NCBI RefSeq assembly: GCF_900079775.1
Contig: NZ_LT556036.1
Coordinates: 133,664 to 197,663 of the forward strand
Origin: Leyella lascolaii
GTDB taxonomy: Bacteria > Bacteroidota > Bacteroidia > Bacteroidales > Bacteroidaceae
Length of the DNA stretch: 64,000 bases
Direction of reading: 5' to 3'
Shown here: positions 1-64,000 of the stretch, one piece after another
Layout of the letters: each line of letters opens with the position of its first letter
Numbering within the stretch: the first letter of the stretch is position 1
Notes under the pieces: generated by a model
Told to the model about the DNA's origin: nothing
Database searches by the model: none
What the model saw: the letters and a program-made list of their open reading frames with translations, nothing else
Program-made: the position numbers and the translations under genes

Positions 1-283
1 CAAGGGTTACTATGGTGCAAGAAAGAATGTCTGGACGGTTGCTAAAAATACATGGGAGAAGGGTCTCACATACGCTTATCGCGACCGTCGTAACAAGAAA
101 CGCAACTTCCGCTCATTGTGGATCCAGCGTATAAATGCTGCGGCACGCCTTGAAAACATGAGCTACTCTACGCTTATGGGTGCGCTTCACAAGGCTGGCA
201 TCGAGATCAACCGTAAGGTTCTTGCCGACCTCGCTGTAAACAATCCGGAAGCGTTCAAGGCTATTGTAGACAAAGTGAAATAA
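1..283 (+). CDS. rplT: 50S ribosomal protein L20, C-terminal part (5' end outside window)
   Basis: The reading frame enters from the left edge (first full codon at base 2) and gives 93 residues ending at TAA 281-283. It matches L20, a large-subunit protein that binds 23S rRNA early in assembly. Visible family features are the basic stretch [20 protein letters not shown], the motif [14 protein letters not shown] and the C-terminal region with [16 protein letters not shown]. About 20 N-terminal residues are missing because of the window edge, not through decay. In most bacteria rplT follows infC and rpmI, so those genes probably lie just to the left. A hairpin with a T-run follows 28 bases later, so this is the end of its operon. 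Confidence 0.97.
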
Positions 284-310
284 AGACGCACAGTCTTTCT
301 TTAGACATAG

Positions 311-352
311 AGGAGTCACACGTGCAACCGCATGGTGTGGCTCTTTTGTTTT
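311..352 (+). terminator. Rho-independent terminator after rplT
   Basis: Stem GAGTCACAC / GTGTGGCTC (one G-U pair) around a loop of about 14 bases, followed by TTTTGTTTT. It is placed correctly to end the rplT transcript. Confidence 0.8.
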
Positions 353-685
353 ATATGGCTGCGGTTGCATGTAGAGTGGTGGTGACATCCGCGCCTGTTT
401 CAGCCACAACGGTTTCTTTGTTGTGTTAATGATAATAAGCTACAGGCATGTCCCTATGACATAAATCTTCTGTTATCGGTGTGTATGCCATACAGGCATA
501 CACATTGCCTTCCAGCAGTTCATCCTTCTTCCGCGCTTCCTCAGGCATCTTGTTTCCTGCCTTTACGTTGAGTATACCGCTGCATCTCCACGAAAAATGG
601 AAAGCAATCAGGCAGGCAGAGGCGCGGAGTAAGAATGAAGTCTTACGCGGACTGTACTGAAGAATGCTATGTTGTATGTTCCATT
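353..685. other. Intergenic stretch between rplT terminator and thioredoxin-like gene
   Basis: No credible gene is seen. The one notable feature is a perfect 9-bp inverted repeat GTGTATGCC / GGCATACAC with a 5-base loop at 481-503. It has no T-run on either strand, so it is not a clear terminator. Confidence 0.5.
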
Positions 686-1876
686 TCAGTCATTGTTGTC
701 ATTTTCGAATATTTTTTCAATCACTTTCTCTACGTCCTTCAAGCCCTGAGTACCTGAGTCCATGCTCACTATCACACCGTCCGGATCTATCAATACGGAT
801 GTGGGATAGCTTTCTATCATATACTTTTTTATTATTGGACCTTCAAGAGTCAAGCCTCCATGAATGTTGGTCCATTCCATTTTATGTTTCTTGATTACAG
901 ACTTAAGGGTTGGTATGGCGTGTGATACTGAGTGTCCGCTGTCGAGGTCGGTTGCTATACTGACGATTTTTATCTTCTTGCCATATTTCTCATATATTTC
1001 TCTCAGTGTGGGCAATGCTGCTATGCACGGATTGCACCAAGTGCCCCAAAAGTCGATGAGGACATATTTTCCTCTCTCTTTTTCTAACGAGAACGGTTTG
1101 CCTTTAATATCTTTACATTCGAAAACAGGAGCCTTGAATCCTTCGTTAGGTACCGTAGGCAGGTCTTCCGTTCCGTTTATTGTCCTTATATTTATGGTGC
1201 ATGCCTGCTGTGATTCGTCAATGTCTGTCACATTGAGGCATACGTTTCCTATTCTTGCAGGTGTGCCCACATACTTGCTTTCTTTCTGAGTCTTGTTTAT
1301 TTTGTATTGGTAACGTTTGCTTCCGAAAGGATAGATATCGATGTGATAGTCCTTTCCGCTGACGTTGATGTCGCATCCATAAGCGTATCCGAAGTTTATC
1401 AGGCATTCCAAATTACTTATGTCGTCTCTTTCAATTCCGTCTTTCCATATGAATATGGGAGCTATCCACAGTGCGGCTTTCTTTCCGTTGCTGGTGTCAT
1501 AGACAAGAGGTTGCTTGCTGAATTCATCAATAGTGTCATCTTCGCTTAGTCTGAACCTGTAACAGTAGTCGTCAGAAAAGTCCCGGTTGTTGTTCATGTC
1601 AAGAACACAAAAGCACCTTCCGTTGCTTTGGATACCTGTCACAAGATTCAGTACTTTCCTTGCTTTCGTGAGATTGCATGTCATTATTTTATTGGCGGTG
1701 TTGTCAGGGATACCTTTATATCCGTCCTCTTTCTCTACCTCATGTGCAGGCATGCACATCTGCATTCCTTTTGTATTAAGGTGCATGTCTGCTACGATTA
1801 CACTGTCTTTATTGCCATTGGCGTATGCGAGTTGTGCTGCGAATAGTGATATGATAGTAAGGAATCTTATGTTCAT
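686..1876 (-). CDS. Secreted TlpA-like thioredoxin-fold protein
   Basis: A 396-residue protein with an N-terminal signal sequence (MNIRFLTIISLFAAQLAYA) and a C-terminal thioredoxin-like domain from about residue 245. That domain holds a redox motif WCNPC inside FWGTWCNPCIAALP, as in the AhpC/TSA-Redoxin and TlpA/ResA families, and a later cis-proline region SYPTSVLIDPDG. The middle 220 residues have no recognised domain and resemble the N-terminal extension common in Bacteroidales TlpA-like proteins. It probably acts as a periplasmic thiol-disulfide oxidoreductase, though the partner is unknown. It stands alone on the minus strand. The ATG at 1876 directly precedes the signal peptide, so the start is well supported. 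Confidence 0.85.
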   Translation of the reverse strand: MNIRFLTIISLFAAQLAYANGNKDSVIVADMHLNTKGMQMCMPAHEVEKEDGYKGIPDNTANKIMTCNLTKARKVLNLVTGIQSNGRCFCVLDMNNNRDFSDDYCYRFRLSEDDTIDEFSKQPLVYDTSNGKKAALWIAPIFIWKDGIERDDISNLECLINFGYAYGCDINVSGKDYHIDIYPFGSKRYQYKINKTQKESKYVGTPARIGNVCLNVTDIDESQQACTINIRTINGTEDLPTVPNEGFKAPVFECKDIKGKPFSLEKERGKYVLIDFWGTWCNPCIAALPTLREIYEKYGKKIKIVSIATDLDSGHSVSHAIPTLKSVIKKHKMEWTNIHGGLTLEGPIIKKYMIESYPTSVLIDPDGVIVSMDSGTQGLKDVEKVIEKIFENDNND

Positions 1877-2369
1877 AGTCTGGCTGTTGTTTTGAGGTTT
1901 GTATTTGTTATTGTTGTTATTCGGTCATATTGGCGGTATTTTTCTGTTTTTCCTTCCAGTCATGGCAGGGATTGTGTCACGTCAGCATAAGTATGTATTT
2001 TCCGGCATCTTACATGTTTGTCGTGAACATTTAGTTTTAGTTTAGGCATGATTTCAAATTCTTTATTTATGTAAATTGCACCATACAGTATTCCAATCGG
2101 CTTATGTGTGTATATAATAAGGTTTTTCCTTATTCTTCTCGATTATGGAATTTCATCGTGGTGTGTTAATAAACCAATGTTCGACAAATGTAATAATATA
2201 TTTGATACGCATTGTGTGTGATTGTTGCATTTTAACTTAGTTTGTCGGATTAATAAGCTTTTTAACGCGTCTTTTGTATATGTCGACGATTCGTACGCCT
2301 GTTTCGCGTAAAACATCACTGCATCGCAATCCTACGGAAGATAATGCACCGATTGTGAAATATATTTGT
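1877..2369. other. Intergenic region between divergent genes
   Basis: AT-rich divergent intergenic region. It contains a small hairpin AATAAGG-ttttt-CCTTATT at 2117-2135 and no open frame with codon use like the neighbours. No -7 motif facing the thioredoxin gene was found. Confidence 0.5.
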
Positions 2370-2377
2370 TACATTTG
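2370..2377 (+). promoter_or_regulatory. Bacteroidetes-type -7 box for rsmF-thyA-folA
   Basis: TAcaTTTG matches the TAnnTTTG -7 consensus and lies 16 bases upstream of the rsmF-like start. No good TTTG is found 19-21 bases upstream, so the call is moderate. Confidence 0.45.
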
Positions 2378-2393
2378 CATATAAATTACGACA

Positions 2394-3806
2394 ATGGTCA
2401 TGACACTGCCCGAAGAATTCGTAAAATATACAAAAGAGCTGATGGGAGATGAACGCTTTGAGACACTCATGGAGGGTCTGAAAGCCGAGCCGCCTGTCAG
2501 TATAAGGCTCAATCCGATGAAGTGTGACATTGCCAACACTGCAATAAGCGGAAAGAGAAAGGATGTGGCGTGGTGTCCTACGGGGATGTATCTCGACGGG
2601 AGACCAAACTTCACGTTCGACCCCTTGCTGCATGCGGGAACATACTATGTGCAGGAGGCTGCGTCCATGTTCGTGGCTCATGTGCTGCGGCAGACGGTGA
2701 GCCACGGTGTGACGATGCTCGACCTGTGCGCCGCACCGGGCGGGAAATCCACGGTGTGCCGTACGTTTCTTCCGGAAGGCAGCCTGCTCATAGCCAACGA
2801 ACCGATAAGGACAAGAGCTAATGTCCTTAGTGAGAATATGCAGAAATTCGGTCATCCTGATGTCATTGTGACCAACAACTATCCGCGTGATTTCAGGAAG
2901 TCAGGGCTTATGTTTGACGTTATACTTGCCGATGTACCCTGTTCCGGGGAGGGCATGTTCCGCAAAGACGTGGACGCGATAGCCGGATGGAACGTTCAGA
3001 ATGTGGAGAACTGCCGCCGTCTGCAACGTGAGATAGTCGGCGACATATGGTCTTGCCTGAAACCTGGAGGACTCATGATATATTCCACATGCACGTTCAA
3101 CGCTCATGAGAACGAGGAGAACGCGGCGTGGATAGCCGGAGAACTGGGGGCGGACTTTGTGGAGATAGCCGTCAGTCCGGAATGGCATGTCACGGGAGCA
3201 CTGGCAGGCAGTAACCCGTCTTACCGTTTCCTGCCCGGGACAAGTGAGGGTGAGGGACTCTTCATGACCGTTTTGAGGAAACATGGGGATGCCTCCACAC
3301 CGTTAAGGACTGCTGGCGTCAGGAAGCGGAACAGGAAGTCTGCCATGCCCGTAAGCCTGCCTCTCGTCGGAAGCGACGGTTTTGAGACAAGGGAAAAGGG
3401 CGACACCGTGGTGGCTGTCCCGAAAAGATGGGCTGATGTCTATGACTCTATTGTGGGTTGCCTCAATGTCATGCACGCCGGAGTGACCATCGGTACACGC
3501 AAGGGAAAGGACATTGTTCCTGACCAGTCGCTGGCTTTATCGGCGCTGCTCGACCGCAGCCGCTTCGCCTGTGTGGACTTAGACTATGCACAGGCAATCG
3601 GATATCTGCGCAAGGAGACGGTGGCAGTGCCTGACGGTACTCCCAAGGGTTTTGTGCTCTTCACATACAAAGACACTCCTATAGGGTTCGGCAAGAACAT
3701 CGGCAACCGCGTCAACAATCTGTATCCGCAGGAATGGAAGATTAAAAGCCGGCACATTCCTGAACAAAAAGAGTTTATTCACAAGAAAAATGAAACAATA
3801 TCTTGA
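2394..3806 (+). CDS. rsmF: RsmF-like rRNA (cytosine-C5)-methyltransferase
   Basis: A 470-residue enzyme of the NOL1/NOP2/Sun family, which uses S-adenosylmethionine to methylate C5 of a cytosine in rRNA. The SAM-binding motif [10 protein letters not shown] is at residues 111-120. The two family cysteines are in PCSGEG (Cys183) and TCTF (Cys233), the latter being the usual nucleophile. The C-terminal 180 residues fit the RsmF-type RNA-binding extension. The start could be ATG 2394 or ATG 2400, with little between them. Its 3' end overlaps thyA by 17 bases, so the two are almost certainly translated from one message. The exact target base cannot be read from sequence. Confidence 0.88.
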
Positions 3807-4584
3807 CTTGCTCAACCGTATAATGACGGAGGGCATAAAAAAGGCTGACCGCACGGGAACGGGAACGCTTAGCGTGTTCGGTCACCAGATGAGATTCAAT
3901 ATGGAAGACGGTTTCCCGCTGCTCACGACAAAGAAACTGCATCTGAAGTCGATAATATACGAACTTCTGTGGTTTCTCAAAGGCGACACAAACGTGAGGT
4001 ATCTTCAGGAGCATGGGGTGAGAATCTGGAACGAATGGGCTGATGAGAACGGTGACCTCGGACCGGTGTACGGACATCAGTGGCGTTCGTGGCCCGACTA
4101 CGACGGAGGTACGATAGATCAGATAGGCAACGTGATAGACCTGATAAAGCATCATCCTGACTCGCGGCGTATGATTGTCAGCGCGTGGAATCCGGCTGAG
4201 GTCGACAGCATGGCGTTGCCACCGTGCCATTGTCTGTTCCAGTTTTATGTGGCAGACGGACGGCTTTCACTGCAACTGTACCAGCGTTCTGCCGACACAT
4301 TCCTCGGTGTGCCGTTCAACATTGCCTCATATGCACTTCTGCTTATGATGATGGCACAGGTTACCGGACTGAAAGCTGGTGACTTCATACACACTACCGG
4401 AGACACACATCTGTATCTGAACCATCTCGAGCAGGCGCGTCTGCAGCTCACGCGCACGCCACGACAGCTGCCGAGAATGATTCTTAACAAGGATGTGAAA
4501 AACCTGTTCGACTTCAGATATGAGGACTTCTCCCTGGAAGGATATGACCCGTGGGAGCATATAAGCGCAAAGGTGAGCGTGTGA
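3790..4584 (+). CDS. thyA: Thymidylate synthase
   Basis: A 264-residue enzyme, the usual length for ThyA, making dTMP from dUMP with methylene-tetrahydrofolate and releasing dihydrofolate. The nucleophile is Cys146 in the motif [13 protein letters not shown]. The N-terminal phosphate-binding arginine region [11 protein letters not shown] (21-31) and the folate-binding C-terminus are intact. The gene starts inside the last codons of the rsmF-like gene (17-base overlap) and is followed after 25 bases by folA. ThyA produces dihydrofolate and FolA recycles it, so this is a classical functional pairing. Confidence 0.98.
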
Positions 4585-4609
4585 TATAAACTAATGTATA
4601 TACCGGACA

Positions 4610-5092
4610 ATGAGCATAAACATAATCGCTGCCGTGGCGCGCAACCGTGCCATAGGCTATAACAACAAACTGCTTTACTGGTTGCCTGACGACCTTAAAC
4701 GTTTCAAGGCTCTCACTACAGGACATACCATAATCATGGGACGCCGCACATTCGAGTCTTTGCCGAAAGGCGCGCTGCCTCACAGACGCAATGTGGTGTT
4801 GAGCCGCAGTACAGGTGATTTTCCAGGATGCGAGCGGTTTGCTTCGCTGGAGGATGCTTTGCGACACTGCAATGAGGATGAGGACGTCTTCATAATAGGG
4901 GGCGCGAGTGTCTACGCACAGGCTATGAAATATGCCGACAGGCTTCTTCTCACTGAGATAGAGGACACACCGCAGGAAGCAGATGTGTTTTTCCCAGACT
5001 ATTCAGACTGGACTCTCGTAAACAGAGAGAGTCATTCAAAAGACGCGAAACATCAGTTTGAATTTTCTTTTTCCGATTACGAGAGAATATAA
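4610..5092 (+). CDS. folA: Dihydrofolate reductase
   Basis: A 160-residue NADPH-dependent enzyme that reduces dihydrofolate to tetrahydrofolate in the cytoplasm. The N-terminal NIIAAVARNRAIGYNNKLLY strand-loop and the active-site acid in WLPDDLKRFK (about Asp27) are present, as are the cofactor-binding IIMGRRTFESLP and FIIGGASVYAQ motifs. Length is normal for the family. It is the last gene of the rsmF-thyA-folA unit and is followed by a terminator-like hairpin. Confidence 0.97.
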   Translation: MSINIIAAVARNRAIGYNNKLLYWLPDDLKRFKALTTGHTIIMGRRTFESLPKGALPHRRNVVLSRSTGDFPGCERFASLEDALRHCNEDEDVFIIGGASVYAQAMKYADRLLLTEIEDTPQEADVFFPDYSDWTLVNRESHSKDAKHQFEFSFSDYERI

Positions 5093-5100
5093 GAAAACAA

Positions 5101-5146
5101 TCCGGCAACGGGTAGTATAGATAATGAATACCACCTGTCACCGGAC
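5101..5146. terminator. Shared bidirectional terminator between folA and lrp-type gene
   Basis: A long imperfect inverted repeat: TCCGG and CGGGTAGTAT on the left pair with ATACCACCTG and CCGGA on the right. It sits between two convergent genes. T-rich sequence follows on both strands (GTTTATG on plus, TTGTTTTC on minus). Confidence 0.6.
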
Positions 5147-5180
5147 TGTTTATGAAAATATCAAACAATATTGTACTGAA

Positions 5181-5672
5181 TCATGCTTTCTCGTCGTCCT
5201 TTGACACGAGAATGTCGGATATGGGTACCTGTCGGCTGATTGCGGCATTGAATGATATCAGTGTCTCGCTGCGTGCCAGACCGAGAGGTTGGAGCTTGTC
5301 GTGGATTATGTCAAGCAGATGATGGTTGTTGAAAGCGTATATCTTTATGAACATGTCGAAGGCTCCCGTGGTGTAATGACACTCCACTACTTCGGGTATT
5401 TTCCTCAGTTCGTCAACCACTTCACTGAATCTTTCGGGATTTTTAAGACACAATCCGATGTAGGCACAAGTGTCGTAACCTATCATTTCCGGGTCTATGA
5501 TGAACTGTGAGCCTTTCAGGATGCCAATGCTTGTCAGTTTCTGAATGCGCTGATGTATTGCCGCACCGCTGACGTTGCATACTCTTGCTACTTCAAGAAA
5601 CGGTATGCGGGCGTCTTCGGCAATTAGTTTCAGAATCTTCTTATCCAATAAATCTAAACTGTGATATGCCAT
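5181..5672 (-). CDS. Lrp/AsnC family transcriptional regulator
   Basis: A 163-residue protein with the two-part layout of the feast/famine family. An N-terminal helix-turn-helix (LDLLDKKILKLIAEDARIPF followed by LEVARVCNVSGAAIHQRI, about residues 6-45) precedes a C-terminal ligand-binding and oligomerisation (RAM) domain from about residue 65, including VVECHYTTGAFDMFIKIYA. Such proteins usually bind an amino acid and control amino-acid metabolism or transport. No neighbour points to the ligand. It is monocistronic, read from a -7 box 19 bases upstream. Confidence 0.93.
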   Translation of the reverse strand: MAYHSLDLLDKKILKLIAEDARIPFLEVARVCNVSGAAIHQRIQKLTSIGILKGSQFIIDPEMIGYDTCAYIGLCLKNPERFSEVVDELRKIPEVVECHYTTGAFDMFIKIYAFNNHHLLDIIHDKLQPLGLARSETLISFNAAISRQVPISDILVSKDDEKA

Positions 5673-5690
5673 TATAATTTATGTTTTACG

Positions 5691-5722
5691 CAAAGGTATG
5701 ATAAAATGATGAATAAAACAAC
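5691..5722 (-). promoter_or_regulatory. Promoter of the Lrp-type gene
   Basis: On the minus strand the -7 box TAccTTTG (plus 5691-5698) is preceded after a 20-base spacer by GTTG (plus 5719-5722), close to the TTTG -33 element. Confidence 0.6.
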
Positions 5723-5731
5723 AGATTCACA

Positions 5732-6214
5732 TCATTTTTGTATTAATTTATCATTAACGCCTGTCGCCGACAGACTTATTCTGCGCACTCCCGCCTGACG
5801 CAGTGCCTGACGCACATCGCTTATAATACGCATGTGCGTTGAGCGGTCTGCCTTTATCGATACCATAACGCGGTCGCGCTCGGAAGGTATCATTGAAGCC
5901 ATCTCAAATGTCATATAGTCCGTGATGTCCGTAGGGGTCACATACTTGTTGTTGAGCTGTATGAGGGTTTTGTGTTCTTGTCGCGGGACGTTGGCGGGCT
6001 GTGTCGGCACACCTATATATATATAGTAGATTATGTTTTTCTTTGAGAGGCGTGTCAGTTCTTTTCCCTCCGGAACGTGATATTGCACCTTTGGCGTGAC
6101 GTTACGCATGTGTGTGACCATCATGAAGAAGAAAAGGACGGTGAATATGAGGTCGGGCAGCGACGCGGTGTTGAGCGTCGGTACCTCGGGTCTGCGGTGC
6201 CGTCTAATCTGCAT
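5732..6214 (-). CDS. exbD: ExbD/TolR-type biopolymer transport protein (second copy)
   Basis: A 160-residue ExbD-family protein that couples the proton channel ExbB to TonB. It has a short cytoplasmic N-terminus, one membrane helix with the key aspartate in TASLPDLIFTVLFFFMMVTH, and a periplasmic domain. The upstream in-frame ATG at 6250 is less likely: an exceptionally good Shine-Dalgarno sequence (AGGAGG, plus 6223-6228) stands 8 bases before the ATG at 6214. From there the protein starts MQIRRHRRPEVPTLNTASL, the normal ExbD start. It overlaps the first exbD by 11 bases and is the last gene of the operon. No tonB gene follows. Confidence 0.92.
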   Translation of the reverse strand: MQIRRHRRPEVPTLNTASLPDLIFTVLFFFMMVTHMRNVTPKVQYHVPEGKELTRLSKKNIIYYIYIGVPTQPANVPRQEHKTLIQLNNKYVTPTDITDYMTFEMASMIPSERDRVMVSIKADRSTHMRIISDVRQALRQAGVRRISLSATGVNDKLIQK

Positions 6215-6737
6215 GTTGCATTCCTCCTTCCTGGTCATATATCTCGACAATGCGTTCCCGGCACTTGTTCCTCACATACTCGCGCTCGTCTTCATCGCAT
6301 TGCCTGTAACTGCGGCTGAAATTCCTGCGTGCCACGTCGTCGCGCACCATTCCATAGGCTGCGGCTATCTCGTTCTGAAGTCTGAAGTATGTCTCATATG
6401 ATGAGGAGGGGGCAGCGTCGATGGCAATCGAATGTTTGTCACCGCGCGCCTTTATGAACTCGCTTATGTCATTACGGAGGTTTGTTGTCGACACCACGGT
6501 GTCGTTAAGCAGTATCTGGTCGGACGATGTTATCTTGAACATCATCAGATTCTCTCTTGCCACAGTGGGCGTCTCTGTATTTTCCTTGGTGTCTGCGGGA
6601 GGAAGCTGACGTATGAGTCCTTTGTCCGAATCCATTGAAGTGGTGACAAGAAAGAACGTCAGCAGCATGAAGGATATATCGGCTGTTGAGGTGGCATCAA
6701 GCGTCGGGACAGTATGTTTCTTTCTCTTTATCAGCAT
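6204..6737 (-). CDS. exbD: ExbD/TolR-type biopolymer transport protein (first copy)
   Basis: A 177-residue ExbD homologue. The N-terminus has basic residues (MLIKRKKHTVPTLDATS) followed by one membrane segment with the conserved aspartate in TADISFMLLTFFLVTTSM. A periplasmic domain follows, somewhat longer than usual and ending in a charged tail. Together with ExbB and the second ExbD it should form the proton-motive-force-driven motor for TonB-dependent outer-membrane transport. It overlaps the preceding membrane-protein gene by 7 bases and the next exbD by 11, so translation is probably coupled. Tandem exbD copies are common in Bacteroidetes. Confidence 0.93.
   Translation of the reverse strand: MLIKRKKHTVPTLDATSTADISFMLLTFFLVTTSMDSDKGLIRQLPPADTKENTETPTVARENLMMFKITSSDQILLNDTVVSTTNLRNDISEFIKARGDKHSIAIDAAPSSSYETYFRLQNEIAAAYGMVRDDVARRNFSRSYRQCDEDEREYVRNKCRERIVEIYDQEGGMQHAD
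6221..6229 (-). promoter_or_regulatory. Strong ribosome binding site deciding the exbD start
   Basis: The minus strand reads AAGGAGGAA with its core 8 bases before ATG 6214. Bacteroidetes messages usually lack such a site, so it strongly favours 6214 over 6250 as the start of the second exbD. Confidence 0.75.
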
Positions 6738-7246
6738 TTATTGTCCTTTTTTCTGAAATAACGGGTTGTACCGTAAACGACAGCTGCCACCGCCAGAGAT
6801 AGCATTATTATGATAGAGCTGACAAACATGTCGGCTGTTTTGAGCCAGAAAGCATCCTGATATTTCTCTCCGTTGATGTATATGGAGGCGTCAGAACCTA
6901 AAACAAATGTAATGATAAGAAGCAGTGCGGTGAACGCCACAATCGCTGAAGTGATGCGAGCCGTGTGTATTCCGTTCACAACATCGCCCGCTCTGCCGTT
7001 CTTGCGTATGCTTACAGCCAGTGCTACAAACCCTGTCAGGACAGAAGCAGCCACGAAGAAAACGATGAAACCGATGAGTAATCCGGTGAACTTAGGCGCA
7101 TTGTATTCAGGGTTGTCGTAGAACGGGTGGTCGAAGTCAACGAAGTAGAAAAGACAGAACACAACCGCTGTCACGGCTGTGAGGGCATAGAGAACCCTGT
7201 GGGATATTTTTTCCGTGGAATAGTGTCGCAGGTTTGGATGTTTCAT
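6731..7246 (-). CDS. Small four-helix membrane protein of the exbB-exbD operon
   Basis: A 171-residue protein of unknown function with four predicted membrane segments, at about residues 17-38, 51-76, 92-115 and 135-158. I do not recognise a named family. It lies exactly between exbB and the first exbD, overlapping exbB by 4 bases (ATGA) and exbD by 7, so it is translationally coupled to the motor genes. A role in assembling or tuning the ExbB/ExbD complex is inference from position only. Confidence 0.8.
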   Translation of the reverse strand: MKHPNLRHYSTEKISHRVLYALTAVTAVVFCLFYFVDFDHPFYDNPEYNAPKFTGLLIGFIVFFVAASVLTGFVALAVSIRKNGRAGDVVNGIHTARITSAIVAFTALLLIITFVLGSDASIYINGEKYQDAFWLKTADMFVSSIIIMLSLAVAAVVYGTTRYFRKKDNKC

Positions 7247-8082
7247 TTCCTCAATTTGTATTTGGCGATGGCATCAAGAAGGGTTATGGCACTCTCTTCC
7301 ATCTGGGACACGATATGGTCTATTTTTGAAATGACATAGGTATAGAAAAGTTGCAGAATCAATGCGACGATTATACCGAAGATGGTTGTTATGAGCGCAA
7401 CCTTCATTCCGGCGGCAACTGCTGTGGCACTTATGTCACCTGCCTGCTGTATGTCTCCGAAAGCCATTACGATGCCTATGACCGTACCGAGAAACCCGAG
7501 CGACGGAGCCATTACAATGAACATGGTTATCCATGAGCATCCTTTCTCGAGATTTGCCGACTGCACCGAACCGTATGAAGCTACCGAACGTTCCACGTTT
7601 TCAATGGATTCGTCAATGCGCAACAGACCTTGATAGCAGATGGAAGCCACCGGACCGCGCGTCTCGCGACACTGGTTTTTCGCTCCGTCGATATCGCCTG
7701 CCTCTACCTTGTCGCTCAAATCTGCCATGAATTTCTTTGCGTTTATCTCCGACAGACTTAGATATATGATCCGCTCTATGCAGAAAGCAAGACCGATGAC
7801 AAGTACAAGTGCCACAAGCGACATGAAGGCGGCGTCACCCTCGATGAACTTCGTCTTCAGGACTTTTTGTAAACTCTGTTTCCCGGCAGACCCTATTGTG
7901 GATGCGAGAAACGCGCTGTCTGACTCGTCTTGCAACTCGTCTGACATGTCTGGACTGATGACGTCTGATGCCGCAGGAATGTTTTTTACGGAAACACTGT
8001 CGGGTGATGATGCGGAACAAACGGCATTGAAAAAGAATACGGATATAAAAGCTATTGCAAAACGTGCAATCATTGTTCTCAT
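7243..8082 (-). CDS. exbB: ExbB/TolQ/MotA-type proton channel protein
   Basis: A 279-residue protein from ATG 8082. It has an N-terminal signal-like segment (FAIAFISVFFFNAVCSASS), a Ser/Asp-rich linker, a membrane helix near residues 82-102 (MSLVALVLVIGLAFCIERII) and the MotA/TolQ/ExbB core with two further helices (TMFIVMAPSLGFLGTVIGIV and ALITTIFGIIVALILQLF). It forms the pentameric channel that feeds proton motive force to TonB. The frame stays open upstream to 8184, but that stretch is the reverse reading of tRNA-Ser and cannot be protein. ATG 8073 is an alternative start. It heads the exbB-x-exbD-exbD operon. Confidence 0.94.
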   Translation of the reverse strand: MRTMIARFAIAFISVFFFNAVCSASSPDSVSVKNIPAASDVISPDMSDELQDESDSAFLASTIGSAGKQSLQKVLKTKFIEGDAAFMSLVALVLVIGLAFCIERIIYLSLSEINAKKFMADLSDKVEAGDIDGAKNQCRETRGPVASICYQGLLRIDESIENVERSVASYGSVQSANLEKGCSWITMFIVMAPSLGFLGTVIGIVMAFGDIQQAGDISATAVAAGMKVALITTIFGIIVALILQLFYTYVISKIDHIVSQMEESAITLLDAIAKYKLRK

Positions 8083-8102
8083 ACAAGGGTATATTTTTGA
8101 TG

Positions 8103-8190
8103 CGGAAAGAGGGGGATTCGAACCCCCGGTACGCTTTTGACGCACACACGCTTTCCAGGCGTGCCTCTTCAGCCACTCGAGCACCTTTCC
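8103..8190 (-). tRNA. tRNA-Ser(GGA)
   Basis: An 88-base class II tRNA with a long variable arm. The acceptor stem is GGAAAGG / TCTTTCC with discriminator G. The anticodon stem-loop is CACGC-CTGGAAA-GCGTG, giving anticodon GGA, and the T-arm is GGGGGTTCGAATCCCCC. The 3' CCA is not encoded. It ends 20 bases before the exbB start codon, with no room for a promoter or terminator between them. Confidence 0.96.
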
Positions 8191-8204
8191 TTCGTAATCG
8201 CCTG

Positions 8205-8212
8205 CAAAAGTA
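8205..8212 (-). promoter_or_regulatory. -7 box upstream of tRNA-Ser(GGA)/exbB
   Basis: The minus strand reads TActTTTG, a TAnnTTTG match 14 bases before the tRNA 5' end. No convincing -33 TTTG was found. Confidence 0.5.
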
Positions 8213-8306
8213 TTGTTTTTTTGATTATTACGGTTGTTTTGCGTTATAATTTAAAGTTCTTTAACGTAATCCGCCGCCAGGACGGATTCCATAAGCAAGT
8301 ACAAAA

Positions 8307-8563
8307 TCACATCATTCTTTTCTTGATAATATCTTTAGACTTTGTAAACAGATTCTTTTTCCTTGGTCTGTTATTTGGTTTCTCTATAATATGTTTAACC
8401 ATCACCTTGGATATTCTCTTGAAACCGGTTTCTTTGATATATATTGTCTGATAAGTCCATTCACGTTTTCTATAGCTCTCTTTTCCCGTGAAGAGTATGG
8501 ATGCGCAAAATAAACGGTTGTCCCCAACTCTCTTGCAATAATCTCATTTATGCTGTCTGTGAA
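8307..8563 (-). pseudogene. IS30-family transposase C-terminal fossil, frameshifted
   Basis: Reading the minus strand from 8563, one frame gives a stretch with TTVYFAHPYSS and ENVNGLIRQY, the IS30 transposase segment around its last catalytic acid (usually HPY...GTNENTNGLLRQY). That frame hits a stop near 8415. The neighbouring frame continues the family pattern with IIEKPNNRPRK (usually KLNNRPRK) and ends at 8307. The piece is therefore a 3' remnant of about 85 codons, broken by at least one frameshift. The 5' two-thirds and the inverted repeats were not found. Confidence 0.8.
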
Positions 8564-8736
8564 GCAAGCTGTAGCTTGACAATAAATAAGAAAAGTGTCA
8601 TTTATGGACTATAAAAACGGTACCGGTGATGGCAATAAGATATTTCTATTTTATTATAGGGGACAGTCCGCTTTATATGTGCACCATAATAATAATTTAA
8701 AAAAGATATATTGGTCTGTCTGTTCTTTTAGATAAA

Positions 8737-8792
8737 CAGTGCCAGCGAGTGCGATGAAAGCTTTCTTTCAGATTTCCGGACGCAGCCTGTTT
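8737..8792. repeat. Dispersed 65-bp repeat family, copy 1
   Basis: Carries GAGTGCGATGAAAGC, then CTTTC, TTTCCGGACGCAGCCTG. It aligns base for base with copies at 18701-18866, 19136-19192 and (reverse) 39602-39662. The centre is palindromic (GAAAGC/GCTTTC type). Confidence 0.7.
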
Positions 8793-8794
8793 AA

Positions 8795-8830
8795 TGAAAA
8801 AACCTCGACAAAGACAATGCTTGTCGAGGT
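8795..8830 (-). terminator. rpoD terminator
   Basis: Perfect 10-bp stem ACCTCGACAA / TTGTCGAGGT with a 9-base loop, followed on the minus strand by TTTTTTCATT. It lies 61 bases beyond the rpoD stop. Confidence 0.9.
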
Positions 8831-8891
8831 ATAAACTGTTTTCTTTCGGATTTAATGTCACTTATTCCCGTGTTGTGTTTGCGGAAACATA

Positions 8892-9764
8892 TTATCCGAG
8901 ATATTTCATCAATATTTTCGCATTGCCGCTGTCGCGCAGCTTTGCGATACTTTTCTCTCTTATTTGCCTTACGCGTTCGCGAGTAAGACCAAGCTGGTCA
9001 CCTATCTCTTCGAGACCTTTTTCATGACATCCGATACCGAAGCATTCGCGTATGATTGTAATCTCGCGGTCTTTCAATACCTTGTTGAGTACGGAGTTCA
9101 GCTCGAGTGCCATTGACTCGTGATCCACCTGTCTGTCTGTCCGGCTGTCGTCACCGCTTGCCATTACGTCAAGCATGCAGTTGTCCTCACCGTCCTGAAA
9201 CGGCGCGTCAATACTTACGTGGTGTCCGTCAGCCATAAGACTTTGTCCGATCTTTTCCTCGTCAATGTTTGTTGCGTCTGAAAGCTCCGACACGGACGGA
9301 TGTCTTTGGTTTTCCTGCTCGAATTTGTTTATCTCATGGTTTATTTTGTTGAGTGAACCAACCTGATTCAACGGCAGTCTTACAATGCGGCTCTGTTCGG
9401 CTATTGCCTGTAAGATGCTCTGTCTTATCCACCATACAGCGTATGAAATAAATTTGAATCCTCTTGTCTCATCGAATTTTTGAGCAGCTTTAATCAATCC
9501 GATATTCCCCTCATCGATAAGGTCTGTCAGTGTAAGTCCTTGATGCTGGTACTGTTTGGCAACGGATACGACAAAGCGCAGGTTTGCCGTGACAAGCTTG
9601 TCTTTGGCTTTCTCGCCTTCCGGACCACCTTTCTTGATCTTTTGTGCGAGCTCAATTTCTTCGTCGATAGAGATTAGAGGAGCGCGTCCGATTTCCACAA
9701 GATATTTGTCCAATGCTTCACTCGAACGGTTTGTGATACTTTTCTGAATCTTTAGTTGTCTCAT
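8892..9764 (-). CDS. rpoD: Primary RNA polymerase sigma factor (Bacteroidetes RpoD)
   Basis: A 290-residue sigma-70 with the compact form typical of Bacteroidetes: it lacks the long region 1.1 and non-conserved insert of E. coli RpoD. Region 1.2 (ALDKYLVEIGRAPLISIDEE), region 2 (TANLRFVVSVAKQY, DLIDEGNIGLIKAAQKFDET, FKFISYAVWWIRQSILQAIA), region 3 and the region 4.2 helix-turn-helix (LGLTRERVRQIREKSIAKLR) are all present. It directs core polymerase to the TTTG/TAnnTTTG promoters seen through this window. Monocistronic, with its own terminator and a -7 box upstream. Confidence 0.97.
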   Translation of the reverse strand: MRQLKIQKSITNRSSEALDKYLVEIGRAPLISIDEEIELAQKIKKGGPEGEKAKDKLVTANLRFVVSVAKQYQHQGLTLTDLIDEGNIGLIKAAQKFDETRGFKFISYAVWWIRQSILQAIAEQSRIVRLPLNQVGSLNKINHEINKFEQENQRHPSVSELSDATNIDEEKIGQSLMADGHHVSIDAPFQDGEDNCMLDVMASGDDSRTDRQVDHESMALELNSVLNKVLKDREITIIRECFGIGCHEKGLEEIGDQLGLTRERVRQIREKSIAKLRDSGNAKILMKYLG

Positions 9765-9830
9765 CCTGAATACATTAATTCTAACTGCCTGATATTCAGC
9801 TTACTAATAAAAGATGCCTTTAAAACCTTG

Positions 9831-9838
9831 CAAAGGTA
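9831..9838 (-). promoter_or_regulatory. -7 box upstream of rpoD
   Basis: The minus strand reads TAccTTTGC, 66 bases upstream of the rpoD ATG. No clear -33 TTTG at the right spacing. Confidence 0.5.
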
Positions 9839-9984
9839 CAAAAATAATCCGGATTTGACGGTGTTTTGCATGACTTTTTGTGGTTAAATAAGGTTAATGT
9901 TCTGCTGCGTTGATTTCTGAACACTCATTCCGTCATAACGCCGGAATGTCGCTCCGGCGATACGGCGGTGAGTCTGTCGGGTAT

Positions 9985-10557
9985 TTATTCTTCTTTAAGC
10001 TTTATCTGGCAGTTGTCCAGCGACTCTATTATGGCGAGCGATTCCACATGTATTCCTTTCTCTCTGAGATATCTGCCGCCGTCCTGGAATGCTTTTTCAA
10101 TTATGAAACCCATTCCGACGAGTTCCGCGCCCGACTGCTCGACGAGTTCCATGATGCCTTTGGCAGCATTGCCGTAGGCGAGGAAATCGTCGATGAAAAG
10201 CACCCTGTCGTTTTCGTTCAGATATTCCCTGCTTATGATGACGTTGTATTGTCTTTGTTTGGTGAACGACGACACAGTTGTCGACAGCATGTTCTCCATC
10301 GTGTTGGGTTTCTTCTTTTTTGCAAAGACAACGGGAAGATTGAGTAGAAAACCCATCATTATTGCCGGTGCGATGCCCGATGCCTCTATCGTAAGTATCT
10401 TGTTGACATTGCTTGACGCAAAGCGTCTTATAAACTCCACGGCAATATCCTTCATCAGGTTTGGGTCCATCTGATGGTTTATGAACTTGTCAACCTTCAG
10501 TATCCCGCCGGGATAACATCTTCCTTCTTTCAGGATTCTTTCTTTTAAAACTTTCAT
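9985..10557 (-). CDS. xpt: Xanthine phosphoribosyltransferase
   Basis: A 190-residue purine salvage enzyme that joins xanthine (and weakly guanine) to PRPP to give XMP. The PRPP-binding motif [16 protein letters not shown] is at residues 119-134, and the N-terminal [20 protein letters not shown] and [12 protein letters not shown] segments are typical of Gram-positive-type Xpt rather than E. coli Gpt. Length is normal. It is 17 bases downstream of the FemAB-like gene on the same strand and may be cotranscribed with it, though no functional link is evident. Confidence 0.95.
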
Positions 10558-10574
10558 TATGATTTGCTTATTGT

Positions 10575-11555
10575 TTATTTGTCATTGTAGCACCATGACA
10601 GGAATCTGTTGATGTATGGTACCGGCAGCCTGAACCATCTGTATTTAGAGACCGGCTTTCCTCCGAAACTCAGTATGAATTCTCTGAACGGATTGTTGCG
10701 GAAAGGGAGTCCGGCGTCAAGAAAATAAATGTGTTCATACCCGTGTGTGTAAGCATATTTTATGGCAGCCCATACCGTTATGCTTGCCGGAGAGAGGTGA
10801 ATGTAAGTCTTGCGTTTTGATGCCAGATACCACATATATGAGTTTTTGCCGGAATAAAGACACACGCATCCTCCTATTATCTTGTTTTTGTATATTGTCA
10901 CGAATGTCTTGCTGTCGCCTTCGGAGTTCAGCATGCTGAACATCTTCCTGTGGGGAATAGAGCGTCTTGTCTTGAATCTGAAGTAGCTACGCAGCAGTTT
11001 GTAGAATGCGCCCAGCTCTTCCTCGCTTTCCGCTTCTCTTGTGTATACACCGTGTTTTTCCGCAGTCTCTATTTTGGACAAGGCTTTCTCGCTTATGCGT
11101 TTTTCCGGAGGAAGGCTGTGAAGAGAGTTGTGTATTTCCTGCCATGGTATCGGGAAGTATCCGTTTTGTCTGAAATGCCTGTACGCGAACATCTTGTTGC
11201 TAATGTCGCTGAACTCGATATACAGGCACAGTTTGTGGTTGAATTTCTGCGTTACAGCCTTGAGCATCATGCTGAAAAGCAGTTCTCTGTCCTCGCCGGG
11301 AGCATATTCGCCCTCTCCGTAAACCCTTCCGTGTGTGTAGAGATATGGCGGAAACAGTCTTCCGTGCCGGCATATGAGAGCCAGGAGGTGTGCGTGCACT
11401 TCTCCGTTCCTGTCTTCTGCAACAGCCATGAGCGGAGCATAGCCGGGCGTTTTTTCCGCTATAAGGAAAAAATCGGTACTGTGGAAAAAGTTGTCGCAAA
11501 CCATTTCCGGCAGCTCTTCGCTCTTTTGTATAAGCCGTATGCTTATTCCGTTCAT
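10575..11555 (-). CDS. FemAB/GNAT-fold acyltransferase-like protein
   Basis: A 326-residue cytoplasmic protein with the double-GNAT layout of the FemAB / BioF2-like (Acetyltransf_6) group. The C-terminal half has the typical [20 protein letters not shown] strand pattern, then [20 protein letters not shown] and [20 protein letters not shown], where family members hold the acyl donor and substrate. Relatives transfer amino acids from aminoacyl-tRNA to peptidoglycan or acylate small molecules; the substrate here cannot be told. It lies 17 bases upstream of xpt. The ATG at 11555 begins a good first strand, so the start is reasonable. Confidence 0.75.
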
Positions 11556-11862
11556 ATGGCAAAAATAACAAATCTTTTCTAAAAAGCATAATTTCAGAAT
11601 CTATTATTGGGCAAGAATGATTAAATTTGCCACTTAAATGCGAGTCGGCATCATCCTTCATCCATCTTCCGGACTGATGTTGTCGGGATGAGTCTCTGCT
11701 TTTATAGAAGACGCGGACGGCTTCACCGGCAAAGTCATGAGGCGGAATGACGGCTGCGGAGCGTAACAGGGGTGGGGAACCTGCGGGCAGGTAAGCAAGC
11801 CGTTCCGGCTGTATGATTGATGCGATTCGTTTTAAAATACAAACATACATAATAATCAGAAT
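11556..11862. other. Divergent intergenic region with structured segment
   Basis: Separates the FemAB-like gene (minus) from the DUF2520 gene (plus). Its right half is GC-rich compared with other gaps here and can fold: CGGAA and CGGCT (11743-11755) pair with AGCCG-TTCCG (11798-11807), enclosing ACCTG-cggg-CAGGT (11779-11792). No promoter motif of the -7 type was found. Confidence 0.45.
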
Positions 11863-12639
11863 ATGAGAATAACACTTATCGGCGCCGGAAATCTGGCTAC
11901 TCATTTGGGCAAGGCTCTGGCTGATGCTGGCAATACAATAGAGCAGGTGTACAGCCGCACCATGCAGTCTGCCACCCGGCTTGCCGCATTGCTCGGATGC
12001 GAGGCGCAGACAGAGATAGGCAATATCAACACTGACTCCGACGTGTATGTGCTTTCTGTCAGCGATTCAGCCTTGCCGCAGATTGTCCCGCAACTGTGCG
12101 CCGGACGAGACGGAGGCATCTTCGTGCATACGGCGGGCAGCATTCCGGCAGACATCTTCCGCGGGCACGCGCGCCATTACGGTGTTGTCTATCCCATGCA
12201 GACGTTTTCCAAGGACGCGAGACTCGATTTCAGAAAGATTCCGTGCTTCATCGAGGCGTCAGACGACGGGACGCGCGGCGTGCTTCAGACGATGTGCCGG
12301 GAGATAAGCGACAGCGTCGTTCCGCTGGGCAGCGATGACCGCAAGTATCTGCATCTTGCCGCTGTGTTTGCGTCCAATTTCGTGAATCACTGTTACAATG
12401 TCGCCTCCCACATCATGCGGAGCCACGGCATTCCTTTCGAATATATGTATCCGCTTATAGACGAGGTGGCTTCAAAAATACACTCCATGACGCCGTCCGA
12501 CGCGCAGACCGGTCCTGCCGTGCGCAACGACAGGAACGTTATTGACCGCCATCTGAGTCTGCTCTCGGATGAGCCTGAGTTCAGGGAGATTTACGGGATA
12601 ATGTCTGATGGGATACACAAAATAAGAAACAAGTCATGA
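11863..12639 (+). CDS. Rossmann-like and DUF2520 domain-containing protein
   Basis: A 258-residue predicted NAD(P)-dependent oxidoreductase. The N-terminal Rossmann fold opens with [20 protein letters not shown] (GxGxxA dinucleotide motif, residues 4-23), and the C-terminal helical half (about 130-255, with [20 protein letters not shown]) matches the DUF2520 type. The overall form resembles 6-phosphogluconate or pyrroline-5-carboxylate reductase-like enzymes. The substrate is unknown. Its stop overlaps the kdsC start by 4 bases (ATGA), and maf follows, so the three form one unit. The same trio is familiar in Bacteroidales genomes. Confidence 0.85.
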
Positions 12640-13154
12640 TTGATTACGATCTTTGTAAAATAAAAGCTGTCATTTTTGATGTCGATGGAGTGCTGTCTGC
12701 TGAGACTGTCGTGCTCGCGCCCGACGGAGAGCCGTTGCGTACGGTGAACATAAAGGACGGCTATGCCATACAGCTGGCATGCAAGATGGGACTGCGTATA
12801 GTCATAATGACAGGCGGCAACACCGAGGCGGTAAGGTTGAGGTATGAGCGTCTCGGCGTGAGAGACATCTTCATGGGATGTGCGGTGAAGATCCGCGATT
12901 ACGAAAGGTTCAGAGACGGCAGCGGACTTACGGACGAGGAGGTGATATATGTGGGCGACGATGTGCCCGACTATGAGGTCATGAGCACAGTGGGATGTGC
13001 CTGCTGTCCTTCCGACGCATGCCCCGACATAAAGTCTGTGAGCCGCTATGTGAGCGGTAGAGCGGGAGGGTGTGGCTGCGCGCGCGACATTATCGAGCAG
13101 GTGCTTCGTGCCCAAGGCAAATGGATGGCTGACGAAAAGGCTTTCGGATGGTGA
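12636..13154 (+). CDS. kdsC: KdsC-like HAD phosphatase (3-deoxy-D-manno-octulosonate 8-phosphate phosphatase)
   Basis: A 172-residue C0-type HAD phosphatase, the usual size for KdsC/YrbI, which has no cap and works as a tetramer. Motif I is [12 protein letters not shown] with the nucleophile and acid aspartates, motif II lies in [12 protein letters not shown], and the C-terminal motif is [10 protein letters not shown]. The [10 protein letters not shown] segment that closes the neighbouring active site is also present. It would release phosphate from Kdo-8-P in lipopolysaccharide core synthesis. The motif-I loop SAET replaces the more common TDG, a modest deviation. Overlaps the DUF2520 gene by 4 bases. 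Confidence 0.87.
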
Positions 13155-13207
13155 CGTGATGTGCGCGCGTACGTGTCCGGATGTATGTCAATAAAAAAGA
13201 AAACAGA

Positions 13208-13801
13208 ATGAAGACGAATAAATATAAAGTAATACTGTCGAGCAACTCACCGCGGAGAAAGGAACTTTTCGCAGGTTTGGGAATCGGTTTTGAGGTAAGG
13301 GTCATCAGCGGGATAGACGAGTCGTATCCTCCAGAACTGCCTTTGAGCGAGGTGCCGCTGTACATTGCGAAAGAGAAGGCTGCGGCTTACGACATAGCCG
13401 ACGGCGAGCTTGTGATAACCGCCGATACGGTTGTCATTGTCGGTAATGAGATTCTCGGAAAGTCTTCCGGTGAGGACGAGGCGAGGAGCATGCTGCGCAA
13501 GCTGGGCGGACGCACCCATGAGGTTACTACGGGAGTGTGTCTCACCACATATGACCTGCAGCGCAGCTTTGCCGTCACGAGTGAGGTGACGTTCAAGAGT
13601 CTCAGCGATGAAGAGATAGACTACTATGTCAGAAACTACCGTCCGTTTGATAAGGCTGGAGCTTATGGCATTCAGGAATGGATAGGATATATAGGTGTCA
13701 CATCGCTGCGCGGCAGCTATTTCAATGTTATGGGATTGCCCGTGCAGCGCATTTATGAGGAACTGAGAAACACGTTCGGTTTCGGGCTTGGTGCTGAATG
13801 A
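13208..13801 (+). CDS. maf: Maf-like nucleoside triphosphate pyrophosphatase
   Basis: A 197-residue Maf/YhdE-type enzyme that hydrolyses non-canonical or excess NTPs (dTTP/UTP class in close relatives). The family start VILSSNSPRRKELF, then EVRVISGIDESYPPELP, the catalytic ITADTVVIVG and the GKAGAYGIQ-like DKAGAYGIQEWIGYI segment are present. The frame is open from ATG 13181, but the first nine codons do not look like Maf, and ATG 13208 gives the normal start MKTNKYKVILSSNSP. It follows kdsC by about 53 bases. Confidence 0.93.
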   Translation: MKTNKYKVILSSNSPRRKELFAGLGIGFEVRVISGIDESYPPELPLSEVPLYIAKEKAAAYDIADGELVITADTVVIVGNEILGKSSGEDEARSMLRKLGGRTHEVTTGVCLTTYDLQRSFAVTSEVTFKSLSDEEIDYYVRNYRPFDKAGAYGIQEWIGYIGVTSLRGSYFNVMGLPVQRIYEELRNTFGFGLGAE

Positions 13802-14550
13802 CTCGTCCTGTCATTCTTGCATGATTATGCGGAAAGGTGAATAGTTATGCGTTACAGGCATGGCGTCAACTCTCAGATACTCGTCTGTAGGCGATGTAGA
13901 TGATGTGCTGCGACAAATACGCGAGTTTTGGAGATGTGAGATAAGACGCTGTCATACAGGCATATACATTTCCACGTGTGCTCAGGAGCCTTATTCTGAG
14001 CCGCGGAAAAGGCTGTTTGGATGTCCCGAACAGCCTTTTCCGTGTCGTGGAACAGCCTTTGCGGAGCCATGAAACGGTCGTTTCAGTTATGCGGGAGAGC
14101 CTTTTCCGCTCTTTCCGTATGCTTCTATGCGACGGCTGTCGTATATATATGCGTGTTATATACGTATTTTCCCGTCTTTGCGTTTCTGTTTTGCGAATTT
14201 CCCGTGTCAATATTTTTTACCGTCATTACCGTATAAATATTCATTCCTTCCTTGCTGTCCTGCTTTTTTGTCCCGCATCCGCGTTTGGCATGCAACGGCT
14301 GTTTGCTGACGCGCTGAAGTGAATGCCGGACATAAGACCGCGTGATGTCCGGCGGCATTACGCTCACTTGTATCGGCGAACGGGCATTCTTCAGCCGTAA
14401 GCTTACTTATGTGAGGATATTTAATTGTGTGTTGTTCATTTTGCGACATAATGTTTACTGAAAGTGACATTATGCTTATAATAATTGTTAAAACGTTGCA
14501 TTCGGCTTGTTTTTTACAGTCTTGATGATGCGTCGAATGTATATAAATGC
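13802..14550. other. Intergenic region holding palindrome array A
   Basis: No gene with credible coding character. The main content is the six-unit 22-bp-period palindrome array at 13982-14108. The rest is AT-rich with scattered TATATA runs. Short frames here have no family resemblance. Confidence 0.6.
13982..14108. repeat. Palindrome array A: six 17-bp palindromic units at 22-bp period
   Basis: Units at 13982, 14004, 14026, 14048, 14070 and 14092, each 17 bp with 5-bp spacers. Examples are CGGAAAAGGCTGTTTGG, CCGAACAGCCTTTTCCG, TGGAACAGCCTTTGCGG and CGGGAGAGCCTTTTCCG. The consensus CGGAAAAGCCTTTTCCG is a perfect palindrome. Spacers (agccg, atgtc, tgtcg, agcca, ttatg) are not conserved. The first unit is the most degenerate. 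Confidence 0.85.
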
Positions 14551-14558
14551 TAACTTTG
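14551..14558 (+). promoter_or_regulatory. Possible -7 box of the secreted-protein gene
   Basis: TAacTTTG matches the -7 consensus 202 bases upstream of the ATG, implying a long leader. The leader has a hairpin GCAAGTGA / TTCACTTGC near 14712-14742. No well-spaced -33 element. Confidence 0.35.
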
Positions 14559-14759
14559 TGACAACATATCAGCGTTAGCCGGCTTGTATTCAGACTGTAG
14601 AAAAATATTTTCCGGCATGATTCAAGATATGTAAAACACATGACGCCAGACCGAAATACGATTCCGTTACTGTGCGTCATAAGCGGTTATCCAACTTAAT
14701 GTACAACCCCGGCAAGTGACTGTCAGACGTGCGTTCACTTGCTTTAAAACAATCACAAC

Positions 14760-16346
14760 ATGAAAAAAACTTTACTTGGTCTCGGTATTCTGGCTGTGTC
14801 GCTGTCGGCTTCAGCCCAGAACAGGAAGTCTGCCATCGAATGGCCCTCTTACTCGACAATCATCAGCGAGCAGCCGGAGGGAGAGAACATTACCGATGTC
14901 ATCGGCAAGAACTTCGCCTACACTTATGAGCAGAACCAGATGATGAGGCAGCAGACCTACAACGGTGTGGCGTCATATGTAAAGGGAACAGACGGAAACA
15001 TCTACATCTACAATCCTGTTCCCGGATACCGTGCAGGCTCATATCTCAAGCTTGAGCCCACGTCAGACGGTCGCTACGTTGCGCATACGCCTCAGGCAAT
15101 CGGCTATGACGAGTATTATGGAGAGACAATATACATCATGCGTCTCGTCGCAAAAGAGGAGAACGGCAAGGTGAAATGGGTGCTGGACGAGCGTGAGAAC
15201 GGCGAGATAGACGGTGACGTGTATTTCACATACACTGACGGGGTGCTTCGCCAGCAGCGCATTGAGGGAGAGGTGTTCGGCGACCCTAAGGCTCTGCTCG
15301 CCACAGTCTACCGTGGAGGATCCCTTGAAGGCTCTGCAGTGGGAGAGCTTACCATAATGCCGAACCCGTATGAGGCAGTGAAGCTTCCGGAGGGTGTGAC
15401 TCCCGTGCCTTACAACATGAGCTTCAGCACAAACTATAATGAGAGTCTCACCGCCAAGGCAAGCGTGGCGTTCGACGGGGAAGACGTGTATCTGAGCGAC
15501 CCGGAGAATCCTTCTAATGGCTATTGGATAAAAGGAAGCTACAGCAACGGAGTGATTACTGTCAAGCCTCAATATGTCGGAGCGGACAACGTGTGGAACG
15601 TCCACTACTTCCTTCTGCCCGGCAAGATTGTGGAGACTGACGCAGGCAAGACGCTCGGACTGGTGGAGACAATGGTGCTGAAGGTCGACGAGCAGAAAAA
15701 CACCATCACGTCTGAGCCCGACTATGTGTATATCATTGCGGCTGACATGAAGGGCGGGCGGCTTCTGGAGAGCTACATCATGCCGTCTTACTCTAAGATA
15801 GAAGTGAAGCCGGCAGTCCCTGCGGCACCTGAGTTCAATGATGTCAGCGGCTATGACCCGTATTATGGCAGAGAGGTAAGGTTCTATCTGCACAGTAAGG
15901 ATGTTGACGGCAATCCTATCGATGCTGATGGTTTGTCTTACCGTGTGTATGTAGGTGCGGACTCGGTATACACCTTCACGCCCGACAAATATACACGTCT
16001 TGAAGCTCCGATGTCTCTTGTCGCCTATTCGTTCTCCGACCAATACGACTTCCCGGCTGCCGCCAACGACTACCACCGTTTCTATTTCTATGAGGACGAG
16101 CTTGATGCTCTTGGTCTGCAAAGCGTGTATACAGCCGGTGGTGTGACCAATGTCTCTGAGATAACCTGGTGGAAGGAGCCGGTGGGGACGTCTGTGTCGG
16201 GACTTGATGCGGATGTCAAGCCTGTGCGTACCGACTGGTTCGACATGCAGGGACGTCGTGTCGACTCTCCGTCTAAGGGCGTTTATGTTGTGAGAAAGAC
16301 AATGCCTGACGGCAGTGTGATAACATCAAAGCATGTGAAGAGATAA
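14760..16346 (+). CDS. Large secreted protein with sorting-domain-like C-terminus, function unknown
   Basis: A 528-residue protein exported by the signal peptide MKKTLLGLGILAVSLSASAQ. The body is acidic, beta-rich and tyrosine-rich with no recognised catalytic motif. The last 45 residues (TDWFDMQGRRVDSPSKGVYV, then VR...DGSVITSKHVKR) have the pattern YdxxGRxv..pxkGvYvvr...g..xsxKvv seen in T9SS type A sorting domains and related Bacteroidales C-terminal domains. It is therefore probably surface-attached or secreted, which fits the T9SS plug-type protein at 56-57 kb. The ATG is directly before the signal peptide. A long antisense frame is a shadow. Confidence 0.75.
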   Translation: MKKTLLGLGILAVSLSASAQNRKSAIEWPSYSTIISEQPEGENITDVIGKNFAYTYEQNQMMRQQTYNGVASYVKGTDGNIYIYNPVPGYRAGSYLKLEPTSDGRYVAHTPQAIGYDEYYGETIYIMRLVAKEENGKVKWVLDERENGEIDGDVYFTYTDGVLRQQRIEGEVFGDPKALLATVYRGGSLEGSAVGELTIMPNPYEAVKLPEGVTPVPYNMSFSTNYNESLTAKASVAFDGEDVYLSDPENPSNGYWIKGSYSNGVITVKPQYVGADNVWNVHYFLLPGKIVETDAGKTLGLVETMVLKVDEQKNTITSEPDYVYIIAADMKGGRLLESYIMPSYSKIEVKPAVPAAPEFNDVSGYDPYYGREVRFYLHSKDVDGNPIDADGLSYRVYVGADSVYTFTPDKYTRLEAPMSLVAYSFSDQYDFPAAANDYHRFYFYEDELDALGLQSVYTAGGVTNVSEITWWKEPVGTSVSGLDADVKPVRTDWFDMQGRRVDSPSKGVYVVRKTMPDGSVITSKHVKR

Positions 16347-16352
16347 TAGGAC

Positions 16353-16464
16353 ACCGGTTTATCAGGCACATCATGACGTCCGGTTGCTATTCGATGTGAT
16401 TATGATTGATGACATGTCATGACGCACGAATGTGTTCCGGTGGACCTGACCTGATAAAAACGGT
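16353..16464. repeat. Long-loop inverted repeat (112 bp)
   Basis: Left arm ACCGGTTTATCAGG (16353-16366) and right arm CCTGATAAAAACGGT (16450-16464) pair nearly perfectly, with one extra base. The loop contains ATCATGACG and GTCATGACGCAC. It could be a folded 3'UTR element or a MITE-like insertion; no target duplication was identified. Confidence 0.5.
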
Positions 16465-16482
16465 CTCGCGAGATTGGTAATG

Positions 16483-16531
16483 AGGGCTGTCCGTATGGCT
16501 TTTGTCCGGCGGACAGCCCTTGTTGTTTGTC
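16483..16531 (+). terminator. Terminator downstream of the secreted-protein gene
   Basis: Perfect 11-bp stem AGGGCTGTCCG / CGGACAGCCCT (16483-16493 and 16510-16520), followed by TTGTTGTTTGTC on the plus strand. Confidence 0.7.
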
Positions 16532-16671
16532 TGTCTGTAGCAGAGCGGAAAATGATGCGTATGCCGCATTTCATATGGTCGGATGATGCCTGTCGGTTTG
16601 CTGGTTGCCGTCTGGTTGCCGGTGTATATGAATATTCCGTGAAACGGAGCGCGGCGTATATGTCATGAGAA

Positions 16672-16720
16672 TTATAAAAGACGGGCTTTTAGAGAATGGC
16701 TGTCACCGCGTCAGCCCGTC
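16672..16720 (-). terminator. Terminator of the yolD-like/polymerase operon
   Basis: On the minus strand GACGGGCT (within the last codons of the yolD-like gene) pairs with AGCCCGTC after the stop, followed by TTTTATAATT. Stem arms lie at plus 16713-16720 and 16680-16687. Confidence 0.7.
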
Positions 16721-17140
16721 TGTCTCCGTATCCGGACATCCTGTCTCGATGTCGTATATATATTCGAACGGTATTGTTTCCCCGTCGGGTAGAACTAATG
16801 TTTTGTTTACTGTATCTATTTCATTTATTACCGAACGTATCGTCCGGTAGCTGCCTCCGGCTTTTCTCTTGTCAGGTTTGAAGTAGGTTATGGCAGTGGT
16901 CGTGTGTCTGTACTGCCCTTCAAGAAGCGTGTGTATCTTCCGGTCAAGCATCTCGGCATGGTTGTCGTCATACTCAATGAAGCGTGATGTCTGACGTGCC
17001 GTCTCGCGTATGGCGGCACCGTGACCCGACAATGCGGAGAACGGAGCGAACTGTGCGGCGCGGCTCTGCATCGACATCTGTGGATGCTTTTCAGAAACAT
17101 GGTGCGGCAGGTTTATTATGTCGTCATACTTATGTGTCAT
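16703..17140 (-). CDS. YolD-like family protein
   Basis: A 145-residue protein matching the YolD-like family, small proteins that accompany UvrX/YqjW-type Y-family polymerases and are thought to be UmuD-like accessory factors. Visible traits are the N-terminus YDDIINLPHHVSEKHPQMSM, the motif RAAQFAPFSALSGHGAAI and a C-terminal beta-rich part ending ETIPFEYIYDIE. It overlaps the polymerase gene by 4 bases (ATGA), so the pair is translationally coupled. Biochemical function of the family is not settled. The last codons form one arm of the operon terminator. Confidence 0.88.
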   Translation of the reverse strand: MTHKYDDIINLPHHVSEKHPQMSMQSRAAQFAPFSALSGHGAAIRETARQTSRFIEYDDNHAEMLDRKIHTLLEGQYRHTTTAITYFKPDKRKAGGSYRTIRSVINEIDTVNKTLVLPDGETIPFEYIYDIETGCPDTETDGLTR

Positions 17141-18645
17141 GCGTTGTGCCCTCCTATCTGATTGTTGCGCATTCGTGCCGTGGCTCCGTCCTCAAAGTTC
17201 AGTCCTTTCAGTATGGTGTTCTTTCCGTATTTCTTCTTTATTTTCAGCAGTGTCTTCTGCATTCTCCGTTCTTTCTCCAGCCTTTCGTCTTCTTTCCGCT
17301 TTTCCTTTTCAAGCTGTTCATAGTCAGTGAAAAGGTCAAGCTCCACCGGAGCGGCTTTCCTGTCAGTACGGTTCTCGTCCATAACGTGATTCGTAGTGAG
17401 GTTGATCCGGCGTATGAGCAGTTGGGGGTTGACAATTCTGTCATACAGTCTTGTGGCTGTTTCGGATATCAGGGAGGCTGATGATGTGAAGCGTCCTATG
17501 TTGGCAGTACCGTGTGCGTGCTTGGGCACTTTGCGTCCGTAGCGGTCGGTCACTATCTCTCCGTGATACGAATCCCTGATGTCCGGATCGGTGATGCTTG
17601 CCGTGTCGTATCCTATGGTAAGGACAATCTGGTCGGTGACAAGGTGCTTGTCGAGAAGGTCGAGCGATGCCGCGTCAGCCATTTCCATCAGTACTATGCG
17701 TGCCTTTTTATAATCGTATGCGTACTGAAGCACCTGTCCGGTGCACAGAGAGTTGCTTTCCGACCTGTAGCTCTTTACCATATCCATTGTGCACGGTTCC
17801 CATCCCCAGGCATGGTCTATGAGAAGCTCGGCATTTACTCCGAACAGTCTGTAGAACAGTTCCTCCCTGTCTATTGAGTATCTGGCAATCTGTCCCATGG
17901 TGCGTATGCCGTATTTTTCGAGCTTGTTGGCTATTCCACGTCCCACTCTCCAGAAGTCTGTGAGCGGTTCATGGTCCCACAGGGTGCGCCGGTATGTCAT
18001 TTCGTCGAGCTCGGCTATTCTCACTCCGTCCTTGTCGGCAGGAATGTGTTTCGCCACTATGTCCATCGCTATTTTGCAGAGATAAAGGTTTGTGCCTATT
18101 CCTGCGGTTGCCGTGATGCCTGTCTGGCTCAGTACGTCACGTATTATGGTCATTGCGAGCTCGTGGGCGGACATCTTGTAGTATCCGAGATAATCGGTCA
18201 CGTCCATGAAAACCTCGTCGATGGAGTATACATGTATGTCGTTTTCTGATATATATTTCAGGTATATATCGTATATCCGTGTACTGTATTTGACGTAAAG
18301 AGCCATCCGTGGCGTTGCGGCAATATAGTCTGCTTCGAGTTCGGGATGCGAGTTGAGCTCGTCCTCCGATACTGATTTCCCTGCAAATTGCCTGCCTGCA
18401 AGTTGTCTTCTGCGTCCGTTGTTCAGCTGGGTCACACGCTCTATCACCTCGAAAAGTCTTGCGCGTCCGCTTATACCGTACTTTTTCAGTGACGGTGAGA
18501 CGGCAAGGCATATTGTCTTTTCTGTGCGCGAGACGTCCGCCACGACAAGATTTGTCGTGAGCGGATTAAGCCCGCGTTCCACACATTCTACTGAAGCGTA
18601 GAACGATTTCAGGTCGATTGCTATGTATTTGCGTTCCTGTGACAT
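17137..18645 (-). CDS. UvrX/YqjW-like Y-family (translesion) DNA polymerase
   Basis: A 502-residue error-prone polymerase of the ImpB/MucB/SamB family. The palm starts with the metal-binding YIAIDLKSFYASVECVERG and has the second acidic pair in YSIDEVFMDVTDYL; thumb and little-finger regions follow. The C-terminal tail is charged (EKEKRKEDERLEKERRMQK) and ends in KKYGKNTILKGLNFEDGAT and IGGH, closely resembling Bacillus UvrX/YqjW, which also pair with a YolD gene. It lets replication pass damaged template. The frame is open to 18678, but ATG 18645 (MSQERKYIAID) is the natural start. Three tandem repeats carrying -7 boxes lie just upstream. Confidence 0.9.
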   Translation of the reverse strand: MSQERKYIAIDLKSFYASVECVERGLNPLTTNLVVADVSRTEKTICLAVSPSLKKYGISGRARLFEVIERVTQLNNGRRRQLAGRQFAGKSVSEDELNSHPELEADYIAATPRMALYVKYSTRIYDIYLKYISENDIHVYSIDEVFMDVTDYLGYYKMSAHELAMTIIRDVLSQTGITATAGIGTNLYLCKIAMDIVAKHIPADKDGVRIAELDEMTYRRTLWDHEPLTDFWRVGRGIANKLEKYGIRTMGQIARYSIDREELFYRLFGVNAELLIDHAWGWEPCTMDMVKSYRSESNSLCTGQVLQYAYDYKKARIVLMEMADAASLDLLDKHLVTDQIVLTIGYDTASITDPDIRDSYHGEIVTDRYGRKVPKHAHGTANIGRFTSSASLISETATRLYDRIVNPQLLIRRINLTTNHVMDENRTDRKAAPVELDLFTDYEQLEKEKRKEDERLEKERRMQKTLLKIKKKYGKNTILKGLNFEDGATARMRNNQIGGHNA

Positions 18646-18700
18646 GCTTTTTATGAAATACAAATATGTGCAAATCAATGATAATGATGCCAGCCTTTGT

Positions 18701-18866
18701 ATTGCCGAGTGCAGCTTATCTTCTACAAAGATAACGCAATCGAGTGCAATGAGAACTTGTTCTTACATTGCCGAGTGCAGCTTATCTTCTACAAAGATAA
18801 CGCAATCGAGTGCAATGAGAACTTGTTCTTGTATTGCCGAGTGCAGCTTATCTTCTACAAAGATAC
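18701..18866. repeat. 66-bp tandem repeat, about 2.5 copies (dispersed-repeat family)
   Basis: Units begin ATTGCCGAGTGCAGC at 18701, 18767 and 18833 with exact 66-bp spacing. The first two are almost identical over their full length; the third stops after about 34 bases. Each contains CTTATCTTCTACAAAGATA, whose minus strand reads TATCTTTG, a -7-like motif, at plus 18726-18733, 18792-18799 and 18858-18865. All three point toward the polymerase gene. Confidence 0.9.
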
Positions 18867-18911
18867 GTAAAAAAGTAGAATTTTATAAGAAATAATGATG
18901 GCGTCTGCCCT

Positions 18912-19093
18912 GTAGAGACGCAAAATCTTGCGTCTCCCGAGTAAAAATCGCAGCAATGACAGGTCTTCTTCAACTCAGCGTATTGTGCATTCTTGCGTCT
19001 CCCGAGCAAAAACCGCAGCAACGACAGGGATTTTCTCACATCTTTTCATTGCGCATCCTTGCTTGTGAGACGCAAGATTTTGCGTCTCTACTT
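18912..19093. repeat. GAGACGC hairpins flanking two diverged 65-bp direct repeats
   Basis: Perfect hairpins GAGACGCAA-aatc-TTGCGTCTC (18915-18936) and GAGACGCAA-gatt-TTGCGTCTC (19067-19088) bracket the block. Between them TTGCGTCTCCCGAG followed by AAAA and CGCAGCAA occurs twice, at 18928 and 18993 (65 bases apart). It looks like a small repeat element with inverted ends. Confidence 0.75.
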
Positions 19094-19135
19094 GGATAGT
19101 CCGCGTATAATACAGCGTTGTTTGGGTGCATGAGA

Positions 19136-19192
19136 CAGTGCCGGTGAGCGCAATGAAAGCTTGCTTTCTAATTGCCAAATGCTGCCTGTTTT
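19136..19192. repeat. Dispersed 65-bp repeat family, single copy
   Basis: GAGCGCAATGAAAGCTTGC followed by TTTC, ATTGCC and GCTGCCTG matches the 8737 copy closely and the 18701 tandem copies more distantly. The core GAAAGC-tt-GCTTTC is a palindrome. Confidence 0.75.
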
Positions 19193-19254
19193 AAAACAAA
19201 ATCAGCCACCGGTGTTCTTTCATGACGACGGGATGCGGGTATCGCGATGCACCT

Positions 19255-19320
19255 CTCCATATATAATGATGCCATTCTCCACGTATAATGATGCCATTCT
19301 CCATGTATAATGGTGTCCTT
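19255..19320. repeat. 22-bp tandem repeat, three units
   Basis: Three consecutive 22-bp units at 19255, 19277 and 19299. Each begins CTCCA and contains TATAATG followed by TG.C. Unlike the palindrome arrays it has no dyad symmetry. Confidence 0.85.
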
Positions 19321-19458
19321 TTATATATATAATAATGTGGACTTCTTAATGCAGCTTTCCTTTGCTTATGCAGGCGTCGGGTATTCTATCTGGTGCAGAC
19401 CAAAACCAGTCTTATGTCGGGAATGACATTCTGTATGGATATCAGCTTGCGTTTCTGT

Positions 19459-20439
19459 TTATGTAAGAGCCGATTTGAGCATGAAATATATTTCCTCCTG
19501 CATGCGGAACAGGCACCATGAATATTTGAAAGGCATGTATCCGAACTTGTATTTCAATGAAAGCGGAAGAGCCTTTGTGTCTATATCTCTCCATATGCGG
19601 TGCATTTCCGCAAGTCCGTATGAGCGTTCCTCTGCCGTAAGCCTGGCTCTGTTGGTGAAATAAAACATGTAGGTGTCTACAAGAACAAGCCATCTTGTTT
19701 TCTCATAAAGATTCAGAATGTCTTTCCCTACATTGAGTCTTAGCAATTGTCTCCTCATGCTTTCGTTTGCTCTGATGTGGTCGAAGCGTCTCACGGATAC
19801 CGCATGAGTCGTTGAGAGCGGGTTCTGGAAATAATAGTATTTGCCTTTGCAGCACCTCACTTTGCGGCTGTTGAGATAATGGATGCGTGTGGTGTTGTCA
19901 TCGCTATATGCCCTGCATGTCTCGTCATAGGGAAAAGCCTTATGTATCTCAGCCCTCACCATGTACCAGCCGTGTATGTCCCATGTGAGGCTTGCGATGA
20001 AAGCGTCGTTTCCAGACATCTCATTGAAGGGACGCATGGGGAATAGCTTTTCTTCATCGGTGCCTTCATTGCGCGTCACCACGTCGAATAGCACGCAGTC
20101 GGTTTCAGAATACTCTGTAAAGACATCGACACTTTTACGCAGCGCATCAGGCTCCAGCCAGTCGTCGCTGTCGACAAATGTTATGTATTTCCCGCCCGCC
20201 AGACTGAGTCCTTCATTGCGTGCGTGTGCCTGTCCACGGTTTTCTTTCAGTGATATTACGTCAATCCGAGGGTCGGTATCGGCGTATTTGTTGAGTATTT
20301 CCAGCGATTCGTCGGTGGAGCAATCGTCAATACATATTATCTGTATGTCTTTCAGCGTCTGTGCAAGAAGCGAGTCCATACAGCGACATATATATTTCGC
20401 CGAGTTATATACAGCGACAAGAACGGATACCTGACACAT
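19459..20439 (-). CDS. Glycosyltransferase family 2
   Basis: A 326-residue GT-A fold glycosyltransferase. The nucleotide-sugar domain starts VSVLVAVYNSAKYICRCMDS, continues with IICIDDCSTDESLEIL and has the metal-binding DxD-type motif in YITFVDSDDWLEPDAL (about residues 88-103). The C-terminal third is helical and family-variable. It probably adds one sugar to a surface polysaccharide or glycolipid, but neither donor nor acceptor can be inferred. It starts 3 bases after the stop of the flippase gene, so the two are likely one transcript. Confidence 0.92.
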   Translation of the reverse strand: MCQVSVLVAVYNSAKYICRCMDSLLAQTLKDIQIICIDDCSTDESLEILNKYADTDPRIDVISLKENRGQAHARNEGLSLAGGKYITFVDSDDWLEPDALRKSVDVFTEYSETDCVLFDVVTRNEGTDEEKLFPMRPFNEMSGNDAFIASLTWDIHGWYMVRAEIHKAFPYDETCRAYSDDNTTRIHYLNSRKVRCCKGKYYYFQNPLSTTHAVSVRRFDHIRANESMRRQLLRLNVGKDILNLYEKTRWLVLVDTYMFYFTNRARLTAEERSYGLAEMHRIWRDIDTKALPLSLKYKFGYMPFKYSWCLFRMQEEIYFMLKSALT

Positions 20440-20442
20440 TTC

Positions 20443-21927
20443 TCAGTTATAGGATTTGAATTTTGACATTAGCTTGTTCCACAATGATGTCTTTCCTTGA
20501 AGTATCTTTAAGGAAATGAAAGTGCTTGTGCAAATAAGAATTATTCCGATAATCCAGTATGCTGCGGTATTGTCTATGAACATTGTAAGCATGGCGGCAA
20601 TGCCTATGGGGAACTGGATAAGGAAGTATTTTATAACCGGTATGGAGATGACATATCTGTATTTGTAATATGTGAACAGCAGGATGATGCACACGTCTAT
20701 GATACATGTAAGCGTTATTGCGTATCCGGCTCCGACAAGACCGAATGCCGTGAAGCCGACGACAGTAAGGATTATGACGATTACATCGTATGTAGCCTCA
20801 AGAAACAGATAGGCTTTTGAGTTGCCTCTCGCCAATGTCAGATAGGCAATGGGGAGCTTTATGGTTCTGAGGTACATCGCTATGATGGTTATGCGTATCA
20901 TGTCTGTCACCGGAATGAACTTGTTGCTGTACAGCAATGGCAGCAGAAGCGGCAGGCTGACCATGAATGCCACGAGCATGGGTGAGAGCAGAAGGAGCGA
21001 CACTTCTATCTGTCTGTTGATGATGATGTTACGTTTCTTTACATCCTGGTTTACCGCCGACAGCCTCGGGAAATAATCGGTCTCCATTGCGGTGAACACC
21101 ATTCCGGCGTACACCATTGTCATCATATATCCTGCGTTGTAGAGTCCCACCGTGTCAAGAGAGGACGTTGTGTTGAGGAAGGAGCGTATTACAAAGTCAG
21201 CACCGCTGCCGAATATGCCTGCAATGACAAATGCCGAGCCGAGCTTCACCATGTAGAATCCTTGTCTCAACGAGTCTTTCCGCATCGATATGCTTAGCGG
21301 GAACAGTCTGTATGATGTGTGTATGGTGAGCAGCATCTGGCACAGTGATATTATGATAAGGGACGGTATGATGCCTGCCTCACCGAAAAGATAGTATATA
21401 GGGACGGATGTCAGAAGTGCTATTATGACGTTTATTATTGATATTCCGGCAAGGGCGTTGAGATGTCCGGTGCCTTTGAGGATGGCTGTCTCGCCTCCCG
21501 TGACAGCCATCAGCGCTACGATGGGGGAGAGACATATGAAGTGTAAGGTGTGGTCTCCCCACGTGAAGGTGAACGCATTGAGCAAAGGACTGGCGATGAT
21601 GCATAGCAATGTGCCCGCAACGGCGGTGATAAGACTCCACGATCGAATCATGCTTATTGTTCCGGAGATGTGCTCCGCATCCCTGTTCTCGTATGACTCG
21701 GCTATGTTCTTGACCGCGCTCATAGATATGCCGAGGTTTGTCGTGTTGGAGACAAGGTTTATCGTGGAATTGAAAAGAGATATCAGTCCCATTCCCAAGG
21801 GACCTAATATCAGTGCGACAAACTTATTTCTGACGATTGATATGAGAAGATTGAGAAACTGAATGCCTCCAAACAATCCTGTGTATTTCAGGATGTGTGA
21901 ATAGCTGTTCTTGCTGTTTCTGCCCAT
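20443..21927 (-). CDS. Wzx-like polysaccharide flippase (MATE/MOP superfamily)
   Basis: A 494-residue integral membrane protein with about 12-14 hydrophobic helices, typical of the oligosaccharidyl-lipid flippases. The N-terminal half shows FGGIQFLNLLISIVRNKFVA, LGPLGMGLISLFNSTINLV and the GLGM-type amphipathic pattern of the PST/Wzx group. It would move undecaprenyl-linked oligosaccharide units across the inner membrane. It is directly followed by a family 2 glycosyltransferase, which supports a surface polysaccharide role. No polymerase (Wzy) or chain-length gene is nearby, so this is not a complete cluster. Confidence 0.88.
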   Translation of the reverse strand: MGRNSKNSYSHILKYTGLFGGIQFLNLLISIVRNKFVALILGPLGMGLISLFNSTINLVSNTTNLGISMSAVKNIAESYENRDAEHISGTISMIRSWSLITAVAGTLLCIIASPLLNAFTFTWGDHTLHFICLSPIVALMAVTGGETAILKGTGHLNALAGISIINVIIALLTSVPIYYLFGEAGIIPSLIIISLCQMLLTIHTSYRLFPLSISMRKDSLRQGFYMVKLGSAFVIAGIFGSGADFVIRSFLNTTSSLDTVGLYNAGYMMTMVYAGMVFTAMETDYFPRLSAVNQDVKKRNIIINRQIEVSLLLLSPMLVAFMVSLPLLLPLLYSNKFIPVTDMIRITIIAMYLRTIKLPIAYLTLARGNSKAYLFLEATYDVIVIILTVVGFTAFGLVGAGYAITLTCIIDVCIILLFTYYKYRYVISIPVIKYFLIQFPIGIAAMLTMFIDNTAAYWIIGIILICTSTFISLKILQGKTSLWNKLMSKFKSYN

Positions 21928-21942
21928 TTATATAGTTTATCT

Positions 21943-22018
21943 GTATTATAAAAATATAATGACAACATACGTATTCCGTTGCATTGCCGTCCGGCGCAGG
22001 GTGTCTGTATGTTGTCAT
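21943..22018 (-). terminator. Long-loop terminator of the nucleoside phosphorylase gene
   Basis: Perfect 12-bp stem ATGACAACATAC / GTATGTTGTCAT (21959-21970 and 22007-22018) with a 36-base loop, followed on the minus strand by TATATTTTTATAATAC. It lies between the phosphorylase stop and the flippase start. Confidence 0.65.
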
Positions 22019-22034
22019 TATCGTGTTTATGTGT

Positions 22035-22916
22035 TTATATACGTTCCAGAACAGTTCTTATCAGGTCGTCTATCTTGTTCTTGTAGCCTGTGTTCGCCTC
22101 TTTGGCATACCTGTTGGCAATTACCATGCATACTGTTGTGGCTTTGTGCCCCATGAGACGTGCGAGACCCGCAAGGGCTGAGCTTTCCATCTCGAAGTTG
22201 GTTATGCACATGCCTTCATATCTGAAGCTCTCTATCTTTTCATTCTGGTGCGGGTCAGCCAGAGGCAGGCGCAGCTGTCTGCCCTGCGGTCCGAAAAAGC
22301 CTCCGCACGCCACTGTGATGCCCTTCACCATGTCATCACCGGAAATGCGGTCGGCAAGTTCCTTGTCCGAACTTATGACATAAGGTGCCGGCGCGCACAT
22401 GTTTCCGCTCCATCCGAGATGGTTAAGCAGCGCGCGCTCCAGTTGCAGGTCACACACGGTGTTGCGTCCGGCATAGAAATTAAGAAGTCCGTCGAAGCCG
22501 ACAGATTTCTCCGAACAGATGTATGTCCCTATGGGAGTGTGCGGCTGGAGTCCTCCGCATGTGCCGATGCGCACTATCTCAAGTTGTGTGAGATGTTCTT
22601 TTTCCTGTCTGGTGTTGAAATCGATGTTGGCAAGGGCGTCAATCTCGTTCATCACAATGTCGATGTTGTCGCATCCGATACCTGTTGATATCACGGTGAT
22701 GCGTTTGCCTTTGTAGTATCCTGTGACTGAATGGAACTCCCGGCTTTCTGTCTCGCATTCTGTCTCTGTGAAGTGTGAGGCTACCGTGGCAACCCGTCCG
22801 GGGTCGCCTACCAGTATTATTTTGCCGGCGAGCTGTTCCGGTCTGATATGTAGGTGGAAAATGCTTCCGTCTGCATTTATTATTAGTTCGGATTCTTCAA
22901 AATACTTCTTTACCAT
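22035..22916 (-). CDS. Nucleoside phosphorylase (uridine phosphorylase-like)
   Basis: A 293-residue enzyme of the PNP/UDP phosphorylase family, which splits a nucleoside with phosphate to base and ribose-1-phosphate. The phosphate-binding IILVGDPGRVATVASHF (about residues 31-47), the VIRIGT-like IVRIGTCGGLQPHTPIGTYI segment, and the base/ribose loop NFEMESSALAGLARLMGHKA are present. The family placement nearer to uridine phosphorylase than to PNP rests on the overall length and start. It is 20 bases downstream of the propeller lipoprotein gene; cotranscription is possible. Confidence 0.87.
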   Translation of the reverse strand: MVKKYFEESELIINADGSIFHLHIRPEQLAGKIILVGDPGRVATVASHFTETECETESREFHSVTGYYKGKRITVISTGIGCDNIDIVMNEIDALANIDFNTRQEKEHLTQLEIVRIGTCGGLQPHTPIGTYICSEKSVGFDGLLNFYAGRNTVCDLQLERALLNHLGWSGNMCAPAPYVISSDKELADRISGDDMVKGITVACGGFFGPQGRQLRLPLADPHQNEKIESFRYEGMCITNFEMESSALAGLARLMGHKATTVCMVIANRYAKEANTGYKNKIDDLIRTVLERI

Positions 22917-22936
22917 AATAAATAGGTTTTAGAGGG

Positions 22937-24112
22937 TTATTTTTTCATTTGCTCATATTCGCTCTTTCTAAGAGCGTTCATGTCGTTTATGATTGATTGT
23001 CTGAGCGTTTCGCCTGATTTCTCGGCATTCAGAATCTTGGTTGCCAGACTGCTTCGCTCCGAGCCCGTTGCCGAGCGGTATCTGGCACGCAGTTGTTCTG
23101 TCTGTTCGGACTCTTCGTCCAGCTGTTTCTGCCGTTTCCTGATGCTCAGATAAAGAGACCTGTTCTTGTCGGAAGAGAAGTCGGACAAATCTGTATATTC
23201 CACCTCGTCGTTGATGACAAAGCTGACGGATGTGCCGGACTCCACCGCCTTATTGTCACGCGCGACGGCTTTCTGAAGCCGTGCCATGGCTTTCTGTCTT
23301 GATTCCTCCGACTCCCATGTGTCTTTAATGCTTGTTATGGCAGCGTAGTTGCGGAGCGTGTTCTCATCAATCTCACCGTTGTAATTATGCCTTGTGGACG
23401 ACAGCGAAACAGTGTAGACGCATACTTTTCCTTCCGGTTGCCTTCTTGTGGTGGCAAACCAGGCTATGCCGTCTGTATCGTCTTCGACATACATCATGTC
23501 GTCTTTGTCTGAGTTGAACGGCAGACCCACATTCTCTGCTTTGAGGAATCTGCCTGACTCGGAGTCGTAGGTAGTGACATAAATGTCGTATCCGCCGAGC
23601 CCTTCTTCAGACTTTGCCGCAAAGTAAAGCGTGGTTCCGTCAGACGTCATGTACGGATAGTTTATCTCAGTAAAGGGAATGTCGAAGCCTTCAAGCAGTT
23701 GCGGCTGGCTCCATTCGCCGTCGTTCAGCCGGTCTCTGGTCATGAGCCTGAATGTGCTGTCGGCTGACATCTCAGAATAAAAGCACTTGTTGCCGAATCC
23801 GTTCACATACACGTATGTGTCAGTTCCCTTTTTAGTGTTGAAAAACTTGTCGTATGGCAATATCTGTCCATAGTCCTTTGGGAGGGGGATGGCGTCTGAC
23901 AGGCGGTTGCGGTCAACAACGGTGCTGTCTATTATGAACAGCTTCTGTGTGTTGGGCAACATGCTCTCATAAAGCATGCTTGCCATATCCGTCTCCTCTG
24001 TCTCAGTGTTCTGGACCCTTGGCTTATTGTGGTGCTTTTGTCTGCGCACTTGCGACAGGACGCAGGAAGCTACAAACGATGCGATAATAAGTAAATATAT
24101 TCTTTGTCTCAT
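22937..24112 (-). CDS. Predicted lipoprotein with PD40/WD40-like propeller and coiled-coil end
   Basis: A 391-residue envelope protein. The N-terminus is a lipoprotein-type signal (MRQRIYLLIIASFVASC) with a possible lipobox VASC at residues 14-17. The middle has TolB-like PD40 propeller repeats, for example INYPYMTSDGTTLYFAAKSE, then GLGGYDIYVTTYDSE and DGIAWFATTRR. The last 100 residues are charged, predicted coiled coil (QKQLDEESEQTEQLRARYRS). Similar propeller lipoproteins occur beside OmpA-like and T9SS-associated proteins in Bacteroidetes, but no such partner is adjacent. Function unknown. Confidence 0.75.
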   Translation of the reverse strand: MRQRIYLLIIASFVASCVLSQVRRQKHHNKPRVQNTETEETDMASMLYESMLPNTQKLFIIDSTVVDRNRLSDAIPLPKDYGQILPYDKFFNTKKGTDTYVYVNGFGNKCFYSEMSADSTFRLMTRDRLNDGEWSQPQLLEGFDIPFTEINYPYMTSDGTTLYFAAKSEEGLGGYDIYVTTYDSESGRFLKAENVGLPFNSDKDDMMYVEDDTDGIAWFATTRRQPEGKVCVYTVSLSSTRHNYNGEIDENTLRNYAAITSIKDTWESEESRQKAMARLQKAVARDNKAVESGTSVSFVINDEVEYTDLSDFSSDKNRSLYLSIRKRQKQLDEESEQTEQLRARYRSATGSERSSLATKILNAEKSGETLRQSIINDMNALRKSEYEQMKK

Positions 24113-24137
24113 TGGTTAATCGTAATTTAATACCGAA

Positions 24138-24145
24138 CAAAGATA
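24138..24145 (-). promoter_or_regulatory. -7 box upstream of the propeller lipoprotein gene
   Basis: The minus strand reads TATCTTTG 26 bases before the ATG at 24112. The -33 element is not clear. Confidence 0.5.
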
Positions 24146-25032
24146 AATAAAAAATAATAAAGAATGGACGGTTTTAACGTAATTTTTTATATTGCAGCCA
24201 ATCGGTACTCAATGCGTGTCTGTGTGACACCTGGCTCTCATAAGGAGGCATGCAGCCGCAGACATACGTCTTTTGCATGTATGCCTGAACCGCTGTACGC
24301 ACGTCAGCGGACATGAAAGATGATTCTGTTTTTCATTATAATCATCCATGACTTGAATATTACGATTGCTTCACGTGTGCAGTCCGCACATGCGTCACCG
24401 TTCATCCGGAATGGATATTTATTCAGAATGGAAAGTAAAAAATCTTTACATTGATTTTCTGGAAAACAGAACCGCGATGAACGCCCGGGCACTGTCTTGT
24501 GCGTGTTATGGCTTATCCGTATATTGCCCGGATTCAGATGCTCTCCCCCAAAATTCTTCTTTATTTCCTTATATATGCTCTCCCGCAGTGCTTTTTCATA
24601 CTGTCCGGGTTTGTATGGCAGGCATGCCGTGTAGCGGAAAAGGCAATGTCATGTCCCCATACGGGCTTTTCCATATGCCCGAAGAGCCTCTTCAGCATGG
24701 CGGAAAAGCCTTTTTCGTACGCTGTTTAAAGGCATTTTTCATGACTGTTTGCGTATTGTGCTGATATTGAACGGATTGTGAAAACGTGTCATAAATCGCG
24801 TATACGGCGGTAAAACGTTCCTGCTTTGCCTCTGCGCGATTCTCGCGGACTTTACATTGTTTGATTATTCGTACAGCCTCTACTGTATTGCTGAATATGC
24901 GCATCGTCCCAGCCGACATGTCTCATCATATCCGCCCGTGCGGCTTTTTCTTTTTTCCGTCGTATTTTTGCTTCCCGCATGTCTCGTCAAACGCATTTAC
25001 CGGTGAGTCTGTGGTCAGGGCGCCAAAGGTTT
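24146..25032. other. Intergenic region holding palindrome array B
   Basis: Nearly 0.9 kb without a credible gene. It contains the 22-bp-period array at 24635-24739, with weaker, out-of-register units to its left. Short frames on both strands show no family pattern. Confidence 0.6.
24635..24739. repeat. Palindrome array B: five 17-bp units at 22-bp period
   Basis: Units start at 24635, 24657, 24679, 24701 and 24723: CGGAAAAGGCAATGTCA, CCATACGGGCTTTTCCA, CCGAAGAGCCTCTTCAG, CGGAAAAGCCTTTTTCG and TGTTTAAAGGCATTTTT. Spacers are tgtcc, tatgc, catgg and tacgc. The fourth unit is one base from the consensus palindrome. Confidence 0.85.
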
Positions 25033-26148
25033 TCATTGCCTCTCACTGATTATCTTATAATATAGAGACTCGTATTGCCGTGCCACCTTTATATAGTCAT
25101 GATGCTTGCCGATGTATTCAATGCTTTGTCTTTTCAATGACGGAATCATCTCGGGATGCAGTACAAGACGTTCAAGACTGTCATACACGCTGCCGTATTC
25201 TGGGAGGACATTGACTACGGGTCTCAGTCTGTCTTCATTCAATATGTCATAGTTCTCGGGCTCTCCGCCGCCGACGCATATTATTCCTTTTGCCATGGCT
25301 TGCAGCGCGTTCATGGCAGGCGTGTAGCTGTAGAGCTGGTCAAGCAGGACGTCTGAATTGTTCATCAGCCTGACATATTCCCCGAAAGGTACAGACTCTA
25401 CTTTTATAAGTTCCACCTTTTCCTTATATTTCCGTTGTATGTCCTCCGCCGCTTCAAGCATTATGTCAGTGCCTTTATATTCGTTGCGTGTCTTGTTGAT
25501 GCCTATGAATATTCTTAAGGGCATGTTTCCCGGACGGCTGTCGCAAGGGAGTGCGTTCCTCTCCGGTTTTATGGGGAACGGGATGTAAGCCGTCTTTTCG
25601 GCGAAAGCCTGCCTGTAGCACACGAAATACTCGTAAAGTCCAGCCACTATCATGTCGCAGTCGTCAGCGATATATTTGTTAAGCCGCTCTTTTGATGTGC
25701 CTATCCAGTCTTTCCGTTCTTTTATGGCATCGGTGTTGTTGCGGAGACTGTCGCCAATGTTAAAGTCGCTGTATCTTAGCGGTTTGGAGTCGCAGCATGT
25801 CTTGACCCAGTAGTAATCCATGCCGAAAGCGCAGAGTACCAGTCCGTTATTATGCTTTCTGATATATCTGTATATCGGAAAGATCAGGTCAGCCTTTATC
25901 TCCAGAAATATAGGGTTGATAATCTGCACGATGTCATATCCGCGCATTAGGGGGAGAGTCTTTATGAGTTTCGTAATGTATCTCAGACCTCCTGCTTTTG
26001 AATAGCTTCTTGTCAGGGATATGTCGCGGTTGTAGTTCTTCCAGTAATCACCGTTTGATATGACCGTCACCGTGTGTCCTAATTGCCTGAGACCTTCGGC
26101 AAGAGTCCAGTGCACGTTACTGTATTCACCGATTAAAAGTATCTTCAT
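25033..26148 (-). CDS. Glycosyltransferase, GT-B fold (family 4-like)
   Basis: A 371-residue GT-B type glycosyltransferase. The N-terminus MKILLIGEYSNVHWTLAEGL and the pattern LGHTVTVISNGDYW fit the acceptor domain. The C-terminal donor domain has LRIFIGINKTRNEYKGTDIM, a segment VLLDQLYSYTPAMNALQAMA with the usual family position, and GGGEPENYDIL. The common EX7E glutamates are not clear, so the family number is uncertain. It overlaps the upstream family 2 gene by 4 bases (ATGA), so both belong to one operon, probably for a surface glycan. Confidence 0.83.
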   Translation of the reverse strand: MKILLIGEYSNVHWTLAEGLRQLGHTVTVISNGDYWKNYNRDISLTRSYSKAGGLRYITKLIKTLPLMRGYDIVQIINPIFLEIKADLIFPIYRYIRKHNNGLVLCAFGMDYYWVKTCCDSKPLRYSDFNIGDSLRNNTDAIKERKDWIGTSKERLNKYIADDCDMIVAGLYEYFVCYRQAFAEKTAYIPFPIKPERNALPCDSRPGNMPLRIFIGINKTRNEYKGTDIMLEAAEDIQRKYKEKVELIKVESVPFGEYVRLMNNSDVLLDQLYSYTPAMNALQAMAKGIICVGGGEPENYDILNEDRLRPVVNVLPEYGSVYDSLERLVLHPEMIPSLKRQSIEYIGKHHDYIKVARQYESLYYKIISERQ

Positions 26149-27113
26149 TTTGTTGTCATTGTGAATAACAGGTTGCGTAATAGTCTGTTATTTACTACTT
26201 TTCTGAAACAGACGTATTTCTTCGAGTAGTTTTTCTCAGGCAAAGGAAACAGCATGTGCTCTTTCATCTGTCTTATCGCGTTGTCGAGATATTCCCTGTC
26301 GTGCGTGAGACGGATGATGTTGTATATGTAGTCCATTGTCAGTTGGGCTATCCGCCGTTGCAGTGCCGGTCTGTCGGTCTCGGGTATCGTCTCGATTATC
26401 GATTGCAGATGAAGTATCACGTTCTTGAAATCAGACAGCCGGTTGTATATGTGTGACTTGTCTTTATTGTTGGTTATGGAGTTGTTTCTTTTTCTGTAAT
26501 AGTAGGCGGATGCGTTTGTCGAGATGACATTTTCAGCCCTTAAAAGCAGCTGTGGCGTGAAGTCCTCATCCTCATGGACTATGCCCGGGCGGAAGCGCAA
26601 GTCTCCGAGGATGTTCCTTCTGAACAAGAATCCGCATACTGAAGCTACGAGATTGTTGTTTTTCATGTAGTTGCTGCCGCTTACAGGCTCACTGTATGAG
26701 AACGGTACACTTACGTCTGTAGTGCCTGTAATTTTAAACATTATCATGTCCGGCGTCTGGTATCTTGCTATGTCAAGGCAGTGCTCGTAAGGTGCGGGAA
26801 TTATGAAGTCGTCGCCGTCGACGAATTGTATGTATCTGCCAGAGGCATACATGAGTCCGGTGTTGCGTGCTACGGAGAGTCCCTTGTTCCTTTGCCGTAC
26901 GTAGACCAACTCGTCTCTTAGTTCGGTTATCTCGTTAATTACGGATATGTCGGAGCCGTCGTCAACCAGTATTATCTCACGCTCTTCGTTGCTGAGCGAT
27001 AATTTCAGAAGACTGCCGATACACTCCTTTATCATGTGTGACGGAATGTTGTATGATGTTATGATAAAGCTGACCAGTGGCTCTGTGTTGTGAGATGAAT
27101 ACAATTCATTCAT
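26145..27113 (-). CDS. Glycosyltransferase family 2
   Basis: A 322-residue GT-A glycosyltransferase. The start VSFIITSYNIPSHMIKECIG, the nucleotide-binding IILVDDGSDISVINEI, the VRQRNKGLSVARNTGLMYAS segment and the acidic motif FVDGDDFI (in the DxD position, about residue 95) are all typical. The C-terminal third is helical and variable. It is the first gene of a two-gene operon with the GT-B enzyme downstream (4-base overlap) and follows a -7 box 65 bases upstream of its ATG. Substrate unknown. Confidence 0.9.
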   Translation of the reverse strand: MNELYSSHNTEPLVSFIITSYNIPSHMIKECIGSLLKLSLSNEEREIILVDDGSDISVINEITELRDELVYVRQRNKGLSVARNTGLMYASGRYIQFVDGDDFIIPAPYEHCLDIARYQTPDMIMFKITGTTDVSVPFSYSEPVSGSNYMKNNNLVASVCGFLFRRNILGDLRFRPGIVHEDEDFTPQLLLRAENVISTNASAYYYRKRNNSITNNKDKSHIYNRLSDFKNVILHLQSIIETIPETDRPALQRRIAQLTMDYIYNIIRLTHDREYLDNAIRQMKEHMLFPLPEKNYSKKYVCFRKVVNNRLLRNLLFTMTTK

Positions 27114-27492
27114 TGCGGTGGTGTCCTTTTCTTTGTTTTGTTTTTTATAAAAATGTTTCTTGCGGGATTTTTACGGTGCAAATATAAATAAAATATATTA
27201 TTCGCATGCCGTTTCTGTTATTAAAACGTGTGGGGATGCTTGTTTCTTTAACCCGGAAAGGCTGTCATACCACATGCCTGTTATGTGTCGCTTCAGGGCG
27301 TGCAGGCTTCCGTTTTTATCAGAGACCCGGCGTGACGCGAGGGCAAAAGGCACATTGCCGGATGGCGACAGCTGCGGGTAGGACTGATGAAGGGCTGGCA
27401 GGCAACAGTGAATGTGTGCATGGCGGCGTGATAATAGGGCAGTGTTTAATTTTTAATGTACTGTTAAACGTATTAAATTTGTTTGACTCCGC
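27114..27492. other. Divergent intergenic region, GT operon / nhaD
   Basis: Holds promoters for both directions at its two ends. The middle includes CCGGAAAGGCTGTCATA near 27256, which may be a decayed palindrome unit but has no regular partners. Otherwise nothing is recognised. Confidence 0.5.
27179..27186 (-). promoter_or_regulatory. -7 box of the glycosyltransferase operon
   Basis: The minus strand reads TATATTTGC, matching TAnnTTTG, 65 bases upstream of the GT2 ATG. A matching -33 TTTG was not seen. Confidence 0.45.
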
Positions 27493-27523
27493 TTTGCCGT
27501 TCTGATATATTTGTGTATCTTTG
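27493..27523 (+). promoter_or_regulatory. Promoter of nhaD-pfkA
   Basis: TTTG (27493-27496), 19-base spacer, TATCTTTG (27516-27523): a perfect match to the Bacteroidetes consensus. The expected transcript start at about 27528 leaves almost no leader before ATG 27531. Confidence 0.8.
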
Positions 27524-27530
27524 CACATAT

Positions 27531-28937
27531 ATGTTCAGCTTTATGACAATTGTTATTGTTGCTATATTGTTTGTGGGTTTTTTCCTTATCTCGACGGAAA
27601 GGCTTACGAATATAAATAAAACTGCGGTGGCTATTTTTATAGGCACGTTGGCTTGGATGCTGTATATAAGTAACGGTAGCGATTATGTCCTGAAGCAGCA
27701 CTTGGATGAATACCTGATATTTTCCGGCGGTGAGGAGCCTTCCGGCAGTCTTGTCAAGCAGTTCATCGCCCAGAATGTGTTCCTGAAATATGTCGGTAAG
27801 GCATCTGAGATAGTCCTGTTTATTCTGGCGACAATGACAATCGTCGAGATAATGCAGAATAACGGGTGCTTTGATTTTATATCCCAGTATATGCGGACAC
27901 GCAACAGCAGGAAGATGCTGTGGATATTGTCTGCTTTCACTTTTGTGCTTTCGGCAAATCTTGACAATCTCACATCGACAGTGATGGTGCTGACAATGAT
28001 GCACGGCGTGGTGAAAAACCGCAGGCAGAGAATGCTCCTCGGATGCGCTGTCGCCATATCCGCGAATTGCGGCGGAGCGTTGACTGTCATCGGCGACCCT
28101 ACGGGACTGGTATTGTGGAACAGCGGTCTTGTGACGGCTACAAATTATTCGCTGTCGCTTGCCTTGCCATGTCTGGCGGCATGGTGCATACCGGTGTGGT
28201 GGATTGGGCGTTCCTTGCCGGAACGTCTCGACACGGAATGGATTACGATGCCTTACCGTGGCGATGACGCCAACCTGAGCCTGTGGCAGAAGATGCTCAT
28301 GTTTGTGATTGGCATAGGAGGCTTGTGGTTCGTGCCTACATTCCATAACATAACCAAGCTAAGCCCTTTCATCGGAGCGTTATGCGTATTGGGCGTATTG
28401 TGGGTTTTCAATGAGGTGGTAAACAGAAAGTCCATGTATGTGTCTGATGTCGTGCAAAGGCGTGTGCCTCGCGCTCTCCAATACGGTGTCATACAGATGA
28501 TATTGTTCGTGATGGGCATAATGCTGGTTGTGGGAGTGGTGCGCGAGACTGGTGTCATGTCTGAATGCGCGGCGTTCTTGGATGAAAGGATGAGCAACGT
28601 CTGGCTGATGGGTGTCTTCACGGGTGCGGTAAGCTCTGTCCTTGACAATTTCGCTACCGCGATGACGATGATTTCCCTTCGTGAGGCTGATGCTGCTGCG
28701 GTTCTTCCAGGTATGGTCCAGGATGTCTCTCCGTATGTGCAGAACGGACTCTATTGGAAAGTCATAGCATACGCGTCGGCAGTAGGCGGGAACATCCTGT
28801 GTTCGGGTTCCATGAGCGGGCTTGCGCTTATGCAGATGGAACGTCTGCACGTAGGCTGGTATATGAGAAACATTGGATGGAAGTGTCTGGTCGGCGGTCT
28901 GGCAGGGTTTCTTATTATGATTGTTTTATTTATATGA
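27531..28937 (+). CDS. nhaD: NhaD-like sodium:proton antiporter
   Basis: A 468-residue inner-membrane protein of the ion transporter superfamily, with about 11-12 helices. NhaD members exchange Na+ or Li+ for H+. Characteristic segments are [58 protein letters not shown] (helix-breaking GDPT motif) and, in the second half, [17 protein letters not shown], a pseudo-symmetric copy of the LDN motif. The frame is open upstream, but the promoter lies there, so the start is ATG 27531 or ATG 27543. pfkA follows after 16 bases, so the two are cotranscribed. Confidence 0.9.
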
Positions 28938-28953
28938 TATATTAAGGTTGATT

Positions 28954-29931
28954 ATGGCAAAGATTAATACTATCGGTGTTTTGACTTCCGGCGGTGACGC
29001 GCCCGGTATGAATGCAGCAATACGTGCGGTGACGCGCGCGGGAATATGCAACGGTTACAAGATTAAAGGTATATACCGCGGGTATGCCGGACTGATAAAC
29101 GGCGAGATAGAGGATTTCACCACGGAGAATGTAAGCGGCATAATAATGTCCGGCGGTACGATTCTGAAGACGGCGCGATCAAAGGAATTCCTTACACCGG
29201 AAGGCAGGCAGAAGGCTTATGAAAACCTGAAGGCGAACGAGATAGACGCATTGGTTGTGATAGGAGGTAACGGTTCGCTGACTGGAGCCATGCTTTTCGC
29301 CCAGGATTATGACTTGTGCTGTATCGGACTGCCGGGTACTATAGATAACGATTTGTACGGTACGGATTCCACAATAGGATATGACACTACGTTGAATACG
29401 ATAGTTGAGTGTGTCGACAGAATACGGGATACTGCCCAGAGTCATGAGCGCATATTCTTTGTAGAGGTAATGGGACGCGATGCGGGATTCCTTGCGCAGA
29501 ACAGCGCGATAGCAAGCGGTGCCGAGGCTGCTATCATTCCGGAAGATTCTACGGATGTCGACCAGTTGTCAAGGTTTATGGAACGCGGAATAAGAAAGTC
29601 GAAGAAAAGCTGTATCGTGATTGTTTCGGAAAGTCCGAAATGCGGTGCCCTTTACTATGCGGACCGTGTTAGAAAGGAGTTCCCGCAATATGATGTGCGC
29701 GTATCCATATTGGGTCATTTGCAGCGTGGCGGCCGTCCGAGTGCTCACGACAGGATTCTTGCCTCACGAACAGGTGTCGGAGCCATAGAGGCAATTATGC
29801 AGGGACAAAGAAATGTGATGATTGGAGTGAGAAACAATGAGGTTGTCTACGTACCTCTCAGTGAAGCTATACGAAGTGACAAACCATTTGACCGTAAACT
29901 GATAAAGGTTCTTGACGAATTGAGTATATAA
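28954..29931 (+). CDS. pfkA: ATP-dependent 6-phosphofructokinase
   Basis: A 325-residue PfkA, converting fructose-6-phosphate and ATP to fructose-1,6-bisphosphate, the committed step of glycolysis. The nucleotide-binding [17 protein letters not shown], the catalytic [20 protein letters not shown] and the substrate-binding [10 protein letters not shown] and [16 protein letters not shown] motifs are intact. The GGDAPG-type residues indicate ATP rather than pyrophosphate as donor. The frame is open to a TTG at 28921, but ATG 28954 ([14 protein letters not shown]) is the natural start. The opposing enzyme fbp is also in this window at 42.7 kb. Confidence 0.96.
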
Positions 29932-30007
29932 GCTTTTACATTTGTCGGATAAACAGCTTTATTAATGTCCCTTAGGTAAGATTTAAGCGATATGATAGGG
30001 CAAATGA

Positions 30008-31591
<1,584 letters not shown>

Positions 31592-31606
31592 TGGCAACGT
31601 GAGTAT

Positions 31607-31852
31607 ATGAGTCTGAAATTAAAGATAGTATCACCGGAAAAAATTGAATATTTGGGATTTGCGGACAGGGTTCTCGTACCGGGAACAGCCGGAAAGTTCG
31701 AAATACTCATCAACCATGCACCTATCATTTCTTCATTGGAACAAGGTGACGTTGAATTCTCTTATCAAGGTGAAGTGAAAAAATTGCACATACAGGGCGG
31801 ATTCGTTGAAGTTCAGAAAAATGAAGTGTGCCTGTGTGTTGAAATGCAATAA
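31607..31852 (+). CDS. atpC: F-type ATP synthase epsilon subunit, short form
   Basis: An 81-residue epsilon subunit of the F1 central stalk. It contains the N-terminal beta-sandwich (LKLKIVSPEKIEYLGFADRV, then VPGTAGKFEILINHAPIISS) but ends after it. The C-terminal two-helix domain that inhibits ATP hydrolysis in other bacteria is absent, so the usual epsilon inhibition cannot work here. The short form is known in Bacteroidetes and is not a truncation by mutation. It follows atpD by 15 bases and precedes the small membrane protein by 15. Confidence 0.95.
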   Translation: MSLKLKIVSPEKIEYLGFADRVLVPGTAGKFEILINHAPIISSLEQGDVEFSYQGEVKKLHIQGGFVEVQKNEVCLCVEMQ

Positions 31853-31867
31853 CAGTGTGAAAACCAT

Positions 31868-32263
31868 ATGGCAGATGTAAAAAAGTTAAGCAAATGCTAT
31901 CTGAGGCAGGGTATAATGCTTGTTGCTGGAATGTTCTTCATTTCATTAATAATAATGAGAGTCTGGAATCTTTATGATATTTTAAATCCGCTGATTATAA
32001 GTATTATATTCTCGCTTATGATAGTTTTTGCTGAGGCTGTAATCTGGAGGAGAATCGCTGAAAAGAACCCTGAGGGATTGACCGGCTTTTATACTGCTGT
32101 CTCGGGATTCAGAATGTTGCTTGCTTTGGGCACCATGCTGGTGTATTACATAATAATGGGAGGTGAGACGATGATGACTTTTTTCCTGGTATTTGTGGCT
32201 TTTTATTTCGTGTTGCTTGTTCATCACGCAATATATTTTGCCAAGGTATCCGGTAAATCCTGA
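31868..32263 (+). CDS. Four-helix membrane protein in the atp operon (AtpI-like position)
   Basis: A 131-residue membrane protein with four predicted helices (about residues 15-33, 37-57, 76-95 and 99-121). It stands between atpC and atpB, the position in which Bacteroidetes operons carry an uncharacterised membrane gene. AtpI (subunit I) of other bacteria is of similar size and helps assemble the c-ring or supply Mg2+, but I see no clear AtpI signature, so the equation is inference from place and topology. Intergenic distances are 15 and 11 bases, leaving no doubt that it is part of the operon. Confidence 0.75.
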   Translation: MADVKKLSKCYLRQGIMLVAGMFFISLIIMRVWNLYDILNPLIISIIFSLMIVFAEAVIWRRIAEKNPEGLTGFYTAVSGFRMLLALGTMLVYYIIMGGETMMTFFLVFVAFYFVLLVHHAIYFAKVSGKS

Positions 32264-32274
32264 TTGTTCAGAAT

Positions 32275-33348
32275 ATGTTTATGGATAAATTAAAGATGAG
32301 ACATATTAAATATATATTATTATTGTTGTTGGTTTTTATGCCGGCACTTGCTTCTTCTGCCAATGAAAAAGCAGATGAGGAGGGCGGACTCAATATTCCG
32401 GAGATAGTGCTGGAGCATCTCTCTGATTCATATGAGTGGCATATAGCGACATATGGGGATAATCATATCAGTATTCCCTTACCCATAATAATAAGAAGCG
32501 ACGCGACAGGCGAGTGGCATTTCTGTACAAGTCACAGTCTTCCGGATAATTTCTATTTTAACAAGGAAATGCATGGGAAGATATACGAGAAGCTGCCTGA
32601 CGGAAGTTCGGTAAGACCGCTTGATCTGAGTATAACCAAAACAGTTGCCCAGATTTGGATAGTTGTTATTGTGCTGATTTGCATATTCACGTATTGCTCC
32701 CGTTGGTATAAGAAGCATGACGAAAGAAGTCAGGCTCCTTCAGGATTCGTAGGTATGATGGAGATGCTGATAACAACAATAAATGACGATGTGATAAAAT
32801 CATCGATAGGGGAGAAACATTACAGAAAGTATTCACCCTATTTGCTGACGGTATTCTTCTTTATACTGACCGCAAACATAATGGGTCTGATTCCGTTCTT
32901 TCCTGGAGGGGCAAATGTCACAGGAAATATAAATGTCACTTTCTTCCTTGCTTTGTGTACGATGATAGCCATAAACCTTTTCGGAAACAAGCATTACTGG
33001 AAAGATATATTCTGGCCTGATGTTCCTCTCTTTCTTAAAGCATATCCGGTTGCCGTCATGCCGGTAATAGAGTTATTCGGTGTTTTCACAAAGCCGTTCG
33101 CATTGATGATACGTCTTTTTGCAAACATAATGGCAGGACATGCCGTGATACTGAGTTTCACTTGTGTTATATTTCTTGGCTGGTCTATGGGTGTAGGCTA
33201 TGGTCTTGGACTTAACACTCTGAGCATAGTAATGCTTTTGTTCATGAACTGTCTGGAATTACTGGTGGCGTTCATACAAGCTTATGTATTTACATTGCTT
33301 AGTGCGGTATTCATTGGGCTCGCACATGTGGAGCACGCCACAGAATAA
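32275..33348 (+). CDS. atpB: F-type ATP synthase subunit a
   Basis: A 357-residue subunit a of the membrane Fo sector, forming the half-channels beside the c-ring. The essential arginine lies in ALMIRLFANIMAGHAVILSF and the partner polar residues in LELLVAFIQAYVFTLLSAVF. The N-terminus is much longer than in E. coli: a hydrophobic segment (YILLLLLVFMPALASSAN) that may be a cleaved signal, then about 80 polar residues probably in the periplasm. This extension is usual in Bacteroidetes. ATG 32281 and 32296 are alternative starts. Confidence 0.95.
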   Translation: MFMDKLKMRHIKYILLLLLVFMPALASSANEKADEEGGLNIPEIVLEHLSDSYEWHIATYGDNHISIPLPIIIRSDATGEWHFCTSHSLPDNFYFNKEMHGKIYEKLPDGSSVRPLDLSITKTVAQIWIVVIVLICIFTYCSRWYKKHDERSQAPSGFVGMMEMLITTINDDVIKSSIGEKHYRKYSPYLLTVFFFILTANIMGLIPFFPGGANVTGNINVTFFLALCTMIAINLFGNKHYWKDIFWPDVPLFLKAYPVAVMPVIELFGVFTKPFALMIRLFANIMAGHAVILSFTCVIFLGWSMGVGYGLGLNTLSIVMLLFMNCLELLVAFIQAYVFTLLSAVFIGLAHVEHATE

Positions 33349-33411
33349 TGATTTATGATAAAGACAATTTAAAATAATAATTATATATAAATAATAAACA
33401 ATTTTAGAGCT

Positions 33412-33654
33412 ATGATTATTTCGACTTTATTGGCTGCTGAAGGTCTGGCACAGCTGGGCTGCGGTCTCGGTGCAGGTATTGCAACTATTGGTGCAGGTTT
33501 GGGTATTGGCAAAATCGGAGGAAGTGCAATGGACGCCATAGCACGTCAGCCTGAGGCAACCGGCAAGATTCAGGGTAACATGATTCTTACAGCTGCCTTC
33601 GTTGAGGGTTGTGCTCTTTTTGCTATCGCAGCGTGTGCATTCCTTATTAAGTAA
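33412..33654 (+). CDS. atpE: F-type ATP synthase subunit c
   Basis: An 80-residue proteolipid with two helices, which forms the rotor ring. The ion-binding carboxylate is Glu65 in LTAAFVEGCALFAIA, the polar loop is ARQPE (44-48) and helix 1 is glycine-rich (GCGLGAGIATIGAGLGIGKI). Glu is followed by Gly rather than Ser/Thr and helix 1 lacks the Gln of known sodium-binding rings, so protons are the likely coupling ion; that is an inference. The gap of 63 bases before it is the largest in the operon, perhaps giving this high-copy subunit its own translation signals. Confidence 0.97.
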   Translation: MIISTLLAAEGLAQLGCGLGAGIATIGAGLGIGKIGGSAMDAIARQPEATGKIQGNMILTAAFVEGCALFAIAACAFLIK

Positions 33655-33683
33655 AAGAAAAAAACAGTTAAATTATACAGCAG

Positions 33684-34214
33684 ATGGATTTTAGTCAATT
33701 GCCATCAATATTGACGCCTGATCTGGGATTGATTTTCTGGATGACGCTCGCTTTTCTGGTGGTATTTTTTGTCGTCGCTAAAATGGGATTTTCGACAATT
33801 GTCAAAGCAGTGGATGAAAGAAAACGCTATGTTGACGAAAGTCTTGAGAAAGCCCACAAGGCATCTGAGCGGCTGGAAAATATAAAGCAGGAGGGTGAGG
33901 GCATACTTCGTGAAGCCCGTATCAGGCAGGCAGAATTGCTTAAAGAAGCTGCTGCAACTCGTGACCAAATCTTGCAGGATGCCCGTGAAAAGGCACGTAA
34001 GGAAAGTGAGCGCATGATAAATGAGGCGAAAGCCGAAATTGAAAATGAGAAAGTGGCCGCGATAAGCAGTATCCGTAAGCAAGTCGCGTTGCTCAGTGTG
34101 GGTATAGCAGAAAAGGTTCTGCGCAACAACTTGACTGATGATAAGGCGCAGATGATTCTGATTGACCGCATGCTGGATGAAGTTTCTGTATCAGATAATA
34201 AGAATTTCCAATAA
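33684..34214 (+). CDS. atpF: F-type ATP synthase subunit b
   Basis: A 176-residue peripheral-stalk subunit. One N-terminal membrane helix (LGLIFWMTLAFLVVFFVVAK, about residues 14-33) is followed by a long charged coiled coil rich in Lys, Glu and Arg (for example KARKESERMINEAKAEIENE), which dimerises and reaches up to the F1 head. A single b gene is present, with no b' copy, so the stalk is probably a homodimer. The next gene atpH starts 2 bases after its stop. Confidence 0.96.
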   Translation: MDFSQLPSILTPDLGLIFWMTLAFLVVFFVVAKMGFSTIVKAVDERKRYVDESLEKAHKASERLENIKQEGEGILREARIRQAELLKEAAATRDQILQDAREKARKESERMINEAKAEIENEKVAAISSIRKQVALLSVGIAEKVLRNNLTDDKAQMILIDRMLDEVSVSDNKNFQ

Positions 34215-34216
34215 TA

Positions 34217-34753
34217 ATGGACATCGGAGTTATATCTGTAAGATACGCACGGGCTCTTTTGAAAGCAGGTCTTGATGCCGGGGTGGAGGACAGAGTGTAT
34301 GCAGAGATGCAGGTTCTCGCGCAGAACTATATCACTTTGTCTGAACTCAGTACAGCGGTAGACAATCCCATGCTTTCAAAAGAGCTTAAAGAACAATTGC
34401 TTGTTGCTGCAACAGGCAATAATCCGTGTGACATTACACGTTCGTTTCTTAGTCTTGTATTGAAGGAGAACAGGGAAAGTATTCTGCAATTCATGGCTAA
34501 CTCGTATGTAACTCTCTACAGGAAACAGAAAAATATTATTAGCGCAAAACTCGTCACTGCCGCCCCTGTAACAAAGTCTGTTGAAGACAGAATGCGGCAT
34601 CTGGTAGAGAGTAAGACTAATGGAACTGTGCAGTTTGAGACAGCCACCGATCCTGAGCTGATCGGAGGGTTCGTCCTCGAATATGATACATATCGTATGG
34701 ATGCAAGTTTGAAAGCCAAACTCAATGCTATCTTGGCACAGTTGAGTAACTAA
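34217..34753 (+). CDS. atpH: F-type ATP synthase delta subunit
   Basis: A 178-residue delta (OSCP) subunit linking the b dimer to the top of the F1 head. The N-terminal helical bundle starts VISVRYARALLKAGLDAGVE and the C-terminal motif is ATDPELIGGFVLEYDTYRMD with the family-typical ending SLKAKLNAILAQL. Length is normal. It lies 2 bases after atpF and 18 bases before atpA. Confidence 0.96.
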   Translation: MDIGVISVRYARALLKAGLDAGVEDRVYAEMQVLAQNYITLSELSTAVDNPMLSKELKEQLLVAATGNNPCDITRSFLSLVLKENRESILQFMANSYVTLYRKQKNIISAKLVTAAPVTKSVEDRMRHLVESKTNGTVQFETATDPELIGGFVLEYDTYRMDASLKAKLNAILAQLSN

Positions 34754-34771
34754 TTATTAAGCATTAATAAA

Positions 34772-36361
34772 ATGTCAGATAAAATTAAACCAAGTGAAGT
34801 ATCACAGGTTCTTATAGAGCAGCTGAAGGGCATCAGTGACACTTCCAGATTTGACGAAGTCGGTACGGTGCTTCAGGTCAGTGACGGTGTCGCACGTATC
34901 TATGGTCTCCGTAATGCGGAAGCCAACGAACTTCTCGAATTTGAGAATGGCACGATGGCTATTGTGATGAATCTTGAGGAAGATAATGTCGGATGTGTGC
35001 TTTTAGGTTCCACATCAGGAATCAAAGAGGGCATGATTGTCAAGCGTACAAAGCGAATCGCCAGCATCAGGGTGAATGACAACCTTTTGGGACGTGTCAT
35101 AAATCCTTTAGGAGAGGCTATTGACGGAAAGGGTGACATTGATCTTTCAGATGCGTTTGAGATGCCTCTTGACAGAAAGGCGCCCGGAGTCATTTACCGT
35201 CAGCCGGTCAAGGAGCCTCTTCAGACCGGATTGAAGGCTGTCGACTCAATGATTCCTATCGGACGTGGACAACGAGAGCTGATTATCGGTGACAGACAAA
35301 CAGGAAAAACCGCAATCGCACTTGATACGATAATCAATCAGAAGAGCTTTTATGAGGCAGGCAATCCTGTATATTGCATATATGTGGCAATAGGGCAGAA
35401 GGCTTCAACTGTAGCAACACTTGTCTCAACGTTAAAGGAACATGGCGCAATGCCTTATACCATAGTTGTTTCGGCTACGGCTGCCGATCCTGCCGCAATG
35501 CAGTATTACGCGCCGTTTGCAGGAGCCGCCATAGGTGAGTATTTCAGAGACCGCGGTCTTTCGGCACTGGTCGTATACGATGACCTTTCAAAGCAGGCGG
35601 TCGCCTATCGTGAGGTTTCCCTGATCTTGCGTCGTCCGTCAGGACGTGAGGCATATCCCGGTGACGTGTTCTATCTGCACAGTCGTCTTCTGGAGCGTGC
35701 GGCACGTATAAACGACCAGCAGGAGATTGCGGAACAGATGAACGACCTCCCGGAGTGTCTGACAGGGCATGTCAAAGGCGGCGGTTCGCTCACAGCCCTT
35801 CCTATAATTGAGACACAGGCGGGTGACGTTTCAGCATATATACCAACCAATGTGATATCAATTACAGACGGACAGATATATCTTGAGACAGACCTCTTCA
35901 ATCAGGGATTCCGGCCTGCAGTAAATGTGGGTATCTCTGTGAGCCGTGTAGGTGGTTCAGCGCAGATAAAGAGTATGAAGAAGGTAGCCGGAACACTAAA
36001 GATAGACATGGCGCAATATCGAGAGCTGGAGGCGTTCTCGCAGTTCTCAAGCGATATGGATGCCGTTACGGCGATGACGCTCGACCGTGGAAGAAAGAAC
36101 AACCAGCTCCTTATACAGCGTCAGTATTCACCTATGCCTGTGGGCGAGCAGGTCGCCATACTGTATTGTGGTACGCACGGACTTATGCATGATGTCCCGG
36201 TTGACAAAGTGCGCGAGTGCCAGGACGCGTTCCTCGACAAGCTTCGCTCGTCACACTCAAAGGATGTGATTGATGTGCTTGCAGCAGGTAATATCAATGA
36301 TGAGGTGACATCAATCATAGAGAAAGTAATGGCAGAGATTGCCGGTCAGTATAAAAATTAA
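34772..36361 (+). CDS. atpA: F-type ATP synthase alpha subunit
   Basis: A 529-residue regulatory nucleotide-binding subunit of F1. The P-loop GDRQTGKT is at residues 173-180. The segments [40 protein letters not shown] and [20 protein letters not shown] are as in other AtpA proteins, including the conserved Arg finger region [14 protein letters not shown]. Length is close to E. coli (513). The stop codon is followed six bases later by the atpG ATG. Confidence 0.98.
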
Positions 36362-36367
36362 TTGCGC

Positions 36368-37336
36368 ATGCCCTCACTGAAAGAAATAAAAAACCGGATT
36401 GTTTCGGTAAATAGTACCCGAAAAATAACGAGTGCTATGAAGATGGTGGCTTCATCAAAACTTCATCATGCTCAGCAGATGATAGAGAACATGCTTCCCT
36501 ATGAGAATATGCTCGAGCGAATCCTGAAGACTTTTCTTGCATCTGAAGTTGACGCCCACACTATATTCAGTGAAGTTAGGGATGTGAAGAAAGTCGCTTT
36601 AGTCGTGTATTCATCAAACAGCAGCCTATGCGGCGGATACAACGCAAATGTCATAAAGATGATGTTCAGTGTTGCGGATGAGTACAGAAAGACCATAGGC
36701 AAGGATAATGTAATAATCTATCCTGTCGGCAGGAAAGTGGCGGAACAGGCAAAAAAGAATGGTTTCCTGTGTGCGGGAGATTATACGGAATTGGCTGAAA
36801 AACCTTCAATAGGGCAGTGCATAGATATTGCTACCGAACTGTGTGAGAAATATGCGGCAGGCGAGATAGATAAGGTTGAACTGATATACCATCATTTTAA
36901 AAGCGCAGGCTCTCAGATATTGCAGCGCAGGACGTTCCTTCCAATTGATTTGGATTATGATATCGGTGCTGACAATGACAGGGATTTGCGGCTTAAGTCG
37001 GTAACACCTGCCATGATGGAGTATTTGCGTAAAAAGGTAAAGGAGGATGCGGAGAAGAAGGAAAAATCAGTCCCGCTTAATGACAATTTTATCGTAGAGC
37101 CGGACATGAAAACAGTTTTGCATGCTTTGATACCCCGGTATGCCAACCTCATGATTTATACTGCGCTTTTGGACAGCAACGCTTCAGAGCACGCTGCAAG
37201 AATGGTTGCTATGCAGACTGCAACAGACAACGCTGATGAACTGTTGCGTGAGTTGAACTTGCAGTTCAACAAGAGCAGACAGCAAGCCATCACCAATGAA
37301 TTGCTTGATATTGTCGGCGGAAGCGTGAACAATTGA
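36368..37336 (+). CDS. atpG: F-type ATP synthase gamma subunit
   Basis: A 322-residue central-shaft subunit. The N-terminal helix MPSLKEIKNRIVSVNSTRKI, followed by TSAMKMVASSKL, and the C-terminal helix LNLQFNKSRQQAITNELLDI form the coiled-coil shaft. The globular part contains SSNSSLCGGYNANVIK. The frame is open to TTG 36362, but ATG 36368 gives the standard start. It is about 30 residues longer than the E. coli subunit, from the insert KVKEDAEKKEKSVPLND. Last gene of the operon, with a strong terminator 34 bases on. Confidence 0.96.
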   Translation: MPSLKEIKNRIVSVNSTRKITSAMKMVASSKLHHAQQMIENMLPYENMLERILKTFLASEVDAHTIFSEVRDVKKVALVVYSSNSSLCGGYNANVIKMMFSVADEYRKTIGKDNVIIYPVGRKVAEQAKKNGFLCAGDYTELAEKPSIGQCIDIATELCEKYAAGEIDKVELIYHHFKSAGSQILQRRTFLPIDLDYDIGADNDRDLRLKSVTPAMMEYLRKKVKEDAEKKEKSVPLNDNFIVEPDMKTVLHALIPRYANLMIYTALLDSNASEHAARMVAMQTATDNADELLRELNLQFNKSRQQAITNELLDIVGGSVNN

Positions 37337-37369
37337 TCGTCTGTGAGAACAAGACTCATATAACGTCAG

Positions 37370-37410
37370 CCCCGGAAGACATTAAAAGAACTTCCGGGGT
37401 TTGTTTTGTT
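37370..37410 (+). terminator. Terminator of the ATP synthase operon
   Basis: Perfect 9-bp stem CCCCGGAAG / CTTCCGGGG with a 12-base loop, then TTTGTTTTGTTTG. Confidence 0.92.
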
Positions 37411-38721
37411 TGTGTTTCTATAATGCTTGATGTCGCTATAAAACCTGTTCAGTTATCATATCTCCCGAACCACTTTTCATTCGGCTTATCGTCTCTTAAT
37501 TCCTCTCCCACACTGTTGCCATTATCTTGTCTCTCGCTTTCGCCCGATGTAGGCAGTCATATCTTCGAAATAATAGGAAGTCAATATGCCAGACAACAGT
37601 TCGGAACACTTAGAATGTATGAAGCTTGGCTCAGGTCTAAAGCATCACATTGTGCCTTCCGTGCGGATGAAGGAACATGGAGTTGTGGCATGGCTGTTAA
37701 AGGGGCAAAATGAGGATCAGAGGTTATGTGTGGAACAATATCAGGCAACATCATGCAACGCCGTCATCTGATATGTCCTTGATAGCCTTGAGGCGATAAA
37801 CATAGTGTGACGACAGCTCTGTCTGAAGTAAAAAATATTGACAAAATATTTTCATAAAACAGATGAGCTGGAGCAATGCATGCTCACTCTTCATGTAGTA
37901 TTGTTTTTCTGTAATTTCAACGCAGGTTATATATTCCGCTGTTTTTATCGTCCCAATGTCTTGAATTATGCTCTTTTTGCGAACAGAATGATTCAGCTAT
38001 CTCTGTAAGCGTACGATATGATTCCTCAGAATAGCCTTTATCATCGTTCAATACAGGCTTTTTCGAGAGCCAGAACAGGCTTTCCTGTGCGATGAAAAAG
38101 CCTTTTCCGTAATATAGGAAAACCTTTTTACAGACTTTGTATCTGCAATATGCTTATGTCCAATGGATTACGTTTTTGCTTCATTAGTCTGTGTACATGC
38201 CGGTGTTCGGTTGTCCGTTGTCTTTTGCACGATTCTCAGTCACTTGACGTTATCCGCATATTCCTCCTTATTCCACCATATTGCGCATGTTTGCGATTTG
38301 ATTCCGGTACATGGGATTTATCATCTCTTTATATCCGATTTTGAAATTCGCTTCCTCTTGTTTTGTGTTTGTGCCGTCGCAGTTTGAATCAAGAACATTA
38401 CCTGCGCTAATGCGCATTTATTACAGTCCGCCAAAAACTCTTTAATTCTTAATTTGTCATCATACCGCAAAAGTTGTCTTCTCACTTGTCTGCCGGTTCT
38501 CCACTTCTCTTCCGATATGCTGCCGCCATCTTTCCTTCCGCTCCTGTACGATGGTGTCCGCCATATCCATCGACAAAGACGCAAATCTATATGTATGATT
38601 GCGGCACGAAATACTAATGAAGTATGATGTCGTGATTTGGGTTAAATATAATTATGATTCAAGTTGAAAAACAAGTTTTGTGTCAGTCCGTGTCAATATA
38701 ATGGCTTTGTGAAAAAGACAA
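37411..38721. other. Long intergenic region with palindrome array C
   Basis: About 1.3 kb without a convincing gene. It has the 22-bp-period array at 38027-38131 and a -7-like box on the minus strand (38582-38589, TAgaTTTG) followed by a 36-codon frame at 38570-38460. No remnants of known transposase or phage genes were recognised. Confidence 0.6.
38027..38131. repeat. Palindrome array C: five 17-bp units at 22-bp period
   Basis: Units start at 38027, 38049, 38071, 38093 and 38115: CAGAATAGCCTTTATCA, CAATACAGGCTTTTTCG, CAGAACAGGCTTTCCTG, TGAAAAAGCCTTTTCCG and TAGGAAAACCTTTTTAC. Spacers are tcgtt, agagc, tgcga and taata. The central AAAGCCTTTT is best preserved in the fourth unit. Confidence 0.85.
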
Positions 38722-38760
38722 TAAAAAAACACTGAGCAGCTTGTTATCCTTGCTCAGTGT
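38722..38760 (-). terminator. Terminator of the tRNA-Ser/tRNA-Glu transcript
   Basis: On the minus strand a perfect 10-bp stem ACACTGAGCA / TGCTCAGTGT is followed by TTTTTTATT. It begins 7 bases after the tRNA-Glu 3' end. Confidence 0.92.
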
Positions 38761-38766
38761 TTTGTG

Positions 38767-38838
38767 TAGTGGATAGGGGAATCGAACCCCTATGCCAAGA
38801 TTGAGAATCTTGTATCCTAACCATTAGATGAATCCACC
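38767..38838 (-). tRNA. tRNA-Glu(CTC)
   Basis: A 72-base tRNA. The acceptor stem is GGTGGAT / ATCCACT with a terminal G-U pair and discriminator A. The anticodon stem-loop is CAAGA-TTCTCAA-TCTTG with anticodon CTC, and the T-arm is AGGGGTTCGATTCCCCT. CCA is not encoded. It follows tRNA-Ser(GCT) after 26 bases in the same transcript. Confidence 0.94.
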
Positions 38839-38864
38839 ATGTGCGTGCATTATTAAGAATAATG

Positions 38865-38952
38865 CGGAAGCTGGGGGATTCGAACCCCCGGTACGTTAAA
38901 CACGTACGGCAGTTTAGCAAACTGCTGGTTTCAGCCACTCACCCAAACTTCC
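38865..38952 (-). tRNA. tRNA-Ser(GCT)
   Basis: An 88-base class II tRNA. The acceptor stem is GGAAGTT / AGCTTCC with discriminator G. The anticodon stem-loop is GCAGT-TTGCTAA-ACTGC with anticodon GCT, followed by a long variable arm (CGTACGTG..ACGTACCG region) and the T-arm GGGGGTTCGAATCCCCC. CCA is not encoded. First tRNA of the pair. Confidence 0.96.
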
Positions 38953-39000
38953 ATACCGGTTAATTTCGAATCACCGAAGCACTAACTCTTTAATGCGGTG

Positions 39001-39031
39001 CAAAGGTACGCATTTTTTTTAAACCTACAAA
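39001..39031 (-). promoter_or_regulatory. Promoter of the tRNA-Ser/tRNA-Glu pair
   Basis: The minus strand reads TTTG (plus 39028-39031), 19-base spacer, TAccTTTG (plus 39001-39008): a perfect consensus, 48 bases upstream of the mature tRNA 5' end. Confidence 0.85.
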
Positions 39032-39989
39032 TTTTTAGCTCACTTTTTTCATCCTGTACGTAAAAAATCACTCATTTTACAGGTTCTGTCTTCAAATTCT
39101 ACTCATTTGCTTGTATATATTCCTATATATGTGTGTTTGCTTTCCAATCATCAATGTCAATATATTAATATGTATGTTCACCATTATTTGCATCAGAATG
39201 AATATTTATTATGTCTTGTTGTCATACAAACCGGTTTTCGTTTTTGTGAAAATTGTGGCGTACACCATCTATCAGAAGCGGAAAACAAGCCTACGTCAGC
39301 GACACGAGATGTCGGCGAAGAGTCAACAGGTATGTGAAAAAGAGACTTTGGCAGTGTGTTGACAGATTCGGATTTTAGTATGGATTTGGTATAATCAACA
39401 GAAAACACGTGTCTCGTGCGGTGTATTTAAGATATGTGGTTCATGTTTTGTTGTTGTGAGAATCGGATATATGGATTCTACCGCTTTTAAAAAGTTGTGC
39501 CTTTTCTTGAATACTACACCATATAAGTAGCTGTTCAAAATTAACCGATATTATACATCTTCTAAGATGTATATATCTCTTTGCCATCATATTGTACGTT
39601 CTTTGGATAAGGCAAGCTGCACTCAGCAAAGCAAGTGCAAGCTCGCTTTGCTCTCGATTGCATAGCCTTTAGGGCTTCATCCCAAAGTCTCATCGGTCGT
39701 GTAGCCCGCTACACTCAGTCTTCGGACTTTGAAATGCAGCTCCTGAATAACACACAATATGATTGCAATTAATTTAGAACATCTACTTATAAATAAGGGA
39801 ATATTATAATTGTTGTTGATGTCTGTGAGGGGTCAGTTACGTTCATGCATCTTTCTCGGACATTTGCGTTCTTTTCACGATTTGGTTGTTTTAAACACAT
39901 TATGATTAATCAGTATAGTTGCATATATGTAACTATAAGTTCCTTAGTAAGTTAATTATGTTAAAACAGATATAATATATTAACTTTAA
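39032..39989. other. Intergenic region between tRNA promoter and rprX
   Basis: AT-rich, no convincing gene. It includes a reverse copy of the dispersed repeat (39602-39662) followed by GTGTAGCCCGCTACAC, a palindrome at 39699-39714. Confidence 0.6.
39602..39662. repeat. Dispersed 65-bp repeat family, reverse copy
   Basis: Its reverse complement reads GCAATCGAGAGCAAAGCGAG, then CTTGCACTT and GAGTGCAGCTTGCCTTATCC. This aligns position by position with the 18701-18866 unit (GCAATCGAGTGCAATGAGAA and so on). Differences lie mainly in the palindromic centre. Confidence 0.75.
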
Positions 39990-40022
39990 ATTGTTAATGG
40001 ATTAAGGATTGATATATCTTTG
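39990..40022 (+). promoter_or_regulatory. Promoter of rprX-rprY
   Basis: ATTG (39990-39993), 21-base spacer, TATCTTTG (40015-40022). The -7 box ends 5 bases before the rprX ATG, so the message would be leaderless or nearly so. Confidence 0.65.
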
Positions 40023-40027
40023 CGAAT

Positions 40028-41587
40028 ATGAAAAAGAGTACGATTTGGATTATTGCAATCATAATGGGCTTCTCTTTTCTTGCGCTACTGTACATGCAGC
40101 TGAATTATATTCAGGAAATGGTGGACATGAAGAAAGAACAGTTTGACGAGTCTGTCAACAGAGCCCTATATCAGGCTTCAAGAAATCTGGAGCTCAATGA
40201 AACTCTCAGATACCTTGAAAAAGACGTGAACGAAACAGAACGACGTGCTTTCAGACGCGATTCTGTAGGAACACGTTCGTTGCGCCCCGATGGAACCATA
40301 CAGCAGTCACATCAATATTATGTTACAGGAAAGGACGGTACAATATACTCTTCATTTGAGCTGAAGACCATAACCGTAAAACCGTCGCATATGCCTAAAG
40401 GCATGATACTGAACAGTGATAAAAGCACTCTCTCTGAAGCGACAAAATCGCTGCAGGAGATAGTAAAAAACAGGTATATATATCAAAAGGCACTGTTGGA
40501 TGAGGTGGTTTATTCCATACTATATTCAGCATCGGAAAAGCCGCTCAACGAGCGCATCAATTTCAAACTGCTTGATCAGGATTTGAAGGCGGAACTGATG
40601 AATAACGGAATAAATATTCCATATCATTTCACTGTCTCCACGCAAGACGGAAGAGAGGTGTACCGTTGTCCTGATTATACTGACGAAGGTGAGGAATATT
40701 CTTATTCACAGCTATTGTTCAGAAATGACCCACAAGCCAAAATGGGCGTGGTGAAGATACATTTCCCTGATATGGATTCATATATATTCTCTTCTGTGAG
40801 ATTCATGATTCCGTCAATTGCATTCACGATGGTGCTTATAATCACATTTATTTTCACCATAGTCATTATCTTCCGTCAGAAGAGATACACAGAGATAAAG
40901 AACGACTTCATAAACAACATGACGCATGAACTGAAGACTCCTATAGCCAGTATCTCTCTTGCCGCACAGATGCTTAACGACGAGTCTGTGACAAAGAGTC
41001 CTACAATGATGCAACATCTGGGAGGTGTGATAAACGATGAGTCAAAGCGTCTCAGGTTTCTTGTAGAGAAAGTGTTGCAGATGTCAATGTTCGACAGAAA
41101 GAAGGCGGTGTTCAAGAAAAAGAAACTCAATCTGAATGAAATGGTGGAGAACATTACGCATTCGTTCACGTTGAGAGTGGAACATACAGGCGGCAAGATA
41201 TATACGGACATAAAGGCAGACCGCCCCGCAATATATGTTGATGAGGTGCACTTCCAGAATGTCATAAACAATCTGCTGGACAATGCGGTGAAATACCGCA
41301 AGCCTGACCAGCCGATAAACATATACATAAAAACATGGAACGATGATGAGCATCTGTATCTTTCAATAAAGGATACCGGCTTGGGACTGAAAAAGGAGAA
41401 TCTGAAAAAGATATTCGATAAGTTCTACAGGGTTCACACAGGAAATGTGCACGATGTAAAGGGATTCGGCTTGGGTCTTGCCTATGTCAAGAAAATAGTG
41501 ATGCTGCATAACGGTGACATCTCTGTAGACAGCGAATTTGGAAAAGGAACAAAATTCACAATTAAATTACCAATTATAAAAAGCTAA
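40028..41587 (+). CDS. rprX: Sensor histidine kinase, RprX-like
   Basis: A 519-residue membrane sensor kinase. Helix 1 (about 5-25) and helix 2 (about 260-283) flank a 230-residue periplasmic sensor region. The phosphorylated histidine is His300 in NNMTHELKTPIASISLAAQM, followed by an ATPase domain with the N box NNLLDNAVKY, DTGLGLKKENLKKIFDKFYR (G1/F) and GFGLGLAYVKKIV (G2). Layout, length and pairing match RprX of Bacteroides fragilis, linked there to tetracycline response and redox signals. The rprY-type regulator follows after 5 bases. The signal sensed cannot be read from sequence. Confidence 0.9.
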   Translation: MKKSTIWIIAIIMGFSFLALLYMQLNYIQEMVDMKKEQFDESVNRALYQASRNLELNETLRYLEKDVNETERRAFRRDSVGTRSLRPDGTIQQSHQYYVTGKDGTIYSSFELKTITVKPSHMPKGMILNSDKSTLSEATKSLQEIVKNRYIYQKALLDEVVYSILYSASEKPLNERINFKLLDQDLKAELMNNGINIPYHFTVSTQDGREVYRCPDYTDEGEEYSYSQLLFRNDPQAKMGVVKIHFPDMDSYIFSSVRFMIPSIAFTMVLIITFIFTIVIIFRQKRYTEIKNDFINNMTHELKTPIASISLAAQMLNDESVTKSPTMMQHLGGVINDESKRLRFLVEKVLQMSMFDRKKAVFKKKKLNLNEMVENITHSFTLRVEHTGGKIYTDIKADRPAIYVDEVHFQNVINNLLDNAVKYRKPDQPINIYIKTWNDDEHLYLSIKDTGLGLKKENLKKIFDKFYRVHTGNVHDVKGFGLGLAYVKKIVMLHNGDISVDSEFGKGTKFTIKLPIIKS

Positions 41588-41592
41588 ATATT

Positions 41593-42288
41593 ATGGACGA
41601 GAAACTTAAAATCTTATTGTGCGAAGACGACGAAAATTTGGGTATGCTTCTTCGTGAGTACCTGCAGGCTAAAGGATATATGGCAGAGTTGTGCCCCGAC
41701 GGTGAGGCAGGATATAAGGCCTTCATGAAAACAAAGTTTGATATATGTGTCCTTGACGTTATGATGCCTAAAAAAGACGGTTTCACCCTTGCGCAGGAGA
41801 TTCGTCAGGCAAACGCTGAGATTCCAATCATCTTCCTTACAGCCAAAACACTTAAAGAAGACATCTTGGAAGGTTTCAAAATCGGTGCTGATGACTATAT
41901 CTCAAAACCTTTCTCTATGGAGGAACTCGTATTCAGAATTGAGGCAATATTGCGCCGTGTGCGTGGAAAGAAAAACAAGGAAAGTACGATTTACCATATC
42001 GGACAGTTTACTTTCGACACACAAAAACAGTTGCTGACAATAGGAGAAAAGCAGACAAAGCTGACAACAAAGGAGAATGAGCTGCTTGCTTTGCTGTGCA
42101 GCCATGCAAATGAAATACTCCAGCGTGATTTCGCGTTAAAGACAATATGGATTGATGACAATTATTTCAATGCGCGGTCCATGGATGTCTATATAACAAA
42201 GTTGCGCAAGCATCTTAAGGATGATGACCAGATCGAGATTATAAACATTCACGGAAAAGGATATAAGCTTATCACTCCGGAAGAATAA
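41593..42288 (+). CDS. rprY: OmpR-family response regulator, RprY-like
   Basis: A 231-residue response regulator. The receiver domain has the acidic triad start LLCEDDENLG (Glu11-Asp12-Asp13), the phosphorylated Asp55 in CVLDVMMPKKDG, the switch FLTAKT and the YISKPFSMEEL lysine. The C-terminal winged helix of the OmpR type ends with SMDVYITKLRKHLKDD and IHGKGYKLITPE. It should be phosphorylated by the kinase encoded 5 bases upstream and bind promoters as a dimer. The symbol follows the B. fragilis pair. Confidence 0.92.
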   Translation: MDEKLKILLCEDDENLGMLLREYLQAKGYMAELCPDGEAGYKAFMKTKFDICVLDVMMPKKDGFTLAQEIRQANAEIPIIFLTAKTLKEDILEGFKIGADDYISKPFSMEELVFRIEAILRRVRGKKNKESTIYHIGQFTFDTQKQLLTIGEKQTKLTTKENELLALLCSHANEILQRDFALKTIWIDDNYFNARSMDVYITKLRKHLKDDDQIEIINIHGKGYKLITPEE

Positions 42289-42611
42289 AACCGGCAGCGC
42301 GGTGATTTACCGGGCATGTCATGCAGACTTCATCTGTATTCCGTGCTGCTGTCACACACAGATTGTTCCGATGTTTTATTGGAGATGGTAGCGTGTTGCA
42401 TCATGATAAAGCTGGAAACATAATGGCGACAGTAGTGCGGAACAGGGATGAAGAGACGGTAGTCTGGTCAAAATACAGTTTTGGCAGTCTGATGTGATTG
42501 GCTTTTATTATTCTTTCTTCCAAACTGACATTTATCAGGTCTGCCGTAAGACTGTATATAAATATATAATGTTATTATTGGTGTCTGCTAAAACTGTCAG
42601 ACCCAAAAAAA
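42289..42611. other. Intergenic region between rprY and fbp
   Basis: Convergent intergenic region with no gene-like frame. No repeat family member was found. Confidence 0.5.
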
Positions 42612-42660
42612 ATTAAGGCTGAATTCCGGACAAGGAATTCAGCCTGTTTAGTTGCCTTTG
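42612..42660. terminator. Terminator between convergent rprY and fbp
   Basis: Perfect 11-bp stem GGCTGAATTCC / GGAATTCAGCC (42617-42627 and 42634-42644). On the minus strand it is followed by TTAATTTTTTTTGGG, a strong terminator for fbp. On the plus strand the tail is weaker (TGTTTAGTTG). Confidence 0.85.
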
Positions 42661-42760
42661 TTTCTGTATAAATATAAATACATAAACTATAGCTTAGGCG
42701 CATTCAGATAATCGACTCTATAAAGATACCGCTGTTTTTTGTTTTAGCGGACACCAATAA

Positions 42761-44755
42761 TCATTTATTTCTTATGTTTTCTTTTATCAGTCCGTGCCTG
42801 TATGCGTATAGTAGTTTTTCAAGGTCACGTATCTGTTTGTTCAGTTCTACACCAATATCGGTATCCGCAACCAACATCCTATGTGATGACATCTCTACAA
42901 TCTGAGTTGTACCTTTTATGTCAGTACACTGTTGTATTGCATCAGTAGTGCTTGTAAATGGCTCGTGCTGCACCAGTTGGAAGCCACGGCTGTGATATAT
43001 AAGTGTGTATCCGGCAATACCGGTTTCTTTGTGGTAAGCCTGTGCGAAGCCTCCGTCAATCACCATCAGCTTTCCATTGGCTTTTATCGGGGTCTCTCCG
43101 CTTCTGACGTGTACAGGCACATGTCCGTTTATTATATGACGGTTGTCTCCTTTTATGTTGAACGCATCCATAATCCGATCGACAACTTCTTCGTTGTCTC
43201 TGAATTTGAAATAATTGCCTTTTTCCTCATGGTGGGTTTCCTTGTCTTCAATAAAGTACCTTTCGAATGTCGCCATTTTCGACTTGTCGAAGAGTGGGCT
43301 TTCCGGACCGCACCAAAGATAAAGGAAGTAGTCTATGGCATATGCCTTATCGTCAGGAATGGAGTCTTCCTGAAATGCAGTTCTGATCATCATTCCTATA
43401 TTATAGAACAGATCGCGTCCGGAAAATCTATATCCAGGTTTTATTTCCACTTCCTTTAGCGTTCCATTTTTATCAAGAGGAATGGAAGCATGAAATAATA
43501 AGTTGTTGTTGTAGACAGAATACATGCATCCGTGCTGCAACATAAGTCGTATGTGCTTGTGGAGTTTCTCACTGACCTGGAATGAATGGCATATCTTTTC
43601 CATCAGTGAAGCCTCTTCCTCTGTAAGCCTGTAAGGACACGACGGGTCTATTGTAGGGAAATGGTTGCTTTTCAGATTATATTCTTTGCCGTCTATAGTC
43701 ACGGTTCCTTTCTCATAATTGATTTTTGAGAGAAGGATTCTATCCGACATGTTCCATTCCGGATGACGATTATATATGGCAGCCTCCTCTTTAAACTGGA
43801 TTATTGTAATGGCTTTATGCATAAGAGCTGCAAGACGACGTGATTTGTCATCCATGCCTTTGGTGGTTCCATACAGCTTTGGTATAAATTCATCACATGG
43901 GTCGTCCTGATATGTGTCCATGGCAAATGTTGCTAACGGAAGCAGGTTTATGCCATATCCGTCTTCAAGGGTTGTCATGTTGGCATACCGTAACGAGAGT
44001 CTGATGACATTGCATATGCATGCCTTATTCCCGGCAAGTGCTCCCATCCAAAGGATGTCATGATTGCCCCACTGTATGTCCCAACTGTGATAAACTGAAA
44101 GATTGTCCATTATGATATGAGCTCCGGGACCGCGGTCGTAGATGTCTCCAAGGATATGCAGCTGGTCAATGGCAAGTCTTTGTATGACATTGGAGATTGC
44201 TATAATAAAGTCGTCGGCTCTGCCTGTGGATATGATTGTATCAATAATGACATTCACATATGCTGCTTTATCCACATCGTCTGTACGCTCGTGCAACAAT
44301 TCTTGTATAATATAGCTGAAATCCGCAGGCAACGCCTTGCGAACTTTAGAACGTGTATATTTGCTGGACACAAGTCTGCATATGGACACAAGCTGGTGTA
44401 TAGTTATGTGATACCAGTCGTTTATATCTCTTTCTGATGCTTTTATTAACTCTAATTTCTGGTCGGGATAGTAGATTAAAGTACACAGTTCCCGTTTGTC
44501 AGACTCTCGCATTGTGTTTCCGAATATCTCATTGACTTTGCGTTGGATATTTCCGGATGCGTTCTTTAATACGTGAAGAAATGCCTCGTGCTCACCGTGT
44601 ATGTCTGCCATAAAGTGTTCGGTGCCTTTGGGTAAATGAAGTATAGCCTGCAGGTTTATTATCTCAGTGCTTGCCTCAGAAATATTAGGGAATGACTGTG
44701 ATAGCAGTTGCAGATACTTCATGTCATATGAATGCATATATTGTTCGGTTTCCAT
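42761..44755 (-). CDS. fbp: Class III fructose-1,6-bisphosphatase
   Basis: A 664-residue FBPase of the Bacillus/Bacteroides type, built on a metallophosphoesterase fold and unrelated to E. coli Fbp. The metal-binding motifs are MADIHGEHEAF, LGDIYDRGPGAHII and WGNHDILWMGA; later HIINGHVPVHVRSGETPIKA supplies the remaining His. It removes phosphate from fructose-1,6-bisphosphate in gluconeogenesis. The frame is open to TTG 44767, but ATG 44755 (METEQYMHSYDMKYLQ) avoids overlapping the gene upstream, whose stop is 8 bases before. It ends the long minus-strand operon that starts with hisH. Confidence 0.95.
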   Translation of the reverse strand: METEQYMHSYDMKYLQLLSQSFPNISEASTEIINLQAILHLPKGTEHFMADIHGEHEAFLHVLKNASGNIQRKVNEIFGNTMRESDKRELCTLIYYPDQKLELIKASERDINDWYHITIHQLVSICRLVSSKYTRSKVRKALPADFSYIIQELLHERTDDVDKAAYVNVIIDTIISTGRADDFIIAISNVIQRLAIDQLHILGDIYDRGPGAHIIMDNLSVYHSWDIQWGNHDILWMGALAGNKACICNVIRLSLRYANMTTLEDGYGINLLPLATFAMDTYQDDPCDEFIPKLYGTTKGMDDKSRRLAALMHKAITIIQFKEEAAIYNRHPEWNMSDRILLSKINYEKGTVTIDGKEYNLKSNHFPTIDPSCPYRLTEEEASLMEKICHSFQVSEKLHKHIRLMLQHGCMYSVYNNNLLFHASIPLDKNGTLKEVEIKPGYRFSGRDLFYNIGMMIRTAFQEDSIPDDKAYAIDYFLYLWCGPESPLFDKSKMATFERYFIEDKETHHEEKGNYFKFRDNEEVVDRIMDAFNIKGDNRHIINGHVPVHVRSGETPIKANGKLMVIDGGFAQAYHKETGIAGYTLIYHSRGFQLVQHEPFTSTTDAIQQCTDIKGTTQIVEMSSHRMLVADTDIGVELNKQIRDLEKLLYAYRHGLIKENIRNK

Positions 44756-44763
44756 AATATTAT

Positions 44764-45567
44764 TCAACTTTGTATTATTCTATTTAATATTGTTTCTGAT
44801 AATCTGTTGTTTGCACTTTGTATCGGCATAAAGCCTTCCGTGAGACTCGCTTTCTCGTGCATGACGTACAATAATGAAGAAACAAAATCATATATCTCAA
44901 GCTTTTTTATCAGTTTCTCCATTTCGTCTTCGTCGTATTGCTGTGTTGTCATCATGGATGCGGTGTCCTTAAGAGTCTCTATCGGTATATATCCTTTGTT
45001 TAAAAGGTATCTTATATATAGAAACCTTGAGCATATTGCGGATATATTATCTTCTTTTGAATACAGTACCTTTATTTTGTTTTTTATTCTCTCCTTTTTC
45101 CATGTATCATGATTACTTATAACGCTATTGTACATTTCTGTCATTTGCAATATCATTTTATTTATGTCAGTCGTTGTGGAGACAGAAGGGTTTGAGATAA
45201 AATATATTTTATTGTGAGGGCATAAGGACTGCGTCATTTCCTTTTCCAGCGGACCGAATACATGGACGGCAGATACATATCGGACAATCTTTTTTATCAT
45301 TATCTTCTGATGTTGTCGTGTTTTGCTTGAAAAGAAACTGAGTCCTGCATGTGACGTGAAGATTACAGGAGTTTCGCTATGAATGATCTTTTTTATCTGT
45401 CTTATTGTATGGATATCCCAATCTCCGCATATATGAACAAGATCAGGTGCTTTGTCTACCATCTCTATATTGTCATATTTACATATGTGTTCTTCCAATA
45501 ATGTCATGAAGCGGACATTGACATCATTTGTATCATACCGGCATGAAACGATGTATTGTATTCTCAT
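44764..45567 (-). CDS. Unknown protein with partial GT-B-like fold
   Basis: A 267-residue protein without a firm family. The first half resembles the acceptor domain of GT-B glycosyltransferases (PDLVHICGDWDIHTIRQIKK, PVIFTSHAGLSFF, VSAVHVFGPLEKEMTQSLC, then YFISNPSV). The donor-binding second domain of such enzymes is missing and is replaced by a helical tail of about 130 residues (ILQMTEMYNSVISNHDTWKK onward). It may be a degenerate or regulatory relative. It overlaps the family 2 gene upstream by 4 bases and fbp follows closely, so it belongs to the operon. Confidence 0.6.
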   Translation of the reverse strand: MRIQYIVSCRYDTNDVNVRFMTLLEEHICKYDNIEMVDKAPDLVHICGDWDIHTIRQIKKIIHSETPVIFTSHAGLSFFSSKTRQHQKIMIKKIVRYVSAVHVFGPLEKEMTQSLCPHNKIYFISNPSVSTTTDINKMILQMTEMYNSVISNHDTWKKERIKNKIKVLYSKEDNISAICSRFLYIRYLLNKGYIPIETLKDTASMMTTQQYDEDEMEKLIKKLEIYDFVSSLLYVMHEKASLTEGFMPIQSANNRLSETILNRIIQS

Positions 45568-46721
45568 ATCTTATGAGTTGTGAAATCATTTTTGTCTGAC
45601 CTTAAATATTTAAATCGGAAAATAAGATCATTAATGAATGTTGAAAGTTCATATGGTATAACCTTTATCCATGCGATATTCTCCCCATATTGCCTGAATG
45701 CTTTCCTGGCAATAATTGTGCGTAGTGTCAGAGTCAGTATTAATGCGAATATTGAGGTTGACAGTAGAATGTAATTAATATGAGTCGCAGAATATATCAT
45801 CATTGTTATTATTGCAATATAATTGATATACATCGTGAATACATCTACATCATATAAAAGTTTATGCGGTATTGTCCGACGAAGTACTTTATTCATATAA
45901 TATAATGATATGTTGTCTTTGTTCCATTCTTTTTTTGTCGGTTCTTTTTCTCGAATGAAAGAATCTGGCGATATTTCTACTTCTGTATTGCCATTTACTG
46001 CATATTTATTTATAATGAAGTCGAACTCTCCATGTACAAGTTGTAGATTCCCACGGTACCCATCTCCGTCTATAAATGTAGATTTACGGAATGCTATGTT
46101 CGAACTGCCTGAACGGTAGGCGGTATTATGTATAGCCGTATGTAATAAATACGATAATGTTCGAAGTCTTATAAAACGGTAATACGGTTTTGTATTTTGC
46201 TCATAGTTAGCGTATCCTATTATGAGCGATGTCTCTTTTTTGAAATGTCTTGACAGTGCTGACAACCAGTTTTCGGAGGCAGGGATGTCGTTGGATTTTA
46301 TTATTGTTATCCATTCGTTGTGGGCAGCCTTTACTCCTAATGATATTGCAAGTTTCTGTCTGCTCATAAATAATGGTTTTGACGGAACAAATGTTACATA
46401 TATGCGTTTGTCTTTTAGATAAGGGCTCAGTGTGTTTTCCGCAATAATATCTCCTTTTTCTATAATTACAATTATTTCAAAGTCTTGATTGTATTTTTGA
46501 TTAAGAACTGCAGAAATACAATTCTGCAGTTCTTGGGTATCATCGTATGCCAGCAGGAGTACAGACACCTTGGGCTTTGTTTCATTGTCGTCGTTATCGT
46601 TTATTTTACTTTTATTACGAAAATCGTTTCTTATTCTGAAGAAAGGATTCAGGATAGGTGTGACTAATGATAATAAAACAAGCAATGCTCCGACTGTTAT
46701 AGAAAAAGTATCAAATATCAT
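45564..46721 (-). CDS. Membrane-anchored glycosyltransferase family 2
   Basis: A 385-residue protein with an N-terminal membrane segment (ITVGALLVLLSLVTPILNPF), a GT-A domain (KPKVSVLLLAYDDTQELQNC, FEIIVIIEKG, KAAHNEWITIIKSNDIP) and two or three C-terminal helices (INYIAIITMMIYSA, LLSTSIFALILTLTLRTII). The metal-binding motif position is IIKSNDIP rather than a clear DxD, which is unusual and may mean a changed or lost activity. Overlaps lysA by 4 bases upstream and the unknown gene by 4 downstream. Confidence 0.78.
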   Translation of the reverse strand: MIFDTFSITVGALLVLLSLVTPILNPFFRIRNDFRNKSKINDNDDNETKPKVSVLLLAYDDTQELQNCISAVLNQKYNQDFEIIVIIEKGDIIAENTLSPYLKDKRIYVTFVPSKPLFMSRQKLAISLGVKAAHNEWITIIKSNDIPASENWLSALSRHFKKETSLIIGYANYEQNTKPYYRFIRLRTLSYLLHTAIHNTAYRSGSSNIAFRKSTFIDGDGYRGNLQLVHGEFDFIINKYAVNGNTEVEISPDSFIREKEPTKKEWNKDNISLYYMNKVLRRTIPHKLLYDVDVFTMYINYIAIITMMIYSATHINYILLSTSIFALILTLTLRTIIARKAFRQYGENIAWIKVIPYELSTFINDLIFRFKYLRSDKNDFTTHKI

Positions 46722-47875
46722 AATTCTTCTGTTATGTATCCTTTGGGAAGTTCTCTACAATTGTATTGGCTTGCCATAACCTCACCATAAGCTCCGGCAG
46801 AACGTATAGCTATGATATCTCCGCGATGACATTTGTTAATCTCAATGGATTTGGCAAATACGTCGCTGGATTCACATATCGGTCCGACAATATCGTATGT
46901 TTCAACTTCTTCATTACTGCTGATATTTTCTATCTTATGATACGCATGATATAGTGCGGGGCGAATGAGATCTGTCATTCCTGCATCTACTATTGCAAAT
47001 TTTTTATAAGAGCCGTTCTTAACATAAAGTAGGCGTGTGATAAGTGTTCCGCATTGCCCTACGACAGAGCGTCCCAATTCAAAGTGAACTTTTTGATCCG
47101 GGAGTATCCGCAGATGTTTCGCATACGTGGAGAAATAACCGGCGAAATCCGGGATGGGTTCTATGTCCGGATGTTCATAATTAATCCCAAGACCGCCTCC
47201 CACATTTATATTAGGCAGTACAATTCCATGCTGCTTCAGTCTGCTTTGGAGATCGTTTATTCTATTGCTTAAAGCTTTAAAATCATCCATATCCAGGATT
47301 TGTGATCCAATGTGAAAATGCAGTCCGATAACGGAAATGTTTTTTAATCTTGTTGATATTTCTATTGTCTTTTCAAGATCGTCCATTGCTATACCAAACT
47401 TGTTTTCTGCAAGTCCGGTCGTTATGTTGGCGTGAGTGTGGGCTCCGATATTCGGATTTATGCGGAAAGCGACATTTGCGACTTTATTGCGTTGTGACGC
47501 GAGAGTATTGATAACTTCAAGTTCGGCGGTGCTTTCAACATTAAAGCAAAAAATGTTGTTGTCCAATCCAAGATTTATTTCCCAATCGCTTTTACCGACA
47601 CCGGCATACACAATTTTTGAGGGAGGAAATCCCGCATCAATCGCTGCTTGTATCTCTCCACCGCTTACACAGTCAGCCCCAAAGCCATATTGGCTGATTA
47701 TCTTTAATATCTTTGGATTGGAATTTGCTTTTATCGCATAATGTATACAATAGTTTTTATATTTTGTTGTCTCTTTATAAATTATATTCAGTGTATCACG
47801 CAATAATCCGCTGTCATAATAATAAAATGGTGTTTTTATATTATGAAATTTATTTATAGGAAAATTGGTTTTCAT
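46718..47875 (-). CDS. lysA: Diaminopimelate decarboxylase
   Basis: A 385-residue PLP enzyme converting meso-diaminopimelate to lysine. The PLP lysine is Lys49 in IHYAIKANSNPKIL. The phosphate-binding glycine motif is NVGGGLGINYEHPD, the HIGSQI and ELGRSVVGQCGTLITRLLYV segments follow, and the C-terminal active-site motif is GPICESSDVFAK with the partner Cys. The frame is open to 47905, inside lysC; ATG 47875 lies 7 bases after the lysC stop and gives a normal start. Sits directly after lysC, so the first and last steps of the lysine pathway are adjacent. Confidence 0.96.
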   Translation of the reverse strand: MKTNFPINKFHNIKTPFYYYDSGLLRDTLNIIYKETTKYKNYCIHYAIKANSNPKILKIISQYGFGADCVSGGEIQAAIDAGFPPSKIVYAGVGKSDWEINLGLDNNIFCFNVESTAELEVINTLASQRNKVANVAFRINPNIGAHTHANITTGLAENKFGIAMDDLEKTIEISTRLKNISVIGLHFHIGSQILDMDDFKALSNRINDLQSRLKQHGIVLPNINVGGGLGINYEHPDIEPIPDFAGYFSTYAKHLRILPDQKVHFELGRSVVGQCGTLITRLLYVKNGSYKKFAIVDAGMTDLIRPALYHAYHKIENISSNEEVETYDIVGPICESSDVFAKSIEINKCHRGDIIAIRSAGAYGEVMASQYNCRELPKGYITEEL

Positions 47876-47882
47876 TTTTAAT

Positions 47883-49205
47883 TTATTTATTAAACAATAC
47901 GTCACTCAAGCTTTGCAGTGCCCGTTTTTTATCAGAAGCCTTGATTAAGAACGAAATATTATAATTGGAGCCTCCGTATGATATCATGCGGATTGGAATG
48001 TCTTTCATTGCGTCAAGAACTAATGTCTCAAAACCAATATTGCTCCACTCCAAATCTCCGACAACGCATACAATGCACATGTCTGTGTCAACTGTAACCG
48101 TGCCATATTTTTTCAGTTCATCGACAATCTCATTTAAGTGTGTGCAATTATCTATGCTCATGGATACTCCAACTTCACTTGTAGTAATCATGTCGATAGG
48201 TGTTTGATAGCTCTCGAAAATCTCAAATATTTTGCGCAAGAAGCCAGTCGCGAATAGCATTCTGCTGGACTTTATCTTGATTGCAGTGATTTTATCTTTT
48301 GCCGCTACCGCCTTGATTTTGCCTTTTATGAGCACATTATCTATAATGGTTCCTTCTGCGGCAGGATCCATGGTGTTTTTCAGCCTTACAGGTATTCCCG
48401 CATATTTTGCCGGTTGTACGCATGTGGGATGAAGTATTTTAGCACCAAAATAGGCTAATTCCGCAGCTTCTTCAAAATTCAGCTGGTGTATGGCGTCTGT
48501 TTTCTCAACAAATCTTGGATCGTTATTGTGCATACCATCAATATCAGTCCATATTTGTATTTCATCTGCGGGAAGGGCCGCTCCGATTAATGAAGCGGTA
48601 AAGTCGCTTCCTCCTCTCTGTAGATTATCAACTTCACCGTATGCGTTTCTGCAAATGAACCCTTGGGTAATATAAACATCATACCCCTGGTTTTCTTTCA
48701 TGACAACGGACAGTTTTTCCTTAAGATAATGCAAGTCCGGTTCTGCATTCTTGTCTGTCCGCATGAAATCCAGTGCGGATAAAAGTGTTGCCTTTATTCC
48801 GTTTTCCAATAAATAATAAGTCATCATGTTGGTGCTTATTATCTCACCTTGGGCTATAATGTTTTTCTCCTCAAAACTTGTAAACAAATCTTTTGTGAAA
48901 GAACGTAAGTAGTTGAATTCATTGCGTATGAACTCATGTGCTTTTGTTTTATATTCATCAGTAGAGTACAGTTCCTCTACGTGTTGTTTATATTTCCTTT
49001 CAAGATTGTTTATAACCTCATTTGCTCCGTCTGTATTTTTCTTATATAAGTAATTTGATATTTCTATAAGTGAATTAGTCGTTCCTGACATAGCAGACAA
49101 TACTATAAATACAGGATGTTCCGTGTCAGACGCAACCATTGAAGCAACGGCCTTCATTCTTTCCGGGGAACCAACAGATGTCCCGCCAAATTTCATTACC
49201 TTCAT
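47883..49205 (-). CDS. lysC: Aspartate kinase (monofunctional)
   Basis: A 440-residue kinase making aspartyl-phosphate, the first step toward lysine, DAP, threonine and methionine. The start MKVMKFGGTSVGSPERM carries the KFGGTS nucleotide motif; GGSDFTASLIGAAL and WTDIDGMHNNDPRFV follow. Two C-terminal ACT-type regions (FLRKIFEIFESYQTPIDMIT and IPIRMISYGGSNYNISFLIK) imply feedback control, probably by lysine given that lysA is next and no dehydrogenase is fused. The distance of 51 bases from ftsE is the longest gap in this part of the operon. Confidence 0.95.
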   Translation of the reverse strand: MKVMKFGGTSVGSPERMKAVASMVASDTEHPVFIVLSAMSGTTNSLIEISNYLYKKNTDGANEVINNLERKYKQHVEELYSTDEYKTKAHEFIRNEFNYLRSFTKDLFTSFEEKNIIAQGEIISTNMMTYYLLENGIKATLLSALDFMRTDKNAEPDLHYLKEKLSVVMKENQGYDVYITQGFICRNAYGEVDNLQRGGSDFTASLIGAALPADEIQIWTDIDGMHNNDPRFVEKTDAIHQLNFEEAAELAYFGAKILHPTCVQPAKYAGIPVRLKNTMDPAAEGTIIDNVLIKGKIKAVAAKDKITAIKIKSSRMLFATGFLRKIFEIFESYQTPIDMITTSEVGVSMSIDNCTHLNEIVDELKKYGTVTVDTDMCIVCVVGDLEWSNIGFETLVLDAMKDIPIRMISYGGSNYNISFLIKASDKKRALQSLSDVLFNK

Positions 49206-49256
49206 ATTCGTATCTTTTTATATTTAATTTCTATTATTGTGTGAATGTATTGGATA

Positions 49257-49955
49257 TTATACTTTCTGAGCGTTATAATACTCATTTGTTATGTTAGTCA
49301 AAGAACCATCCTCGCATTTATAAATAATACCAGGATATTTTTTCAGCATGGATATGTTGTGTGTCGACATAATGACAGATGTTCCTGATTCTGTAATCTT
49401 TCTCAATAATTCGACAATGTTATTTGCTGTCTCCGGATCAAGATTACCAGTCGGTTCATCTGCAATTATTATTTTCGGTGTATTAAGTACTGCTCTTGCA
49501 ATTGCAATACGTTGCTGTTCGCCTCCGGAAAGTTCATGCGGATATTTGTCTTTTTTATCTGACATACCGACGTCAGAAAGAACTTGTTCTATTCTATTAT
49601 TAATATCTTTATTCGATTTCCATCCTGTCGAATGTAGGATGAACTGTAGGTTTTTGAATACACTTCTGTCATGCAGCAGTTGGAAGTCCTGGAATATAAT
49701 CCCCATTTCCTTTCTTAGAGCAGGGATATCACGGCGTTTCAATGTTAATAAATCACGCCCAAGAACTTCTGCTTTCTGAGCTTCTTGTTTCGGTATGTCC
49801 AGTTCACAATACATTGTTTTCAGTAATGAACTTTTTCCTGAGCCTACTTTACCTATAATATATATAAATTGGTCGGTGTCGACAGAAAACTCCACATCTT
49901 TCAGTATCGGTTCACCGCCTTGATATATATTTACTTTTTGATAATCAACTAACAT
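49257..49955 (-). CDS. ftsE: Cell division ABC ATPase FtsE-like
   Basis: A 232-residue ABC ATPase with Walker A GKVGSGKSS, Q-loop IIFQDFQLLHDRSV, signature LSGGEQQRIAIARAVL, Walker B IIIADEPTGNLD and the H-loop STHNI. The FDQLL-type Q-loop and short length fit FtsE, which with FtsX activates cell-wall hydrolases at the septum. LolD-type transporters are the main alternative. No ftsX lies beside it; the neighbours are hisIE (13 bases upstream) and lysC. ATG 49955 is preferred to TTG 49961. Confidence 0.82.
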   Translation of the reverse strand: MLVDYQKVNIYQGGEPILKDVEFSVDTDQFIYIIGKVGSGKSSLLKTMYCELDIPKQEAQKAEVLGRDLLTLKRRDIPALRKEMGIIFQDFQLLHDRSVFKNLQFILHSTGWKSNKDINNRIEQVLSDVGMSDKKDKYPHELSGGEQQRIAIARAVLNTPKIIIADEPTGNLDPETANNIVELLRKITESGTSVIMSTHNISMLKKYPGIIYKCEDGSLTNITNEYYNAQKV

Positions 49956-49968
49956 AATCAATTATATA

Positions 49969-50583
49969 TTAATGTTTATGCCATGATGGGCTGTGTCTTG
50001 TTTCCAACTCTCTGATTACATCGTTTATACTAAGTCCTTTGCTTGTTAAAAGAACTATCATATGATATATTAAATCAGAGCATTCATAAACTAAACGTTC
50101 ATTTGTACCGTTTGTTGCTTCTATGACGGCTTCTACAGCCTCTTCTCCCACTTTCTGTGCCATACGGTTGACGCCTTCCTTGAATAAGGATGTTGTGTAG
50201 GAGCCTTCCGGCATTTCCTTGTATCTTGTCGATATAAAGTCTTGTAGTTCAGACAAGAACGAAGTACCGTTGTCTTTGTTTGATTCTTTCCAACACGTGT
50301 CGCTTCCTGTATGGCATACCGGTCCTGTAGGATGTGCTTTTACCAATAAAGTATCATTATCACAATCTATATTTATGCTGACAAGTTCCAGAGTATTGCC
50401 TGAAGTCTCTCCTTTGGTCCACAGACAATTTCTTGACCTGCTCCAAAATGTGACCTTCTTTGTCTCTATAGTCTTATTATATGCTGCATCGTTCATGTAA
50501 CCTAACATGAGTACATTTTTTGTCTTGGCATCTTGTATGATTGCAGGAACGAGACCTCCCATTTTTTCAAAGTCTATTTTCAT
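49969..50583 (-). CDS. hisIE: Bifunctional phosphoribosyl-AMP cyclohydrolase / phosphoribosyl-ATP pyrophosphatase
   Basis: A 204-residue fusion enzyme for steps 2 and 3 of histidine synthesis. The HisI half (about 1-110) has GYMNDAAYNKTIETKKVTFW, SRSRNCLWTKGETSGN and the zinc-site CHTGSDTCW. The HisE half (about 115-204) has SYTTSLFKEGVNRMAQKVGE followed by EAVEAVIEA and YECSDLIYHMIVLL. Fused HisIE is usual in Bacteroidetes. Fourth gene of the his series, 18 bases after hisF. Confidence 0.96.
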   Translation of the reverse strand: MKIDFEKMGGLVPAIIQDAKTKNVLMLGYMNDAAYNKTIETKKVTFWSRSRNCLWTKGETSGNTLELVSINIDCDNDTLLVKAHPTGPVCHTGSDTCWKESNKDNGTSFLSELQDFISTRYKEMPEGSYTTSLFKEGVNRMAQKVGEEAVEAVIEATNGTNERLVYECSDLIYHMIVLLTSKGLSINDVIRELETRHSPSWHKH

Positions 50584-50601
50584 ATATTTTCTATTTGTAT
50601 T

Positions 50602-51366
50602 TTATATCCTTACCTTTATGTGATTGTCAGAAAGATATTGTTTCAATTCTTTAATTTTGATTTCTCCAAAGTGAAAGACGCTGGCTGCGAGCGCTGCGTC
50701 AGCCTTCCCTATATTGAATACATCAACGAAGTCTTCTTTTTTACCCGCTCCACCGCTTGCAATTATCGGTATCTTGAGGTGTTCAGCCAGTTCTGCCAAG
50801 GTCTCGTTTGCATATCCGTTTTTTACTCCGTCATGATTCATACTTGTAAATAGAATTTCTCCCGCTCCACGGCTTTCTGCTTCTTTAGCCCAGTCCAACA
50901 ACTTAAATGCCGTTTTCTCCCGTCCTCCTTTGATATAGCAAAACCAGTCTGTGCCGTCGAACTGTGCGTCAATGGCACATATGCAAACTTGAGAGCCGAA
51001 TGCATTGGTTATTCTGTCTATGATTTCTGGGTTTTTGATAGCAGCCGAATTGATGCTTACTTTATCGGCTCCGGCTCCTAACAGTCTTTCTATATCCTCG
51101 AATGAATCGATGCCTCCGCCCACGGCGAAAGGGATGTTTATTTCAGATGCTATCTTAGAGACAAGTTTTGTAAAAGTCTTCCGTCCCTCTACTGTTGCTG
51201 TTATATCCAAGAACACCAGTTCGTCAGCACCTTCCTCATTGTATCGTTTTGCAAGCTGCACAGGGTCTCCGGCTTGCTGCAGATTCTGAAAGTTAACACC
51301 TTTTACGGTGTTGCCGTCCTTTATGTCAAGACACGGTATGATTCTTTTTGCCAGTCCGTTACACAT
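50602..51366 (-). CDS. hisF: Imidazole glycerol phosphate synthase cyclase subunit
   Basis: A 254-residue TIM-barrel cyclase that, with HisH, turns PRFAR and ammonia into imidazole glycerol phosphate and AICAR. The first catalytic Asp is in [19 protein letters not shown] and the second in [20 protein letters not shown]. The phosphate loops AVGGGI and ASGGAG are intact. The start ATG 51366 overlaps the end of hisA by 8 bases, indicating coupled translation. Length is normal. Confidence 0.97.
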
Positions 51367-52078
51367 GCTCCATCAATGTATTTATGTTTATTCTGTGCTC
51401 GTAATATGCTTTCCCGAACACTACAGCACTTACACCTAATCTGTCAAGTTGCATGATATCCTCATTAGAGGATACTCCGCCGCTTGCAATCAAATTTATT
51501 CCCGGAAATCTCTTTAATATTTCTCCGTATAGATCATATGCTGGACCGGACAATGTCCCGTCTTTTGTTATGTCCGTACATAGTATGTTCCTTACTCCAT
51601 GATTGATATACAGTCTTAAAAAGGAATATATATTTTCATTTGTCTCCTCTTTCCATCCGTTCACCGCAATATTATCGTTTTTGATGTCAGCTCCTAAGAT
51701 AATTCTTTCTGCGCCATATTCCTGTAACCATTTATAAAAAAGAGACGGCTCTTTTACGGCAACGCTTCCGATTGTCGCCATGTTTGCCCCGTTCTCAAAA
51801 ACAGCTTTTATGTCATCATCCGATTTTATGCCTCCGCCGAAATCAATGCACAATTTTGTTTTTGCGCTTATTTCTCTCAATACGTGAATGTTTGTCACGT
51901 GACTTGATTTTGCACCGTCAAGATCAACCAGATGGAGGTGTGTCAGTCCCATCTGTTCGAATTCTTTTGCGGCATCAACCGGATTCTCGCGGTATATTGT
52001 TTTCTCGTTATAATCGCCTTTTGTAAGGCGCACGCATTTGCCGTCTATAATATCAATCGCAGGAATTAATCTTATCAT
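51359..52078 (-). CDS. hisA: ProFAR isomerase
   Basis: A 239-residue TIM-barrel isomerase acting just before HisF. The catalytic acid is in [20 protein letters not shown] and the general base Asp in [20 protein letters not shown]. Phosphate-binding loops IDFGGGI and ASGGVSS are present. It overlaps hisH by 4 bases (ATGA) and hisF by 8. HisA and HisF are paralogous half-barrel duplications and here stand side by side. Confidence 0.97.
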
Positions 52079-52665
52079 AGGCTAAGAAAATTATTAAGAA
52101 TTTTTTCTCCGACATCTCCGCTCTTTTCGGGATGGAACTGCACGGCATAAAAATTTTTGTAATTTAATGCCGCGGAGTACGGTAATATATAGTCTGTATC
52201 TGCAATTGTATAGGCAGATAGCGGAGCATAGTAGCTGTGTATGAAGTAGACGAATTCTTTCCTGACAATATCTTTGAATAGCGGTGATTTTAAATTTGAT
52301 ATTTCGTTCCACCCTACAGCAGGTATCTTATCCTGATTTGACCGCGCGATAAAGCGTTTTATGTCTACGTGGAATATATCAAGACAATTGGTGTCTCCTT
52401 CCTCTGAATGACGGCACATCAACTGCATTCCTATGCATATGCCAAGTACCGGCTGACGCAGATTGCATATTACTTCATTCAAATTATGGGAATAAAGATA
52501 CTGCATGACAGATTTTGCCTCGCCTTGCCCCGGAAGTATCACCTTGTCTGCGGTCATCACTTCATTCACGTCATCCGTTACCACAGGTTCTACTCCTAAT
52601 CTTTTCAGTGAATTGATAACGGAATAAATGTTGCCGGCTTTATATTTTAAAATTGCAATTTTCAT
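52075..52665 (-). CDS. hisH: Imidazole glycerol phosphate synthase glutaminase subunit
   Basis: A 196-residue class I glutamine amidotransferase that supplies ammonia to HisF. The nucleophile lies in PVLGICIGMQLMCRH, the His-Glu pair in YAVQFHPEKSGDVG, and the oxyanion region in ILPGQGEAKSVM. It is the first gene of the series hisH-A-F-IE. The genes for the other histidine steps (hisG, D, C, B) are not in this window. Confidence 0.97.
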   Translation of the reverse strand: MKIAILKYKAGNIYSVINSLKRLGVEPVVTDDVNEVMTADKVILPGQGEAKSVMQYLYSHNLNEVICNLRQPVLGICIGMQLMCRHSEEGDTNCLDIFHVDIKRFIARSNQDKIPAVGWNEISNLKSPLFKDIVRKEFVYFIHSYYAPLSAYTIADTDYILPYSAALNYKNFYAVQFHPEKSGDVGEKILNNFLSL

Positions 52666-52757
52666 TAATTAACTGGATTATCTGTTGCTGGACAAAATCA
52701 TGCCTTATTGTATAGCGTTTTTTTACTTCACGCAACCAACAAGAGATCCTATTTTTG

Positions 52758-52765
52758 CAAAATTA
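52758..52765 (-). promoter_or_regulatory. -7 box upstream of the his operon
   Basis: The minus strand reads TAatTTTGC, a TAnnTTTG match 92 bases before the hisH ATG. The -33 element is unclear. The leader shows no obvious His-rich peptide. Confidence 0.4.
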
Positions 52766-52840
52766 CAAATTTTCTTTTATAAAGCTTACGTCTGACTATA
52801 AAATTATATAAATTATGGATGTCTAGTTATAATATCAAAC

Positions 52841-53374
52841 TTATTCAGATTCTTCTTCCGGCGTGTGCAGGATTATGCTTGTGGCACCTATGGTGAACAG
52901 CGAGCCGTTTCCGATTATTCTGCATTCCCTGTTTCGCAGGATGTCATTGTCCACGAATGTCCCTGTGTTGCTCGGTCCGTCCTTCAATATGTATTTCAGT
53001 GTTCCATTATTGTTTTTCTTCACGGTAATCGAGCAGTGGGTCATGTCTATGCTGGGGTCGTTTGTCTCTATGGGGCAGTTTATGTCATTCCCTTTCATGT
53101 GACGCCCGATGACGTTCTCGCCTAAACTTAACGGTATGATTTGTTTGTAGTGGAAAACATTCTCAATTACTACAATATATCCGTATTCATTGTTTTCTTC
53201 CTTTTCGGACAGGTCTTCTTTGCGCTGTATGTTGTTCAATTTTGATACACCCATTCTGATGCTAAACTGCTTTCCGCAGTCAGGACATTCAAATACAAGA
53301 TTCTGACCATTATTATATCTGGTCTCATCAAAAATGATATATCTCTCACATTTAGGACAGCGTACTCTCTTCAT
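52841..53374 (-). CDS. Zinc-ribbon and FHA domain protein
   Basis: A 177-residue cytoplasmic protein. The first 40 residues form a zinc ribbon with cysteine pairs CPKC (6-9) and CPDC (31-34), of the MJ0042 type. A forkhead-associated domain occupies about residues 75-170, with the phosphothreonine-binding residues in NVIGRHMKGNDINCP, DMTHCSITVKK and GTFVDNDILRN. FHA domains bind phosphothreonine peptides, implying a Ser/Thr kinase partner not seen here. It overlaps the HU/SPOR gene by 1 base (TAATG), so both are read from one message. Confidence 0.88.
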   Translation of the reverse strand: MKRVRCPKCERYIIFDETRYNNGQNLVFECPDCGKQFSIRMGVSKLNNIQRKEDLSEKEENNEYGYIVVIENVFHYKQIIPLSLGENVIGRHMKGNDINCPIETNDPSIDMTHCSITVKKNNNGTLKYILKDGPSNTGTFVDNDILRNRECRIIGNGSLFTIGATSIILHTPEEESE

Positions 53375-54435
53375 TATTTTTCTGTTATGCTTGTAATCCA
53401 GGCGTCTGAAAAGTCTATGTCGGTATTCAGCATGTTAAGAATTCTGTTGGCGTCTTTTCGTGTCGCGAATTTGTCATATATTACTTTGGAGCCGCTGGAT
53501 GTGGTGTAAACTTCAGCTTTTTCAAATCCTTTCTTGTGCAGAAGCCTTACATAGGCTTCCGCGTTTTTCTTCGAAACCTTACTTGCAAGCACAATGCTGA
53601 AATAAGTGCTGCCAGTTTTGTTTGAATCCGAGATGGCTGTGGCTTTACAATCCTTTTTAATGCCGTCTGCACATTTTGCCGGTTCTTTTGCCGGTTTGAA
53701 TTTCGGTGTGCCCAAAGTGATGTCTTTAGGCATTATGTTCAAAAGCATGTTTGTGTCTATCCTGCTTTTGGTTATGCCTGATGTGCTGTTTTCTCCTACG
53801 GGTGAGGGTATGAGGAAAAACAGCACGAAGATGATGCATGCGGCGGCAATTTCCTTTATTGACGCAATCGGGATATTCAGCGTTATGGTCTTTTCTTTTG
53901 AAATCTTTTTGCCTTTTTCTTCTGATTCAGGAGCAACCGCAATTGTCTTTATCTCGCTCTCTGCGTGGCTTATGCTGTCTTTGTGTCTTTTTTCAACAGT
54001 GTTTTTGTGACTGTTGCTGATAATGTCAGCCGAAAATGTACTCAGGCCATAGTAGTCCGGGGTAAGGATCCCTGCCTCGCATGGCTTGAAATCATAGCTG
54101 CCGTCATCTTGTATGTATATCACTCCAAGACCATACAACTCATACTCGCCATTCTTTGCGAGAATGCCTTTCAGCCGCGTCACGTCGTTCTCTATGCGCG
54201 TGAGTGCCTCCGGATAGCTTATATCGTATACCTCAACGTATGATTGAACAAGCAGCGAGTCGTTTATTTTCAGTTGAGGATTAAATCCGAGCGTTCTTAA
54301 CGGGGGATAGAATGTCTTCGCGTCATGATCATATATAGAATCTATATGATGAGTCATGAAGCCTCCGAAATCCGGTACGATTACACAATCGTTGGTGAGT
54401 AATAGTTTTGTAATATGTCTTTCTAATTCAATCAC
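53374..54435 (-). CDS. HU-like (CCDC81) and SPOR domain membrane protein
   Basis: A 353-residue protein from GTG 54435. The N-terminal domain (ELERHITKLLLTNDCVIVPD, FGGFMTHH) matches the HU-CCDC81 type known in Bacteroidetes, followed by a second HU-like repeat (SYPEALTRIENDVTRLKGIL). A single membrane helix (IASIKEIAAACIIFVLFFLI, about 200-225) separates it from a C-terminal SPOR domain (about 275-350, YFSIVLASKVSKKNAEAYVR), which binds denuded peptidoglycan at division sites. It therefore links a cytoplasmic domain to septal wall. Upstream TTG 54471 would overlap the promoter, so GTG 54435 is preferred. Confidence 0.82.
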   Translation of the reverse strand: MIELERHITKLLLTNDCVIVPDFGGFMTHHIDSIYDHDAKTFYPPLRTLGFNPQLKINDSLLVQSYVEVYDISYPEALTRIENDVTRLKGILAKNGEYELYGLGVIYIQDDGSYDFKPCEAGILTPDYYGLSTFSADIISNSHKNTVEKRHKDSISHAESEIKTIAVAPESEEKGKKISKEKTITLNIPIASIKEIAAACIIFVLFFLIPSPVGENSTSGITKSRIDTNMLLNIMPKDITLGTPKFKPAKEPAKCADGIKKDCKATAISDSNKTGSTYFSIVLASKVSKKNAEAYVRLLHKKGFEKAEVYTTSSGSKVIYDKFATRKDANRILNMLNTDIDFSDAWITSITEK

Positions 54436-54440
54436 GAGTG

Positions 54441-54472
54441 CAAATTTAAATAAAACGGATGACTTTTCCAAC
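54441..54472 (-). promoter_or_regulatory. Promoter of the HU/SPOR-FHA operon
   Basis: The minus strand reads GTTG (plus 54469-54472), 20-base spacer, TAaaTTTG (plus 54441-54448). The -7 box ends 5 bases before the GTG start. Confidence 0.6.
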
Positions 54473-54519
54473 TAAATAATTCAAAAAAATCAGCTTGGTA
54501 ATTAAATAGTATTTTTTGT

Positions 54520-54550
54520 TTTGGTAATCGGCATAAATGTATTATCTTTG
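54520..54550 (+). promoter_or_regulatory. Promoter of rfbC
   Basis: TTTG (54520-54523), 19-base spacer, TATCTTTG (54543-54550). The 65-base leader contains a small hairpin AGGACA-gata-TGTCCT with a TTTT tail at 54559-54578, perhaps an attenuator-like element. Confidence 0.82.
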
Positions 54551-54620
54551 CGTTTGTAGGACAGATATGTCCTTTTATTATGAAGATAATTTCATCATAT
54601 TTTGAAGATAAAATATCTAT

Positions 54621-55169
54621 ATGGAATACATAAAAACCTGTATTGACGGAGTTTGGATTATCGAACCGAAAGTATTTAACGATGCCCGCGGATATTTCTT
54701 TGAGGCATGGAAGAAAGATGAGTTCGAGGAACATGTAGGAAAGGTTTCTTTCGTGCAGGATAATGAATCCAAATCAAGTTATGGCGTATTGCGCGGCCTT
54801 CATTATCAGAAAGGAGACTTCTCACAGGCGAAGCTGGTGCGCGTAATAAAAGGACGGGTGGTGGATGTCGCTGTGGACATACGTAAATCGTCTGCCACAT
54901 TCGGAAAATATGTCATGGTGGAGCTAAGCGGGGAAAACAAACGCCAGCTGTTTATTCCGCGCGGTTTCGCGCATGGCTTTCTTGTGCTTAGCGATGAGGC
55001 TGTTTTCACATATAAGGTTGACAACGTATATGCTCCTCAGCATGAGGCGAGCATAAGATGGAATGACGAAACCATAGATATAAAATGGCCTATAGACATT
55101 AATGATATAAAGACGAGCGAGAAGGACCTTAACGGCAAGTCGCTTGGCGAGGCTGATTTGTTCGACTGA
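54621..55169 (+). CDS. rfbC: dTDP-4-dehydrorhamnose 3,5-epimerase
   Basis: A 182-residue cupin-fold epimerase, the third step of dTDP-L-rhamnose synthesis. The catalytic His is in GVLRGLHYQKGDFSQAKLVR, the Asp in VVDVAVDIRKSSATFGKYV and the acid/base Tyr region in FIPRGFAHGFLVLSDEAVFT, YKVDNVYAP. Length is normal. It stands alone, apart from the other rml genes, next to an unrelated lipoprotein gene. Rhamnose is likely used in surface glycans. Confidence 0.95.
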   Translation: MEYIKTCIDGVWIIEPKVFNDARGYFFEAWKKDEFEEHVGKVSFVQDNESKSSYGVLRGLHYQKGDFSQAKLVRVIKGRVVDVAVDIRKSSATFGKYVMVELSGENKRQLFIPRGFAHGFLVLSDEAVFTYKVDNVYAPQHEASIRWNDETIDIKWPIDINDIKTSEKDLNGKSLGEADLFD

Positions 55170-55209
55170 TGCAAATTAGTTTGTAAGAAGACCACTGATT
55201 AGTGATTGT

Positions 55210-56013
55210 ATGATGAGACATTATGCATTATCCGCTTTTATTCTAATATGTGTCTCGTTTCTGTGTGGCTGTTCAAAGGGCAAGAAGACAGAGACGGTCG
55301 AGGAAGATGCCTTGGCAAAAAAAGAATTGCAGGGCATCTGGATAAATGAGGACGATGAGGACGTTGCCTTCAGAATAAAAGGTGACACCGTTTATTTCCC
55401 CGACACAATCAGTGTACCTGTATATTTCCGAATAGAAAGAGACTCGTTTGTCCTGTATGGGGCAAACAAGACAAAATATCCCGTAATCAAAAGGACACCT
55501 CATCTCTTCGAGTTTGTCAGTCAGAACGGCGAGCATATGAGGCTTGTCAAAAGCAGCGATTCCAGTTATCTCAAACTGTTTAATAAGACATCGATAGTCT
55601 CCGTCAACCAGAACAGGCTGATAAAAAAGGATACTGTCGTATATTATAATGATAAGAAGTATCATTGTTATGTTCAGATAAACCCCACAACATACAAGGT
55701 TCCAAAGGCGGCATACAACGACGATGGGGTGGAGGTGTACACCAACTACTATGACAACATAATCCATTTCAGCCTTTTCTGTGGTGCCGAAAGGGTTTAT
55801 TCAAGCAACATAACAAAGGATGATTTCTCTGCGCAGGTGTCATCCCAATATCTCAGGCAGTCTGTCTTCAGCGATATGGTGTATTACAAGATTGACGATG
55901 AGGGCGTGCATTATTTCGCAGTGCTGGGAATACCCAATTCTTCAAGCAGCTTTATGGTTGAGATGATATTCTCGTTCGACGGTAAGCTTATAAAGCGTAT
56001 AAAGGGCGATTAG
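55210..56013 (+). CDS. Predicted lipoprotein (DUF4738-like), function unknown
   Basis: A 267-residue lipoprotein. The signal ends in the lipobox FLCGC, with Cys21 followed by Ser-Lys-Gly-Lys. The mature part is beta-rich and similar in layout to the Bacteroidales DUF4738 lipoproteins, with ELQGIWINEDDEDVAFRIKG near the start; the family name is from memory and should be treated as tentative. It follows rfbC by 40 bases on the same strand and is convergent with the plug-protein gene 38 bases away. Confidence 0.7.
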   Translation: MMRHYALSAFILICVSFLCGCSKGKKTETVEEDALAKKELQGIWINEDDEDVAFRIKGDTVYFPDTISVPVYFRIERDSFVLYGANKTKYPVIKRTPHLFEFVSQNGEHMRLVKSSDSSYLKLFNKTSIVSVNQNRLIKKDTVVYYNDKKYHCYVQINPTTYKVPKAAYNDDGVEVYTNYYDNIIHFSLFCGAERVYSSNITKDDFSAQVSSQYLRQSVFSDMVYYKIDDEGVHYFAVLGIPNSSSSFMVEMIFSFDGKLIKRIKGD

Positions 56014-56051
56014 AATCTGTTCATTGACATCACTGACTTGGCGTAATCGTG

Positions 56052-57299
56052 TCAGTTTATCACAATCTGTCTGTATCCCACAAGCCTGTCTGTCCTGTCT
56101 CCGGCTGCCCTGTAATACACCAGACACTGGTATTTGTTTTCGGTATAGCAGAAATTGCCTTCGCTTTGAAGTGGCTTGAGACTGCCGTCGTCTGTTCTTA
56201 TAAGATATTGATATGAGTAATATCCCTGTTTAAGCATAATCACATTTTCGTATAATCCGCTTTCCGGGTTATAGCTCATGCGGTATTCCGGTGTGAGACT
56301 GCCGTTTGTCCATACACCGTTTATAAATATGTCGTTGTCGGTAGTTGCTGTTTTAAGAGCAAAGTGGACATATACATATTCTGACATGCAGTCGTTCTCT
56401 ATGTTGTCACTGTTTCTTATGTAGAAAGCTCCGTTTGCGTCTTCATCATACACATAGCTGTTGCGCGGCTCGTCAGTCCACACATAGGCGTGATAATCCC
56501 TGCCGTCCCACTTCACTGACTCAAGTCCCATGGTTGTGTGCGAAACGTCGAGTGTCTCAAATTTCCTGTATTCGTTTCCTCCGTCAAATATCAGCTGTCT
56601 GTTGTGAGTCCATTGCAGACCGTCTGGCATGATGTATTGCGGCTCGGCATTTACAACGGCATTGTCCCATCTTCCGTTCTGCATGACCACAGTCTTTATT
56701 TCCTGTCCGGGATTGTTCACTTTAAGTCCTGCATAGTTTATCTTCATTCCTATCTGCTGATGCGCCCCGTTCGTGTCAATATCGGTATTGGTGGTCGCTT
56801 CCAGTTGTATGCCTGCACGTTGCTCTGCTACCATGAAGCATGCTGTGGCTACCTCCTCAGACGTGTTGTCGTCATATATTGTCACGCGATAGTTGCCGCT
56901 CATTTTGATGTTGCATCTTTCATTCGGTATCCTCAGTCTGTAATGTGTATAAAGGACATTGGTGTTTAGTGATTTCCTGACATCGTCGATGGTATTCCCG
57001 TCTGTGAATCCTTCACAGTAATCGCTTGTGAACAGTGCGTCAGATGTTGTCCAGTCAGCTTCGCAGTGCTCAATCCTGTAGGCATACCTGTGATATTCAT
57101 GCGTCATGTCGTCAAACGAAATGGTGATGGGTTCGTCAACTCCGAGTATCATTACCGGTGGCGACAGCCAGTCGTCTCCGGCTACAACCTGCAGTGAGGC
57201 TATCCTGTCCGACTTTATTTCGTTGTTCTGTCCGTTAGCTGTCAGTGTGCAAACAGACAGCATTACGGCAGCCATAAGATTGCGTGTATTTGTTATCAT
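56052..57299 (-). CDS. T9SS plug-type protein (DUF5103 / PF17116 type)
   Basis: A 415-residue exported protein with a signal sequence (MITNTRNLMAAVMLSVCTLTANGQ). The N-terminal domain, with PITISFDDMTHEYHRYAYRI and EHCEADW, followed by YCEGFTDGNTIDDVRKS, is typical of the former DUF5103 family, now called the type 9 secretion system plug protein. In Flavobacterium the plug closes the SprA translocon pore from the periplasm. The C-terminal half has further beta domains (VWTNGSLTPEYRMSYNPESG). It starts 11 bases after the TonB-dependent receptor stop, so the two genes are cotranscribed. No other T9SS component lies in the window. Confidence 0.82.
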   Translation of the reverse strand: MITNTRNLMAAVMLSVCTLTANGQNNEIKSDRIASLQVVAGDDWLSPPVMILGVDEPITISFDDMTHEYHRYAYRIEHCEADWTTSDALFTSDYCEGFTDGNTIDDVRKSLNTNVLYTHYRLRIPNERCNIKMSGNYRVTIYDDNTSEEVATACFMVAEQRAGIQLEATTNTDIDTNGAHQQIGMKINYAGLKVNNPGQEIKTVVMQNGRWDNAVVNAEPQYIMPDGLQWTHNRQLIFDGGNEYRKFETLDVSHTTMGLESVKWDGRDYHAYVWTDEPRNSYVYDEDANGAFYIRNSDNIENDCMSEYVYVHFALKTATTDNDIFINGVWTNGSLTPEYRMSYNPESGLYENVIMLKQGYYSYQYLIRTDDGSLKPLQSEGNFCYTENKYQCLVYYRAAGDRTDRLVGYRQIVIN

Positions 57300-57310
57300 C
57301 TTTATATGTT

Positions 57311-59683
57311 TTACAGATCTACGGAAACTCGGAAATTTATCTGCCTGCCGGTCAGATAGTTAGGCACGGCATATTGCTGGTTTGTTACGTCAGTAATCCA
57401 GTAATAAGAGTTCACGTTGTTTATTCCGAAAAGATTCAGACATTCCAGTCCGAGCCACACATTCTTGAAGAACCGCCCGTTCTGCCTGTTCTCGTTGTTA
57501 ACCAGACGGTAGTTCAGTCCGATGTCCGCGCGTTTGTATGCCGGAGCCCTGAATACGTTGCTCTCAAGCTCCTGATGCGGTGCCGAGAACGGGAGACCGT
57601 CGGCATAGGCAAGTTTGAGAAACATTCTCCACCTCTCTGTTCCAGGGAAATAGTCCGTGAAGTAAAGGCTCACGGCATATCTCTGGTCTGTTGGCAGAGG
57701 TATGTTCTTCCCGTTCAGTTTCATGTTTGTGTCCATGAGTGACAGGCTTATCCACGAGTCGTATCCCGGAACGAACTCTCCGTAAAGCTTCATGTCGAGT
57801 CCGGCGGCATGTCCGCTGCACTCGTTATTTCCGTAATAGACAACCTTCACATTGTTTACACTGTAAGGCACAAGGTCGCTCAAAGCCTTATAGTAAGCCT
57901 CAGCGGTGAATTTGTATGGACGCTTGCTTATTTTGAAACGATAGTCCATGCCTGCTATGAAGTGTATGGAACGCTGGCTTTTTGTCTTTTTGTTGAGTGT
58001 GGCGTATGTCACTCCGTCAATTGCTGTTGTGTCACGTATTTCCTTATAGAAAGGTGCCTGATAGTAAAGACCGGTGGCGAATCTCATCGTTACGTTATGG
58101 TTGAAGGCAGGTATGACTCCGAGCGACATCCTCGGACTCACCGTTGTCTCACCGTTGAAGCTCCAGTGACTGAGCCTTACTCCATAGTTAAGGGTAAAAA
58201 GCGTATGCTCTCCCGGACTTGTGAATCTGTAAGTGTCCTGGGCGTAAGCCTCAATGCGGTTGGCTTTCAGTGTGTTCCGCGCACGCATTGAGTATATCAT
58301 GTGGAGGCTTTCGCCGGTGTGGGGTATGCTGTATCCGCTCGAGTCCCGCATTTCATATTCAACCGAATTCTCTTTTATACGCTCGCTTTTGAATGTTAAA
58401 GCCGTCTCTATGGTATGCTTTTTGGTTTTTGTCTTCAGCAGAAGCTTCACGCTCTGCACGTTTGCCTTCATGTAGTTTCGGGCATGCTGGAAGTAGGTTC
58501 CCACTCCAAGGTTCTCGCTCGTCTCTGTCTGTGTGAGCCAGTACTGCCCTTGTATGTCATAAGTTTCCTGTTCTTTTGTGTGGAATGCCGAGGCGATGAG
58601 CGACAGAGATGTGTTTTTCCCGAAATTGCGCGTTATGTCGAGAGAACCGAAATAAGTGCGGAATACGTCCTTCTCCTGCCCGTCGAAGTATACTCTGAAC
58701 GATTTCACGTCTTCCATAGTGCCGAAACTTGTCTCGCGGTCTTCAGGATAGAAGTTGTAGTGATTGTCTGATATGTTACCCAGAAAACTTATTCTCCACC
58801 TGTCGTTGGGCGTATAGTTGAGGAACGCCTGATAGTCGATGAAGTTCGGGCGGTATTCTCCTTTTGTGTCCATTGTGCCCAACAGATATTGGGTTGTCTT
58901 ATATCTTATGCCGTTGCTTATCGAGAATTTTTTGTTCCCATAGCCCACATATGCGCTCGCTCCGAGCAGACTTGCCGTGGCGGATGCTTCCAGCTTTTTT
59001 GGAAATCTGTATGTAATGTCAAGTGCCGACGACATCTTGTCGCCATATTTGGCTTCGAATCCTCCGGTGGAGAAGCCTATTTTCTCAACCATGTCAGGAT
59101 TGATGATAGACAATCCTTCCTGCTGTCCGCTTCTTACCAGCAGAGGACGGTATATCTCTATATTGTTGATATATACGCTGTTCTCGTCGAACGACCCTCC
59201 GCGCACGTTATATTGTGAGGACAGCTCATTGTGTGTTGACACTCCTGCCTGTCCCTGTATGAGTTCCTCTACGGCATTTCCTGTTGTTGAAGGCATGTGC
59301 CGGAGGTCTTCTTTGTTGATGTCCTGTGTCTGTCCGGTCTGTTGTTTTGTTCCCGTCACAACAACGTCCGAGAGCACGTTGTTGCTGTAGAGTACAACCT
59401 GAAGGGTCTGCTTGCCGCGCGGGTTGCGCAGCACACGTGTCTTTGTCTTGTATCCTACCATCGAGAAACGTACGACTACCGAGTCGGCGGACTGCAAGGT
59501 CATGCTGAATTCGCCTTTTAGCGATGTCATCGTTACCTTGCCCTGTTGGAGGCACGACACAGACGCAAGCTCGATAGGGTTCATCTGTTCGTCGGTCACC
59601 CTTCCTTGGAGAACAAACGATTGGGAATGAGCCGCAACGGCGCAAAGCAGCAGTATATATATAAAGAGTACTGTCTTTTTCAT
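57311..59683 (-). CDS. TonB-dependent receptor with carboxypeptidase-regulatory-like N-terminus
   Basis: A 790-residue outer-membrane receptor. It has a signal peptide (MKKTVLFIYILLLCAVAAHS), a CarboxypepD_reg-like beta-sandwich at about 22-105 (FVLQGRVTDEQMNPIELASV), a plug domain at about 105-225 with the TonB-contact region (LSDVVVTGTKQQTGQTQDIN, NAVEELIQGQAGVSTHNELS, YNVRGGSFDENSVYINNIEI) and a 22-strand type beta-barrel ending in an aromatic-rich strand (TGRQINFRVSVDL). No SusD partner is adjacent, so it is not a polysaccharide utilisation pair. It is energised by TonB-ExbB-ExbD. The substrate is unknown. Confidence 0.9.
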   Translation of the reverse strand: MKKTVLFIYILLLCAVAAHSQSFVLQGRVTDEQMNPIELASVSCLQQGKVTMTSLKGEFSMTLQSADSVVVRFSMVGYKTKTRVLRNPRGKQTLQVVLYSNNVLSDVVVTGTKQQTGQTQDINKEDLRHMPSTTGNAVEELIQGQAGVSTHNELSSQYNVRGGSFDENSVYINNIEIYRPLLVRSGQQEGLSIINPDMVEKIGFSTGGFEAKYGDKMSSALDITYRFPKKLEASATASLLGASAYVGYGNKKFSISNGIRYKTTQYLLGTMDTKGEYRPNFIDYQAFLNYTPNDRWRISFLGNISDNHYNFYPEDRETSFGTMEDVKSFRVYFDGQEKDVFRTYFGSLDITRNFGKNTSLSLIASAFHTKEQETYDIQGQYWLTQTETSENLGVGTYFQHARNYMKANVQSVKLLLKTKTKKHTIETALTFKSERIKENSVEYEMRDSSGYSIPHTGESLHMIYSMRARNTLKANRIEAYAQDTYRFTSPGEHTLFTLNYGVRLSHWSFNGETTVSPRMSLGVIPAFNHNVTMRFATGLYYQAPFYKEIRDTTAIDGVTYATLNKKTKSQRSIHFIAGMDYRFKISKRPYKFTAEAYYKALSDLVPYSVNNVKVVYYGNNECSGHAAGLDMKLYGEFVPGYDSWISLSLMDTNMKLNGKNIPLPTDQRYAVSLYFTDYFPGTERWRMFLKLAYADGLPFSAPHQELESNVFRAPAYKRADIGLNYRLVNNENRQNGRFFKNVWLGLECLNLFGINNVNSYYWITDVTNQQYAVPNYLTGRQINFRVSVDL

Positions 59684-60667
59684 ATTGAATATAACGTTCT
59701 TCTTCCGTCATTATTGTATATTACGGCTAATATGTTTTATTTACGGCTTTGGAGCGGGTAAGTGTCGCTTTAGCGCAATGGCTGTAAACTGTTTTCCGGC
59801 AGGTCGTTACGCCATACAACCTGCGTTTTGTGATTACCGCGTATTGTGCCGGCATGCGTGCACTGTCCTTCTTACGGCTACATTGTCTTGTATGATAATA
59901 ACATGCAGGGATGCTTTCGCGTTAAGCTTTTTAACTTAAAAAGAACCCCTGTTTAACATATGTAGACAAGCCGCTTCTGTAATGCGATACGCCGGAAAAA
60001 GTCGTGTCAGGATGTCGTTAAGGTTCTTGCAGACAGCTGTCCTTGCATGTGGATTCGGCGGAAGAGGCTTTATCGCGCTCCCGTAAAGGCATTCTGACTC
60101 TACGGAACAGTGCGTTACGCAGTACGGAACAGTATCTTTCGCCCGACGGAAAAGCCCGTTTCGGAGAGCGGATGAAACATGATTATGCCGTCGTTTTGCG
60201 CAAATGACTGATATACATACGGTTGTCTGACATCTCCATTTTCGGCGTATTTTGATTCAAAACCGATGTCGTCGCAGAATAATCCGAATATGATGACATA
60301 TGCGCAGGCATGTGGCTGATTATGATTGATTATATTCAATTAAGCTGACTCTTGTTGTTCCCCTGTTAATGCCGTGTCTTGTTGTCGGTCATCAGCGGCT
60401 CTTCAACCAAACTCGGTCGTCAGACTTCATTCCTATCTCATGCTGCTGCCGGATATGGTGCCTTACGTTTTAGTAAAAGACCTCGTGCATGCTGCGTAGG
60501 GAAAAAGGGGAGACAAGGCGGTCGCAGCAGAGCGAAGGAGGAATGGGCAACCGTCATTCAATGGTAAATCTGCGACAAGTGTTCCAGCCTCCGATTCGGG
60601 TTGAAGGTTTCAGAATGTTATAATATATTTACAGCATCTTTCATACCGTAATCTTTCCATCCTATTT
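59684..60667. other. Intergenic region holding palindrome array D
   Basis: About 1 kb with no convincing gene. It contains the array at 60059-60163. A degenerate unit and CGTTTTGCGCAAATG, palindromic around TTTGCGCAAA, extend it to about 60207. The remainder is not recognised. Confidence 0.6.
60059..60163. repeat. Palindrome array D: five 17-bp units at 22-bp period
   Basis: Units start at 60059, 60081, 60103, 60125 and 60147: CGGAAGAGGCTTTATCG, CCGTAAAGGCATTCTGA, CGGAACAGTGCGTTACG, CGGAACAGTATCTTTCG and CGGAAAAGCCCGTTTCG. Spacers are cgctc, ctcta, cagta and cccga. A sixth weak unit may follow at 60169. Confidence 0.85.
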
Positions 60668-60699
60668 TTTGGCTGTAAAATATATTTTTTTTACCTTTG
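60668..60699 (+). promoter_or_regulatory. Promoter of ileS
   Basis: TTTG (60668-60671), 20-base spacer, TAccTTTG (60692-60699). The ATG follows 32 bases after the -7 box. Confidence 0.85.
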
Positions 60700-60730
60700 C
60701 AGCCATATATTAAATTACAAAAAAGAAGAC

Positions 60731-63700
60731 ATGGTAAAGAAGTTCACAGAGCATAACGGGCTCAATTTGACGGCAACTAATGACGAGGTGCTGGCAGAGT
60801 GGAATAAGAAAGATATTTTCCATAAATCGATAGACGAACGTGAGGGATGTCCTCAGTTTGTTTTCTTTGAGGGTCCGCCTTCGGCAAACGGTCACCCGGG
60901 AATCCATCATGTCCTTGCAAGAAGCATAAAAGATACATTCAACAGATATAAGACGATGAAGGGCTTCCAGGTTCATCGTAAGGCAGGATGGGACACACAC
61001 GGACTTCCTGTGGAACTTGGAGTGGAGAAGGAACTCGGAATCACAAAGGCGGATATAGACAACAAGGATTCCGAAAAGTACATCTCCGTGCGCGACTATA
61101 ACAACAAGTGCCGCGAGAACGTGATGAAATTCACGGCGGAGTGGCGCTCGCTCACGGAGAAAATGGGATATTTCGTCGATCTCGACAATCCTTACATCAC
61201 ATACGACAACAAATATATCGAGACGTTGTGGTGGCTGCTTAAGCAACTCTACAACAAAGACCTGTTGTACAAAGGATACACAATACAGCCTTACAGCCCT
61301 GCCGCAGGAACCGGACTCAGCTCTCATGAGCTTAACCAGCCTGGGTGTTACAGGGACGTGAAGGACACCACTGTTACGGCACAGTTTAAGATAAAGAATC
61401 CGCGTCAGGAGATGACCGGATGGGGAGAGGCTTATTTCCTTGCATGGACAACAACCCCATGGACGCTTGCGGCAAACTCCGCTCTTTGCGTGGGACCTAA
61501 AATCAATTATGTGGCAGTGCGCACCTACAATCCTTACACGGGTGAGGCTGAGACGGTGGTGCTTGCCGAGGAAAGGCTTTCGGCTTACTTCAGCGAGGCT
61601 GGTCGTGATGCCGACCTTGAGTCATACAGTAAGGGTGACAAGGTTATTCCGTGGAAAGTCGTGGGACGTTATCTCGGTCCTGAACTCGTCGGGATGGAGT
61701 ATGAGCAGCTCCTTCCGTTCATATCTCCGCTGACCGGTGGCGCTTTCCGTGTGATTTCCGGTGATTATGTTACTACCGAAGACGGTACGGGCATTGTGCA
61801 TATCGCTCCGAACTTCGGTGCCGACGACGCATTCGTGGCAAAGAAAGCGGGTGTGCCGCCAATTGTCGTGGTTGACAAGAAGGGACAGGAACGTCCTGTT
61901 GTCGACCTGCAAGGCAAATATTTCCTTACGGAGGAGCTTGATGAGAAGTTCGTTGCGGAGCACGTCAATGTGGAGTTGTGGAACGAGTATGCGGGCAGGT
62001 ATGTGAAGAACGCTTATGACGAGACACTGACAGATAAGGACGAGACGCTTGATGTGTCAATCTGTATGGACCTTAAAGCATCCAACAAAGCATTCAAGAT
62101 AGAAAAGCATGTGCACAATTATCCGCACTGCTGGCGTACCGACAAGCCTATACTTTACTATCCGCTTGACAGCTGGTTCATCCGTTCTACAGCAAAGAAG
62201 GACAGAATGGTGGAGCTGAACCGGACAATCAACTGGCAGCCTGAGTCTACCGGTACAGGACGGTTCGGCAACTGGCTCGAGAATCTTAACGACTGGAACC
62301 TGTCCCGCAGCCGCTTTTGGGGCACTCCGCTGCCGATATGGCGCGATGAGGATGGAAACGAGATATGCATCGGTTCGGTGCACGAGCTGTATGATGAGAT
62401 AGAAAAGAGCGTGGCGGCAGGGTTCATGCAGTCCAACACATTGAAGGACCTCGGATTCGTGCCGGATGATTACAGTAAGGAGAATTATGACCGCATAGAC
62501 CTTCACCGTCCGTTTGTCGATGAGATTACGCTTGTCAGCAAGGCGGGCAAACCCATGAAACGTGAGTCCGACCTCATCGATGTGTGGTTTGACAGCGGTT
62601 CCATGCCTTACGCACAGATTCATTATCCGTTTGAGAACAGGGATAAGATTGACGACCGTACGGCATTCCCTGCCGACTTCATCAACGAGGGTGTGGACCA
62701 GACACGTGGCTGGTTCTTTACGCTTCATGCCATCGCCACCATGGTGTTCGACAGTGTGGCATTCAAGAATGTCATATCCACCGGACTTGTGCTCGACGCT
62801 AAAGGCAACAAGATGAGCAAGCATGTGGGCAATGTTACGGATCCTTTTGAGATGATCGGGAAGTACGGAGCCGATGCGGTGAGATTCTACATGATGACGA
62901 ACTCGGAGCCGTGGGATAACCTGAAGTTCAATCCTGAGGGAGTGGACGAGGTGCGCCGTAAGTTCTTCGGAACATTATACAACACATATTCCTTCTTCGC
63001 TCTGTATGCCAATGTGGACGGATTCGATTATAGCGAAGAGGACGTGAAGATGGAGGAAAGACCGGAGATAGACCGCTGGATACTCTCCGTGCTTCATTCC
63101 CTTATAAGAGATGTGGACGCGGAAATGAACGGGTATAATCCGACAAAGGCTGGACGCCTTATTGAGTCGTTTGTGAACAACGACCTGAGCAACTGGTATG
63201 TGCGCCTTAACAGGAAACGCTTCTGGGGTAAGGAAATGAGTGCTGACAAGCTGAGCGCTTATCAGACGCTGTATACATGTCTTGAGGTGGTTGCCAAACT
63301 GCTCGCTCCGTTTGCGCCGTTCTATGCGGACCAGCTGTTCATGGACCTGATAAGCGTGACCGGAAAAGAACATGTCGAGTCGGTACACCTCTCTGACTAT
63401 CCTGTTGCTGACGATAAACTCATCGACAAAGAGCTGGAAGCAAGAATGAGTATGGCTCAGAAGATTACTTCCATGATTCTCGCTTTGCGCCGCAAGGTGA
63501 ACATTAAGGTGCGCCAGCCGCTGCAGGCTATCATGATTCCGGCTGTCGACGCAGAGCAGAAAAGACACATCGAGGCTGTCGAGACACTTATATTGAACGA
63601 GGTGAATGTTAAGAGTCTCAAGTTTGTGGAGGGCTCGGATGTCCTAGTAAAGAAAGTGAAGTGCAACTTCCGCACTATGGGCAAGAAGTTCGGCAGACTT

Positions 63701-64000
63701 ATGAAGGGCATCGCCGCACAGATTGATGCGCTCACCCAAGCTCAAATCTCTGATTTTGAACGCAACGGATATGTTGACCTGAATGTGGAGGACGCCAATG
63801 TGAAAGTGGAGCTTGCGGATGTGGAGATAATAAGTGAGGACATTCCGGGATGGCTCGTTTCAAATGAAGGCAATCTCACTGTGGCGTTGGAAATAGAACT
63901 TACGGAGGAACTGAGAAGAGAAGGCATTGCCCGTGAGCTGGTCAACAGAATACAGAATATGCGTAAGGACAATGCTTATGAGATAACTGACAGAATCAAT
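60731..64000 (+). CDS. ileS: Isoleucyl-tRNA synthetase (3' end outside window)
   Basis: 1090 codons are visible, open to the right edge. It charges tRNA-Ile with isoleucine. The class I HIGH motif appears as GHPGIHH (residues 54-60, HPGI in place of HIGH), and the KMSKS motif as GNKMSKHVGN near residue 695. The editing domain (WTTTPWTLAANSALCVG and GTGIVHIAPNFGADDAFVAK), the tRNA-binding WLAR-type region and the anticodon-binding helices are present. The KMSKH ending and the layout belong to the eukaryote-like IleS type found in Bacteroidetes. A further 50-100 residues are probably missing. The long antisense frames are shadows. Confidence 0.97.
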   Translation, partial: MVKKFTEHNGLNLTATNDEVLAEWNKKDIFHKSIDEREGCPQFVFFEGPPSANGHPGIHHVLARSIKDTFNRYKTMKGFQVHRKAGWDTHGLPVELGVEKELGITKADIDNKDSEKYISVRDYNNKCRENVMKFTAEWRSLTEKMGYFVDLDNPYITYDNKYIETLWWLLKQLYNKDLLYKGYTIQPYSPAAGTGLSSHELNQPGCYRDVKDTTVTAQFKIKNPRQEMTGWGEAYFLAWTTTPWTLAANSALCVGPKINYVAVRTYNPYTGEAETVVLAEERLSAYFSEAGRDADLESYSKGDKVIPWKVVGRYLGPELVGMEYEQLLPFISPLTGGAFRVISGDYVTTEDGTGIVHIAPNFGADDAFVAKKAGVPPIVVVDKKGQERPVVDLQGKYFLTEELDEKFVAEHVNVELWNEYAGRYVKNAYDETLTDKDETLDVSICMDLKASNKAFKIEKHVHNYPHCWRTDKPILYYPLDSWFIRSTAKKDRMVELNRTINWQPESTGTGRFGNWLENLNDWNLSRSRFWGTPLPIWRDEDGNEICIGSVHELYDEIEKSVAAGFMQSNTLKDLGFVPDDYSKENYDRIDLHRPFVDEITLVSKAGKPMKRESDLIDVWFDSGSMPYAQIHYPFENRDKIDDRTAFPADFINEGVDQTRGWFFTLHAIATMVFDSVAFKNVISTGLVLDAKGNKMSKHVGNVTDPFEMIGKYGADAVRFYMMTNSEPWDNLKFNPEGVDEVRRKFFGTLYNTYSFFALYANVDGFDYSEEDVKMEERPEIDRWILSVLHSLIRDVDAEMNGYNPTKAGRLIESFVNNDLSNWYVRLNRKRFWGKEMSADKLSAYQTLYTCLEVVAKLLAPFAPFYADQLFMDLISVTGKEHVESVHLSDYPVADDKLIDKELEARMSMAQKITSMILALRRKVNIKVRQPLQAIMIPAVDAEQKRHIEAVETLILNEVNVKSLKFVEGSDVLVKKVKCNFRTMGKKFGRLMKGIAAQIDALTQAQISDFERNGYVDLNVEDANVKVELADVEIISEDIPGWLVSNEGNLTVALEIELTEELRREGIARELVNRIQNMRKDNAYEITDRIN

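Follow-up and report, generated by a model that had tools for sequence, protein, structure and literature searches.

A multicopy intergenic element of Leyella lascolaii with a 22-bp palindromic lattice between two different modules, a possible target of a dimeric DNA-binding protein

Intergenic arrays similar to the one described here have so far been filed, according to the available parts of their accounts, as MITEs (BrickBuilt) or as non-autonomous mobile elements (BIMEs). BrickBuilt, which is the nearest described element as far as its available account goes, was found in Porphyromonas gingivalis; it is intergenic and consists of imperfect 23-nt tandem repeats placed between different leader and tail flanks (PMC4596501). 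The accessible part of the same account gives a variable number of repeats, a species-limited distribution and 19 copies, and proposes that the element is a MITE (PMC4596501). The REP sequences and BIMEs are palindromes present in more than 100 copies per genome, arranged in arrays and species-specific; the accessible excerpt reports that protein binding and chromosome organisation were suggested for them and that BIMEs are treated as non-autonomous mobile elements (PMC2817692). Apart from BrickBuilt and REP/BIME, a search of the literature carried out mostly outside subscription journals returned nothing resembling the element. Iteron arrays and plasmid centromeres are also rows of cooperatively bound sites that share one face of the DNA at intervals of about two helical turns, but they serve replication or partition from a single locus or a few loci and do not recur at hundreds of places chromosome-wide. 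To our knowledge, the nucleoid organisation of the Prevotella-like lineage has been little studied.

The array that is the subject of this work lies in a window of 64,000 nucleotides, that is the whole stretch of Leyella lascolaii DNA that was presented for analysis. A sequence-only reading had noticed a palindromic array with a 22-bp period between two genes of the same strand, and this description holds. The gap measures 920 bp and both flanking genes, 22937-24112 and 25033-26148, are on the minus strand. Identity at lag 22 amounts to 0.447 over 24600-24780 vs 0.253 +/- 0.034 in dinucleotide shuffles; the observed value is matched by none of 2000 shuffles and, at any lag from 10 to 60, by none of 1000. 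Tandem Repeats Finder, used with its default score, did not call the array at 24632-24741. The product labels initially proposed for the two neighbours, “glycosyltransferase” (25033-26148) and “lipoprotein” (22937-24112), find no backing, as Pfam gives neither gene a match at 1e-3. Glycosyltransferase family 2 is matched by the next gene along, 26145-27113. The best protein matches of the phosphorylase encoded at 22035-22916 (82%) come from Phocaeicola faecicola, Xylanibacter caecicola and a Prevotellaceae MAG, relatives that suggest a Prevotella-like bacterium.

Units were scored with a 22-bp matrix derived from related arrays; it describes a dyad TGCGGAAAAG-S-CTTTTCCGCA with one additional base, and its information lies mostly in the core and little in the spacer. 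Its training copies were reached via BLAST with the window array or an array of a congener (G026), and scores given by this matrix, by the A and B profiles or by the model R1 (see below) to copies on which they were trained are partly circular. The units starting at 24632, 24654, 24676 and 24698 score 10.1, 13.8, 19.2 and 23.7 bits, respectively. The last one, as read off the sequence, departs at a single position from the 17-nt core CGGAAAAG-S-CTTTTCCG, in agreement with the earlier mention of a unit a single base from the consensus. Of the five units then counted in exact register, four are retained and the fifth is not, its by-eye fit improving one base off register (Table 1). The weaker units thought to lie out of register on the left side were not recovered as such: seven of the eight lattice positions there score below 0 and one scores 3.5.

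Table 1. Features of the window array, of the element that contains it and of the other arrays of the same family in the window
Feature	Position	Strand	Basis or remark
Leader-like A flank (outward reading)	24376-24632	-	nhmmer, A profile, E 8e-27, partly circular because the profile was built from 30 flanks including this one
Conserved A block (AGTAAAAAATCTTTACATTGATTTTCTGGAAAACAGAAC)	24434-24472	+	in 22-bp phase with the array
Degenerate part of the lattice, from A block to clear units	24473-24631	.	phase kept, most unit scores negative
Four clear 22-bp palindromic units in exact register	24632-24719	.	matrix scores and shuffles
Weak fifth unit, about one base off register	24720-24741	.	in-register score -10.2
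B2 flank, tail-like module	24744-24979	+	nhmmer E 7e-41, with the same partial circularity as the A flank
B block I (AAATCGCGTATACGG), cognate of AAAATTCGCGTATTTG	24793-24807	+	71 bases from the array edge
B block II (GATTCTCGCGGACTTTACATTG)	24838-24859	+	
Array of the same family, 5 units, A right, B1 left	14001-14110	.	
Array of the same family, 5 units, A left, B2 right	38024-38133	.	
Array of the same family, 5 units, flanks unclassified	60056-60165	.	

The sequence-only reading was right about the array but restricted to it; to this are added the flanking modules, a phase lock, an even spacing and a motif that changes from species to species. The window array is actually the middle of an oriented element of about 600 bp (about 24376-24979), in which a 22-bp lattice is held between a module A and a module B and which, given the extent of its A and B2 flanks, fills most of the gap. 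Its A block is anchored 179 bases (8 x 22 + 3) from the array edge, CTTTACATTG of B block II recurs in the A block in the same direction, and the B2 flank is also matched by R1 (G000:C3:158417-158518, one of the training copies of this model). When the flanks of 40 arrays of the genome are read outward, 30 belong to A, 23 to B1 and 9 to B2, 18 of the 80 being unclassified. Wherever both flanks could be classified (29 arrays), one is A and the other B; four other arrays have one classified flank and seven have none. Flanks are likewise unclassified on both sides for 9 of the 35 arrays of contig C16. In the same way, G026 displays one A-class and one B-class flank in 13 of 13 arrays with both flanks classified, and its palindrome is another one (AAAACGTA-NN-TACGTTTT); these arrays come from 20 stretches, most of them chosen by BLAST, of which 19 have arrays, five of these 19 arrays being without any classified flank.

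This organization recalls that of BrickBuilt, whose available account gives the same order of leader, tandem repeat and tail with two different flanks, as found here in 29 of 29 classified arrays. The unit differs, being of 22 bp and palindromic here and of 23 nt there, a comparison that is based on the available descriptions and not on aligned sequences. Terminal inverted repeats like those of an IS5-family element, which this account gives for BrickBuilt, were not clearly seen here, the ends of one element matching each other little better than the ends of different elements; the ends of the element are, however, not sharply defined. Phase lock, selection and even spacing, which are found here, do not appear in the available part of the BrickBuilt account.

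The spacing of the units is rigid. For 259 units from 40 arrays of the genome, peaks were found without chaining; of the 140 steps of less than 29 bp between neighbouring peaks, 135 measure exactly 22 bp, and any two units share only about 50% of their bases. The distances between the A block and the array edge cluster near 70, 92, 114, 158, 180 and 246 in 28 of 30 flanks, i.e., 2-6 mod 22, with a Rayleigh R of 0.97 at period 22 vs 0.80-0.81 at 21 and 23. In G026, 11 of 12 A-like distances are found near 46, 68 and 90, and one (81) is out of phase. The distances of the B block cluster near 49, 71 and 93 (42 of 46 flanks, both species), which, taken alone, barely favours 22 (R 0.97 vs 0.95-0.96 at 21 and 23). 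Flanks below the anchor cut-off were dropped (2 of 30 A, 1 of 13 A-like in G026, 4 of 46 B). As both modules lie at 22-bp steps, the phase runs all the way between A and B, through stretches in which the units no longer have their core as well.

Arrays of this family are numerous in the genome. The claim that the window array belongs to a series of the same design is borne out by at least 58 BLAST matches at E<=10, a count that includes the array itself and both strands; 40 of 135 candidates were scored. Searching 304 kb (the window and twelve 20-kb stretches) revealed 15 arrays with scores of 51-145, none lying between the cut-off of 22 and 51, and one shuffle per stretch gave no score above 15. 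Together with twenty further stretches of C16, 47 arrays (15 + 35 less 3 counted twice) are found in 704 kb, about one per 15 kb. If this sample is fair, the genome would hold some 250 arrays, far from the 19 copies in the available BrickBuilt account.

The arrays are intergenic in 35 of 35 cases over C16:1-460000, in gaps of 476-1847 bp. Genes called with our own codon-usage caller, which underlies all counts of orientation, gap and distance, place 21 of them between tandem genes, 7 between convergent and 7 between divergent ones; as the sequence-only reading held, the arrays are not tied to convergent gene ends. Their spacing has a mean of 12.7 kb, a minimum of 5119 bp and a CV of 0.48. Drawing 35 places from the 98 gaps of at least 300 bp gives a mean CV of 0.89 (P(CV) = 0.0001; P(min) = 0/10000), and drawing them from the 66 gaps of at least 500 bp gives 0.80 (P 0.0001). 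It should be emphasized that the tests in this work were exploratory, with uncorrected P values, that the matrix picked out these 35 arrays along a continuous sequence, part of which had been examined earlier, and that the even spacing concerns one 460-kb stretch of one contig in one genome. It suggests, without proving it, a role at the level of the chromosome. Copies in G026 and in its sister congener G003 are fewer and not regular by eye.

High-copy palindromes in intergenic arrays (35 of 35 in 460 kb) are a feature shared with REP/BIME as described in the accessible excerpt. Unlike the units of that description, those found here are symmetric 22-mers, so their orientation cannot alternate. 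A link with a RAYT was rejected: the Y1 transposase domain PF01797 has no match at E<=0.01 in this genome, which is 99.9% complete, while the control search was positive in 6 of 14 genomes.

The distribution of the element in relatives depends on the way in which it is sought. With the window array or a consensus as BLAST probe, only the genome itself responds, both among 60 genomes (E<=0.01) and among 80 (E<=0.001), and a first scan of genome contigs found no relative. The resulting impression of a one-species repeat was overturned by lag scans and by R1, a sequence-only model of module B made from 11 copies of the genome and 10 of G026. This model has a match at E<=0.05 in 83 of 119 genomes of the genus, many of which hold one or two weak matches, some necessarily due to chance. 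At least 10 matches are present in 26 of the 119 (the genome itself and G026 included) and at least 33 in eleven; five listed genomes of the genus have no match at E<=0.01. When the DNA next to the best match was examined in 21 genomes, lag 22 exceeded all other lags from 12 to 40 on one side in 14 of them (12 of 19 without the two training genomes), compared with 0 of 84 control stretches. Two more loci of the genus (L318, L321) also give a lag-22 signal, and one array of G069 is nearly unique in its genome. Multiple R1 matches (10-21) also occur in five genomes from other genera of the family, the lattice being absent from the five loci looked at there (L316, L317, L319, L320, L322). Outside the family, genomes have only 1-3 weak matches and seven loci gave no lag-22 signal.

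Other scans did not rely on R1. In noncoding DNA of 80 named loci, an excess at lag 22 is found 13 times vs at most 4 at any other lag from 12 to 60. In 15 congener stretches, scanned with a looser cut-off (0.48 vs 0.50), lag 22 is found 9 times, as is lag 14, and lags 21 and 44 are each found 8 times, some of these hits being 7-base repeats.

At the window locus itself, relatives seen so far lack the array. Prevotella sp. 885 (L123 3611-5953) has the same two genes in the same order, encoding proteins 64% and 41% identical, with less than 60 bp between them and no element, and 29 congener loci of the left gene have no 22-bp array within 1.5 kb on each side. The sequence-only reading was to be given up if such absence in all relatives went together with a lack of similar arrays elsewhere in the genome; the many copies in the genome show that this is not the case.

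The palindrome differs by eye among many species, while G003 and G026 share theirs. A second, different 22-bp core was noticed within single genomes, around 1165 in L214 (G026) and at 1541 and 14642 in L148 (G028). The motif is therefore not strictly one per species, which weighs against the idea that each species has a single protein for it. Arrays of 22 bp with other sequences exist in other Bacteroidaceae, and some of them follow gene ends.

Comparisons between units and between species give information on what is conserved. Identity between units is 0.496 within arrays, 0.506 between arrays and 0.533 for adjacent units. Recent tandem duplication or slippage was therefore rejected as the origin of the rows, the units being no more alike within arrays. 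The two half-sites change almost without regard to each other: a small nominal excess of covariation was seen for 3 of the 16 pairs tested, two within the dyad (p 0.014 and 0.008) and one across the spacer (p 0.026). In the inverted repeat of B1/B2, covariation was seen in only 1 of 40 pairs in the genome (p 0.047). Such scarcity argues against hairpins, and a hairpin function was rejected for the unit dyads as for the B inverted repeat. In 13 element pairs of G003 and G026, divergence is 0.131 at high-information positions (1069 sites), 0.390 at low-information positions (747) and 0.253 in the flanks (9812), the position classes being derived from G026 units that include the compared arrays. 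Gaps are rarer in arrays (3.4 per kb) than in flanks (8.1), those of the arrays measuring 1, 1, 1, 1, 10, 21, 44 and 67 bp. As regards the variation in unit number by 22 bp that was to be looked for between strains, the comparison of these two sister congeners, which are not strains of L. lascolaii, shows array pairs differing by 66-67, 44 and 21 bp (one each).

Constraint on half-sites and spacing, joined to nearly absent covariation, points to a dimeric DNA-binding protein acting on one face of the helix. Two turns of relaxed B-DNA make about 21 bp, so 22 bp is not exactly two turns; a step of about two turns would nevertheless leave the dyads facing nearly the same way. The reading that we prefer, with a probability of roughly one half, is that of a multicopy chromosomal DNA element, cooperatively bound by a putative dimeric protein and perhaps organising the chromosome. 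Each unit would bind a dimer of this putative protein through two independent half-sites, and successive dimers would assist each other's binding along a row that A and B anchor. As the least certain step, the complexes, present about every 13 kb, may help to organise or insulate the chromosome. It is more tentatively that we consider an organising system of Prevotella-like bacteria, with arrays about every 13 kb, a fixed 22-bp ruler, two anchor modules and a putative fast-evolving protein. The idea that, in such a system, species would differ in the target palindrome but retain the anchors and the length of the ruler, many positions being kept between close species, is possible but likewise on the doubtful side. 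Slowly evolving half-sites, a rigid ruler, phase in the flanks, shared places and even spacing on one contig are testable signs of a chromosome-level DNA-protein system. Furthermore, a changed palindrome beside a recurring B module would provide a natural experiment on the co-evolution of a DNA-binding protein and its sites.

An unlikely alternative is a MITE-like non-autonomous mobile element with an internal minisatellite, as proposed for BrickBuilt, in which target immunity would create the even spacing and decay the variety of sequences. Such an element would account for the architecture shared with BrickBuilt as described in its available account, for the many dispersed intergenic copies in either direction (on C16, 16 +, 10 - and 9 unclear, i.e., no strict polarity) and for the relatives without the element at the window locus. 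However, the copies have diverged, and the mean best 12-mer match between inverted ends is 9.76 within the same element, 9.62 with another element and 9.24 after shuffling (29 elements), direct repeats giving 10.10 and 9.66 in the same test. Solo ends are also missing: in 460 kb of C16, every A or B match at E<=0.01 is accompanied by an array. In addition, 13 of 17 G003 elements adjoin DNA orthologous to the neighbourhood of a G026 element, on both sides for 6 and on one side for 7, in a comparison that covered 20 fetched G026 elements. Lastly, neither the core-versus-spacer constraint nor the phase lock is expected from decaying copies.

It is still less probable that these are dispersed operator arrays of one regulon or silencer, which would act on neighbour genes and not on the structure of the chromosome. 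Their anatomy could be the one seen here, and the distance from an array to its nearest called genes ranges from 15 to 1914 bp, mostly a few hundred. There is however no clear tie to gene starts: in 33 oriented copies, the genes on the A side and on the B side point into/away from the element in 12, into/into in 8, away/into in 6, away/away in 6 and unknown/away in 1. Even spacing along the chromosome is not expected for a regulon either.

The weakest rival, quite improbable, is an RNA-level element whose tandem hairpins would be terminators or RNA-processing signals in intergenic transcripts: the units are palindromic, the B inverted repeat of G018 and that of G226 look nearly perfect and gene ends are followed by some arrays of other Bacteroidaceae, but covariation is scarce, hairpins do not need exact spacing, 7 of 35 arrays lie between divergent genes, terminator-like sites number 2 vs 1.0 expected and Rfam finds no match besides tRNA in the window at gathering score. 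A permissive Rfam search of 16 loci gave only tRNA and one match with E 0.2 below its gathering score, and a known RNA family was thus rejected. A phage or plasmid origin was also rejected, two collections giving no match at E 0.01.

Some other repeats were observed. In three Bacteroides, 22-bp palindromic arrays with unrelated cores (L119 around 1500-1620, L130 around 1590-1710 and L135 around 1540-1660) all lie beside the same small membrane-protein gene. A GC-rich 22-bp array of Bacteroides fragilis S82 (L109 1233-1360) lies beside ATAAACACATTA, to be compared with ATCAACACATTA beside some arrays of L. lascolaii. The window contains another 22-bp tandem array at 19246-19337, AT-rich and of different sequence (GATGCCATTCTCCATGTATAAT). 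Tandem repeats of 66 bp, together with an inverted-repeat element whose arms resemble GAGACGCAAAATCTTGCGTCTC, are also present in it at 18701-18865 and 18912-19091, and the same arms are found near the arrays of L023 and L024.
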